DNA of 64,000 nt from Umbelopsis ramanniana AG. Its lineage: Eukaryota > Mucoromycota > Umbelopsidomycetes > Umbelopsidales > Umbelopsidaceae. The DNA is taken from NCBI RefSeq assembly GCF_025399195.1, contig NW_026252091.1, forward strand, positions 372,001 to 436,000, in the 5' to 3' direction. How positions within the stretch are numbered: the stretch's first letter is position 1; the number at the start of each line of letters is the position of its first letter. The translations under genes and the position numbers were made by a program. This document shows, piece by piece, positions 1 to 64,000 of the stretch. The notes under the pieces were generated by a model. It had not been told where the DNA came from, searched no databases, and was given only the letters and a program-made list of their open reading frames with translations.

Positions 1-888
1 TAATTGATGTTACCGTCCGTCCAGTGGTTGAAGGACACTCGTCCTGGAGCTGATGGTACATTTGTAGTTATGGTCTCCACAAGCTGACCGTCTAAATAAT
101 AGTTGATGGCAGAAGGAAACCAATCGAAGCGATATTCATGGAAATCCTGTCAAAAAAAGAACATGTTGGTATTAATATAATCTGTTCAGGGTCAACTTCT
201 TAGCATCAGCTGTCACGTTACATCGGTAGGATTCATTGGCTCAGTGTACCGCCTTAATGTTTCATAAGCTGCTGATCCATTGGCGTTATATATTTGTGGT
301 TTGACCGAGAGGTACACCTGCCATGGATCATGGATTGCACTGAGAGTTTCCATGTCAATTTCGCTAGTGTCATTCTTGTACAAGTAAAATGCGGATACAG
401 TTCCGGGAACAGCCGTAATCTTCATATTTGCTCTGAAAGAACCATAAAGGAAGTTCTGACTATGGGCGCCGCGTAAAGAAATGGTGAGCATCTAATCTGT
501 ATGAAACTAAACATGGCTTGCAGAGCAAACTACGAATGTTTGGTACACCATACCTGCTAGTACTAATGGAACCACACTTAATATCACCGTTATCGTTTGT
601 AACAGCAAGTCGCAGGTGTCCGTCGAGAATATCAGCATTGTCTTTGCTGAACACGCGGTCCAAAGAGTTTTCACGTTTGGCAGGAATAGTAAATGTCGAT
701 ACTACATAGTTGTTATCTAAATGTATGCTGTCTTGATATGTTGTAAAGTCCGAATGCCACACATTGCTCCAGTAGTTATTGTTTTCGTCGGTGAAGCCGC
801 AATCGCAAACTATTGGCTCCAATTTTTGCTGGACCGTGAGTTTGGCCAACAGTAAGAAGGTCAAGAGTCGGGAGATGAACTTTGCCAT
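1..888 (-). CDS. GH16 family glycosidase (secreted beta-glucanase-like), 3' end cut off by window
   Basis: The product begins with a secretion signal (MAKFISRLLTFLLLAKLTVQ) followed by a beta-sandwich glycosidase. The GH16 active-site signature E-I-D-x-E is present as SEIDMETLS, preceded by the family-like stretch NFLYGSFRANMKI. In this family the first Glu is the nucleophile and the last the acid/base, acting on beta-1,3/1,4-glucans or chitin-glucan links. Exons read on the minus strand are 888-554, 459-222 and 146-1. The splice phases join to ...STS-SQNFLYG and ...NPTD-DFHEYRFDW. The protein continues beyond position 1, so the C-terminus is missing. The 720 bp upstream is shared with the divergent pepsin gene. 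Substrate is not resolved. Confidence 0.88.
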
Positions 889-1609
889 TGCGACAATTCT
901 AGCTGCACAGTATTGTTGCAGAAACTAAAGAAATAAGAGTGGTAATGAATAGAAGGCGATACACACCCATTTTTTTTTGTTCTTCTAGTAAAATAATAAA
1001 GCACCGAGACCTGCGCTATATTTCGGCCGGTTTTACTTTCTGGTGATATGATTCCTCCGACGAAAGGTGTGAATAAATTTTTCTGGTAAAGGACAACAAA
1101 AATCTCAAGCAGAGGCTAGATTATAACAAAGACAACTCAAAATACTTTGGGACAAGGAGATCATTCATAAAAGTACTTTTTCCCATTTCTGCTCTCTCTT
1201 TCTCCTACGTAGCCCGTCCTACATCTCTGGCTATGGGCTGTACCACATCAAAGTGCCTCAACTGTGATCAAGACTACGAAACTGAAAATGAACCAATATC
1301 GCGATTACTGAGTAACTTCCAAACCAGTGTCACGTTTGTATATGACCAGGAGAATCTTCCCAACGGCTATCTGAGTAGACTTTGCGAGATTTATGGACAG
1401 CGAACATAAGGAAGCACTTTCAAATGCAGGAGACTGTTTTGTGCTGGATGATGTAAAGAAAGCGTCCACATCCCAAAATGGAAACTGTAAAACCGTGAAC
1501 AGCCAGCTGACGTCAGGCACCCGCACTGCAATTGTAATATGCCTCTCCCAGAGCGTCGCCAAGCAGCGGCACTTTGCACTCTCCTTTCGTTGTTGCTAAT
1601 TCTCAAAAA
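889..1609. promoter_or_regulatory. Divergent intergenic region between GH16 and aspartic protease
   Basis: About 720 bp separate two divergently transcribed secretory-pathway genes. A pyrimidine-rich stretch (around 1185-1205) and short open frames near 1300-1600 are present. None of these frames resembles a known protein, and they lie in the promoter/5' UTR of the protease. No clear TATA box was recognised. Confidence 0.4.
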
Positions 1610-3332
<1,723 letters not shown>

Positions 3333-3879
3333 ATATATGTACTGACTTTTCGTAAATATCTATAAGCGCTGATCAATAAAGCAGCCTTGCATGTTAAAGT
3401 ACCTGTTGTAATTGAATTTTGAATGATAAGGATGGTCTTAATGTCTGAAAGTCTGGAAACTATGAACTAGTTCATAGACATTTAACTTGATTTCAAAAGT
3501 TGGTGATGTCGAAGCATAGCCGTACACTTTTCATGACCATGAGATGACCAATATACTTACTGATACGGTCGAAACAATACAATATGACCGTTCAAACAAC
3601 CCCTGTCGACAGCTCTTTACCTGCTTTCATCAACAGGATCTGTTGAACGCCCAAAAACCCGCTACCGACCTTTGCGATGCATCACTAGACAGCTTCAACA
3701 ATATCTGGCCACCACATTTCAAATAGCAACATACACATCCTGTCATCTTTGAGCTGATAATTTGAAATTATGGTTTTATTTTCGAAAATGACCCGCCAAT
3801 TCCTTTTTGTAGTAAAAAAGTTTTGTCAAATAGAAATGAGCTTTCCCATTGTGAAACGCAACAAGGAGCTGATCTCCAC
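3333..3879. other. Convergent 3' intergenic region
   Basis: About 550 bp lie between the 3' ends of PEP4 and the eL6 gene. A canonical AATAAA is present at 3375-3380 on the plus strand, the likely poly(A) signal of PEP4. The rest shows no convincing coding sequence or repeat. Confidence 0.5.
3375..3380 (+). terminator. Poly(A) signal AATAAA of PEP4
   Basis: AATAAA occurs 43 bp after the PEP4 stop codon, a usual distance for fungal polyadenylation signals. Confidence 0.5.
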
Positions 3880-4667
3880 TTAGAACTTAAGCTGGTGGGG
3901 GAATTGACCCTTCTTGAGGCTGAAAGAAGCACCAAGGTAGTGACGGAGGTGGGGGACACCTTGGACAGCAGCAAGGATAGCCTTGTCAACAGCCTTTTGG
4001 TCAGCAGCCTTGGACTCGGGGTAGACAGCCTTCTTTTGTTCACCCTCGAAGAACTCTTCCTCAGAACCCTTCTTGTTGCTGACAGTCTTCTTGGTGAAGT
4101 AAGCATCGTTGAACTTCTCATCAATCTGATAAAGGTAACAAGATGATGTTAAAATCGCCATATCAAAACTCATTACCTTCTTTGCTTCACAAGGATTCTT
4201 ACCTGAGCCTTGGAAAGGTCAACCTTGGTGGAGGTAGCAATGACATAGGCAGCGTTGACACGCTTCATGGGGACACCATTGACCTTGTAGGGACCAGTGA
4301 CCAACAAAAGACCGGAGTCGAGAGTCTTGAGGCAGACGACACGCTTACCACGGAAACGACCAGCAAGGAGGATGAGGACAGTTCCGGGAGTGATGCTGCT
4401 GCGGACGGAGGCAGCCTTGGCAGCCTTGCGAGACTTCTTGGGCTGGGGAACGTCCTCAGCAGGGTAGAAGCGGCTAGCCTTGTTAGCGGGAACAACACGC
4501 TTCTGTCCACCCTTAAGTTCGACAGTCTTATCAGCGGCGTTGTCCTTAGCGGCAGCCTGAGCCTGGGGCTTGGCGTGCTTGTAGAGACCTTTCTTAGCAT
4601 AGACAGCGCTACGGCTGAAGCGTGCTACACCAGGAGCAATGAAGTTGTTTCTAGGTGCGTGGGCCAT
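3880..4667 (-). CDS. RPL6: 60S ribosomal protein eL6 (L6)
   Basis: Large-subunit ribosomal protein of about 236 residues, basic, with two coding exons (4667-4203 and 4125-3880). The eL6 KOW-like core is clear: [20 protein letters not shown], followed by [20 protein letters not shown]. The C-terminus carries the family motif around DEKFNDAYF and ends [23 protein letters not shown]. The start is well placed, MAHAPRNNF followed by basic residues. A CTGCAG acceptor-like site just 5' of the ATG (minus strand) suggests a 5' UTR intron, common for ribosomal protein genes. It sits alone between long intergenic stretches. Confidence 0.95.
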
Positions 4668-5751
4668 TTCTAACTGCAGGTTAAGAAAATGAGAGATGGT
4701 TAGTTAAAGCTGAACGGCGATTGGGAAATGTGGTACAGTAGTCAAATGCTTCAGTTTCGAGTAATTGCTCAATGGGTGAAAAATTGGCTATAATGTTCAA
4801 TTCGCTATATGATCGTAATGGCGGCCATTCGGTTGTAATTGACAGCTGGATACTTTACATATCCGCATTTTCCAAGATAAACATAGCGATGTATTGTTGC
4901 TAATGTAAGTTGATGAAGCATTGAAGGCATTCATAGCGTCGTTGGCGATGGATGGATGGATGGATGGATTGCCGCCTTTCGCAAAATTATCTCGATGTAC
5001 GATCATTCAACGCTTTGTAAAAATATCATCCGTATCCATTTCGTCGTCTATTCACCAGTCGAACTACATATCCTTCAACCAAAGTATGATGGATTTAGTA
5101 CCTTCAAAGTGGAAAAAGAGAAAGATCCTTCTTTGGGCAGCTTCCTGGGCCAATTATTACCGCTCCTCCATGCTCAATCTTGCTGGCGGAGGGTTTACCG
5201 CCGCTGTTTCGTCACCATAAATATTTAATTTAATTAAGAATATAAAATTGAAATTTAATTGCCGCTGAACTTGGATCATGCCCCTGAGCTGATCCTCCAA
5301 AATGCGGCGGTTATTCAGCTGAGCAATTGCATAAGATACTGTGTAGTCCAAATACTTTGCCGACAACCGCGCGTTGGTTACAAATAAAAAAAACGAGAAT
5401 GCTAGTTACGTTGAAGGTATGCAATCGAATTTTTACATTTAATCCTAATGTCGTTAACCATAGTGGATTATTTGTAGGAACTTCAGTAGAATACGTACAC
5501 ACTAGTGCCACCACAAGTAGCCTACTATAGCCAGTCAACGCCTTTTATTACCACAATGTTTCCAGATACCGTTGAAAAGAAGGAGATCACAGATTGTACC
5601 GTGTTATATGTTCCCATGAATATATATGTTCTGATATGAAATCTAACTTCTGAATACTGAAACTTCAACGGATGTACAAGTGATCAAGGCATACAAAAAT
5701 TAGCTCTTCTCATCTATGGATACCTCAAATTTGACTTTTCACTTGTTCCTG
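4668..5751. other. Gene-poor interval upstream of RPL6
   Basis: This holds the presumed RPL6 promoter, a short GGAT tetranucleotide repeat and AT-rich DNA (5218-5260). On the minus strand around 5258-5330 a short open stretch reads QLNNRRILEDQLRGMIQVQR, helical in character. I could not connect it to a gene by credible splice sites. No RNA gene was recognised. Confidence 0.35.
4947..4970. repeat. (GGAT)n microsatellite
   Basis: A run of about five to six GGAT units, GATGGATGGATGGATGGAT and onward. It lies between genes and is likely length-variable. Confidence 0.8.
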
Positions 5752-6300
5752 ATATGCGAACAAGCAGCCCCATGCAGACGCTGAGCATCCATTTCTTGGG
5801 TAGCCTTCAATTTGCGGCGTACGATCATCATCTCAGTACCCGTTTTTCTTTTATCTCACAAACACAATTATTTTATATTGACTTGACACATTGGCTTAGT
5901 ACTCGCGTCTTAATGATCTGTCTGTGTCATTTTTATTTGATTTTTGGGACTGCAAAAATGCCGCGGAGTAACTGTTGCTTCTTTGTTTTCGTCAAAAGCG
6001 ATGATATTCACAGCGCATACAATAAGCTCCTTGTGGTCACTTGCCTTGCCTATCGTGTCTTGCTTAAGCAGCTCACACTTGGCAACTCCTTCCAGCACGC
6101 CAGCTAAACCAGGTACAGAATGTTGTTTCCGGATATTATTATGCATACACTGGTCAAATGCTTATAATAATGCATAGCAAATCTACCATCTACAACATGG
6201 GTTATCACTTCTCTTGATCCATCGGCTCGTGATACACTTTGTGCGCGCCAGGTGGACTTCTGCAGTTCAAACTGTGTTGGTGCCACTGAAGTCCTTAGGA
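5752..6300 (-). pseudogene. Possible fragmentary spliced gene, weakly flavin-reductase-like
   Basis: Three minus-strand stretches look coding and two join in phase. The first, about 6285-6190, reads VAPTQFELQKSTWRAQSVS and on. It joins through a GTAGAT/TTTAG intron to AGVLEGVAKCELLKQDTIGK. That segment continues SDHKELIVCAV and resembles the C-terminal half of flavin reductase-like FMN-binding domains (a G-x-L-x-x-x-x-C ... DH ... V pattern). A third stretch near 5850-5752 reads MMIVRRKLKATQEMDAQRL and ends in a stop. No convincing start exon or the N-terminal domain motif was found, so this may be a remnant or a chance series of open frames. Confidence 0.25.
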
Positions 6301-6440
6301 AGTACGAGCTACCTTTCTATTTGCTGATCCTAACCTATCGCGGTAGACACTAAATCATCATCTCCCAGTTTCTGCAATGCCACAACTTTAGCATTTGCGT
6401 GCACTTGCAAGGTAGAAGTCCTCATTTATAGTTCTTAGAA

Positions 6441-6860
6441 GTGGATCAAATTCCGGTACTAACGAAGTCGCAGCATCAACTGTCCGACTCACTCAAATGG
6501 CAGTGGCCTGTCGCTGTTGCAGATTGCCAGGGGAAGCTTGAAGAGTGTCAGAGTAAATGCGCCGCAGAGCCCGACCCATCACGAAATTCTTGCACGTATG
6601 ATTGCATCAGCTATTACCAATGTGGCACATCCAATGCACCACCAGCGTACCTGATGACCAACAATATTACAGATGTTCCTGCTTACAGTGCGCCGTCACC
6701 AACTCATACTTTGGGGCCAGGAGGGTCGATACCCAGCATGGAAACACACGCGCCTAATCCATCGAATTCCACAAGTGGGTCCTTCAAGTCATACTCGCTT
6801 AACGTACTTCCTACAGCCCTGGCTTTCTTTGTTTACATATCTTCCATTACTCAAGCATAA
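6441..6860 (+). CDS. Small cysteine-rich protein with GPI-anchor-like tail, function unknown
   Basis: A 139-residue open frame with a Cys-rich segment (CQGKLEECQSKCAAEPDP, then NSCTYDCISYYQC). A Ser/Thr/Pro/Asn linker follows, then a C-terminal hydrophobic stretch (LNVLPTALAFFVYISSITQA) of the kind that directs GPI attachment. The six-cysteine module and tail suggest a small cell-surface protein. The first 27 residues do not form a good signal peptide. A TTGCAG acceptor-like site lies just before the Cys-rich part (about 6521), so the true first exon carrying the signal may be elsewhere upstream. I do not recognise a named family. Confidence 0.55.
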   Translation: MDQIPVLTKSQHQLSDSLKWQWPVAVADCQGKLEECQSKCAAEPDPSRNSCTYDCISYYQCGTSNAPPAYLMTNNITDVPAYSAPSPTHTLGPGGSIPSMETHAPNPSNSTSGSFKSYSLNVLPTALAFFVYISSITQA

Positions 6861-8099
6861 CTGATATACAAAATGGCTCTTTTCCACTTCTACAAAGTGG
6901 TTATGTGTACTACGTAATTTCAGCGATTGCATTAGCGGTATTGTCTCATTTGTTCTATCGAGCAATCTAAAGTAATAACTTCAATAATGGAATAAACTCA
7001 TATTTGAAATGATCATGCATAATCAAATAGAAGTTAGACATTGTGTTGCTTTCAATGATAAATATCCAAATTCGCCATGTTTCAACTCGCTTTCCGGACG
7101 GTAGTTGTAATATTCTAGCTTTAAATAAATTGTTTACTTGAAATTCACGGGTAACTGCCAGCAAATAAACGGTAAAATGAAGAAGAAGACAGGGTGGTAT
7201 ACAACAACATAGATGTGAAGGTGCAGATAGATCAAAGAGCTTGGTAGCACTTGAAAAATTATAGATCTGCAGGTCGCTGCCTTTGATCGCTGATCCAAGC
7301 TTTACCCTATATAATTATTTTTTTTTGGTTAATCAAGTGTCGTTAACATTAATCCACACGATCATAGAAAAAGGGAGGACATCTGCTGATCAGTTGTGTT
7401 GTAAACTGCTGTCTAACGCATTTGACCTAACACCAGCTCAAATTAAATTTGTAGTGCCAAACAGTTGATGTGTATAGGGGGTATCATAGAAAATCTTAGT
7501 GAATTTGAATACAGTGGTAGAAAATTCGAAGTCTTCCAATTTAGATACTAAAGAAAGACCACTCATCCCCTTATGTCATCATCGAAAGAAATGAATTAGA
7601 AAAGGATTCCACGAATTGACGCTGCACTATCATTCAAAAAAAGGAGGTCCTATTTGTTTCCAAGTCGTACGATCGACAGGGCTGGATTGCGCTGCCAAAT
7701 GGCTTAATCAGCACCATTCTTTATTATTTTTCATACACTCAAGGTCAGACCGAAAAAGCCAAGAGGTGCATGAAAATTCGTGTAACATTACAAGTGGAAA
7801 TTGCCTCACTCGTCCAAGTATGGTAACGAAGAGAACTAGGACTAAGGAAGAAGTGTAGAAGGCATTCATCTAGGTGAAATCCATAATGTAGGTTGAAGCA
7901 AGGACTTCGGTCAGGGTAAGAAATACCCAATTTTGCGCCAGGTTGTAAATATTTCAATGATCGACGAATGATCCGCATGGAAAGAGGCTGGGGGATCTCC
8001 CTTTTGGATTGCGCAAAAAAAATAAAAAATAAAAATTAGTGCCAAGTCGTTCGGTTTATCTATTTTTCGTTTCTCTTCCCCTTGCAAAAGTAAATAGTG
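6861..8099. other. Intergenic interval, no gene recognised
   Basis: About 1.2 kb of AT-rich DNA between the Cys-rich protein and the zinc-finger gene. Open frames here are short and of unnatural composition. The last 150 bp contain an A-rich run (8017-8036) probably in the zinc-finger gene's promoter. Nothing else is recognised. Confidence 0.4.
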
Positions 8100-8978
8100 A
8101 TGCAATCAGACAGGCCGAATCTACCTTCTATCAAACCTTTACTGGCTGAGACTGATCGCATACCCACTATTGCAGGTAACGCTTTGTGGGAACAGGACTC
8201 CGCCAATAGACCATTTCACATCTGACATTGTTCTTCATTAGCAGGGCCAAGTCGCCAACTTAATCATGGGTCGCGCATGTATGGACATAGACGGCATTAC
8301 AGCGAAAGTATGACTGGCTCATACCCGTTCGCGCACTCTGCTGCCGTAGGTAATGGAAGTTGGTCTAAGCAACCAACTTCCGCCTTTGCATTGCCCAGTG
8401 CAGTCAACCAAGCGCTACCTCCCCGTCCTTCTGCACCCCAATCATACCAACCTTATGAGCAACCATCATCGTACGTTACAGCTATGGATCTGTCGATGCA
8501 AGCGAGGCCAAATTTAGTTCCCGCCAACAATTCTGTATATTTACAACATCCACTTCAGCCACCGCAGTTGGTGAAGAAACAGTACACACATGGAAGGTCA
8601 CTATCTGATTTTAGTCACCACGTTCATCGTGCAGAATCTTCTTCTTTCATACAATCGCATCGTCGAGCCATCTCAGCGACGACATCGGAATATGTGCATA
8701 ATCAGAAGATGGAAGAAGATGTCGAAGAAGAAGATTCCGAACGATCAGGCTCGGCGTCTCCCCCCAGCCAATTTGCTGATTCGCCTGCTGGTTCAGGCCG
8801 ATACGCCTGCCCTTATTGCCAAAAAGCCTTTAGTCGACCGAGCTCACTTCGAATTCATACATACTCACACACTGGTGAAAAGCCTTTCCAATGCCTTCAC
8901 CCTGGTTGCGACCGCAAATTCAGCGTACAAAGCAATATGAGACGACATTTACGAGTTCACAGGCTTAGTGGGAAGTGA
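8100..8978 (+). CDS. C2H2 zinc-finger transcription factor (two C-terminal fingers)
   Basis: Two exons (8100-8175 and 8245-8978) give about 269 residues. The start MQSDRPNLPSIKPLLAETD was chosen because the GTAACG/TTAGCAG intron joins it in phase to the long downstream frame. The N-terminal two thirds is low-complexity (Ser, Pro, Gln) with an acidic patch (MEEDVEEEDSERS). The C-terminus has two classical C2H2 fingers, YACPYCQKAFSRPSSLRIH and FQCLHPGCDRKFSVQSNMRR, joined by the standard HTGEKP linker. Expected role is sequence-specific DNA binding in the nucleus; target genes are unknown. A poly(A) signal AATAAA is at 9214. Confidence 0.9.
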
Positions 8979-9451
8979 ACCTGTAAAAGTGATTTTAAGC
9001 CTCGCAGGTAGCCGAAAATAACACAAACTTTCACAGTCATGTTCCATATACCTGTATACATTTTCAACTCTCTTTGTAGCCGTATGGATAGTGTTCATTT
9101 TGTAACTCCAGTACGCTTGACCCAGTTATATACCATTGTGTCTCTCTTTTTCTGCTTTTGTACACACATTTCAATAAGACAATGCATACGATGCATTTTT
9201 CAATCATTTCTGGAATAAAACATTATTTTATCATAGTTCTTTGTTCAATTTCTCCATAAAAGTTCAAGTAAGTCCCCCTTCTACCGATTCGTAAAGCCCT
9301 GTGATCGGAAAACCTAGAAAGGGGCAAAGCGATGCAATTGTTTGAACCGTCATGAATGTGTTGTTATATTTATTGTTGGGTTCTTTGGGTGCTCAAAAAA
9401 AAAAAAGGGCAAGGAGTGGAAAATAACTCGAATGCTATATATTATACAGGA
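8979..9451. other. Convergent 3' intergenic region
   Basis: About 470 bp between the 3' ends of the zinc-finger gene and the GTPBP1-like gene. It contains AATAAA (9214-9219) and an A11 tract near 9397. No gene is seen. Confidence 0.45.
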
Positions 9452-12027
9452 TCAGGTCGTCTTTATCGGTTCTGTTAAGAGTTTCGTAACCTTTCCAATA
9501 CCCTTTGTCCGACCTTCGCGAAATATCTATTATTAAGTTGGTTAGTGACTATCTTAAGTTTGATAAACCATGCAAAGCCAACTTACAATTCTAGCACCAA
9601 CTTTCAGCCACTCCGGGCACTTGATGAACTCAAAGGTCTAAACGATCCAATTTTAGAAAGAAAGGACTAGGTTTCATACAGCTCATCGCATCAAAATATA
9701 CATACCACCGTCGCTCTGTCACCTGTTCGCAACACTGTCTGATCTAGGTTGACAATTCGAGCAGTCTGACGCACGGATCCGCAGTGAACCATAGCTTGAT
9801 ATTTCTGTCCAATGGTTGTAGAGTGGTATAGGACGAGGACCTCAGCCTCAAACTGACGACAAGCTTTTGGCATTGGCGCATCTTTATCGTGTGAGAGCAT
9901 TACCATTCCCTTTCGGATCTGGCTGCGCCGTATTCGTTTCAAAGCTAACGTTACACCTTGGCCAGCCGAAGCTGCTGGTACATTGACTCGCTTTCGCTGT
10001 ATACCTTTTATCGCTGTCGGTATGAAATGGCCAAGTGAATCAGGTCCTAGTAATAAGTTGTCTCCAATGTGAGCCACACCGGAAATAACTACTCCGGAAA
10101 CGACGGTCCCAACAAATGGTACTGAGAAGGTGTCAGTAATTTGATATTCAAATGGTAGCGAGCTGTCGTATTTTGCCTGAGAAGGGAGGATATTTAAAAA
10201 GTTGCGAACCAAGCTCAATCCTTCGCCAGTGACATTAGAGATTTGAAATATTGGGCACAGGCGCTCACTCACAAAGTTCGCCTAAATGCCCCACCAAAAA
10301 ATCGTTATTGTGTGTTTACCAGAGCTACCAAATTGCTCTTCAGAGCCTTACCGCAGTTACTACTACATCCTCATTGGTCTTTATGAACATTGGGATTTTC
10401 CGACAACCTGGCGACTTGAGAATTTTGACCAACTGCTTGATGGTGCTTTCCAAGATATTTGGAGGACACATATCAATCTTTGTGATAACTACCAGCACTG
10501 GAATTCCAAGTGAAAGAGCAAGACCAAGATGCTCTTTTGTCATTCCAATAATACCAGCGTTCGCTCCCACCTAAAGGTTTCTTTGTCAGTACTATCTAGA
10601 GGGCATTAGTTTCGCCAACTAATGCTTACCATTAACAGGACAAAGTCCGGTGCACAGCCAGTCATGCCGAACACAGTGGTCTTTAAGTACTTTTCGTGAC
10701 CAGCGAGATCTACGAAGCTGACTACCTTCGAAGCTTGACTGCAAATGTCTTCCCATGTCAGCTTCCGTCCTCCGTTGCTTGGATGTGTGATAGGTATGGA
10801 TTTCGAATTGAAGCCAAGGATCTCCATTCCTACACTGGATGTTCGTCCTGATTCTACTTCGTGCTTATGTCTACAAGAAAAACGTCAATAACAAACACCA
10901 TTTTTGCGAATTTTGATGGCTCAGTTGTTATTACCTAAAAAGGTTGAGTCGGGCCTTTCCTCGCCCATCGTCAAGTACACCTTTGGTCAAAACACCAAGC
11001 AAAGTGGACTGGTATACGGCAAAACAATTGTAAGTCAAAAATAGACAATTAACGTTCAATTTCGACGTCAATTTTCAATACTGTCTACCTTTCCAGCATC
11101 CTATATGCCAAAGGAAATCAATAAAAAAACAAGTATCGTTTAAAGAAAACGAAATACATCGTGTCCATTTCCGACAAAAGTGAATGCTACAACTTACAAC
11201 ATTGCCTACAACGGCCACCCTAATTTCCAGAATACTGTCAATGGTCGGATTCTTCTTTCGTATCATGATATGTGCCACCTTGGTTATTGGAAGATCATTC
11301 TTCTTCGCCTCCTCAGGGGCTTTCTCTTCAGTGACGTATTTGGTCTTGATCTCAGGGAAAGGATTTTCGCTAATATTCCGCTCATCCATAATTGCATAGT
11401 CTGCATCTACTTCAACCAGAATTTTTTCCAAGTTGGTCAACGCACATTTCAGATCCTCATCGCTTAGATTCATCGGCGAACCATCGTCTAATATGGACAA
11501 AATGCCACACTAAGTACCACTCGTTACAGAGCGAAATCTCCGACAGATCATTGATATGCCATTTATCTAACATACCTTCAAGACCGATTTCCATCATGAA
11601 TTCTCCATGGCCCTCTATGAGACGATCCTCAATCATTTTCTTGTATTCCTCAGTATCTCTATCTGTCGGGTCCAATAGTTTGGACTTGAGGCCATCGATT
11701 TGAGATGATTAATCGCCGATTGAATAAGTTTGAAGCATATTCGGTATAGGTACTCACCTTGCGGGGGCGATTTTGTTCAGCAAGCTGAGCAATATCATGG
11801 TCCAACTCTAGTTCAGCAAGATCAAATTCATGATTAGGATCGAACATGTTGGTGGAGACAGCCTTAGAATCAGAGCCATTGAGTCTAGCATCAACTAATT
11901 TGGAAGCTAATTCCGTGACAGTGTCGTCAGTTACGGGTCTATTATCACCCAAGTTATGCCTCGAAGTGAGTTTCTCGGACGCTGTCATACGTGTAATACA
12001 ATAAAGTTTGGGAGCAAAAGGTCGCAT
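9452..12027 (-). CDS. GTPBP1/GTPBP2-type translational GTPase (EF-Tu-like)
   Basis: A multi-exon gene whose joined product has the GTPBP1 layout. An acidic N-terminal region contains [20 protein letters not shown]. The G domain has a P-loop VVGNVDAGKST, a switch I region [17 protein letters not shown]3 DLAGHEKY and G4 TKID. EF-Tu domain II/III-like beta-barrels follow. The [13 protein letters not shown] motif is diagnostic of GTPBP1/2, which act in ribosome rescue and mRNA surveillance in animals. Mapped exons include 12027-11758, 11684-11576, 11487-11198, a 12-nt micro-exon 11100-11089 and 11008-10935. The last exon ends at TGA 9452. An alternative downstream start, MTASEKL, lies at 11988. 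Confidence 0.92.
11089..11100 (-). other. 12-nt micro-exon encoding the P-loop residues DAGK
   Basis: The minus-strand sequence ATATAG|GATGCTGGAAAG|GTAGAC gives an exon of four codons (Asp-Ala-Gly-Lys). It fits exactly between VVGNV (exon ending 11198) and STLLGVLT (exon starting 11008), restoring the GTPase G1 motif. Confidence 0.9.
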
Positions 12028-12355
12028 ATGAGCTTCTCATTATATGCGACCTCTCAAAGCAAGTCACACCCTGAGTCAGTCATCAGCCGCAGCTCACCGG
12101 TAGGCACTGCGGTACAATGTGTTCTGACAGTGCCAGACATCAATGAACAGATCATTTCTTATACTTGTGGCTACTGTTCGACCATTTTTTTTAAACAAAC
12201 GTACACCATGTGGTTATCAGGCGATCATGCCGTCCATTATTTCAAATATTGCATGTGCGAAGATATAGTGCTATATAGTATGTACATCAGGAGCTTGGTT
12301 TCTAATTGTGAAGGGACATTCACATTGTGGAAGAGGGTTTAAGTAACAGTGCCTT
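12028..12355. other. Short interval between GTPBP1-like start and MZT1 3' end
   Basis: About 330 bp acting as the GTPBP1-like promoter and the MZT1 3' region. A T-rich tract lies near 12185. Nothing else is recognised. Confidence 0.4.
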
Positions 12356-12729
12356 TTAGGTATGAGCAATATCGTGCGCGCAGCTTACATCAAGTTGTTT
12401 GACTTCGCCTTGAAGGTCTTTAATCACCGCCTGATGCAACATAGAGAATTGATACGTTAGCAAAGACGCCGTGTTAGCTAATGCTTCCAAATAATTGCCA
12501 TTCATTTTAATACATACTGCGAGAGCTTCAGGATTGGCGCCATTCTCACATAAAGACACACATGTCGATAACGCTTGCTTACTCAGTCCCGTGTTCAAAA
12601 TGTTGGAAATTTCGAAAAGAGCTAAAAGGGAAGAGCATGTAAGTACTAGTGGCAGCGTTAAAATCGAGATTAAAACAATTTCATACTGTTCAGTGCCTCC
12701 TGTGCTTCTAATGATCTGATCTCATCCAT
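12356..12729 (-). CDS. MZT1: MOZART1, gamma-tubulin complex recruitment microprotein
   Basis: Three exons (12729-12687, 12621-12518, 12430-12356) give a 73-residue protein, the normal size of the family. It reads [14 protein letters not shown], then [18 protein letters not shown], then [21 protein letters not shown], matching the MOZART1 core (L-NTGL-xxxL, CV-LCE-G-NPEALA-VIK). MZT1 binds the N-termini of gamma-tubulin complex proteins and is needed to place microtubule nucleation sites at spindle poles. The second intron (GTATGT...CATCAG) must be removed to restore NPEALAAVIK; reading through it gives an unrelated sequence. The final residues [11 protein letters not shown] may be altered if a further intron exists at GAT|GTAAGC. 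Confidence 0.9.
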
Positions 12730-12892
12730 ACTCTGCGCGTTGGTGAATAACTGAGAAAAAGTGCTGGCGGAAAATAGGTTACCTTGAATCTGCACGTGAC
12801 TCACGCATTTCATTTCGTTAACCCAAAAATGGTGCCCCTACTGACTGGTTTTGTCTTTGAATCAATACAATTTGACCAAGTAGTGCTGACTC
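12730..12892. promoter_or_regulatory. Compact bidirectional promoter MZT1 / PRP5
   Basis: Only 163 bp separate the divergent start codons of MZT1 and PRP5, so both must share control elements here. A TGACTCA AP-1/Gcn4-like heptamer (TGACTCA) occurs twice on the plus strand, near 12798 and 12887. Confidence 0.5.
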
Positions 12893-15800
12893 ATGGGGCC
12901 TTCACCACGATCATATTCTAAAGAACGACAGCGTTCGCCGTCTCCTTCTTACAAGCGTAGGAAACACTCTCATAGAGATCGGTACGGAGATTCTCACCGG
13001 TCGCGAGAAGAAGACAGACATCGATCGCGGCGAGACCGCAGTAGCGACAGAGATAGGTCACATCGATCAAGGAACGACGACGATCACAGAACTTCGTCGA
13101 GATCAAGATCATCACGGCACGACGACCGAAGATCTAGCCATAGATCACGATCCCACCATAGACGAGAAGACGAAGTAAGATCCAATAACCGCCACGATAC
13201 TCCAAAATCATCCCACGATCGACTTCATTCACCTGCATCACCTATGCGCAAACCAGATAGCATCAATCAAGATATAGATAATCTGGATAAAGCTCGCGAA
13301 ACTCCCAAAGCACCTGCTGCTGAGGCTGGTTCTAGTCAGGTAAGTGTTGTTCAAATACAATGATTTTCAATTCTCATACCCTAATATCGTGTGTTGCTTT
13401 AGGCCATGCAAGAAACTGCTGCTCTTGCAGCCGACGAGAAACAACAGCAAATTGATAGAGAAGAGGTCATTCGTCAACGACGTGAGAGAGTTGAACAATG
13501 GCGTAGAGAGAGAGAAGCTGCCAAGCAAGCTGAAATGCCCGAAGGCGAATCTAATGCTCAACCCTCAGAAGTTGCAAACGATACCAATGAAAAAGTTGAT
13601 GTTCAGGCTGATGGAGAGCAAGCAGAGGCAATGGAAGACGCTATGGACGAAGATGCTGAACCCGCGGAAAACGATACAGGAAAAAATTGGAGCTTGGAAG
13701 ATGATGAAGATGACGATACAATGGCTGTAGATAATGAACAACAACAACCTGTTCCAGAACTTCCAGATGATGGAAAGTTCCTTGCGTTGCCTAAGCAGGA
13801 TGATGATGCTGAAGACGAAAAGGCAGAATCTCTTGTCTCCAAACCCCCTGTTCGACGAAACATGATGACTATTGGCAAGGGATTTGGTAAACCTATGGCA
13901 TCAGATACGACACAAAACACGAGTCAATCTAACAATGCACCTACTAAATCGAAAATGCGCATTGGGTTTGGAATGGGGCTCGGTAATAAGCTCAACGGTC
14001 TTGGTGGTGCTAAGAAGACAGCTCCAAAGTCAATGAATGTAGATAAACAGCCAAGCAATGCAGAAAAAGAGCAAGAAAAAATGCAAGTTGATCATGATGA
14101 TGATGTTGACCCGCTGGAAGCATATATGGTGGATGTCGATGCGGCAGTTCAACGACTCAATGATGAGGACCTGGTAAAGTTGAAAAGTGGCTCTTCCAAA
14201 TCTAATGGAAAAGATGGTCGATTGTCTGATGACGACGACGATGGCCAGCCAGTGGATAAAGATGATGATGATAGTGACATTGGATCCGATCCAGAAGATA
14301 TCCTAGCTATGGCGGCTAAGCGAGTTAAGAAGAAGGATCTTGCTCCTGTAGATCACTCGCGAGTGGAGTACGAGTTCTTCCGAAAAGACTTTTACATCGA
14401 ACCCCCGGAACTGAAAGAGCTCACTCAAGATCAAGTTGACCTGCTCCGTATTGAGTTGGACGGAATAAAAATTCGAGGTGTAGACTGTCCAAAGCCGATT
14501 CAAAAGTGGACCCACTGTGGTTTACCATCAGGCTGTCTTGAGATCATCCGTAAGCTCAAGTATGATAAGCCTACTCCTATTCAATCGCAAGCCATTCCTG
14601 CTATTATGAATGGACGTGATGTGATCGGCGTTGCAAAAACCGGATCTGGTAAAACAATTGCGTTTTTACTGCCAATGTTCCGACACATCAAGGATCAGCG
14701 TCCTATAGAAAACGGTGAAGGTCCTATTAGTGTCATCATGACTCCCACTCGCGAGTTGGCGGTGCAAATCCATCGTGAATGCAAACCATTCCTCAAAATT
14801 CTCGGACTTCGTGCCGTCTGTGCGTACGGAGGATCGCCTATCAAGGACCAAATTGCTGATCTCAAGCGTGGAGCTGAAATCATTGTATGTACACCGGGAC
14901 GCATGATTGATTTACTGTGTGCTAATTCTGGAAGGGTTACAAACTTGCGTCGAGTCACTTATATGGTGCTGGATGAAGCTGATAGAATGTTTGACATGGG
15001 ATTTGAGCCTCAGGTACGTCTGCCTTGACTTGTTTTGCTCCGTAAGCACAAATGCTCAGCTTATTCAATATGCGTTAACCAATGTATAACCAATCGTTCT
15101 GTAGGTCATGAAGATCGTCAACAATGCTCGACCAAGCAAGCAGACTGTTTTATTCTCTGCAACATTTCCGCGGCAAATGGAAGCCCTAGCTAGAAAGGCT
15201 TTGAAACGTCCGTTAGAGATCACAGTCGGTGGCCGCAGTGTGGTATGCGAGGATGTGACTCAAATTGTGGAGGTTCGAGAGGACGAATCAAAATTTGTGC
15301 GCTTATTGGAAATTCTTGGCCAATTCTACAATAGTGAGAATGAAGATGCAAGAACCCTCATTTTTGTCGATAAACAGGAAGCAGCTGATAACCTTTTACG
15401 TGACCTGATTCGACGTGGTTACATGTGCCTATCACTGCATGGAGGAAAGGTATGTTTGGGATAACCCTGTTTGCTGAAATAACGACCATTATTCTAACCG
15501 CTCTATTTTATTTTGGGTAGGATCAATTGGATCGCGATAGCACTCTTTCTGATTTCAAAGCTGGTGTATCCAATATTCTCATCGCTACATCTGTAGCCGC
15601 TCGCGGTCTGGATGTTAAGCAACTCAAGCTGGTTGTAAATTACGAATGTCCCAACCACATGGAAGATTATGTTCATCGTGTTGGTAGAACTGGTCGTGCA
15701 GGTAACAAGGGTACAGCTTATACTTTCATTACGCCTGAACAAGATCGATATGCTATGGATATTGCCAAAGCACTTAAACTTAGCGATCAACCTGTGCCAA

Positions 15801-16681
15801 CCGACCTACAAAAACTAGTAGATGAATTTCAAGAAAAGGTCAAAAGTGGCAAAGAACGGATCTCAAGTTCCGGATTTGGAGGCAAAGGTCTGGAGCGACT
15901 GGACAAAGATCGAGACATGGTCAAAAAGTTCCAGAAGAAGGCATATGGTGGCGAGGATGATGAGGAATCTGAGGACGAAGCTGAGCATTCTCTCAATGTG
16001 GAGTTTAAAGCTGTCCAGGCGGATACTCGGGCCGGTGCCCGAACAGACTCAGAGCCCAGCGGACCAACGCCACATGCATTTGCTACACAGAGTACAGAAG
16101 AATTAACGCCGCAAGCTCTGGCGGCCAAGAAGGCGGTAGAGCAAGTAGCTGCAAGAATCAACGCTCTCTCATCATCTGCTAATAAAGGCGGTCGCAAGGC
16201 TCAAGATATCATTAACGACATCAATTCCAAATATAAAGAAACGGCCGTTAAGCAAGACGAAGATGCTAAAGAAGGTAACCCAGGATTTGCTTATGAAATT
16301 GAGATCAATGATTATCCTCAGAAAGCAAGATGGCGGGTAACAAATAAGGTAAGATGGTGTTTCTTGGTATCACTTTCACTCATGTTTTCATCATTTATCT
16401 AAATCAACTTGTTTCTACCCGTTCTTTAGGAAATGATCACTCAAATTATCGAAGTCTCTGGAGCAGCCATTACTACACGTGGTACATACTTTCCTCCTGG
16501 TAGACAACCGGGTGCAAATGAACGAAAGCTGTACTTGTTCATTGAGGGAGATAGTGAAATGGTCATAGATAAAGCCAAGAATGAAGTCAAGCGGATATTG
16601 ATGGAGGCTACCGTTGCTCAAATGGAACAGGACGCTCGTACAGGTGGTGGAGGAGCTACTGGTAGATACTCAGTTGTGTAA
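12893..16681 (+). CDS. PRP5: Spliceosomal DEAD-box RNA helicase Prp5 (DDX46)
   Basis: Five exons (12893-13339, 13403-15013, 15105-15449, 15521-16348, 16430-16681) encode about 1160 residues. The first 110 residues are RS/RD-rich, followed by a Glu/Gln-rich coiled segment and acidic stretches. The pre-helicase motif reads [17 protein letters not shown]. Helicase motifs are all present: Q motif ([11 protein letters not shown]), I (AKTGSGKT), Ia (PTRELA), II (DEAD), III (SAT), IV-VI ([19 protein letters not shown]). The C-terminus has the KH-like region conserved in DDX46 ([13 protein letters not shown]). Prp5 remodels U2 snRNP for branch-site recognition. AATAAA follows at 16705. Confidence 0.97.
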
Positions 16682-17091
16682 GCAGCCCTCGAAGTTACCC
16701 TTTAAATAAAAAAAAAGATGCAATTATCAAATGTCAATTGTAAACTGTTTCAAGAAGAATACGAAAGGCTGGAGCCATAACGAAGATGTTGTCGGTTAAT
16801 ATTCTCCGTTTCTGGCTGCCAGCTACACCAACTGTAGCCAAGCATTATGACAGGGAATCGCTCAGGCATTATACAGAGCGCTCCACAATGTATTTCCCGT
16901 CAACGACGGCATGATAAGAAGCAACGCAATATAAAGGACGTAAGGATATGGAGGGTACATTGTGTACAAACCAGTCAGTAAATGTGTCGCCCAGACTTTG
17001 CAACACAACCTTAAATCAAATTTCACATATAAAAGGACGATTCTCCCGTCGACGTTTAAATTTTTTCATTTTGTCTGACAAACAGCATTTA
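16682..17091. other. Intergenic region and promoter of the PAS protein
   Basis: This contains the PRP5 poly(A) signal (16705-16710) and, at its right end, a TATA box for the following gene. An in-frame upstream extension exists from 16948, but it overlaps the TATA box and is unlikely to be translated. Confidence 0.5.
17028..17034 (+). promoter_or_regulatory. TATA box (TATAAAA) of the PAS gene
   Basis: TATAAAA sits 58 bp before the chosen ATG at 17092, a spacing that allows a short 5' leader. Confidence 0.6.
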
Positions 17092-17880
17092 ATGGATATA
17101 AATTTTATAAGCTTTCATGACACATCTGATGAAAGCAAGATACTATACGCATCTGACAGTGTTACCGATGTTCTTGGTTACAATCCGGAAGACGTAGTGG
17201 GGAGATCCGCGTTCGAGTTTTTGCACCCGGACGAAGCACCTACCATACGACGATTAAATATGGCAAGAATTCAAGCACAAGAAGTATCCGCTCTAACTTA
17301 TTGCCGATATAAACGTTCTGACGGAGAGTACGCGGATGTTGAAGCGATCTTTCACTACTGCTATGACGTTGTCATACTGGCCACATTCCTTCGACGACCA
17401 GAGACAGAGAGGCATTACGTTCGTGCTCAATCCGCGTTGACATTGCACATTATAAAACCCGATGGCTCATTAGAAATGGTCCAAGGATCAGAGAATCAAG
17501 AACGAACTATGGGACTACAGATCGAACGGTATAACTGGGACGACACGCAAAGAAGCCTGGAACCACGATTCGCCGTGATATTGAATCGATTTACACGCTC
17601 TCTCAGTATTCTATTCGTCAGTCAAGCTGCACAAGAAATGGTTGGCGTACGGATCGAAGACGCTATCGGAAAAAGTTTTTTTAACTATGTTGACCCGCGA
17701 GACCAGCCACAGCTCAGGGATGCTCTAGAAGAAGCAAAAACAACAGATGAATTTGTGCATGTATGCTTCAATTGGTGCACGAGAGGTCATGTGGTCTGTC
17801 TCCTGGAGGGTATATCAAGCTGCACAAGCGATGGTATTGTGGTGGTATTTCGGAAATGCATAAAGCAGGATATCGAATAG
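17092..17880 (+). CDS. Two-PAS-domain protein (WC-1-like PAS, no DNA-binding finger seen)
   Basis: Single exon of 262 residues starting MDINFISFHDTSDESK. The first PAS domain is strongly recognisable (ILYASDSVTDVLGYNPEDVV, then GRSAFEFLHPDE). A second PAS-like repeat lies at about residues 170-250 (SLSILFVSQAAQEMVGVRIE, IGKSFFNYVDPRD). These resemble the non-LOV PAS domains of fungal white-collar-type regulators. The LOV flavin-binding motif (GRNCRFLQ type) and a GATA finger are absent. It may act as a PAS adaptor that heterodimerises with a white-collar protein; this is inference. The upstream methionine at 16948 is disfavoured because a TATA box lies between the two ATGs. Confidence 0.8.
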   Translation: MDINFISFHDTSDESKILYASDSVTDVLGYNPEDVVGRSAFEFLHPDEAPTIRRLNMARIQAQEVSALTYCRYKRSDGEYADVEAIFHYCYDVVILATFLRRPETERHYVRAQSALTLHIIKPDGSLEMVQGSENQERTMGLQIERYNWDDTQRSLEPRFAVILNRFTRSLSILFVSQAAQEMVGVRIEDAIGKSFFNYVDPRDQPQLRDALEEAKTTDEFVHVCFNWCTRGHVVCLLEGISSCTSDGIVVVFRKCIKQDIE

Positions 17881-19223
17881 ATGCGGTGTTGAGGATGGCA
17901 AAGATCTCTATATATTGTGTTTTTTTCCTTGCCTTCTTATGCTAGGCATGTATTTGGCTTCTTCTTGTTTTCTTTGACGCCTAGCATCGAGGGCTGCCTT
18001 GTATAATCTTGTTCTACATATATAAAAAGAAACCTAATAGCCTGTTACCGGGATGCAAAGTTGGAAGTATTGGCAACGTATCTTTACCTTTTCGGTAATC
18101 TGATTTTGCTCATGCTGAACTCTGAATTTTAAACCGATAGCGTTTGCCGTTTTATTTAGTAAATACTGCATCCTAAAGAAATCCACTTATCAAGTGTTAC
18201 AGGACCCGTAGATGGTATCCACATACCCTCAAGGTGGTCGGTTACATAGGTCGGTACGATTTGATCCCCGTAAACAAGTGGATTCAAAACCATGGGCTCC
18301 TACAGGGACAGTAATATGACTGGTTGAGGCCAGCTCCTCAAATAGTCGAGTGGTATTTCCATGTTCGGTCCAATTGCATTTAGATGCCAAGAAAACTCAT
18401 TTTTCTTCAACGCGTTAGAAGTCATTATTGGCATGTCGTAGCTGACTCTGATGCAATTCATTTTGTGAATCGTACCCTCCATATTTCAAAGCAAACATTA
18501 ACATCAGTAGCTTCTATCTTTCCTAGCATTTCATAGAACGTCCCGTACGGTAATTGTTGTAAGTCAATGTTGCCTGTGTGGCTCTTTTCCTTGCAGAATA
18601 TATGCACTTTTGTTGGAAACTTGACTAAACCCTCCTGAGCACTCATGTGTATATTAAGCCGTTTACATTCAGGTCGCTATCGCTGCAGGTTGATGATGAT
18701 CCTGAACCTGGACGCCTTGCCACATCAGGCATGATACGTATGATCAAAAGAGATATTTTATTTTTTACGATAAGTGGCATCCGTTACAGGGGAGTAGCAT
18801 TCCGCAAAATACATACGTGAAGAAATCTCAAGAAAAAAAACATCTAGGTCCCTGTGCTATTGTATGCCTCCTTATTTTTGAGTTACTCCTATTCACATCT
18901 CGTTGGATTAGCTTTACCAGTCGAGTCGACTGGCTATAAATAATAATGAAAATAAATAGAAAAAAATGGCTGCTGACATACAGACTGCTGAGAGTTGAAA
19001 GCCGTATTTATCGGCAACGCTGGATAGTTTTCATATTACATTGCCAATCTTGCCGGCTTCAGTCATACGACATTTTAGTTACGAGGTTCAACAAAAAGGG
19101 AAGAACATCAGATAATAGCCGATTGGAACATTGGTGCAACCAGAAACCTTCTCTTTTATCTTTTCATAAACTATCTCCTTCGGCGTCTGCTCTTTCATCT
19201 ACACGAGTATCAATTTACAATTT
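17881..19223. other. Gene-poor interval between PAS gene and cation ATPase
   Basis: About 1.3 kb. It contains the questionable minus-strand frames at 18300-18646 described separately, A-rich runs near 18830 and the ATPase promoter. No RNA gene or repeat family was recognised. Confidence 0.4.
18300..18646 (-). pseudogene. Possible broken small gene (two overlapping open frames)
   Basis: On the minus strand the frame MSAQEGLVKFPTKVHIFCKE continues to 18458. A second frame, shifted by one, carries VSYDMPIMTSNALKKNEFSW to a stop at 18300. Both look protein-like (mixed beta/alpha, PB1-like spacing), and they could be joined only by removing 28 nt between GT and AG, too short for an intron here. 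Either a frameshifted remnant or chance. No family is assigned. Confidence 0.22.
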
Positions 19224-22200
19224 ATGGACAAGCTCTCTTCCGACAGTACAGTGTCCACCTCAACGCTGTGTGCAAAAGATGTATATAGCGAAAAAGATAT
19301 CGAGTTTGGCGGCCAAGTACTCAAAGATGGTCGTCGTTCAACAGAACACCAGATAGAGATAAATGGTACGTGCGGATATGTAGATCGTTTGTACTCCACA
19401 CGTCAACTTTATTTTCCAAACACTTGCCCTATTATATCTGTTCATCTCTTATTTATGGTTTCATGTTTTATACATTTCTCTAGTTCATGATTTGGTCGGC
19501 TCAATACAAAATTCAGACATCCCCTTAATGGAGGTTCTGCAGGGATTGCAATATGTCATGGATCATCGCATCCGTGGCGGCCACTTTGCAGACCTTGATG
19601 AGTCTCTAATGGATCGTCTTTGCGAAGGCTTATTGCTTCTTGCTGGCAAGACCAAGGGCAATTTACTACGGAAAAGACCTACAGAAGAGGCTGACATGGC
19701 ATTTTTCCTTTTTGGAGACTTTTTTGAAGAAGGTACGGTGATATATCCCGTGTGCTTTTGCATGCCTCGCTGCATGATGCTTGTCACTTATATCCAAATT
19801 TTAGTATCCGATTTTAGACGTGTAGTAGGTCGTCGACTGGCTCACGAAATACGTCTCAATCTTAAAATACATTACCGTTGTCTCCCGAACTGTACAGCTG
19901 AGCAAAAGCAGGCCGCATTGGCTATCTTGCACATGCTCACAAGGTCATTTCCTCAATTCAACGATTGGAAGGATCTGGTCGCTAAAGATGAGCATAGTAC
20001 TGTCGAGAGCTTGTTGACAAGCCCCGAAGCTCAGGACCTCGAAAAATCCTACAGTTACAAAATGCCTCAACCTGGAGGCACAAAATATGCCCCACCTGCT
20101 CTCTACTTTGATCGCACGGTTGAAAAGCTTCTGGCAATGTTTCCAAATACCCATCCAGAAAAAGGTTTACCTTCAGAAGTACTGCCTGCCCTGTACAGTC
20201 ATTACGGCTATAACCAGTTACCAGATCCACCAAAATCAAGTGCTCTAAAAATACTCGGACGTCAACTCGCCGATTTCATGGTCATTATTCTCATCATAGC
20301 TAGTATTGTGGAAGCTGCGCAACAAGACTTCAAATCCATGGCTGTGCTTCTTGTTGTCATTGTTTTAAACACCATCATTGGCTTTTGGCAGGAATTCAAA
20401 GCTAGTAAAACCTTGGAGGCATTATCGGATCTAACAGTACCCAAAGCAAATGTAATGCGAGATGGAGTCCTACAAAACGTTGATTCATCTGAATTAGTGC
20501 CAGGGGACTTGGTCATTCTGGAGGAAGGCGAAGCTATTCCTGCAGATCTGAGACTTATTGAAGTTTCGCAATTGCAAGCTATGGAAAGTGTCTTGACGGG
20601 TGAAAGTGTTCCAACCACGAAAACGATAGAGGCTGTCAGCGCAAAGGTATAGTATTCGAATTAAACTGGTAAAGTTAGTAAGATTTGAGGCTTACAAAAA
20701 GTTGCATCATATGCTACAACCACTTCCTGAAAATGATAACCTCTAGACTCGTCGCATTCCATTGGGCGACTGTAAAGGCAATGCATTCATGTCCACAGTG
20801 GTGGCCAAAGGAAGAGCCAAGGGAATTGTAGTCCGTACAGGAACACAAACGGAGGTAAGGAGCAAATGAAGCTTCTGAAGGAGTTAACCTTAATGACGTA
20901 CTTACGATCGAAACACCTTAGATTGGCAAAGTTAGTATGGCGATCAATTCTGGATCAGAAAAAAGAGTCATTACCCCTATTCAAAGGAAATTAGCAAAGC
21001 TTGGCCAGTATCTTATCATCATCGCAGTCGTACTATGTGCCCTTGTTGTTGGTATTGGCCTTGCATGGAAAAAGGATGCTAAAACTACCATCAACATTGG
21101 CTTGAGGTAAGCAGATGAACTAGAAAGCTGAAGCTCTCCACCTTTTAATTCTTCATATTTACATCCCTTTGTACAGTTTGGCAGTTTCTGTCATTCCTGA
21201 GGGTTTGATCGCAGTTACCACTGTCACGATGGCATTAGCGGTTCGTCGTATGGCTGCTGCGTAAGTATAGCAACATTTGTATTCTTGATTTTAATATCCT
21301 CTTACACATCTGTTTTGTAGCAATTGTATCGTTAGAACACTTCCTGCTGTCGAGACATTAGGAAGTCTAACCGTCATTTGTTCGGATAAGGTAGGTCACA
21401 TCGATTTATTATTTCTTCACAGCACAGAAGGCTAAACTTTTATCATACTTTAACAGACGGGCACGCTCACCCAAGGAAAAATGACAGCGGCCGAACTTTG
21501 GACAACTGATGGACTAGCATATGGATTTACGGAATCTCAAAGCTCAAGTCCTTTGGATGGCAAGATTATATCGCAAGCAGTTCCATCCCTCCGAGTCCCA
21601 TCTCTAAACAAACTAACACCAGCAGTTTCATCTCGAGAAGTGTCGCCTAGCAATATCGCCGCTAATGCGCCTACCATGACTCTAGCCTTAATGGTATCAT
21701 CACTATGTAACAATGCATCAATTAGCCATTCTGAAGGTGAATGGAAAGAAATTGGAGATCCAACTGAAGTTGCTTTGCTCGTTGCCGCTACCAAATCCGG
21801 TCTTTCTCGTGCAACCTGGTTAAGCAAAGGGTTTTCAAAGGTCCATGAAAAAGCATTCGACAGCGAGCGAAAACTCATGAGTTCGGTCTGGAAAAGCTCT
21901 GAGGGCATTGAGTATGTCCTTTGTAAAGGAGCGCCTGAAGAGGTACTTCGTAAATGCACTCATTTCTGCGAACCGACTGCGAAATCCAACTCCATACATT
22001 CCATTATTCATGGAGAGCGCATTGAGGATCAAGTTATTAATGAGGATTTTATCAATGAAGTGTCTGAGGAAAGCTGTTCTATGGCTAAGGAAGGGCTTCG
22101 TGTACTTGGTCTAGCTTATCGTAAAGTCGATGTCATTAACGCCCTACAGATATCAACCGAGGAAAACGATAGCCATTATGACGAAGCTGACCTAACTTTC

Positions 22201-23756
22201 ATTGGACTCATTGGACTCATTGATCCTCCAAAAGAAGGCGTGAAAGATGCTATAGCCCGTTGCCAGCAAGCTGGCATCAAAGTCATTATGATCACTGGTG
22301 ATCATGTGCAAACTGCTACAGCTATCGCAACCCAGTTAGGAATTGTTCAGCCCAATAATACTTGCACGGTAAGGGTTTTTGTTTTGCCATAGTTAAACAG
22401 AAAGTCTAATGACAGTACTCACTCATACTTTGAATTGACATATAGGCATACGCCATGATTGGAAGCGAATTAGACCTCCTCTCCGATGAAGCTATTTTAG
22501 GATTAAATCCATTTCCCAATGTTTTTGCTCGAGTGAGTCCAGATAACAAGTTAAAGATTGTCAAGGCTTTGCAAGAAAGAGGAGAACAAGTAGCCATGAC
22601 TGGTGATGGTGTCAATGGTAAGCAGTGTAGATCATTGACTGGAAACCTTTTATCGTCATCGATTTTCTGATTCACCCTCTGCAACTTCGCATTATGCAGA
22701 CGCTCCGGCCATCAAATGCGCATCGGTTGGCATTGCAATGGGCTTGGCTGGAACAGAAATAACGAAGCAAGCCGCTGACGTGGTGATTGCCGATGATAAG
22801 TAAGTAATTATCCTGACTACTGCGTCTTCGCTTTTTGGGATAATAGCTTAATAATGTGAACTGCTAGCTTTGCATGCATTGTGTCGGCAATTGAAGAAGG
22901 CCGCCATGTTTTTGACAACATCCTGAAGTTCATTGTTTATCTTCTGAGCTGTAATGGAGCCGAAATTTTTTTGAATCTGGTGTGCGCGATTTCTGGGATG
23001 GAATTGCCCTTTGGTACAGTTCTCATTCTTTGGGCTAACATCATTGGTAAGAGCCATGGCAATTAACCAGATTATTTATATGTTTCCTGCCTTACTGATT
23101 GAGATTTCATATTACCAGCTGATGTCCCTCCCGCAATGGCTATCGGCGTTGAGCCCAAGGAAATTGGAATCATGAATCGCAATCCTCGTAACCCCAAAAA
23201 AGGAGTTCTTACGAAAGTTACCTGGACTATTGTCATTTTCCAAGCATTTTTAATATGTGCTTTGACAGTGGGCTTGTACGTGATTGATTTGATGGTTTTG
23301 AAAATGCCACTCAGTGCTGCACAATCAGTGGTAAGGACCATTTTACCTCAATGTTGCCTTGTCGAGCAACTACTTACATCAATGTTCCATCTCAATAGGC
23401 ATTCGTCAACATGACTACAATGCAACTTTTGCAATCATTTTTCTCCCGATCCATTAGCCAGTCTGTATTTGTAACTGGCATATTTGGCAATAAGTGGATC
23501 GTAGGTGCATTTGTACTTTCATTTGGAGCTATGGTGGCTGGTTGCTACATACCAGGTATGGAACATTGTCCTCAGTCTGTCACATTGTCTGCTCATTCTC
23601 ATCGATTTCTTTCCTGTAGCATTGGCCAGTTGGCTACTGCTTGAGCAAATTGGGTGGCTAGAATGGTGCCAAGTCCTTATTTGCTGTGTTATCATGACAG
23701 CATTTGTAGAAGTAGAAAAATGTATTATTAGACGAAGACTCACTGATGTGCTATAA
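19224..23756 (+). CDS. P2-type cation-transporting P-type ATPase (Ca2+ pump-like) with long N-terminal extension
   Basis: About 14 exons giving roughly 1,180 residues. P-type hallmarks are TGES, the phosphorylation motif DKTGTLT at about 21,390-21,470, and MTGDGVN-D split by an intron at 22,617. Ion-site residues resemble SERCA/SPCA. M4 has IPEGL, M5 has SCNGAEIF (Asn and Glu spaced as in SERCA site I), and M6 has [16 protein letters not shown], near the PMR1 pattern N-x3-D-x-PPA. This favours Ca2+ or Ca2+/Mn2+ over ENA-type Na+ export, by inference. Before the usual cytoplasmic N-domain ([18 protein letters not shown]) lies an extra region of about 240 residues that I do not recognise. Location is expected in an internal or plasma membrane. 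Confidence 0.88.
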
Positions 23757-23992
23757 TTAATTACATTAGGATTGTTGTAAGGAAGGCACTATTATTCATT
23801 ATTACGATATATTTCTTCATTAATGCATTGAACAAACGGTGATTCAATTGAGGAGCTGCGGCGGACGATGCCCCCATCGATAAACTGAGGATTATTTTAA
23901 CAAAAAAAAGCTTGACTGCGGTAAAAATTTTGAGCATATAATTCCGTCTCTACCAGAATTTTCGCACGCCTCCGCCTTTTGTCTCTACTCTA

Positions 23993-26054
23993 ATGTCGTT
24001 GCCACTTCCATCCATTCAGCTTCATGCTGGATCTGCCGAATCCCTCAAGTCTTTGTCTGATTATGACGGTACTATTGTAGTATTCACGGACAAGAGCGCT
24101 ATCAAGTCGGTCATGCCTTCTGCCGCTGCTTTCATCGAGAAGGATCAGGAATTTGGCTCCGAAGTCCAAGTCCTTGTTGAGAGCCAAGTTCCCGGTGGTA
24201 GAGTCATTCTGGCGCCTACTGGATCTTTAGACGGTGACTTCGACGATTCCCGTCGTTTCACAGGTAGGACACCGGGTATGGTAGCTAAACCGATGCAGTG
24301 ACTCGTATTAAACTATTGAGACCTCCTTTAGATATCGCTCAGAAGGCTGTGAAACGCGCACTTGCTGCTGGTATTCGATCACCCGTATTCTATTTCGCTG
24401 ATCCACCAACTTCATCGCCAGGCGCATGGACTTTCAATGGTGAAGATGATTATTCTCGATTTGTAGAGGTCACTTTGTTGGGTGCTTTAGCCGGAACATT
24501 CGACCCTATCAACGTGCGCGAGCATCATGAGCGTACGAAGAAGGAGTACAAGACTCTTTCTTCCATTGGTGTGGTCTTGCCACAGGGATTTAAGGGAGAT
24601 GAGAAGCAGCTTATCAAATCAGTTGAAGCCATCGAGGCCGGTCGACGTGTAGCCAAAGGTACTGTATGGTTTGGAGAGTGAACGCCTGACCTAGTGCTAT
24701 CTTTTGCTATTATTTCCTTTTCAGTCACTAATTTTAAGCTTTTACACACAGATATTGGTTCTCCAGATCCTGAACGCATGTCTCCTATCAATGTCACTAA
24801 ATACGTCGAGGAGGTTGCTTTCAAGGGTGTTGACAATATCAAGCTTTCTGTCATTGAGGACATTGAGACCATCAAGAAGGAATATCCTTTGGCTCATGCT
24901 GTAACCCGAGCCAGTTTAGCAGGTAAGCATTCTCAACCCCGCGTTATCTCACGTTTGGTATAGCACATTTTAAAGTTTTCTGTCCATATAGTACCTAGAC
25001 ACCATCCTCGTATTGTTCTCTTAGAGTACAGATCGTCTGATCAGTCTCAGGTTAAGGAAAAGTATGTATACCATCATAGTCGTATGATCTGTTGAATTCT
25101 CCATGCTGATTTCTTCCACCTTAGCTTATTCTTCGTTGGCAAGGGTGTCACCTATGATACTGGTGGTGCTGATATCAAGTGCTCTGGCCATATGAGAGGT
25201 ATTTTTCGGCAAGCTTTTGACATTTTACTTTTTCACATACTAAATTGTTGTTGGTAGATATGTCTCGTGATAAGGGAGGAGCCGCCGCCGTTGCAGGTTT
25301 CCTCAAGACCGTTTCTATGCTAGCGCCAAAGCATGTCAACATCACTGCTGGATTGTCACTTGTTCGTAACTCCGTTGGTCCTGATTCTTATGTTAGTGAC
25401 GAAGTTTTATATTCACGTAACGGTACCAGAGGTAAGTCCATCTTGTTGGTAATCTGCGGCAAGATCATAGTGCAGAGCGGCTAAATATAATTGATGGCTC
25501 TAGTTTTGGTCGGAAACACCGATGCTGAAGGTCGCATGGTCATGACTGATCTTCTGTGCCAGTTCAAGGAACGTGCTTTGGCTGAGGAAAAGAACAAGGC
25601 TCCGTCGTTCTTGTTTACGGTGGCTACTCTGACCGGTCACGCTCTTCGTGCCTATGGTGGTTATGGTATCACCCTGGACAATGGCTTTGCAAGACATAAC
25701 CGCATCAGTAAGAGACTGTATGATGCCGGCCACGTTTTAGCTGATCCATTTGAAATCTCTACTCTTCGTCGCGAGGACATTGATTGCGTTCAGCCTGGTA
25801 GCGCCAGTGAAGACGTTGTCCAAGCCAATGATAAGGCCTCCACCCTCACTGACCGTGGTCATCAGTACCCTGCCGGCTTCATGTTGATTGCTTCCGGATT
25901 GGAGAAGTATGGATTGGCAAACAAGGAAAAGCGCCTTGGATACACTCATCTCGATATTGCTGGATCGTTCGAAACCATGTCATCCATTGGATGGAGTCTC
26001 CCTACTGTTGTAGCTTCTCCCATCCCCGCTCTTACTGGTGCCTTTCTGTTATAG
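23993..26054 (+). CDS. M17 leucine aminopeptidase family metallopeptidase
   Basis: Spliced gene of about six to seven exons. An N-terminal mixed alpha/beta domain is followed by the M17 catalytic domain. Metal and catalytic motifs are present: GKGVTYDTGGADIK (Lys and Asp), MSRDKGGAAAV (Asp), and the family signature NTDAEGRMVMTDLL (Asp, Glu, Arg). The enzyme removes N-terminal residues from peptides using two metal ions, normally as a cytosolic hexamer. The divergence around ADIKCSGHM suggests the 'probable aminopeptidase' subgroup rather than classical LAP3. AATAAA lies at 26075, and the protoglobin gene converges from the other side 280 bp away. Confidence 0.93.
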
Positions 26055-26337
26055 ACATCTTTTCTTTTGTCAATAATAAATGAAAAGAGAAGAAATTTGT
26101 ATGATGCTTTTAAATATTATGGCGTTCATTGGCTTCATCTTGTATTTGAGGGTTTTAAATAAGTTGACGACGACATGATCTAGTTACAGCTCATAATATC
26201 ACGTTATGCCTCATATGGGTTTGCATTTCTGTGTTGGCAGACCTTAGCGACACGAAGATTATAATAATGTTATGGAATCCGACTTTTTACTTATGCTTGA
26301 AAAATCTAGCAAAGTTTGTTTCAAAGAAAATTACAGT

Positions 26338-27273
26338 CTACGTACGCTTAGCATACATGAAACCTGCCCATGCAGCTGCAGCTGCCACTACAAGCGTTAT
26401 CATCGATGTATTTTGACACGCGGAGTTCATGAACGAACATGTGCTTGACACTGATTGCTCCTCGACGCCATCCTTGCAATAGTACTTTGCAAAGAAATCA
26501 TTTTGGATCCAAAGAAGTTTGTTGAAGGCAAGCAGCGCGGCAGACTCTGTTTCTCTGTCCAATTTAAGTGACAGCAAGCCACCTACCAGAGTGGACTCTA
26601 CATATCCCATCAACGCATTCACATGGATATAGTCGACGGATATTTTACTTTTCTTACTTGGCGTATCTGTGTGGATCTTGGCAACCCAATCAAGATACTT
26701 CAGCATCCTGTAAACGATGATATGTTTCAGCAAAAAACTTCTTCACATCTTGATTATATGTATTCGATCTAACTTGCTTTTCATCATATGGACCAGAGAG
26801 AAGTCGGTTGAGGTATTTGCTCAAAAAATCTTTGCGGAACTTGTTGGGAATAGAGGTAAGGGCAATGAATTTGAGCGAGTTCGAAAAAACAGTACACATA
26901 CCTTGATTTGCGGGTTATCTATGGTAAGGTCTTCAATACTATCCGCAACTTTACCCTGTCCATCAGTAGGACCTTGGAAGCCTTCGTTCTTAGGAAGAAA
27001 GTGCTTCTTGGTGATGTCAAATTGGAAAAGTTTGTCATAGACAGCATCTACTACCACCGGGACCAATGGACGAACTTGTTCAGCTACTGCCTTGATCGCC
27101 TCAATATCATCGGCGCCTGTTGACAGGAAGGATTAGCATTGCATAATGCAATAACTTCTAGCCATATGAACAAATAATGCCACATAAGACGTACCAAATT
27201 CCATAAACTTGGAAACATAGCCGAATCGATAGTCCGAGTCAGTGTAGAGTTGGGTGCGGTCGATATGTTCCAT
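26338..27273 (-). CDS. Protoglobin-domain protein with C-terminal membrane anchor
   Basis: Four exons (27273-27195, 27116-26902, 26839-26778, 26707-26338) encode about 241 residues and sum to a multiple of three. The globin-sensor/protoglobin pattern is clear: IDRTQLYTDSDYRFGYVSKF, RPLVPVVVDAVYDKLF, DEK-MLKYLDWVAKIH, YIHVNALMGYVE and FNKLLWIQNDFFAKYY. A His near the YIH segment probably ligates heme. After the globin come a Cys-containing spacer and a single transmembrane tail (SMITLVVAAAAAWAGFMYA) ending KRT, suggesting a tail-anchored heme protein. The third intron is GC-AG: only the GCAAGT donor keeps the frame and yields the family motif. Ligand (O2, NO, CO) and role are unknown. Confidence 0.9.
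26708..26777 (-). other. GC-AG intron in protoglobin gene
   Basis: On the minus strand ...GATGAAAA|GCAAGTTAGA...GTTTACAG|GATGCTG. GCAAGT is the consensus GC donor. Using the nearby GT instead (GTTAGA) breaks the frame and loses EKMLKYLDW. Confidence 0.85.
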
Positions 27274-27972
27274 TGTATTAAATATGAACTTGTCAACGCT
27301 GCAAGAGAATGCAGCTAATTTATAGACATCGGAGAAACGGTGTAAAAACGGTTTTACCGACACAAGTGGCCTTGCTATCAAAGTGACACCCGGAATTTCC
27401 TTGCGATGACACTTTTGAAAGGAACGGAGTTCAGGGTCACCCGAGATACTTCACAAAACCATTCGAGATCTATTGACAGTCAATAAACACTTGTTGGAAA
27501 CCACCATATCGCAAATCATAGTGTCGAGATGAGGTCATTTTCGAAATAATTTGCGAGCTTCAATAGGCTATGTTGCCTATGTCGGATGCATTTAATTCGG
27601 CCAACTGCGGGTGAAGAAAAGATTTTTCCTGGTCGGCAGTCAGAATTGTGAGCTCACTCCATTTTGGGAATAACAAACAAATCGAAAAGAACAGAAAGTT
27701 CCTCCCCTCAAACTCAGTCCAAGCGCCATCAACGGCATTTGTCAGCCAAGAGATGCTTGTACCTCTGGTTCGTAAAGTCAGCCCATATTTACAGACCTTG
27801 TTTAACCCGTTAGACCACTGTCTACGTGATTGGATACTCCTCCCCCCCCCCCCGACAATCGGTTCAGCCAAATTCAAATTTTATAAGTGAGAAGGAATAA
27901 AAAAAGGGGTTTTACAATCATGATAGAGGTTCAAATAATATGTTATAGCGATTAATACCAGAAGTATACAAT
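27274..27972. other. Intergenic interval, with C12 homopolymer
   Basis: About 700 bp between the protoglobin start and the flippase 3' end. A plus-strand open frame at 27648-27890 spans the poly-C tract and has no recognisable features. The rest is unremarkable. Confidence 0.4.
27842..27853. repeat. Poly(C) tract, 12 C
   Basis: Twelve consecutive C on the plus strand, rare in this AT-rich sequence. Length may be prone to sequencing error or variation. Confidence 0.8.
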
Positions 27973-30900
27973 TTAACCTTGTGGTTTCTGTTGAGTGGTA
28001 TCATAGACACGAATGATCTTGGTTTGATCACTATCTGTCTGTGAAAAGGCGTATCCACGATTTCGCTTGAGTCGTTGAATTCGGCGAACCTTGTTAACAG
28101 CCTGTCTGAAACGATCCATTCTAGGACGGTAATCTGGGAGATTGAACTTTTGGATCTCCTGAACAAAGTGGTAGGGCATTGGGCGGTACATACGCTTGGC
28201 GCTGATAAAAAAGAAAAAAATCAGTTAGGTCATACTCGGTTGATGTACGAACAATATCATTTGTTGTATAGCAACTTACAATTTCCATGCGAAGTCTCTA
28301 AGATTGCACAAGAAAGGCACCAAAATGAGATATAGCCAGAAGTTAACGTTGCCCCAGACCTGTGGTACGATGCCGTTGTATTCTGGGAAAACGGAAGTGG
28401 AGACACTGGATCCAATATAAGCCACAATGGGAAGATAGATGAACCAAACAACCATGGAGCCTGGAATGGCAATGAAAGTATACTTGGTCCACATACTGTA
28501 AAAGGACATTGGTTAGCATGATATTAAAAGCTAGCTCATATATACAGCTCATATCACTTACTCTGTAATCAAGGCGCCCTTCCACAAGATACAGCCTAAA
28601 ACAGCGGTAAAAACCACGGTGCCTACCCACCATTGACCGCCATTTGTACCATTCATGAACACACCATCGTTACGGAAAGCGCCTACGCCAGTAAAGAAGA
28701 GAATCTAATAGAATAAGAGGTAATAAAGACATTAGGACAGCTTGAACTTCCAAAAAGTATCAGCGCTAACCGGTGGGCAAGAAGAAGCGGACTTACCAAA
28801 GAGTGGAAAATGGCGTTTGCAAACCAACCCCAGAATTTCTTCTGGTTGAAGAATTCGTTATGCTGGCCGAGAATATAGAGTTGAGGGTATTTATCTAACA
28901 TGCGGGCTGACACAAATTGGTCAAAGATTCCGATAGCCAATGGCGGAAGGAAAGTAAAGATGACGTTGAAGCAAGACATGGTCCATGATTCATACAGAGT
29001 TGATCCTGAAAAACCATTATAGAAGGCATACTAACATGTAATAATGTAAATAAAACATCCACATGCGGAGGTAGCAGCAATAAGCATGATGACAAACTTA
29101 CCCAAAATTGAGTCAAATACAGCGCTACGTTCTTATAGAAGTAATAGAAAATCATTTTTGACAGTCGTTGGTAAGACCAGGCACCATGAACCAATAGCAA
29201 TTTCTTGAGGAAGCGGAATTGGGAGATGGCGAAGTCTGCGCTTCGAGCAGCTTGTAAACCTTCAACACCACTGATTCCAATACCAACATGTGCAGCTTGA
29301 ATCATAGAAACATCATTGGCTCCGTCTCCAATAGCAAGTAGAATGGCATGAGTATACTTCTTCACCAATTTGACCACTAGAGCCTTTTGGAGTGGCGATA
29401 CACGACAGCAGACGACGGCTTTACACAAAACGGCCAAATCGAAAAGAACCTTTTCAATGTCTTTCTCGAGAGCAAATGTTAAAGCGCGACCATCAATGAC
29501 AAGAGCTAAGGGCTGCAACAAGTTTACACAGATGAATCAGTAAATCAGATATAGAGACAGAACTACGCAGAGCTGAAGTATTACCTCAAGGTCTTCCCCA
29601 CGATTCTTCACATCACTAATTTCCTTCAATTTTGCCTCTAAGAAGTTCTTTGTGTCCCAGTGATTTTCTTCGTTGCAGACAATCAAACTCATTTCTTCAT
29701 TGAGGAGTTTGCAAGAGTAACCGATGTTGATAGCAGTTTCTTGACGATCACCAGTAAGGACCCAGACTTTGATTCCAGCCTCTTGAAGAGTGTGGATGGT
29801 GTCCGGTACACCATCTTGCAGTTTATCTTCAATGGCAGTGGCACCAAGCAAAAACATATCCTGCTCAATCATCTCAGCAGCTCGATCAAGTTCCTCAGAA
29901 CGGTTAACCAGGGTAGTGGAAGCTTTGTCGTAAATTTGTGACCATCTAGCGTACTCGTCTTCGGGAATTTCGCGCATAGCAACACAAAGTGTTCGCAAAC
30001 CTTCAGTAGCATACTCTTCCAAATGCATCAAAGTTGGCTCCACAAATGGGTTGTTTTCAGAAAGACGTTCCAAAATAACAGTATCAGCACCTTTGCAGTA
30101 TAACTTGATTTTTCCATCGGGACCACGAACTACAGCCGACATACGCTTGCGTGTGGAATTGAACTCGCAAACATTGAGAATTTGAAATTCGAGATCACGT
30201 CCACGGATATTGCAGTTGATGGAGTTAGGTCGTCTAGTCTACAAAATGAAGGTTCATATTTAAAAATTTTGCTTCCCATACAATATGGACAGACAAACCA
30301 CTTATCCGCGAAACTTCAGCTTACATGGAATTTATAACCCAAAGTGCTAGCACCCTTCACCAAGGCACCTTCGTCTGGACTGGAAGCCTGGTAGATGATT
30401 TCATCAGAACCCTCTTGTTGCTCAGGAATGACAGTATGGCATACAGCTAAGAGAGTTAAGAACTCATTGATGACATTAGCAGTAGAGTGCGATTTCAGAT
30501 GCGCTTCCAACTGAGAGAAAGTATATTGTAAAGTTGGATCATCCACTCCATCTTGTGCTTGTCTATCAGATTCCACTTTGTCTGCATAAGAAAGACCAGC
30601 GATTGAAGATTGTCGGAATTGCATCTCATTACAAGTCAGAGTACCGGTCTTGTCTGAAAACACAAACTGTACTTGTCCTAGTTCTTCAATTAAACTACTG
30701 CTTCGGGCTGTGGCAGCAGTATCAGTAGGTTCGTAATACATATCCAAATCCGAATCGATCAAGTAGGACTGAATGTACTTGACAAGCTCCATGGTCACCA
30801 TTAAACTGTAAAAATAACGAACAAACGCATTAGATTCTGAAGCTGCTCGAAACGACGAGACGGACGTGATGACTTGATCTCTACCTGATAGGAATGAAAC

Positions 30901-33057
30901 TATTGAACAAGATAAGGAAGGTCAGGATACCGTATCCAAACTCGCCTGCGCGAGACATATCATTGATGGCGAGGTATGCCAATTGACTGCCCTTAGATAT
31001 CTGGATAATTGCAATGTGTTAGTCAAAAGTCATGTTAACGTACGAAAATGTCGAACTTTCTTACTGTAGTAACCAGGCCACCAATGGAACAACAAATGCT
31101 CATAACCACAAGAATGATAAAAAGGTACACGATGTTGCGATTGGTAAGACGAGTAACGTTCGAAACCTTGGATGGCTTTTTGCTATAGGATGCATTAGTT
31201 TTGATAATAAAGAAACCACTGAAAGATGGTACAAAGATCCTCACCTTGAATTCAACATGAGCTTAGTTTCATGACCAGTGAACACAACAATACCATAGAT
31301 CCAAGATGTGTTACGAAGCTGAGCGCCACGCAACAGCAATTGGGTAGGGTCAAGTGCAAAGTCTCTGTTTCTTCCAACTTCGTCAACAGCTAAGGTAACG
31401 GTACCATCATAATTATAAAGACGATTGTTTGGTTGTTCTGATTTGATAGTTCCTTGCAGCTGACCAATGTCAAGGGGAGTGACGCACTTTGCAGTTTGTG
31501 GGAGAGCTTGTTTGATCTTTAGATTGACTTCTCTGTAATTTACACTTGATGTTAGGAAAAAAATATGAATCCACCCAAAGCACAATCAAAAATACTTGCC
31601 CATCTAGATTGCTAGTTTCAATATAGCAAAGACCCTCAGGCTCGGAACTACTTAGCAGCACAAGATCCGCTGGGAAATGGCCACCACCGTCAATACGTAC
31701 AATGTCGCCCACACGAATATCGCGCCATGGTCTCTCTACGAATTGAGATCCTTCAAGTACTTTACAACCTCGCGCATTTAGCTCTGCATCTGATCGATGT
31801 ACACCCTAATCAATGTGCGAAAGCGATTAATATCGATATCAAACACCAACTGAACGGCAGCCTCGCATCTTACCCAATCCTCGATGACTTCTTTTACGGC
31901 AGTAATGAGTAACACTATCAATAATGGTACCAGGGTCGTCCATCTGGAAGTAGGAGAGATACCAGGAATTTGCTGTACAAGGTGTTAATTTTTTTTTTTC
32001 AAACCAGTGGTTACAAACTGGGACTGTACCGGGGATAGCTTACCTGAATGCCAGAAATGAACAAGAAGAACAAATTTGCGTATTTAGAGAATTCTTCGTA
32101 CAGAAACTTTGGCAAGAATGTGAAAGACGTATATTTGCCAGTGAAGATGCGATTATGGAGATAGTTTTGTTGCTCGTTGAGAGCTTGATTATTGATATAT
32201 ATAAGGCGCGCTTCACTTTCTTGGCCTGGGACAAGTCTGGGTGATCGCCCTAGCAACTCGTTGATTTTGCCTCTAAATGACTGTCGACGTTTTGCCCGTG
32301 TTGGCGTGCTTGTGGGCGACTGTGAGCTCCGCAACGGTATTCCACCGGATACGCTTCCCGGAATGGATGATGCATTGGATGGTTGACGATTATAGCGCGA
32401 GCCTGCAATTGGGCCTTGATTGTCCAAAAGTTGCAAGTTATCGTCATCGTCAATTTGTCCACTTCCTTCATCATATAGAGACGACGCTATTGTTGACAAT
32501 CGGAGAAAAGGTTTAGTAACTGCGGGGGTGTCTTGCATAAACGACAACCAGAAAAAAAAGGTGAGGTTGATAGCTTCAGATAACCTCTGCGGCCAATGAA
32601 GAGTATGTCGTCAAAACCATCGAGATAATGAACGGTGTACGATTTTGTCCCAAGTGGGCGAATATTACCGTATGACGCCGAAAAGGTCTTAGCCACACTC
32701 GAAGGCATAAAGCAACACAAAAGTTGCTTTGCGCTTGAGACCAGGTCGTTTCGACTACTGTTTCAATCTTGACCAACTATCAGGTCCCCAATAAACTAAA
32801 AGGCAATACGTACCACCGTCCGTCATAAAGGTATCCGAGTGCTTCAAAGTTGGTTGGCTTGGCAAATAAGCCGATTGTGCTTGTGGTAAATTAGACGATG
32901 AATTACCAAATTGGTCTTGAAAGTCAATGAGGTCGTTGCCACCATAATGAGCGGTTTGTCCTTGTTGACCTGTAGATGGTGCCCATGGTGATGACGTTTG
33001 ATGCTGGGAAGGTTGGGTAAAGTCTACAACATCGTCATCACCCGCAAATGGATTCAT
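27973..33057 (-). CDS. P4-type phospholipid flippase, Drs2-like
   Basis: Large multi-exon gene, C-terminus at 27973. N-terminal exons are acidic and Asn-Pro-Phe bearing ([13 protein letters not shown]). They are followed by the P4 entry signature [12 protein letters not shown], then [20 protein letters not shown] and [12 protein letters not shown]. Further P4 features are [12 protein letters not shown] (actuator), [14 protein letters not shown] (M4, PISL), [25 protein letters not shown] and the C-terminal membrane block. The family moves phosphatidylserine or phosphatidylethanolamine to the cytosolic leaflet at the Golgi/endosomes with a Cdc50 subunit. The actuator reads DGEV where P4 pumps normally have DGET. 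The joint between the first exon (ending about 32,815) and the [13 protein letters not shown] exon is uncertain; a roughly 300-nt intron is the simplest in-phase solution. Confidence 0.9.
31533..31599 (-). other. GC-AG intron in flippase gene, inside the DGE actuator motif
   Basis: Minus strand AATCTAGATGG|GCAAGTATT...CTAACATC...AATTACAG|AGAAGTCAATC. It is 67 nt, with a CTAAC branch-like site, and joins N-L-D-G to E-V-N-L-K. No GT donor nearby would keep the frame. Confidence 0.85.
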
Positions 33058-33230
33058 GTCAGCTCCGGGAGGAACGAAGTCCCCACGCCGAGAGCTCTGA
33101 CTATCCGCACGCAGGTCAGGCTGCGACGGATCGTCGAAGGGGTTGCGGTGGTATGAAGACAGTTTGAAAGACGAAAGGGTGAACTAAATTGATTTTAATT
33201 GCAAATTGGAATGGAAGGAAGAAAGGTAAA

Positions 33231-34419
33231 TTACAGATTCAAGCCTCCATCAATCACTAAAGTCTAAAAAACGGAACTTGTTGGTGAACCCTCTTATGGC
33301 AACGTGCGGATGTGACTGTCGATTTGACATTCTTACTTACTTGACCATGCATGTAATCTGCTTGGGCTATAAACATAGCAGCGTCCGCAACATCTTGAGT
33401 GCTGCCAAATCTCTTTAATGATATTTTACTTTTCAAAAGCTCTTCCTTTTTGCCGTCCGGAATAGCTGTAGTTCAAAAATTCGGTATGAAAAAAGACCCC
33501 AGGTCAATGCATGAATACCGTGATCATATAAAGCCATATAGAAATTTTCTATTTGTTACCATTGGTCATATCTGTCTCAATGAATCCAGGGGCTATACAA
33601 TTTACCCGCACATTGACAGGCCCAAGTTCTTTCGCCAAGGCTTTAGTGAACCCTAAGGATATTTTTCCTTAACAAACAGCCATTATATCTTTGCCAAATA
33701 ATCTGAATGCATTATTACCTATGACTCCAGCTTTGGAAGCGCTGTAGACAGATTGGCCAGCATTTCCTTGAATCCCTACAGCGCTAGTGATATTGATAAT
33801 ACACCCTGAACCAAATAGATAAACCTGGGTTGAGAAAACAACGAACCACAAGTTCAATCATTAGTCTAACCTACCTGACCGCTTTCTCATCATGGTTTTC
33901 GCTGCATATTGTGAGACTGACATGGTACCAATTAGATTAGTATTGATTGTATCTAGGATATCTTGATCTTTCAGTTGTACGAGAAGCCCATCGCGCGAAA
34001 CACCAGCTGCATTGACCAGGTAGTCAATAGAAACACCTTTGAGCTGATTCTGTAAGAAGCTGAAAAGTTAATGCTATGGTCAACGTGGCAGCACATGTGG
34101 TCGCTTGCTTTCACTTTACCTTGAATGCTTCAGCAACTGAACTTCGATCGGATATATCTAGTGCAATGGATTGATGGCCCGTTCCAAAACTGGATAAAAA
34201 TCTTGCCTCTACTGCTTTGGCTCGCTCCGGCTGCTGGCTCACCAAGATGACCTTGGCTCCTCGTTGGGCAAAAGATTCGGCAATGGCTAAGCCTATGCCA
34301 CGACTAGCTCCTGTAACAAGCGCAATTTTGTTTGAAAAGGCATTTTGCTTCACATTTGTATGCACTTGTCTGCATAAAGTCCATGCACCACGACTCAACA
34401 TGAGGACTAGGAAAGTCAC
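33231..34419 (-). CDS. SDR-family 3-oxoacyl-ACP reductase (FabG/OAR1-like, probably mitochondrial)
   Basis: Short-chain dehydrogenase with about five exons. The NAD(P)-binding motif is [19 protein letters not shown], followed by [15 protein letters not shown]. The catalytic Ser and Tyr/Lys are in [16 protein letters not shown] and [10 protein letters not shown], and the family tail is [15 protein letters not shown]. FabG-type enzymes reduce 3-oxoacyl-ACP in fatty-acid synthesis. The N-terminus ([20 protein letters not shown], from an internal Met at 34401) is basic and amphipathic, suggesting import into mitochondria. The stop codon lies only about 170 bp from the flippase start; both genes are on the same strand. 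Confidence 0.92.
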
Positions 34420-34612
34420 GGTGGGTTGCAGAAGAGGCTATTTTGAACTTTTCCGTAATCCATCCCACTTTTTTATTCTGCTGTCATGGATTCAACTTTA
34501 GGAAAGGTGAGAAATCACTTTTAGCTTGGCCACCATCTCAAGAGCCAACTACCTCGAGTTCCCATACTACCCTTGTACCTGCTTTTATTCTGTTGTATAG
34601 CATCACCGAACG

Positions 34613-35756
34613 ATGGAAGACTCCTACGCACAAGATCTAGATTTCGCTTCCGATCAAGAGGATTTCTCCCTTCCTCGTAACGTACAGCCAACTGGATATG
34701 TTGATACCGATAAGCTAGACCAGGCAAGCATGGATATCCACTTGCCAGAGACCAATAAGGGCTACAAGCTACTGTTAAAAATGGGCTGGGCTGCAGGTGA
34801 AGGTTTAGGCAGCGACAGACAAGGTAAGATAGATAGTTCGTTCAGGGACAGAAATAAAAAGTGCATATGGCTTACGCTGTTGTATAGGTAGGGTGGATCC
34901 CATAAGAATTGATCTAAAGATGGATGCTTTGGGGGTTGGAAAAGCTGAAGAATTGATGGAATACCATGTGTCGTCAACTGCGCAACGCCGAGCGCTGGAT
35001 AGCGAGAAGCAGTTAGAAGAAACGGAAGAAGAAAAGCTGAAAAGGCAAATGGACACATTAAAAAAAGAAGAAGTTAAGAACGACATCAAGGAAATACTGC
35101 GAGCTTTCTATTGCGAATTATGCGACAAGCAATATAGCAAAATCAGTGAGTACGAACAACATCTACAGAGCTACGACCACCATCACAAAAAGCGTTTCAA
35201 GGATATGCGAGATACTTCCAAAAAATCCGAAGGTGCTATTGCAGAACGTGAAAGTCGCCGAGAACGTGAACGCAAAAGGGAAGAAAGGGAAAATAGACGT
35301 ATTCATGAAGCCATGCTCAAAAAGTCTGGTGTCAAACCAGATCAAATACCAAGCAAATGGAACGCCTCCAAGCCAGGAAATTCTGACTTGGCAAGCGGAG
35401 GTGGTGTGGCTAAACAGGGTGGTGGATCAACGAACGGTGGATGGATAGCCAGTGGTAATGATAGCAAGAACCTCTCAGGTGGATGGCAGACAGCGCCTGA
35501 GGCATCGGCAAATTTGGCTTCGAAGGGCAGATCGGCAATGGATGGATGGTCAACGGTTACAGCCTCATCCGAAAGAAAATCTGACGGCCAACTGCTTCAA
35601 AGTAGTAATGTCTCTTCTGAATCAACGGCTGCTACAAGTACCAACGCTGTGGAAGTGGAAAAACCTCAGCTGTTTGTTGGAAAGAAGCAACCACAAAAGA
35701 TGTCATTTGGAATCAACAAGAAACCGGCTGTAAAGTTTGGATTCAAGAAAGAGTGA
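34613..35756 (+). CDS. G-patch and C2H2/U1-type zinc-finger protein, GPATCH8-like
   Basis: Two exons (34613-34823, 34888-35756) give 359 residues. The G-patch is NKGYKLLLKMGWAAGEGLGS, running into RVDPIRIDLKMDALGVGK. After a helical basic/acidic region comes the zinc finger FYCELCDKQYSKISEYEQHL with YDHHHKKR, then an R/E-rich helix. This order is that of GPATCH8/ZNF-type splicing cofactors; G-patches usually stimulate DEAH helicases. The Ser/Gly/Asn-rich tail has three spaced Gly-Trp pairs (NGGW, SGGW, MDGW) and ends KKPAVKFGFKKE. It is divergent from the OAR1-like gene with 193 bp between start codons. Confidence 0.9.
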
Positions 35757-35997
35757 CTTATGACATTGGATTATAAGCCTCAGTTTTTGTTGAAACTCTC
35801 CCTCCAATTGGGACGCCTATGACTGAATGAAGCCAATTCAATAGCTGTCTCGCAAGTATACCATGGGCCATAAAAAGCATCCAGAAATATTTTCTAATGA
35901 TTCGAATGTTTTATTTTTTGACTACATAGGGTCGTTCAGATGTTAGATAAACGCCCCAAATTCACGATCTGTATAACATATAAAATAAAGTGTGGCT
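35757..35997. other. Convergent short 3' interval
   Basis: 240 bp with a TTTTATTTTTTG tract around 35909; it probably holds both poly(A) regions. Confidence 0.4.
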
Positions 35998-36832
35998 CTA
36001 AGCTGTACTACCCATCCACGCATCCATGGCAGTAGTAGTGTAATCTAACAATTTGCAGCTTTTTTGAACGACACTGACATGTTCTGGTAAGTCTAGCTTC
36101 TCATAGTATGCGTATTCTAATTCGAGGGTTAGAAAGATGGTCTCGTCGACACATTACCAAAAAAAAAAAAAAACCTTACCTAGAACAAAGAAGTCTAGTT
36201 GACACCCAGAGAAGGAATCGCCAACATCATCAACTCGTACGCAGCCGTTGTGTTTCTTGCCAGTTGGTAAAGTCTTGCCGTCAAGCGCCTTGATGTACAA
36301 TAAAGTTCCTTGACGTAAGTCATTTGAAGCTACAGACACAAATGGATATATGTTTTTGTCATCGCTGCCAAGACCAAAAGGATGCTTATTTTGATCTAGA
36401 ACTACGAATTCAGAATCTGAATCACCGACATTGACTAGCTTTCCAGACTTCAACAGACCAGTGCCTTCCATTTGAAATTTCTGAAACCTTGGATTAGCAT
36501 TGTCCGTTTAAGTGGTGCTCAAGGATTTAAACGAACCTGGTAAGTGATCTTGGAAACCTTTTGGATTAGTTTTCCAGAGGACGTTTTCAGAGAATAAGTA
36601 GCCGGCCCTGTCAAGGTGACAACTTTGCCATCGTTGAGCATATCCTTTGTGCCCTCCTTGGGAATCCAATACCTGATGAGAAACATTGATATGAGTTGAG
36701 AACACATTTCAGTTTGACATGATTATAAACTAAGACAACTCACTGAGTAAAAGCGGCTTTCTGATAGCATGACTTTAGACACACAACTGATGACACCAGG
36801 CCGAGCAAAGAGAATATCTGGAGTAATTTCAT
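35998..36832 (-). CDS. Secreted RlpA/3D-domain-like (double-psi barrel) protein
   Basis: Four exons (36832-36744, 36672-36537, 36480-36180, 36116-35998) encode 214 residues. The N-terminus is a signal peptide (MKLLQIFSLLGLVSSVVC). The mature part reads YWIPKEGTKDMLNDGKVVTL, then LYIKALDGKTLPTGKKHNGC and VRVDDVGDSFSGCQLDFFVL. The Asp/Gly pattern near the end resembles the 3D/RlpA beta-barrel (G-x-V-x-V-D-D-x-G-x-x-x-x-G-x-x-I/L-D-F). Such domains bind or cut polysaccharide in bacteria, and fungal versions are secreted with unknown activity. A T15 tract sits only about 6 nt after the last donor (minus strand). Family assignment is by eye. Confidence 0.7.
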
Positions 36833-37172
36833 GTTTGGTGAGAAGGAATTGAAAAGATACAAACGACGTGCTTTGTCAATTTTATAAAGACATGAACGAC
36901 TTGCTTTGACAACATTGTTTTATTTTGAATGTAAAAGCCACAACACCATGTAAAAGGGGTGGTTTGTTAATTGATGTTAATGTGATGTTGACTTTGTGCG
37001 ACTGTCTCAAATACATGCTTCGTTATAGATGTACTATTTCTACGATGAAATGGTGCTGATCGCGACGGAGGGACGCGCATAATCCTTGTCTCTGAAAAAT
37101 AAAAATAAAAAGTTTTACTTTATGGAAGGAAGGGAGGTATCTAATCATGCAGGATCGGTTCGACGCTCATGA
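36833..37172. other. Promoter region of the secreted protein / 3' end of phosphatase
   Basis: 340 bp. A TATA-like TTTATAAAGAC (minus strand, near 36885) lies about 50 bp upstream of the secreted protein start. Nothing else is recognised. Confidence 0.4.
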
Positions 37173-38537
37173 TCAATTGGAAGCAGCCTCAGGACAAATG
37201 TTCTTTCGAATACGATCTTGCCAGGAGGGTCCAAACCCAATAGAATTCAAATAGGGTAAAATACCGCCGTACTCGCTCTTTAAATAGGTCAGTACTTCAC
37301 GCATATACTAAAAGTGACGAAAAATAAACATCGGTAAATGGTGGATATCTCAAGGATCGGATAATCTTGTCCTTCAGCTGCATGGTTGTATTGTTTACCT
37401 CTGGTCGAGCAGTCGCAAATTCTTCAGATAACCCGGATTTTGCCATCTCTTTTATCATCTGTGGAAGGACTGGAGCCAATCCCTCTTGAGTTCGAGCATA
37501 GTCTGCGACAATAACATCTTCAGGGACTCCAGCAATACCTTGTAAAAGCATGCACACCATACCCGTCCTGTCTTTTCCTTGCGTGCAATGTACATGGATG
37601 GGATAGTTAGTAGGGTCCGTAAATATACGTAGGGCGTCCAAAATTTCATTTTTGCAGGCCTTTAAGAACTGTTTATACATAGTGGGTAACCCCATAGGCG
37701 TCAATATCTCCGATCCGACCAAGAGAGTGGCATGGACCTTATTGCCGACTAGTATCCAGAAAATGAGCCTCCTATAGATTTCACCAAAATCGTTAATGAA
37801 AGGACACACATCGCCTTTGCGCGAAACCATTGCGCTAGAATGACGACATTGACACATACAATTTCAACCATAGTGTGCACATATTCCATACTACATTGCG
37901 TTCAAAACTGCGTCCGGCAAAGTTGACTCGATATTTTTTTCGGCCATGGTCAGTTTCAGGTTGATTGCTTTCGTGGCGTTCAGGGGTGACATCGGCGGTA
38001 ATCAAGTCAATGGCCTTAATCTGAGATTGCATACATTATGTGTGAATAAAATAGACTCTATGTGAACGAAATTAACGACACGATATGGGTATTCATTACA
38101 TTTTCAATAGCCGTGGTTGGAAAATTTTTGTCGATGGGAAGATTATCCTTTCCTTCCAAACTATAGGTGCGTTGGTTAGTCATGAGCGATATAACTCACA
38201 ACTAACGAATTTTTTCGGTATTCACCTTGTTCGAAGATCCAGTATCGTCTTGATATTGTGAGCTTTTATGAACTGTTCGACTTGATCGTTGCTCAATTGA
38301 TCCAGCGTCCCAGATCTAAATATAAGGCCATCCTTCACGTATCTATAATACATTATCATTGATACAGAACCATATGTAAGTTCGTATGGCCGAACGTTGT
38401 AGGTACGACGGCGATTCTGCAATGATGTCTTACTGCTGCCCATCAACCTTAGTAGAGATGCCGACATCACGAAAGTTAATCAAGGCTTCAATGTAGGCAC
38501 CTTCTTCGTTTTGTACTGCATTGCTAGTGGGATTCAT
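37173..38537 (-). CDS. Tyrosine phosphatase-like protein (PF13350 type, dual-specificity fold)
   Basis: Spliced gene starting MNPTSNAVQNEEGAYIEALI with the opening motif NFRDVG. It continues YVKDGLIFRSGTLDQLSND, IKTILDLRT and the catalytic loop IHVHCTQGKDRTGMVCMLL. The C-x5-R signature gives Cys nucleophile and Arg. The C-terminus YLKSEYGGILPYLNSIGFG is the usual end of this family, reached through an intron (GTAAAC...TTTTAG) that joins ARPE to YMREVLTYL. Members dephosphorylate phosphotyrosine or phosphoinositides; the substrate here is unknown. A longer frame upstream (to 38642) has an unlikely sequence and was not used. Confidence 0.88.
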
Positions 38538-38812
38538 AGTTGTTGTCTCCTCGGAGCTGAAAAGAAACCAACAAATCGCTAAGGCTTCTTCTCCTTTTTC
38601 ACAGCGATTTGAGTCTCCGAGTCCCTTTTCGTAAATCTGCAAACGTCATGGTCTGTTTAACGAAGTTAGAACCACTAGGGAAATAGGAAACTTGGCAGGC
38701 ACGTTTTCTGAACATCAGTTTGTGGGAAAAGCAAGAGGGTTGTTTATGTTCACAACAAGGAAAAAAAAAAGATGCTCAGGGCCACTGGATGCTATGATAC
38801 AAATGTTCTGCT

Positions 38813-41077
38813 TTAATGAGAAGTGTGAAGCTTTTGAAGGTCATGGGCTACCCCAGCCAATTGTCTTGCTCGCAGAAGCTCTTCGTCGTTCCAGCCAACG
38901 AAACCGTCTTCATCGTCATCACTATCATCCGATGATTCATAGTTTGGGTCGTCATAATTCTTCCCTAATGTATCTTCGGCTTGGAACTCAGGGCTGCTAT
39001 CGCTTGATTGACTCCATCCACCAGCGCTAGAGCGTCGGTGACTATACATGGGAGGGCTGAAATTCTTGTCATCTTCAAACATAGCAAAGACTTCGTCTTG
39101 CCCGTTTTCCGACCCAGAACTTGACGAGGACGCATAAGGTGGCTGTCGTCTAAACGGCGTATGACTCGTCGAATGCGGGGGACTTGCCGCTGCTGCTAAC
39201 TTCGGTAAGGATAATGCTGATGCACTCCTGGAAGACGGATGGCTGATGCTATTTTGTCTACCCACAGCGGGCTGGTTACTAGTAGACTTTTGTTGTGATC
39301 GATTTGACTCGACTACTACAAATGACTTTTGACGTTGTCGTTCATTCCAATGCAGGCAGCGTGATAGCGAATTGAACCAATCATCTGATTGACTTTTTTT
39401 GCAGATCTAGAGAACACATCGAATGAGTACAAAGGAAAAAAAGCAAACCGGTCACCACAATCATAAGACAGAGATACCAACCGTCGGGAGTGGATACCTT
39501 GAGGCTGTGACTTTAACATGGTCTCCCTCTGCAAAATTAAAAAGGTTGATAAGCAACCCATGGGGTTGAATGGCTTCGCTTACAATTCATCTCACGACTT
39601 ACGTTTAAGTTCAACTCTTCCGCGACCGTCAAAGCTAACCCACGCAGTGCTTCGTGAGGTGTACGGAACGCAGATTCTGAGGTCAATGGTGTCGGGAACA
39701 AGGGTTGGACGAAAAGATAGGGTATGTGGGCATATGGGGGTTATCAGCATAGCAGGTATATCGGGATGGGTCAATGGGCCACCTCCTGAAAGCTATTAGC
39801 GAGAAAGATATTAATAATCACAGCATGCAAGAAAAAAGCAAGCCAATTTTAGAAGCAAACAAGTTAGTTACCGAGTATGCAGTGCTACCAGTAGGAGTAG
39901 CTACTATCAGGCCGTCAGCAGCAACGGTAGTCAAGTGCTGATCATAAGCTCCATCGCTACCAAATAATTCCAATTCTCCCATGAATGAATTTTGTCCCCG
40001 GTCAACGACTAGGTCATTGAGCACTTGATACTTTTCCGCTGGAACAGTGGTAAAACACGGGACGCGCATCTTCTGTCCATCTTCACCGTCTTCTTCCATC
40101 CATTGTTGAATGTTTTCTTCTTTGACATCATCACCGTCAACTTCGCCGAATACTTTCTGAGTCTTCTTGTGGCCCATCTTCCGTTCGCACCAGTCGCCTA
40201 CAATGACCTTGCCTGTTTTAGTATTACGCTTTACATTACGAAGCTGTACGTCTTTAGCCTTGGTGCAATTTGGACCAGGTACACGTCGGTATACCGTACA
40301 AGTGAAGCGCACTCGTAGATTAATTCGAACACCATTTTCCATGGCCTGTGTCAAATGATACTGGTGATGATCAAAATCAAAAGGTGTCAAGAAGCCAAGA
40401 GAACCAAGGTGGAATGGGATGACAGGTGGAACGACAGATTGGAATAACCACGATGTGAAAAGGACAGTTCCATCGCCACCAAGCTGTTAAAGCGCTTGAG
40501 TTAGTAAGCATATTACAGAAAAAAAATTATAGGCAAAAAAGAGACTGCGGCTAAAAATTCCTCAGTATTATTTTTTGAAAGGACATACCGTTACAATGAA
40601 GTCAAACAGCTTTGGATGAGTAGCACATAATTCTGGAGTCCAGAATTTTAACTTATCAATGAGGTCTGGTGATTCTGCTTGGAAACGCTCCAGTTTAAAG
40701 CGTTTAGACTTTTGCAGCTTCTCGTCGACATAGACAGTAATACCACTAGGTTTGCCATATCGCGGGGTACGCATGAACCATAGAGCAAGCTGGCGAGTCT
40801 TCCGAACCAGAGATAAATCGCCAGGCTTTGTGATGATCATCACGCTTTGGGGATTATCCCATTTGACCCGAGCTCGTCCAATCTTCCTTGCCACTTCACG
40901 GACGACGTCCGCTTTCTCAGCTAAATGAGTGGTAGGTGAAGTCTGTTTGTAAGGGGCTGACATTTTCGAATCTTGCGGGTTATCTTTATTAGCGTGCGTG
41001 TGTTCTTTATACGACTTTTCATTATCGCATAGCCATTCAAAGCCGCTCTTGTCGCTTGGATGGGTTGAATCTGTCAT
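38813..41077 (-). CDS. NAD(+) kinase (ATP-NAD kinase, UTR1/POS5 family)
   Basis: Multi-exon gene whose start [20 protein letters not shown] leads to [19 protein letters not shown]. It contains the kinase diacylglycerol-like motif [12 protein letters not shown] (completed across an intron at about 40,485-40,590), [23 protein letters not shown] and [16 protein letters not shown]. These are the NAD- and ATP-binding signatures. The enzyme makes NADP+ from NAD+. The C-terminus is a low-complexity Ser-rich tail with an acidic end ([20 protein letters not shown]), typical of fungal cytosolic enzymes. An insert between the two halves of the catalytic domain (around 40,030-40,260) is charged and Lys/Glu-rich. 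Confidence 0.94.
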
Positions 41078-41290
41078 GATTCTTACTTGTTGAAGCTAAA
41101 AACTTTGGGGATCTTTTAAAGTCCCACAGTTTTTTAAAAATCGGTTTTGAACCTCAGACAATGAACCAGCTTACGTTGCTCGCGGCATTGAGATACCGGG
41201 CCAATGAATGGCCAGGCTGTGGGGGCCACGTTGACTAAGTCGTATTGTCTTGCCGTAAAAAACATACATTTATAATTTATTAATAAGGTA

Positions 41291-43646
41291 TCAAGAGTCA
41301 AGGCTTAGTACTGTGCCGATCCATCCACTGACTAGTTTGAAAATAACGGTGGCTCCATAATGTTTGATGAAATGAATGGTAGCAAGGTGATTGCGGTCAA
41401 CGACTGCCTCAATTTCAAACACGCAGGTGCCTGAGTGCTCTTTGTTTAGCGAGCGGTCAATGTTCATACTTGCTCTTCTGTTTGCTTCTTCAATACTCAA
41501 AGAGGAATTCTTGGCAGTCAAAGGCGCGGACAAGCGCTTACTGAGAAAACTATGACGGTCAGTATCGGAATGATCCATGGAGTGGCTTGCCGATATTGGA
41601 GAGTTGATAGTGGTTGAGCTGGCAGCTCCTTGTAACATCAAGGTACTAAGAGGGCTCATTTTTCTACCGTCATTTCGCATGGTGACCACGCATATTAATC
41701 TGTTGTGATGAGAATGAACAAAGGTCACCCCGAATAATTCGCAAGCGAGTCGAATGAGCTTCGTCATTTCACTTTCATATCTTTTGGACAGTGGCAAAAC
41801 CAGGCTATCTTCAATGGCTGTCGAGTTTGAAGATGTAAAACTTTGTGTTCCACTGCTCATGCGAGACGATAGTCCTTGTGTCTGGTCTCTTCTGGAAAGC
41901 ATGTACTGGAACGTTTGTACCTTTGTGAGTCGATAATGGATGCGTTCAACAGAAGTTAAATTAAAGTTGTCGTTGGCATCGATAACAAGGTCACTGTACT
42001 GCTTTTTGTTTCGCTTCAGATGATTGATAATCTTTTTGATCACTGGTGTCTTCTGACCTTTGTTTCGTTTTATGGCGTACACACCCAAACGTCGAGCATG
42101 GTAACGTAAGTCTTGTAACAGTTCAGCTCGCATAATTTCCAGCCCACCTTCTGTTCCTGTTGTGGCTGATATGGCATTGGTGGTATAATAGGTTGAGGCG
42201 TTCACAGGATGATATATGAGAGTTCGATTTACACGCGATATTGACCTATCATGCTCAGCATCGGCAATGAAATTTCGTCGTAAACGATGCTCTCGTTCTG
42301 TTCGATCAATGATTTCGCAAGCGTCATCAGCATGTGAGATACCCATAACGACGCTTTCAAACTTCGTTCCCTCATGCAACCAGGGGTCATCTTTCAGAGC
42401 TTGCCTTATGGTCATGCGATTTCGCCTATCTGTGTTTAGGCACTTTCGTATTGTGGCTTGCAGTTCAGGAGAGAGTGATGAAGGCATTGGGAATTTCCCG
42501 GTACAAACATCTGCTTTCAGTTCCCCCACCGCTGATAAGGAATAATGTGGTAAGCATTTGTATTATTAAAAAAGCAAGATCTACAGTTTTACTTACTGCC
42601 TGCATGAGCAAAGGGCTCAAATCCTGTGGTCATTCGAAATAGGATGATCCCAAGACACCAACAGTCAATCTCCGGGCCATAATACTTCTGGCCGCTTATG
42701 ATTTCCGGTGAGTAATACAGCATTGAGCCTAAATTGGGGGAAATGAGTTTCTTTCTTGCTCATAGTACATTTTCTTTTGCAGAATCGCCACAGTAAACAA
42801 ATATTAAAAAATATATATTACACTTACCACATATTGTTTTCAACCTTTGCAAGCCAAACCGATTGCCAAGACCAAAGTCAACCAGCTTGACTGCTCCTTC
42901 TGGAGTAATCAGAATATTCGGTGTCTACGTGACAAACAAAGTGGTTGTTAAACATTTTTGTAACATCGTCTTGGTACATGATATCCCGGTTATACCTTTA
43001 GATCTCTGTGGACGATCCAGCGACTATGGCAGTAGCTTACAGCTGCCACTATCTGTCGAAAAAGCCTCCGCGCTTCGCATTCAGATAAAGCCCCGCCTGA
43101 CAATTGTAAATATTGCTCCAAATTGACTCCTGGCACGTACTCCATGACCAAAAAAAGGGAATCAGCCGTTTCGTATGTCTCATGTAGTTTTGTAACATGC
43201 TCATGGTTCATCAATTCCATCAAAGTGATTTCGCGGACCAGCCTAGACATAACACGGTAATCGTGCTTTCGTTTATCGATGATCTAACAAAATAAAATAA
43301 ATGGACTTGTTAACATCGAATGGATCCGATTTGTTGCTGAATCAGAACCGTTTTGTGAGAATAATTCCCACATTAAATTGGGACGAACCTTGATGGCGAC
43401 AAGACGCTCTGTCTCGTAATGGGATGCAAGCACCACATCGCTAAATTTTCCAGTACCCAGCGGCTTAATCAATCGATAGTCGCCTATGCCCTTGATTAGA
43501 TTATCGTGATTTTCTGTAAGCTTCGTCGATGAAGATTGTGTTTGGTCTTCAGCTACCACTGCATCCATATCCATTGGAGGTATGGGCCCAAAAGGCTTTC
43601 TCCACGACAAAAATCCAAGCTGATCTCCTAGACTTCGTCGAGACAT
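41291..43646 (-). CDS. CAMKL-type serine/threonine protein kinase with C-terminal KA1-like region
   Basis: Spliced kinase gene. The N-lobe shows GDYRLIKPLGTGKFSDVVLA and the VAIK lysine. The C-lobe shows WIVHRDLK-TPNILITPEG, LVDFGLGNRFG and CGSMLYYSPEIISGQKYYGP. The catalytic Asp and the DFG are intact, while the usual APE reads SPE and the loop has TPN in place of PEN. After the kinase, about 400 residues run through basic and Ser-rich sequence to a beta-rich end (GTCVFEIEAVVDRNHLATIH) resembling a KA1 membrane-binding domain. This layout is that of KIN1/MARK-related kinases in polarity and septation; the subfamily is not settled. Confidence 0.88.
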
Positions 43647-44169
43647 TGTGGGAGACGGATATCAGATTACAAGGCGCTTATGGATGATATGAGGTGAAGA
43701 GTCGCGAGAACGATTGGAGGTATTGAATGCCAAAACAAGTTTTGGGGAAAGAAGAGAGATGAACTTTGAAGTCGAGCAGATATCAAAAGGCAAGCAAACC
43801 GCTCCTTGTAATACACGTTTATGGATTTGGGATGCAATAAAAGCTCCTTTTGACAAAAAAAGTAAGATTTTCATTTTAATGGGCGGTATACAACAGCCTT
43901 TGTAAGGCACGATCATCCAATTTTTTTTTCTAATGCAGAGAAGACCGTCCATATGGCGCGAGTGGCTTTTAGTTATCTACCAATTTTTTCACTTTCAATT
44001 CTGACTTGCGTCTCTTTGTACTTCAAGCACATAATACCACATCGTTCCAGCCCTAGCTTGCACGGTCCAGCTATTCGCCATTTATGGGGAAAACGCCTCC
44101 GTTCTCCTGGCTTTACAGCTCGCCCCCCGCACATTCACATTTCGTATCCAAAGAAATGCCAAGGGGACA

Positions 44170-44176
44170 TATAAAA
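44170..44176 (+). promoter_or_regulatory. Candidate TATA box (TATAAAA)
   Basis: CATATAAAAAAGG, with a pyrimidine-rich CTTTTCTCTCCTTTTCC start region 20-40 bp downstream and an ATG at 44215. The arrangement looks like a real core promoter although no gene is evident. Confidence 0.4.
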
Positions 44177-44214
44177 AAGGGAGCCGCGGTAAACTTTTCT
44201 CTCCTTTTCCTGCT

Positions 44215-44280
44215 ATGAGCACTCAAGAAAAACCTATCCTCCGTATTCCCATCATTTCTCAAAAATCTTGGGATTCGTAG
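44215..44280 (+). CDS. Possible 21-residue small ORF, function unknown
   Basis: ATG to TAG encodes MSTQEKPILRIPIISQKSWD plus Ser. It is placed 39 bp after the candidate TATA box. It could be a micro-peptide, a first exon or chance. No similarity is recognised. Confidence 0.18.
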   Translation: MSTQEKPILRIPIISQKSWDS

Positions 44281-44455
44281 TATTATCCAGCATCTTTTCA
44301 GGGTCTACAAAACAGTGTTCCCATATATAGCAGGCATTCACTTTAATGCTTTTGACAGGATGTGGAGAAGAACATAAAAAAAAAAATTACAGCATTATAA
44401 CTGGGTATGCTTAGGATTCAGATATTCAGACACGGTTAATCTAAAACTACTGAAA

Positions 44456-45341
44456 TTACATGAGAGCAGCAACAGCAGCTCCGAGAACGGTGACGGCGAC
44501 AAGGGGAGTTTGCAACTTGGAGCTACCGCTGGTCTTTCCAGTAGCACTGGCACTGGCACTGGCGCTACCGCTGGCCATGGACTTCATGGCAGAGCCGCTA
44601 GCAGTAGGAATCATGGTTGCGCCAGATGCCATAGAGACAGAGGCGGTTGCTGGGGCGACAGCGGCGCTGGCGTTCCCTGGAAACATACAAGATATATTAG
44701 TATCAGATAAAGGACTACCCCTGATCTGCTTGGGTACTTACAGGCAGAGCTCAAGGCTCCGACACTTCCAGTACCCTGGAAGGTGAATTGGCCAGAGTAG
44801 AACCAGGTAGGATCAGAGCCGATACGGAGCCAGTACTTTCCAGTAGCGAAGTCACCCAAGGGGGTAATCTAAAAATTGGAAATCCAAAGCGATTAGAACA
44901 GTATTTCGAAAGATTGAAGCAATGAAAGCGCCCCCTTACATCGTACTTTCCAAGAGTGCAGTCGATAGGAACGCCAGTAACGTGAGCAACGACGTTGGCG
45001 TTAGTAGCGGAACCACCAAGCATATCGATGCTGCAAGTGGTAAGAGCAGGAGAACCGGCAGTTGTGGTGTTCCAGGTGATGGAGCCAGTGGTACCAGCGG
45101 TCTATAAAAGTGCGCATAAACCGTCAGTCAGTTCTGTCAACAATTTGGTGAGAAAAAAAAGGTAGCCAAAAAAACATACCCAAGTAGTGGATGCCCAAGG
45201 AGTGATGACCTAGTTGACGAAAGTAATTAATACGTTTATGCGTTTCGATTTTCTGGCTTCTGGCTCACTCACGGTGATGGTAGTAGCACTGGCGGCGGAA
45301 GCGCAGGCCAAGGCAAGAACGGCGGACAGAGAGAATTTCAT
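44456..45341 (-). CDS. Kre9/KNH-domain Ser/Ala-rich GPI-anchored cell-surface protein
   Basis: Spliced gene with a signal peptide (MKFSLSAVLALACASAASA). The mature N-terminus reads ITVITPWASTTW-TAGTTGSI, the opening pattern of the fungal Ser-Thr-rich GPI-anchored family (PF10342, Kre9_KNH). The domain continues through VPIDCTLGKYD and GKYWLRIGSDPTWFYSGQF. A low-complexity tail of alternating Ser/Ala/Met/Thr (SMASGATM, SASASASATGKTSGSS) follows, ending in a hydrophobic GPI signal (LQTPLVAVTVLGAAVAALM). Proteins of this type are wall- or membrane-bound and linked to beta-glucan assembly; the exact role is unknown. A TATATAA-like element lies just upstream on the minus strand. Confidence 0.9.
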
Positions 45342-45796
45342 TTTATATAGCAAATTAGAGGAGAGGAGAAGCTATAAGTTTGTTATGAAGGAAATGAGCG
45401 TGCTGGGGGGCGGATGGGAGAAAACGCGAGTGGAGGAGAAGTGAACAAGAGATGAAAGAGAGCAATACGGCTGGGCGAAGGATCTAAAATAAAGAGAAGA
45501 CGGTTGGTTGGAAACGGGAGCTTAGTTGCACCAAAGGCTTTGTGGAACATTCAGTCAAGTCAAGAAAGGCCATTGTGGATGAGATCGCGTATCTAAATTT
45601 GGGGAGAATCAAACTCAGCCTTTAATTCAACTCTCTGAAGAAGCAAAGGGATCATTAGGAGTCGCAGTAATCTTCTTCGTATTTTTATCCTCAGCCTATC
45701 TCTTGGTTGTGCTGCCTATGTGAGCCGCCGTCACAGTTTTGGCCAGAAAGAAACGTATAGAACACCATTTAGACTTCTTTGCCTGTAATCAGCCAG
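45342..45796. other. Intergenic region upstream of the Kre9-like gene
   Basis: About 450 bp; purine-rich on the plus strand (GGAGGAGAAGTGAAC, 45431-45460). No gene or RNA is recognised. Confidence 0.4.
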
Positions 45797-48700
45797 CTAC
45801 ACTCCGCCTCCAGCTACCTCGTGCATTAGTGTATCACACACAATAAGAGAGGGTTCCGTAGGTACTACCAATTCTATTCGCCAACAACCTTCTGCCTGTG
45901 AAATGGTTACCCATTCAATTGAACGTGCGTATTCTAAATATAACATAAACGCGTCAATTAACTTACCACTTGATTCATGCTCATCCAATACTCTTTTCCC
46001 ACCACAGAGTCCAATGCCCGTAATTGACCTTTGATGCCGAGGGTAAGAAACTGAGATGCTGTCGTGTTGAGAAACTCCTATGCCAAAAAGGATGTGAGAT
46101 GAAAGAACAAAATTTTGCAGTAATACAAATTGGGTATATATTGAATGTCCGAATAAAAATTCGATCAATGCATAGTCAATAGATTTATTGACTTACCGCT
46201 GAAATATCTTGGCCAGCTTCGGCAAAAACAACTTCCCCTGTACCGTCATCCAGTGTCCAGTAGAGCACAGCTCCTTCTTCATCCAACTCTCCTGCAAAGA
46301 TTCGAACCAGATCCTGCTGGTTGTAGACCGAGCATGCGCAAAAGGAGCAGTATGGTAGTTGGCCATCGTCCGTGACCGTGACGGATCGCAAACATGACTT
46401 GTCTGTAAATGAAACGCCAGCACGCTTGAATTAGTGCACGTCCACGTTTTTAATAATGTCTTGACCAAATCAAAAAAATTGGCCAAATAAGCAAATAACC
46501 TGCTCGCTACTTACGGCCGTAACATCTTGTATGAGATAAACGGACGCCCGAGTTCTTATCCTCTATCACCGTGCCATCCTCTTTAATTTCTCCTTCCCAT
46601 AGCCTACGCTCTCCGTTTTCGTGGCTGATATACCAGCCGGTTACAGTCGCGCAAACATGGCATTGCTCATAATTTGAAATGGTATTCAACCCTACAATTT
46701 TGCGGAAACATGATGAAGCAAGCAAGCACTGAATGGTAGACACTGAAAACAGAAAGTCAATGAATAATGCGTGTAAATAGAGTATTAAGAGAATCTTACC
46801 ATTAACGATTTCTGTGCCGCAGCTAGTGCTACCGTTCACATACCAAGTGGTTTGGCCGTTGCTGTCTTTGTACAATTTAGAGGTAGAGAGACCGGTGATC
46901 AGAACATAATGACCTTCTCTCAATCGTCTTGCACGATGGCCGACCGCTTCCCAAAGCGTCACGTCGATTTGTGCGGTCTCATCTACGAGCCTGATAGCAT
47001 ATCTATCCATTGGCTGATCTCCTTTTCCTCCGCGATATGGATTCTGGTTTTATCGCCAAATAACATACGTTACCGTTTAAATTAGACAAGTCGCACCATT
47101 AAAGAGACGTTCAGGTTTACTTACATTATTCGCCATGGCTACAATCCGCCCGAACAGTGTTACATTGATCATGTGTGAGCGAAGGTTCTTGATGTAGACT
47201 CGCTTTTTGTACATTCGGCAGTCCATAACGTCCTATGCAACATCATTTAGCAAGAGTCAATTCCATCTCTTTATCATGATTGAAAACTTTACCTTATTAT
47301 CGCCTGCGAAATCGCTGAGTTGCGATACAATTGAATTTGCAGCTTGGCTGGCAGACTTTTCTGAGCGCGATGGGTCGCTTGACGAATTTTTTTTCATCAA
47401 ATTAGTCAATTCTGCTGCTTCTGCATCTTGTTCTGGCATACAGAATATAACCGTCTCATTAGTGTATTCCAAGAGCACACAGCCATCGCCGAGGGTTTGA
47501 CTTTCAGTACTCGATTCAATCAACCCTGGATGATATAAACCAATGAAATCGCCCTAATGGTATTTTTATGAGTAGGCGCCCATCGATTTATTCGACAAAT
47601 GAAACATTGATTTACCTTCTTCAACATGCTTGACAAGGATATTTGATGGTCGTATAGAGTAAGTATGGCGCCACTACCTTCATCAGATGTGTCGCAGAGG
47701 TATAGTTTCAAGTAATGGCCCCTACTGGTTCCATACGCTGCAGCCGAAGAAGTATGTGCTGCTTTGTCAATATGTAGAAGCTAAGAGATTTCATTTTTTA
47801 GTTACATATGTCGATATGGACCATTAAATTGAAAATCAAAATGTAACCTTTAGCCAGAGTTTGTAGCGCCGAGTACCACTTGCTCTGAGATCGCTAAGAC
47901 AGTCAGAACTGAACTGCGATGTGACAAATGCTCGGTCATATGTAGCTGAGAGCAGAAACACCAATTGTTCAGTGGGAGGTATCCTAGGCAATTTGGAAAC
48001 CCGCGTCATTTTCTCAGCGTCTTGGGGTTGAGAACCTGATAGTGTTTCTATGGATGACTTGGATACAACTACTCCAACCACGGCTAGTTTGACTTTTCGT
48101 TTCTGTAGATGAAACGTTGATGATTCTGGATTCACTCGTACTAAACTATTCTATGCAGTAGCTTACCTCCAAAAAAGGTCGAGACGAAGTCAGTACATGG
48201 TTACCTAACAAAAATGTAAATTTTTGGTGCAGTAATAACTCTACTTTTCTGATACTGGTGTTGTCAGACACAACCAGCACGGTGAAGCAAGTTCCTGGGA
48301 TGTAGTAGAACTTTTCAATTGTGACCTCTACAATGCAGTCGCTAGAAAAACTTCCATTATATATGTGGTCGATGGAGTGATACCCTGCGGGGACATTGGA
48401 TTGGCGACGATGAGTAACGATCTCAGTCTCTTTCGAGATACAAGGAAACATACTTGTGCCTGTCCCATTTTGATACTGCTTATCAATATCAGCCCACTGC
48501 AAACGTTCACAGTCTCAGTGCGAAGGCAAAGTACCAAAATGAGCGAGCGAGGTCATGCCTGCAACATACCTGAGATTCCAGCTCGGTGAGAACAATAGCT
48601 TCTGTAATTCCAGCAGGATACTGTAGCAACAGATTCGAAAGTTTTATTGCAACCCAATCCCTATGTACATTTGTAGGCAAGTTAAATTTCTGAATTCGAC

Positions 48701-48846
48701 CACTCAAACGAAATGGCAAGTCTAAACAATCTCTACCAAGGTACTATTGAATCGGAAGCAGCATCGACTGTTTTGCCCGGCAGATCTCTGCGTTTGTATT
48801 TTGAAAGTTGATTCTGCAGTCTGTCAACAGACGTTAAGAAATCCAT
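45797..48846 (-). CDS. Multi-OB-fold protein, probably ssDNA-binding (RPA1/MEIOB/RADX-like)
   Basis: A long multi-exon gene with several beta-barrel OB-like segments. One early segment contains DLPFRLSGRIQKFNLPTN and WVAIKLSNLLLQYP. A middle segment reads VMDCRMYKKRVYIKNLRSHM and INVTLFGRIVAMANN. The best OB fold is DRYAIRLVDETAQIDVTLWE with REGHYVLITGLSTSKLY. The C-terminal segment has a Cys-rich patch (RCYGRK, PYCSFCACS) like the zinc-bearing OB of RPA1. Role in replication, repair or meiosis is inference. The 5' end is uncertain. My model starts at 48846 (MDFLTS) and uses a weak GTTGAC donor to an AATAG acceptor before YLGRDCLDLPFRL. ERI1 lies upstream on the same strand. Confidence 0.65.
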
Positions 48847-48977
48847 CAGTCAAGGGAGAGTTCTATGACGGTGAGTTGCTTATACAGAGACGCGTTGACT
48901 TTTTTTTTTTTTGGTGCCAGAGATTTTAAAAAATCGGCCGTGAACGCGCTCCGCTGTCCGCTAGCTTGGCTGACTAT

Positions 48978-50153
48978 TCACCTCGCTGCGGCGCGATATT
49001 TCGTAGTCTTCTTGAATCGACAACCTTTATCCCTCATGCGCTTGGCTATATTATAGACATTCCTTGCATCGTCTAGCCCAGAATGCGCTCGGCCTTCAAA
49101 ATCCATATGTAGTGCTGCTAGCATGCCTGTTATATTCTCTTGCCTGCAATTATAAAATCTGGCATAAATTCTTCGTATATCCACCCATTGATGAAAGTAC
49201 ATTGGTATAGATATGTTGTCATGGTTACATTGCTTGGCAATGAAATTGTTGATGTCAAAGGGACCATCTAAAAAGCGTTCCATTAGATAAATATACTCTA
49301 CCACGCATTGACAACAACATTCTCACCTGTAACAAATATTGCAGTCTTGTCCTGAAAAAGTGAATATTTCGCCATCCACACTTGAAATTCATTTAAAACA
49401 TCGATGAAATCCGGACTATTATCCACCGTTTGCTAATGAGCATTGCATCTTGCGTTAGAGGTGAAAGCACGTACAATATTCAGGAAACGTTGAATCAACG
49501 TACTTGAGATATACCGGTCAAACTGGTACAGAATTCCGACAATGTCGGGTTGATGGACGGCTTTACATACGATCGATATTGGTCAACCTTTGAGCAGAAA
49601 AAAGATGAAAGGCGATGAATACCAAGGCAAGCAGTGATAGATTTAAATTTTAAGGAGCGCTTACAATATCAAAGGACTCGCCATCCACAAGTAGGACAGG
49701 AAATTCAATGATTTCATGGGGGTAGTTTTTGGTATCCCTTTCACAGGTAGCTTCAACGTCGAAGAACAGGTAGTAATCAAAAGGTTGGTTTGGAAGGCTT
49801 TTCTGTGAGCTAAAGGAAAATAAGCAGCCAAACTATGGAACGCTCTAACAACGATGGATCTAGTGCCTTGAAACGTACCCAAAGTTCTCATTCACTAATT
49901 TGCTAGACAGTTTTTCCTTCTCGCTACTGTCCTTTTGCACGGGTGGCTCGTTTATTACCAAGCTGATGCCGTTCTTCTTTGCCTGCTTGAGTCGTCTTTG
50001 TAATGTCTGCTTGTTACCTTTGATTGAACATCCCAATTCTGCTAGATCTAGACGTAGCTTGTCTACTCTACTGGTCAACGTATCAACATCAGCATCGCCA
50101 TCGACAACGTCCTTCGTATTTTTCAAAGGCTCTTCTCGCAAAGCGGGTTCCAT
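48978..50153 (-). CDS. ERI1: ERI1-type 3'-5' exoribonuclease (SAP + DEDDh)
   Basis: The product has a SAP-like nucleic-acid-binding helix pair (KLRLDLAELGCSIKGNKQTL) followed by the exonuclease core. The DEDDh residues are seen in YYLFFDVEATCE (Exo I), FVTDGPFDINNF (Exo II) and AHSGLDDARNVYNIA (Exo III, with His and Asp). The LDDARN motif with 'AHSG' is typical of ERI1/3'hExo. Family members trim histone mRNA and 5.8S rRNA 3' ends and degrade siRNAs, opposing RNAi. Exons are separated by short introns at about 49,840, 49,640 and 49,300-49,440. It shares a 129-bp divergent promoter with HUB1. Confidence 0.92.
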
Positions 50154-50282
50154 CCTTGTATTATGTATAATTCCATATACTGGGAAGTTCTCCAGTCAGT
50201 GCAGATGGATTGTGACTTTGAACGAACGACCCCCATTGACAAAATTTCGCAGTCAACGTAGTTGGAGCTCACACTTCACTGA
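50154..50282. promoter_or_regulatory. Compact bidirectional promoter ERI1 / HUB1
   Basis: 129 bp separate the two divergent start codons. No TATA box was seen, consistent with housekeeping control. Confidence 0.5.
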
Positions 50283-51167
50283 ATGCTACGCTTCAAAAAA
50301 CACGACAAAGGTAACTGAGCTACATGGATAAAGCATATGTAAAGGCTATTCTAATGTGAATTGTATAATATAATATAAAGACTCGTCACCGTCTGAAGAC
50401 AAAGAGGATCGTAGAAGCGGTAGAGATTACGACTCCAGCAGACATTCTCGACATCGATCACGATCTGCTTCACCTAGACGTCGACGCAGCAGAGAGAGAA
50501 GACCTCGATCCCGATCGAACGAGCGAAGAAGAAGAAGATCTCGCAGCCGGTCACCTGGTGACCGACGTTCGAGTAGAAGAGACGACAAGGTAAGGTGTTA
50601 TTTGAACAATCAAATGTGGGGTAACGAAACCATTCAGACTTTGCTGACGAGCATGTCTTGGTCGTTCAGCCAAGGGAATCCAGGTCAGAAAAAAAAAAGC
50701 AGGCTTCTACCTCATCGGCAGCAGATGGATCAAAATCAAAGGCACCGGCGCAGGCTCAGACATTAAAGGCGACTGGACGCATGGTTGAAATAGAATGCAA
50801 TGATCGTTTAGGTAAAAAAATCCGAGTCAAAGCCAGGTATGTTATTATCCGATCTTCATAAGTAGACTTTTTGTACAATCGCGTTTCAAACTCATATTCC
50901 CCATCAGTCCTAGAGATACTATTGGAGATTTTAAGAAACTGGTAGCTGCTCAAATTGGTACTGAAGCGCGAAAGATTGTTCTCAAGAAATGGTATAAGGA
51001 ATTTAAAGATCATATCACTTTGGATGACTGTGAGTAATTTTGCAGTTTGTGTTTTGTACTCGGTAAAAGCATATTCTCTGAATTTTCCGTTATACTCACA
51101 CGAAATTACCCCGCTTTCTCCAGATGAACTTCATGATGGCATGAACGTTGAACTCTACTATCGTTGA
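50283..51167 (+). CDS. HUB1: Ubiquitin-like splicing modifier Hub1/UBL5 with N-terminal RS-domain extension
   Basis: Five exons (50283-50310, 50381-50589, 50670-50836, 50908-51029, 51124-51167) sum to 570 nt, 189 residues. Residues 117-189 are a complete Hub1 ([64 protein letters not shown]), including the C-terminal Tyr-Tyr in place of Gly-Gly. Hub1 is normally about 73 residues and does not conjugate. Here 116 residues precede it: a short basic start, an RS/RR-rich block ([20 protein letters not shown]) and a Lys/Ala/Ser linker. All splice phases agree and only this model joins the RS exon to the Hub1 exons. Hub1 binds HIND motifs and Prp5 in yeast. AATAAA follows at 51222. Confidence 0.9.
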
Positions 51168-51639
51168 TCTGGCCGTTTTTTTCCTGAGCACATCTCAATA
51201 ATACACCTCTCTTACTTGCTCAATAAAATCTTACCGCCATCATCACTATTTCTGGGGTTCCTGCTTCAGGCCTCCATAACACAACGGTGGAACAGTGCAT
51301 CTTTATATGTGCGGAGTCATATGTGATGGAGAGAATTGCGTAAGTGTCACGGCAGTCAATCTAGCTTCCCTCTCTTTACAGTTTTTGTTCCGTGGCTCAA
51401 AGCACTTGCACGAAAATATCCTCAAACCGCCGGCACAGACCGAAAGGCATAACATTTATGGTAACGGAGATGACGCGAACGATACTATGCATGAAAGGCA
51501 TGGAAAAGGTCTACCATATCATGTCAGATCTCGATTTAATTTCGATCGTACATTTATGTCCATAAATATAATTATATAAGTCAATCATCCAAGACCAGAT
51601 GGGGAGAGATGGATTGGGGTAGTATCTTTCTCATCATGC

Positions 51640-51733
51640 TGGCAGAGTGGTTAGAGTCAGCTGAGCCTCTGTCGTTTGAATGGCGCTATAAGCTTCGTGG
51701 AAGCCATCGTTCGCCTTAAGGGAATTTTTTTTT
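51640..51733 (+). ncRNA. Possible pol III transcription unit or tRNA-derived relic
   Basis: TGGCAGAGTGG (51640-51650) matches the internal A-box of tRNA genes. About 24 bp further on, GTTTGAATG (51674-51682) is a two-mismatch B-box, and the unit ends at a T9 run (51725-51733) that could terminate pol III. I could not fold a normal tRNA cloverleaf from it, so it is not an intact tRNA; a SINE-like or decayed gene is possible. Confidence 0.25.
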
Positions 51734-51750
51734 CAACCATGCGGGGATCT

Positions 51751-51804
51751 AGTTTCCCGACTACAGTGTGGGACGGCCATGTGGATGGGACTGCCTAGGG
51801 TCAA
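51751..51804 (+). pseudogene. Possible degenerate 5S rRNA 3'-half
   Basis: CTAGTT..ACTACAGTGTGGGACGG, then CCATGTGGATGGG and CCTAGGGTC, resembles the 3' third of eukaryotic 5S rRNA (TAGTACT..GTGGGGGACCA..TGGGAA..CCTGGGTGC) with small insertions. The 5' half is absent. By-eye match only. Confidence 0.2.
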
Positions 51805-51990
51805 TAGCGCTTCGATATTCCCCGTTAAGGGACACCCAGCGTGAGTATGCGAGGTAATGTTGTACAATATTCATTTCCCAGTTGTACATGATATGTAGAG
51901 AGTAATAATCGAACCAACACTAAAATTCCGTTCCCTTTACAAAACAAATTAGGTTACATGCCCCCAATGTGTACAGGGAGTCTCAAGTAA

Positions 51991-51997
51991 TATAAAG
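51991..51997 (+). promoter_or_regulatory. TATA box (TATAAAG) of the xylanase gene
   Basis: AATATAAAGAAC lies 49 bp upstream of the xylanase ATG at 52040. Confidence 0.6.
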
Positions 51998-52039
51998 AAC
52001 ACCCAATCTTGGCCATTTACGTCCAGGAACCCAACCAAG

Positions 52040-54163
52040 ATGAAGTCGATTACAGTTTTGAGCCCTTTGGCATTCGCCGTTTTAGCCAGTGGATACACTT
52101 TGTATTCAGATACCACCACTGTCAACCTTAACGCCTCGCTGGCCAGCTTTGCTCCAAGTGGGCTCTACATTGGTGCCGCCATTAGTGATCAAAGCTCCTC
52201 TGATCCAGTCACTGATCCTGCTCTGCTCGTCAGAAAGGACTATAACATGTATGTCGCGGAAAACAACTGTAAGTACCGCATATCTTTATGCATAGCTTAA
52301 ACAGATGGAAGAAATGCTAATCATATCGACTCGCTACTAAGGTAAATGGGCTGCCACCGAACCCTCCCAAGGCACTTTCGATTACTCGGGTTGTGACGCT
52401 GCTCTCAACTTCGCAAAGTCGGTTGGTGCCACTTTCCGCGCGTAAATATTATTTCAATACCAGCCTTGCATATTTTTATGATTTTAGTACTCATTCTGCT
52501 ACTCACTTGTTTAAACCACCATTTCTGGTTACAGTCAGTAAGTGACAAAAGTTCAATGCCAAGGAGTCTTTCGAAATGTTCAAGTACTGACAATATTCTT
52601 TTATAGCAACCTTTGCTGGGGTTCGTACAACCCATCGTGGCTGGACTCGGGAAGTGTAAGTCTCAGAAGATATATTTGAAAGACATCGTGCCGACAAATC
52701 ACTAATGCTGTTACCATTATCAGTTCAGCGGTACTCAGCTTTCATCCATTTTGACCAACCATATTAAGAATGTAGCTGGTTATTATGCTGGAAAGGTCTA
52801 TGGCTGGGGTAAGTCTACTTAACATTGGCAGGCAGCAAACTTTGGTATTGATGAAAGATGATTAACCATTTTTTACCATAGATGTCGTCAACGAAGGTAT
52901 ACCCATTACTTGAAGCACCGGTCGGAAACTTTAGCGCTTAACCATTTTATTACAGCTGTTGCCGATGATGGATCCTCAACACCAAACCTCAAAGCCAGCA
53001 CTTGGTACCCTACCCTCCCCAACTTCATTGGTAAGTAAATTATGGAGATTTACAACTGCACTCTTATGAAGTGGTAATTTTTAACATCCATCACCCTTAG
53101 ACGTTGCTTTCCAAGCAGCCAGAGCAGCCGACCCTAAGGCCAAGTTGTTCTACAACGACTACTCTGCTGAAGCCTGTGGACAAGGTACGTTTACAAGCCC
53201 TATTATGAGATGTTTATCAACTTGATTTATACTAAGCACCAAAAAATTATAACAGCTAAATCCGATGCCGTTTATGCTTTGGTGAAGGATTTGAAGACTC
53301 GTGGAATCCCTATTGACGGTATTTATGAAGACCACACAGTTTCAATTTCTTTATTGATTATATCCCTAACTCATTCTTAATATTCAAGGTGTTGGTCTCC
53401 AGATGCACATTAACACTAACGCCACCGGCTACATCACTCGCTCAACTGTTGGTTGCAACATCAAACGCTTGGGTGCTTTGGGACTTGAAGTCCATATCAC
53501 TGAAATGGATGTCCGCTGCCGAGCAGGTGCTAGCGATACTTGCGATCAACGACTCAAGGCCTATGTGGTAATTATTGAAAATTGAAGGGATACGTACATA
53601 GACCTTGAAGTAAACACAGCTAAAAAAAATTGATTTACCCCACCTTTTAGTATCAAACCGTGCTTCTTGGTAAGTCATCGGCCTCACAAAGGAATATGGC
53701 CCTGATCTACATCTTTTCTAAGACTTTGCGAAATTACAGCTTGCCTTGACAATCCTGGTGTTTGCAAGGGGTTCTTGACCTGGGGGTAAGTTGTGTCTAG
53801 CATTAACATATAAATTTAGAGATATTAGCTGTACTGATGAAATGATCAATAGCTACACCGACAAGTACACATGGCTATCAACATTCCAAAATCCTGATGT
53901 AAGGGAATCATCTATTTCCATCAGATTGTTTTAGATATGTTCTGACTTTCGTTTGTATAGAATGTCGACCCTGCCCCTCTATTGAACGACATAAATGGAA
54001 AGCAAGTTGGTGAGTGATAGCAGGACGATCGAAGGAAGCGACAATATGACTTCACGCGAATGACGACCAACCTTTTAACTTTTTTTTTTGTTATCAGTTG
54101 CTTGGAATGAATTCCAGGCCGTTCTCAAAGCTGGCACTGGTGCAACTACTACCACCTCGGCAA

Positions 54164-54200
<37 letters not shown>

Positions 54201-54522
54201 ATCAACCAAAACCACTACTTCCAAGACTACTACTCAACCCACTACCACAACCACTACTGCCACTTCGACAGCAACTGGTGCATGCGCAGTAAGTGAAAGC
54301 AGACAGATTATATAAACCTTTTTCGCAAGTACTTATTGAACTGTTTTAGACTATGTGGGGCCAATGTGGAGGCATCCAATTTACAGGACCAAAATGCTGT
54401 TCCGCCGGTACATGCAAATACCAGAACGATTGTAAGTGAAATTTAAAAAGTTCGTTGCTCTCCAAAATGAATGATCTTTCTAAACGTGATGTAATTTGAT
54501 AGATTATTCTCAGTGTCTGTAA
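52040..54522 (+). CDS. Secreted GH10 endo-1,4-beta-xylanase with C-terminal CBM1
   Basis: A 17-exon gene, 444 residues, exon lengths summing to 1335 nt. A signal peptide (MKSITVLSPLAFAVLASGYT) precedes the GH10 (beta/alpha)8 barrel. Landmarks are NNCKWAATEPSQGTFDY, FRAHNLCWGSYNPSW, YGWDVVNEAV (acid/base Glu), GVGLQMHINT, VHITEMDVRC (nucleophile Glu) and CKGFLTWGYTDKYTWL. A Thr-rich linker encoded by an ACT repeat leads to a CBM1 cellulose-binding module (MWGQCGGIQFTGPKCCSAGT, ending YYSQCL). It cuts xylan in plant walls outside the cell. Unusually small exons of 3, 15, 19 and 20 nt occur, two of them at catalytic-site motifs. A TATA box is 49 bp upstream. Confidence 0.96.
52535..52537 (+). 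other. 3-nt micro-exon (TCA) in the xylanase
   Basis: GGTTACAG|TCA|GTAAGTGA. The previous exon ends in GC (52441) and the next starts with C AAC (52607). GC+T, CA+C, AAC gives Ala-His-Asn, restoring the conserved GH10 histidine in F-R-x-H-x-L-x-W. Skipping it stays in frame but deletes that histidine. Confidence 0.8.
52882..52896 (+). other. 15-nt micro-exon encoding DVVNE of the xylanase
   Basis: CCATAG|ATGTCGTCAACGAAG|GTATAC. With the preceding G (52808) and following CT (52956) it reads Asp-Val-Val-Asn-Glu-Ala, the acid/base motif of GH10. Confidence 0.9.
54169..54198 (+). repeat. (ACT)10 coding microsatellite in the xylanase linker
   Basis: Ten pure ACT units code for Thr within a longer Thr-rich linker. 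They may vary in length between strains without breaking the frame. Confidence 0.9.
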
Positions 54523-55506
54523 AAGGATGAAGGAAGGCTTGAGTATAAACTAAACATAGTTGTAAACAGGATATTCCCGCGTATTACCAATATGCCATTA
54601 AAAAGCAATTGGCTTCACAGCCTGCTCGAATCTTATTACGCCTCTGTAAGGAAATAGAGATCAGCATGCTATTACCTTTTTCATTTCCTGGGTGTTGTCC
54701 CACAGGTGATTCGGAATGAATGAGCTCATTTTTACTGCAGACATCACACTTCCAATGCAGGGCATAACGTGCACCATACCGAGTACAAACCATGTTTCAG
54801 GCTTTGGAAATTTGAAGTTGCCGCTGAGTTCCTGCTCGAAAGGCAACTTATGGATTCTAAATTGTCTATGTTCACGGGGCTGTGAAGTGCATAACGCCAG
54901 GCAGAGCGATTGGTTCAGTTCAGTCTGAAAATATCTGTTTGGCTTTTTTAGGTTCACATCATTCACAAACAAAGAGCTTTTTTGGAAACATTGGGCAGGT
55001 TAGCCATCATGACACATTAAAACACGCTCAGCATCGCATAACATCGGCACAGTGTTGTTTTCACGACAAGGGGTTTAAAGGAATAAGCTTTGGAAATTTT
55101 CATCATGCACGAGAAAAAAAAGAAACCAAGTAAGCAAGGTCTGTGTGAACTAAAGTAGTTGCATTGGCAAGTGATCAACCAACCACTAGATTACTTGCCT
55201 TTCTTTGTTAAGAAAAGAAAAGAGTAATGTTATTAGAAAGGATTTGAATTGTCCCATGATGTCTCCACAACATCCTGGCCAAAAAAAAAACAAAAAAGCA
55301 ATTACTTTGTAAATAAAATAAGATTGTATGTACATTGCTAAGAGCACAAGGGTTAAGAAAGAAGTGAAGTAGAGAGCACTTATATAACAGTCATCGAATT
55401 CGCTGATGACGACCTTCAATTTATACAGAAGCCCTTTGTTTTCATTACAGCCCAGACACTGTTTTATATACTCTGAGGCCAGCCTGTAAGTTATGTCATA
55501 TAGAAA
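54523..55506. other. Intergenic interval, no gene supported
   Basis: About 980 bp between the xylanase and the zinc-cluster gene (convergent). A 103-codon minus frame at 54661-54972 lacks any recognisable domain and splice context. A-rich runs are at 55111 and 55282. Left unannotated. Confidence 0.4.
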
Positions 55507-56693
55507 TCATGGTTTGTGTAGTTCCATGGCTGAATGAAGTGGGTAAATTGGAAAACTAGCGCTATATGTTTCCAAAGAATTGAAGGTTCTGTCGGATAGT
55601 TGATCTAAAACAAAGATAAGGAGCTTAGTCAGGCAATTGCGAATCCTACATGACTTTTAAAATGATCTACTTACCCATAACGGAGGGTATTTTGCGTTTA
55701 TAAACTGACTCCATATCAATGGGATCTGATGAAGCCGGTGGAGTAGGGATTCCTATGTCATCTTGGGCATGCGTGTTAATATGGGCGATTTGTTGACCTA
55801 TTGCTCTGATCGACGGAGGAGCTTGATTATAAATAGGTGGTATATGATATCTCGATGGCTGGGAAGCAAAGGTATTTTGCTGTAAATCGGTGGATCGTGA
55901 TTGGGATGGTAAAGGAGAGGTGGCAAATGGAGGTGAACTTGTCGGCGACGATAGGTTGATCGGAGAAAGAGACGGAGGTGATTGAGAGATCCGTAAAGCG
56001 TACTGTTTATTACTGAGGTCAACAGCAGTTGTGGTGTAGTTTTTCGCAGTATTGTTTCGTGATAATGAACTGGCTTCCGAGGTGGAATCGCTCAACGATG
56101 ATGCTCGACCGCCAATAACACTTCTACCTATTGGCCTCCTGCGTGCTGGATCATTCTTGACAATTACATGATGATCTATCATCTGAATGGATCGGGTTGC
56201 TTCAAACCCATTCGAGGTGGCTGCCGTCTCCTGATTTCCTGTTGTAGTAATAGATGTGATCAGACATGGGGTTGTTTGTGAAAAGGTTTTGGGCTTTTTT
56301 TTTTTTTTTTCATTTTTTGCCAAACGCTGTGAACTGACCTCGCTTATGACCCGATTGGTTTTTTATAGGAATGACTGGTGGTAAGCCTCTCTTCCTTCGT
56401 TCCGAATTATTTAAACATTCTATTCCATTGGTTGAACAATAATTACAGGGTTGTTGGCCATCACATTTAGTTTTTCGACGACGACAGGTTTCGCATGCAG
56501 AACCTGAACTAAGTCGACGCGACTGAGGAACACTAGAGGCAAGTAACGTAGGCCGATGCCGTTCAATAGAATATTTGCATTCGTTACTATTATAGCAGTT
56601 GGTACATGGCCGTTCCCCATTACAAGAGACCTTTTTGCGTTTACATAGATCGCAACTTTGTAAAGAGGATGATGAATCAATGCGCGGCGGCAT
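55507..56693 (-). CDS. Fungal transcription factor with two tandem Zn2Cys6 clusters
   Basis: Three exons (56693-56339, 56238-55675, 55604-55507; 1017 nt, 338 residues). Near the N-terminus two complete binuclear zinc clusters follow each other. CDLCKRKKVSCNGERPCTNC plus YNSNEC is the first (C-x2-C-x6-C-x5-C-x2-C-x5-C). CETCRRRKTKCDGQQPCNYC plus STNGIEC is the second (last spacing x6). They are about 31 residues apart. The rest is low-complexity Ser/Pro/Thr/Gln with no fungal_trans domain. A single cluster binding as a dimer is the rule in this family, so two in one short protein is unusual. The last exon (DQLSDRTFNSLETYSASFPI) was added because GTAAGT at 55674 looks like a donor. Targets are unknown. 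Confidence 0.88.
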
Positions 56694-58215
56694 GATAATA
56701 AAAAAAGTAGGATAACAGACAGCCGAAAAGGAAAAGAAAGAAGAGTAAGAAAGAAGGATGAAGGGAAGAAAAGAAACTTTACGATATAGATTTCTTTTTT
56801 TTTTTTTGTGAGAATATAAAAAATCAATTAGGAAGCTCCAATGGTGTGTTATGTATGTAAATAAATAATATGTTCATACAGTTAATCCACCCAAATGACC
56901 TCCAATTCCAAAATGGGTGAAGGTGATAAACGGAGTGTAGGGCGGAAACGCACGCCATCACAACCACACTACTACATTAAACGATTTCAGTTGAGCATTT
57001 TTGTTCTATGAATGCCCTGAACAGATGTTTGCCTACCTACGAACCTCGGTACAGAATGTCCTTATTCTGTGAAAGAAAGAATAGACTACAGACATCAAAA
57101 GTTTATTCTTCTGACCAGCCAAGTCATGAACTCTACTGATAGATAGCTATGTTATGTATGGTCCACAGTGGGGTACTCCTTTGTGGACACTCCCTTAACT
57201 ATTTTGGTACTTTACTCGATAGCGCGGTCTCCTATCCCAGCCGGAGCGGTAGAAATCTGCAGCATCTGAGATTGGAACAAAAGAATTCATTGATTACGCG
57301 GAAAAACTTCTCAAAAGATTATACACCCAACCCATGCACGGTCCACTTCCTCTGTAGGATCCTGCCAGCGCATCAATTTCCTTGAATGGGGTCTTGGTAT
57401 GTAACATCGGATCAAAGTTAACTTGATATTGCAAAGACTATATCGGTATGATAATATGGGCATCCATGCAATTCAAACGATGTAAATGTAGCTGATCGAT
57501 AATGTTTGTCGTTTCCATGATTCAAAACAATAAGTCTCTCGTCTCATTCTTTTAACTAAGGTTTATTTTGGGCAACACAGGGGCACTTCGGTCGTTGTAA
57601 CAGGGGCATGAGGGGTCATGCAGTTCCCATGGTTCCAAGGAGGAGAATACTTTTGTAACTCCTTGGTAAAGCCTGCTGAAGAAGATGATATTTGACCTAA
57701 TTTGTGCTTCCTATACAGCCGACCGAGAAGCGATCTGTGCTAAAATTGTAACAAAACACGCATTTTAATTTGAGGTTAACAAATGGGCGGCCATTCACGG
57801 CCAATGCTCATTGTGGTATCTTTCCATTCATCGGTTCGGTGCCTACACAAGGATCAAAATGTCAACGGTTGTTAAGGATGAGTCACGATGAAAAGTTAAT
57901 TATATTATTGGAGTATACGCAACCCAAACATGCAGCAGTCGATGGATATTAATACAATTGAGATTCAATAGGAAAAAATAGAAAAGGACAGCGCCAAACG
58001 GTACATAAATATGATGATAACCATTAGTTACCAACATGTTGAAGAGGATGCGGTGGGTGAGTGGAATGAAAAAACTGCTGTCATGAAGTATAAACGTCTA
58101 TAGACCAAATGTGCAGTGACAACAATTTTGGGGATGGCTTCAAAAGCAGACAGTGTTTGAGATACGCCTGGGCAGTCAGGGACATGGAGAATATTATTAT
58201 ATGTAAGTGTATTGA
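56694..58215. other. Gene-poor interval upstream of the zinc-cluster gene
   Basis: About 1.5 kb. It includes T-rich stretches (56790-56808) in the probable promoter of the zinc-cluster gene and a possible orphan exon on the minus strand (57563-57739). No complete gene is recognised. Confidence 0.4.
57563..57739 (-). other. Possible orphan exon
   Basis: After a good acceptor (TTACAATTTTAG) a 59-codon frame reads HRSLLGRLYRKHKLGQ and on through FTKELQKYSPPWNHGNC to a stop. Composition looks protein-like, but no matching upstream exon with correct phase and no family similarity were found. Confidence 0.2.
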
Positions 58216-62870
<4,655 letters not shown>

Positions 62871-63664
62871 GGACTGTAGAAAGAGAATAACTTTTGGTAA
62901 GTGTTCATGTTCGGACAATACTATATTTTTTACATGTTGTCGATTTGAATTTTGTATAGTTTTTTGTCGGATGGAGTTCCGCAAACCCAACAGTCCCAAA
63001 TGAACATATCTGATCACCCATTTCCCACAGAAGGCGCAACACCATTGTTCCAGAGGCCGACGATAACATATACATAATAACACAGGAAACTGAAAATTGA
63101 AATGCTCTTTGCCTAACATACATGTCTGAATAGGTTGGAAGTCGGTATAGGTTATCGTCCAGGGAGCTGGTCGCGATTCGGGGGTGGAGGACAGTGCGAG
63201 TGATACAGTTAGTCGGTTCGCCGAGGTATAAGCTTTGCTCCAGTAGTAGTGAAACCTATGTGTGGGTCGTCAAAGTAATATTCAATTAAGCAAAAGTGAC
63301 CAGATTTGCAATCATTACTGTCACGGTGGACATGCGAAAGCCGAGAGGTAACCAGGGAATTCAAAATCAGTCAAAAGAAGGTGAGACAAAGGTAGCAAAT
63401 AGATAAAAACGATAGTGAAGCTTGCAAGATTGTTATGTGAAGAAAAATATATGTAAGAGATGGGGAAGAAGAGGGAGAGAAAGAATTATAGAAAGATCTC
63501 TATAGCTTGAAAAACAAAAAAGAGGGTTGCCTCCAACAAGTCGAAAAAGGGTACAGTTGCGACCGCTCTTCGCGACGTCACGAAACTCCGCAATGCCATG
63601 CTTTGCTTCAAATACTGCTGTATTCAATCGAACGATCAGGAAAAAAAAAGGCAAAAGACTATTA
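62871..63664. other. Intergenic/5' UTR region of the DYRK gene and 3' flank of RED
   Basis: About 800 bp. The left part is probably DYRK 5' UTR/intron; 63,430-63,520 is purine-rich on the plus strand. No separate gene is seen. Confidence 0.4.
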
Positions 63665-64000
63665 CTATTTATCGCGCTTCTTATCCATAAACGACTTCAA
63701 TTGCTGCCAGTCCCGATCGAGTTTCTGTTTTTCACTTGGTGGTTTCCTTTGCTCTCTATTTCGTTTTCTTCCGTCGCTCATTTTAACACCATACTGCATA
63801 GCGCTTTTCGGTAATACTTCCAAATTATCCTTGTATCGCTGCCAATCTTCTTCGTCGTCAAAATCCCATCTAGTCAGCTGGGCTTTCTTATTTCGATGTG
63901 TGCCTGCGTCAATTAAAGATGATGACGTTTCCTCGTTACCGTCGTCATAGTCAGCTTCATATGCGAATGACTTTTTCAATTCATCCAGAGAGGATGGTAA
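63665..64000 (-). CDS. RED/IK splicing factor, C-terminal part (5' end outside window)
   Basis: The open frame runs off the right edge. It reads SFAYEADYDDGNEE, then TRWDFDDEEDWQRYKDNLEV, LPKSAMQYGVKMSDGRKRNR and KLDRDWQQLKSFMDKKRDK. The motif 'LPK-A-YQYG-KM-DGRK' followed by 'KLDR-W' is the conserved C-terminal end of RED (IK cytokine), a spliceosomal B-complex protein that partners with SMU1. About 112 residues are visible, all within the C-terminal domain. Confidence 0.85.
   Translation of the reverse strand, partial: LPSSLDELKKSFAYEADYDDGNEETSSSLIDAGTHRNKKAQLTRWDFDDEEDWQRYKDNLEVLPKSAMQYGVKMSDGRKRNREQRKPPSEKQKLDRDWQQLKSFMDKKRDK

Follow-up and report, generated by a model that had tools for sequence, protein, structure and literature searches.

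The 64,000-nt stretch of DNA analysed here (the window) carries, at 52040–54522 on the + strand, a gene for which we built by hand a model of 17 exons and 16 introns, with a spliced coding sequence of 1335 nt that specifies 444 residues and contains a single, terminal stop codon. The translation belongs to the Pfam families PF00331 (GH10; 290.8 bits against a cut-off of 22.1) and PF00734 (CBM1; 44.4 bits against a cut-off of 20.6), and judged by these domains the product is a GH10–CBM1 xylanase of predicted activity. Key GH10 residues are present, namely E160 and E273 (which we take to be the catalytic acid/base and the nucleophile, respectively), N159 immediately before the acid/base, H241 of QMH, R109 and W115. 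H111 is present only when the three bases TCA at 52535–52537 are read as an exon. The features relevant to this reading are as follows.

52040..52268, + strand: exon 1; start codon and an N-terminus that looks like a secretion signal, judged by eye
52342..52441, + strand: exon 2; ends in ACT TTC CGC GC (T F R A-), with the weak donor CGC-GTAAAT
52442..52534, + strand: intron 2, 93 nt; branch-point-like TACTCAC and acceptor GGTTACAG
52535..52537, + strand: exon 3, the putative micro-exon TCA; base 3 of GCT (Ala110) and bases 1–2 of CAC (His111)
52538..52606, + strand: intron 3, 69 nt; donor GTAAGT, branch-point-like TACTGAC and acceptor TTTTATAG
52607..52655, + strand: exon 4; starts C AAC CTT TGC TGG, completing His111 and continuing N-L-C-W
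52724..52808, + strand: exon 5 of the hand-built model
52882..52896, + strand: exon 6, 15 nt; supplies VVNE of WDVVNEA, with Glu160 in the position of the catalytic acid/base
52956..53030, + strand: exon 7 of the hand-built model
53101..53184, + strand: exon 8 of the hand-built model
53256..53318, + strand: exon 9 of the hand-built model
53389..53567, + strand: exon 10; carries Glu273 (TEMDV) in the position of the nucleophile
53651..53669, + strand: exon 11, 19 nt; YQTVLL region
53740..53785, + strand: exon 12 of the hand-built model
53853..53898, + strand: exon 13 of the hand-built model
53961..54009, + strand: exon 14 of the hand-built model
54098..54288, + strand: exon 15; end of the GH10 domain and a Thr-rich linker
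54350..54431, + strand: exon 16; bulk of CBM1
54503..54522, + strand: exon 17; end of CBM1 (SQCL) and the stop codon TAA

Three internal exons of this gene are thus shorter than 20 nt (exons 3, 6 and 11). Six-frame searches, which could miss a diverged gene built from short exons, returned no other GH10-domain match in the 22.8-Mb assembly, and four other places in it match only the C-terminal linker/CBM1 part of the xylanase. Across the whole window (1–64000), ARAGORN run with the bacterial code found no tRNA genes, and there was no Rfam match at the gathering score.

The gap between exons 2 and 4 (52442–52606) measures 165 nt, which the original prediction had described as about twice the usual intron length. 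For this gene the description is accurate, as its other 14 introns span 59–88 nt with a mean of 70. The gap contains GGTTACAG-TCA-GTAAGTGA, and with TCA taken as an exon two introns remain, of 93 and 69 nt, the longer of which exceeds all of the other 14. The immediate borders, TTACAG-TCA-GTAAGT, provide a canonical AG before the exon and GT after it, with both introns of viable size. When TCA is included, the joint reads GCT CAC AAC (A-H-N) and the spliced translation becomes FRAHNLCWG, which restores the GH10 pattern R-x-H-x-L-x-W. When it is omitted, the joint reads GCC AAC (A-N), giving FRANLCWG with the frame kept and only the histidine lost. Both outcomes are those that had been predicted, and the Pfam GH10 score is 278.4 bits for the form that lacks the histidine as compared with the 290.8 bits obtained with it.

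With respect to other ways of joining these exons, we enumerated parses that use GT or GC donors within 52410–52599, AG acceptors within 52440–52639, introns of at least 40 nt and no more than two introns. Within this set, exactly one two-intron parse restores R-x-H-x-L-x-W, and it is the one that uses TCA; no single-intron parse does so. Specifically, 12 single-intron parses, with GC donors and shifted sites included, are in frame and free of stops, and none of the 12 supplies a histidine between exons 2 and 4. The best-scoring member of this group is the single intron 52442–52606.

The residue in question is nearly invariant. In an alignment of the query with the best 120 of 5004 protein matches, the check that the original prediction had called for, the column of His111 holds histidine in 119 of the 120 homologues. 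R109, W115, N159, E160, H241 and E273 are each found in 120 of these 120 sequences and K78 in 119. A regular expression detects the motif in 114, and by alignment five of the six that it misses do have the histidine. Histidine also occupies the matching place in all four solved structures that were aligned, out of 152 matched. We take this residue to contact the sugar in subsite -1, as had been proposed, and our literature search on that particular contact returned nothing useful.

The two best protein matches both come from Umbelopsis, and on this ground alone the source was taken to be an Umbelopsis-like member of the Mucoromycota. The two differ at the position of the histidine. The gene model of Umbelopsis sp. 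AD052 (P0001) is the nearest relative among the matches listed, with an identity of 91% in the search and 96% in the alignment, and it is the sole protein among the 120 listed that has no histidine in this column. In a stretch of 26 residues spanning the joint, YSGCDAALNFAKSVGATFRANLCWGS, it does not differ from the window gene translated without TCA. The model of Umbelopsis sp. PMI_123 (P0002; 79% in the search and 83% in the alignment) does have the histidine, as FRGHNLCWG, so that the strains of this genus compared here, through the protein models of two only, comprise one with the residue and one without. The AD052 model retains what the 15-nt and 19-nt exons encode and lacks the residue of the 3-nt exon, which is what would be expected of a predictor unable to place an exon of 3 nt. 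Moreover, three bases preserve the reading frame, so a gene model that omits them raises no error. The AD052 model seems, on these grounds, to have missed the micro-exon, but it could instead have been built from transcripts, and skipping would then be real in that strain.

In terms of splice signals, we relied on a model trained on 945 putative introns drawn from 264 kb of the genome under study, for which introns of 48–110 nt above a minimum score were admitted (median 75 nt, 5–95% range 52–106); simple ORF-based harvesting had yielded just nine introns and was replaced by this set. Because the set is confined to 48–110 nt, introns of 93 and 69 nt are ordinary by its measure, while the rarity of a 165-nt intron lies outside its reach. 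The scores themselves are approximate, since the self-trained model was seeded by 14 introns of the xylanase gene, its training sequence took in the window, and the percentiles rank each site against others that the model had itself selected. On this approximate scale, the exon-2 donor of intron 2 stands at the 3rd percentile, its acceptor at the 49th and TACTCAC at the 81st, and intron 3 has its donor at the 57th percentile, TACTGAC at the 97th and its acceptor at the 99th. The acceptor and branch-point scores of intron 3 are the highest among the 16 introns of the gene.

We then asked how often such an arrangement arises by chance. When the gap was dinucleotide-shuffled 100,000 times, with the first 6 and last 14 bases fixed and introns of at least 48 nt required, a single shuffle produced an AG-NCA-GT whose acceptor, donor and branch point all scored no lower than those observed, and the predicted presence of splice signals on both sides of TCA is accordingly borne out at a quality beyond chance. 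The bare pattern, irrespective of quality, is common (3,798 shuffles, about 4%). Likewise, 523,200 real positions (264 kb, both strands, with the gene masked) contained 147 bare AG-NCA-GT sites, of which one had both splice scores as good and none had a comparable branch point too. The bare pattern is therefore insufficient, and conviction comes from the quality of the signals, from a placement that yields two introns of normal size and from the exact repair of a nearly invariant motif. The same caution applies to TTACAGNNNGTAAGT, which is not enriched genome-wide, with five matches in 22.8 Mb as compared with four for a reversed control. Read by eye as candidate micro-exons, the other four matches were rejected: those in C88 and C95 look like ends of coding exons, the minus-strand match in C21 looks like a terminal exon, and the plus-strand match in C21 would leave an upstream intron of 25 nt from the nearest donor-like site. 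Given these readings and the count in the control, the motif alone is non-specific. At about position 1500 of L042, a Zn2Cys6-like stretch (MRCRELKKKCDNGTPSCARC) was seen 3′ of a match to TTACAG-CAT-GTAAGT whose upstream intron, counted from the nearest donor-like site, would be only 25 nt, and for this reason the match was set aside as a candidate micro-exon.

These results bear on whether the gap might instead be one long intron, with AG-TCA-GT a coincidence and an enzyme that truly lacks the histidine. Such an intron is in frame, stop-free and the best-scoring of the 12 comparable parses, its joint matches the AD052 model, and the bare pattern turns up in about 4% of shuffles. Nonetheless, we consider this very unlikely, as it would remove a residue found in all but one of the homologues aligned while the other key residues stay intact, and it would leave as accidental a gap of about twice the gene's intron length that divides into two ordinary introns with branch-point-like motifs and signals of rare quality. 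The status of TCA as an exon, whether constitutive or regulated, appears very probable from the sequence, even allowing for the weak exon-2 donor, the frequency of bare AG-NCA-GT and the lack of enrichment of TTACAGNNNGTAAGT, each of which counts against it.

A separate matter is whether TCA is used in every transcript. In one scenario, the on/off switch raised in the original prediction, it would be included under some conditions (for example, on xylan without glucose) and skipped under others, the skipped product being a full-length protein that lacks the histidine and is probably inactive or misfolded. Skipping is possible, given that it preserves the frame and that exon 2 ends in a weak donor; this donor, facing an exon-4 acceptor and a branch-point-like motif that both score highest in the gene, would favour some skipping. 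The AD052 model corresponds to the skipped form, and there are precedents for regulation of this type. The Xlr2 gene of Trichoderma virens likewise has a fungal micro-exon that is missing from the JGI model and is tied to xylanase control, although Xlr2 encodes a transcription factor, its exon is 20 nt long, and its glucose-dependent inclusion has been demonstrated, as described in PMC11121469. Cold-induced exon skipping has also been described for a potato invertase gene, in a source that does not name the exon (PMC8483784). On the other hand, exons this small are described as commonly missed by gene models (PMC8831610, PMC12940212), which would explain the AD052 model without regulation; the weak donor fits constitutive splicing equally well; and the predicted RNA fold of 52400–52660 is unremarkable (z -0.70). 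We therefore regard regulated inclusion as unlikely. Equally doubtful is the more specific proposal of a single-residue switch, by which the only GH10 gene detected in the genome would yield, according to carbon source or temperature, a xylanase that is active or else a protein that binds cellulose and lacks the histidine.

The reading that we favour takes TCA to be a real coding exon of 3 nt in a nuclear gene, constitutively present in most, if not all, productive transcripts. We infer this with good, though lesser, confidence than exon status itself, and a transcript basis for the AD052 model would count against it. Constitutive inclusion is the simplest account because the six-frame searches of the assembly found no second GH10 gene and the remaining conserved residues are all in place. 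With respect to mechanism, intron definition would allow each flanking intron to be recognised separately, at a normal size. The strong intron 3 (GTAAGT, TACTGAC and the best acceptor of the gene) would probably leave first, fusing TCA to exon 4 and thereby creating an ordinary 52-nt exon downstream of intron 2. The weak exon-2 donor would then be joined last, to this fusion, as intron 2 leaves. Removal of intron 3 before intron 2 is probable, but less certain than either the status of TCA as an exon or its constitutive use.

A further possibility, compatible with constitutive inclusion, is that retention of intron 2 or intron 3 ends much of the RNA early and so tunes the amount of enzyme. A stop begins at the second base of the intron in either case (RA-stop for intron 2 and RAQ-stop for intron 3). 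Immediate stops of this kind are trivial, however, for phase-2 introns that begin with GTAA; intron 12 behaves alike, and 15 of the 16 introns carry an in-frame stop if retained. We accordingly judge a role in unproductive splicing to be most improbable.

Returning to the proposed micro-exon, its size can be compared with those reported elsewhere. The original prediction ranked it among the smallest exons possible, which is fair for 3 nt, although exons of 1 nt have been published (PMC4674806, PMC12940212). One of these is in Arabidopsis APC11, before which the smallest known examples are given as 6 nt for a constitutive exon and 3 nt for an alternative one (PMC4674806). The other is in the CYP621A P450 genes of Fusarium, where it is described as backed by transcript reads and at least 20 orthologous genes (PMC12940212). 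The Fusarium case shares with the xylanase a nuclear fungal gene, an ultra-small exon within a conserved enzyme motif and faulty gene models, and differs in that omission of 1 nt breaks the frame, which is how that exon was noticed, whereas skipping 3 nt silently drops one residue (PMC12940212). In plant invertase (GH32), a 9-nt micro-exon that is unannotated in rice and maize similarly encodes part of a conserved glycoside hydrolase motif (D-P-N/D-G/A), in other organisms and another enzyme family (PMC8831610, PMC4674806). For the potato invertase exon, removal of the second intron is reported to precede that of the first (PMC4674806), the same order that we propose for xylanase introns 3 and 2. 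Micro-exon misannotation is described as widespread in plants (PMC8831610).

Exons of the same 3-nt length are reported from animals, namely in Drosophila homothorax, Drosophila troponin T and rodent NCAM; those of homothorax and NCAM are alternatively spliced, and as far as they are described in that source they encode no active-site residue (PMC7392893). Fungal mitochondria also have 3-bp exons, which are not spliceosomal (PMC12308204). Among the papers listed, our searches on tiny fungal exons found no report of this exon, and those on GH10 xylanases none that joined them with a micro-exon, spelling variants not having been exhausted in either case. Given that exons of 1–3 nt are known elsewhere, including the 1-nt exon of Fusarium, the xylanase micro-exon belongs to a known kind. 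What is unusual is the combination of a nuclear, fungal exon of 3 nt that holds most of one active-site codon, together with its apparent loss, without a frame error, from the model of the closest relative among the matches listed.

If confirmed, TCA would represent a very small spliceosomal exon of a nuclear gene in a Mucoromycota fungus, containing most of the codon for an active-site residue. It would also mean that a gene model that is seemingly intact, in frame and full-length could depict a probably dead enzyme, and misleading models of this type matter for enzyme mining and annotation. Finally, with one residue linked to one activity, the exon would offer a clean natural reporter for how the spliceosome handles junctions that lie three bases apart.

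Two other protein models in the alignment showed local irregularities. At the position of the 19-nt exon (53651–53669), PMI_123 P0002 reads AYVKIQIAACLDY where the window gene reads AYVYQTVLLACLDN, which looks like a model error. The GH10 protein of Endogone sp. (P0005) has an insert, IYLFICFFCLNSIDSPFYFQ, within the GH10 domain that resembles an intron retained in the model.
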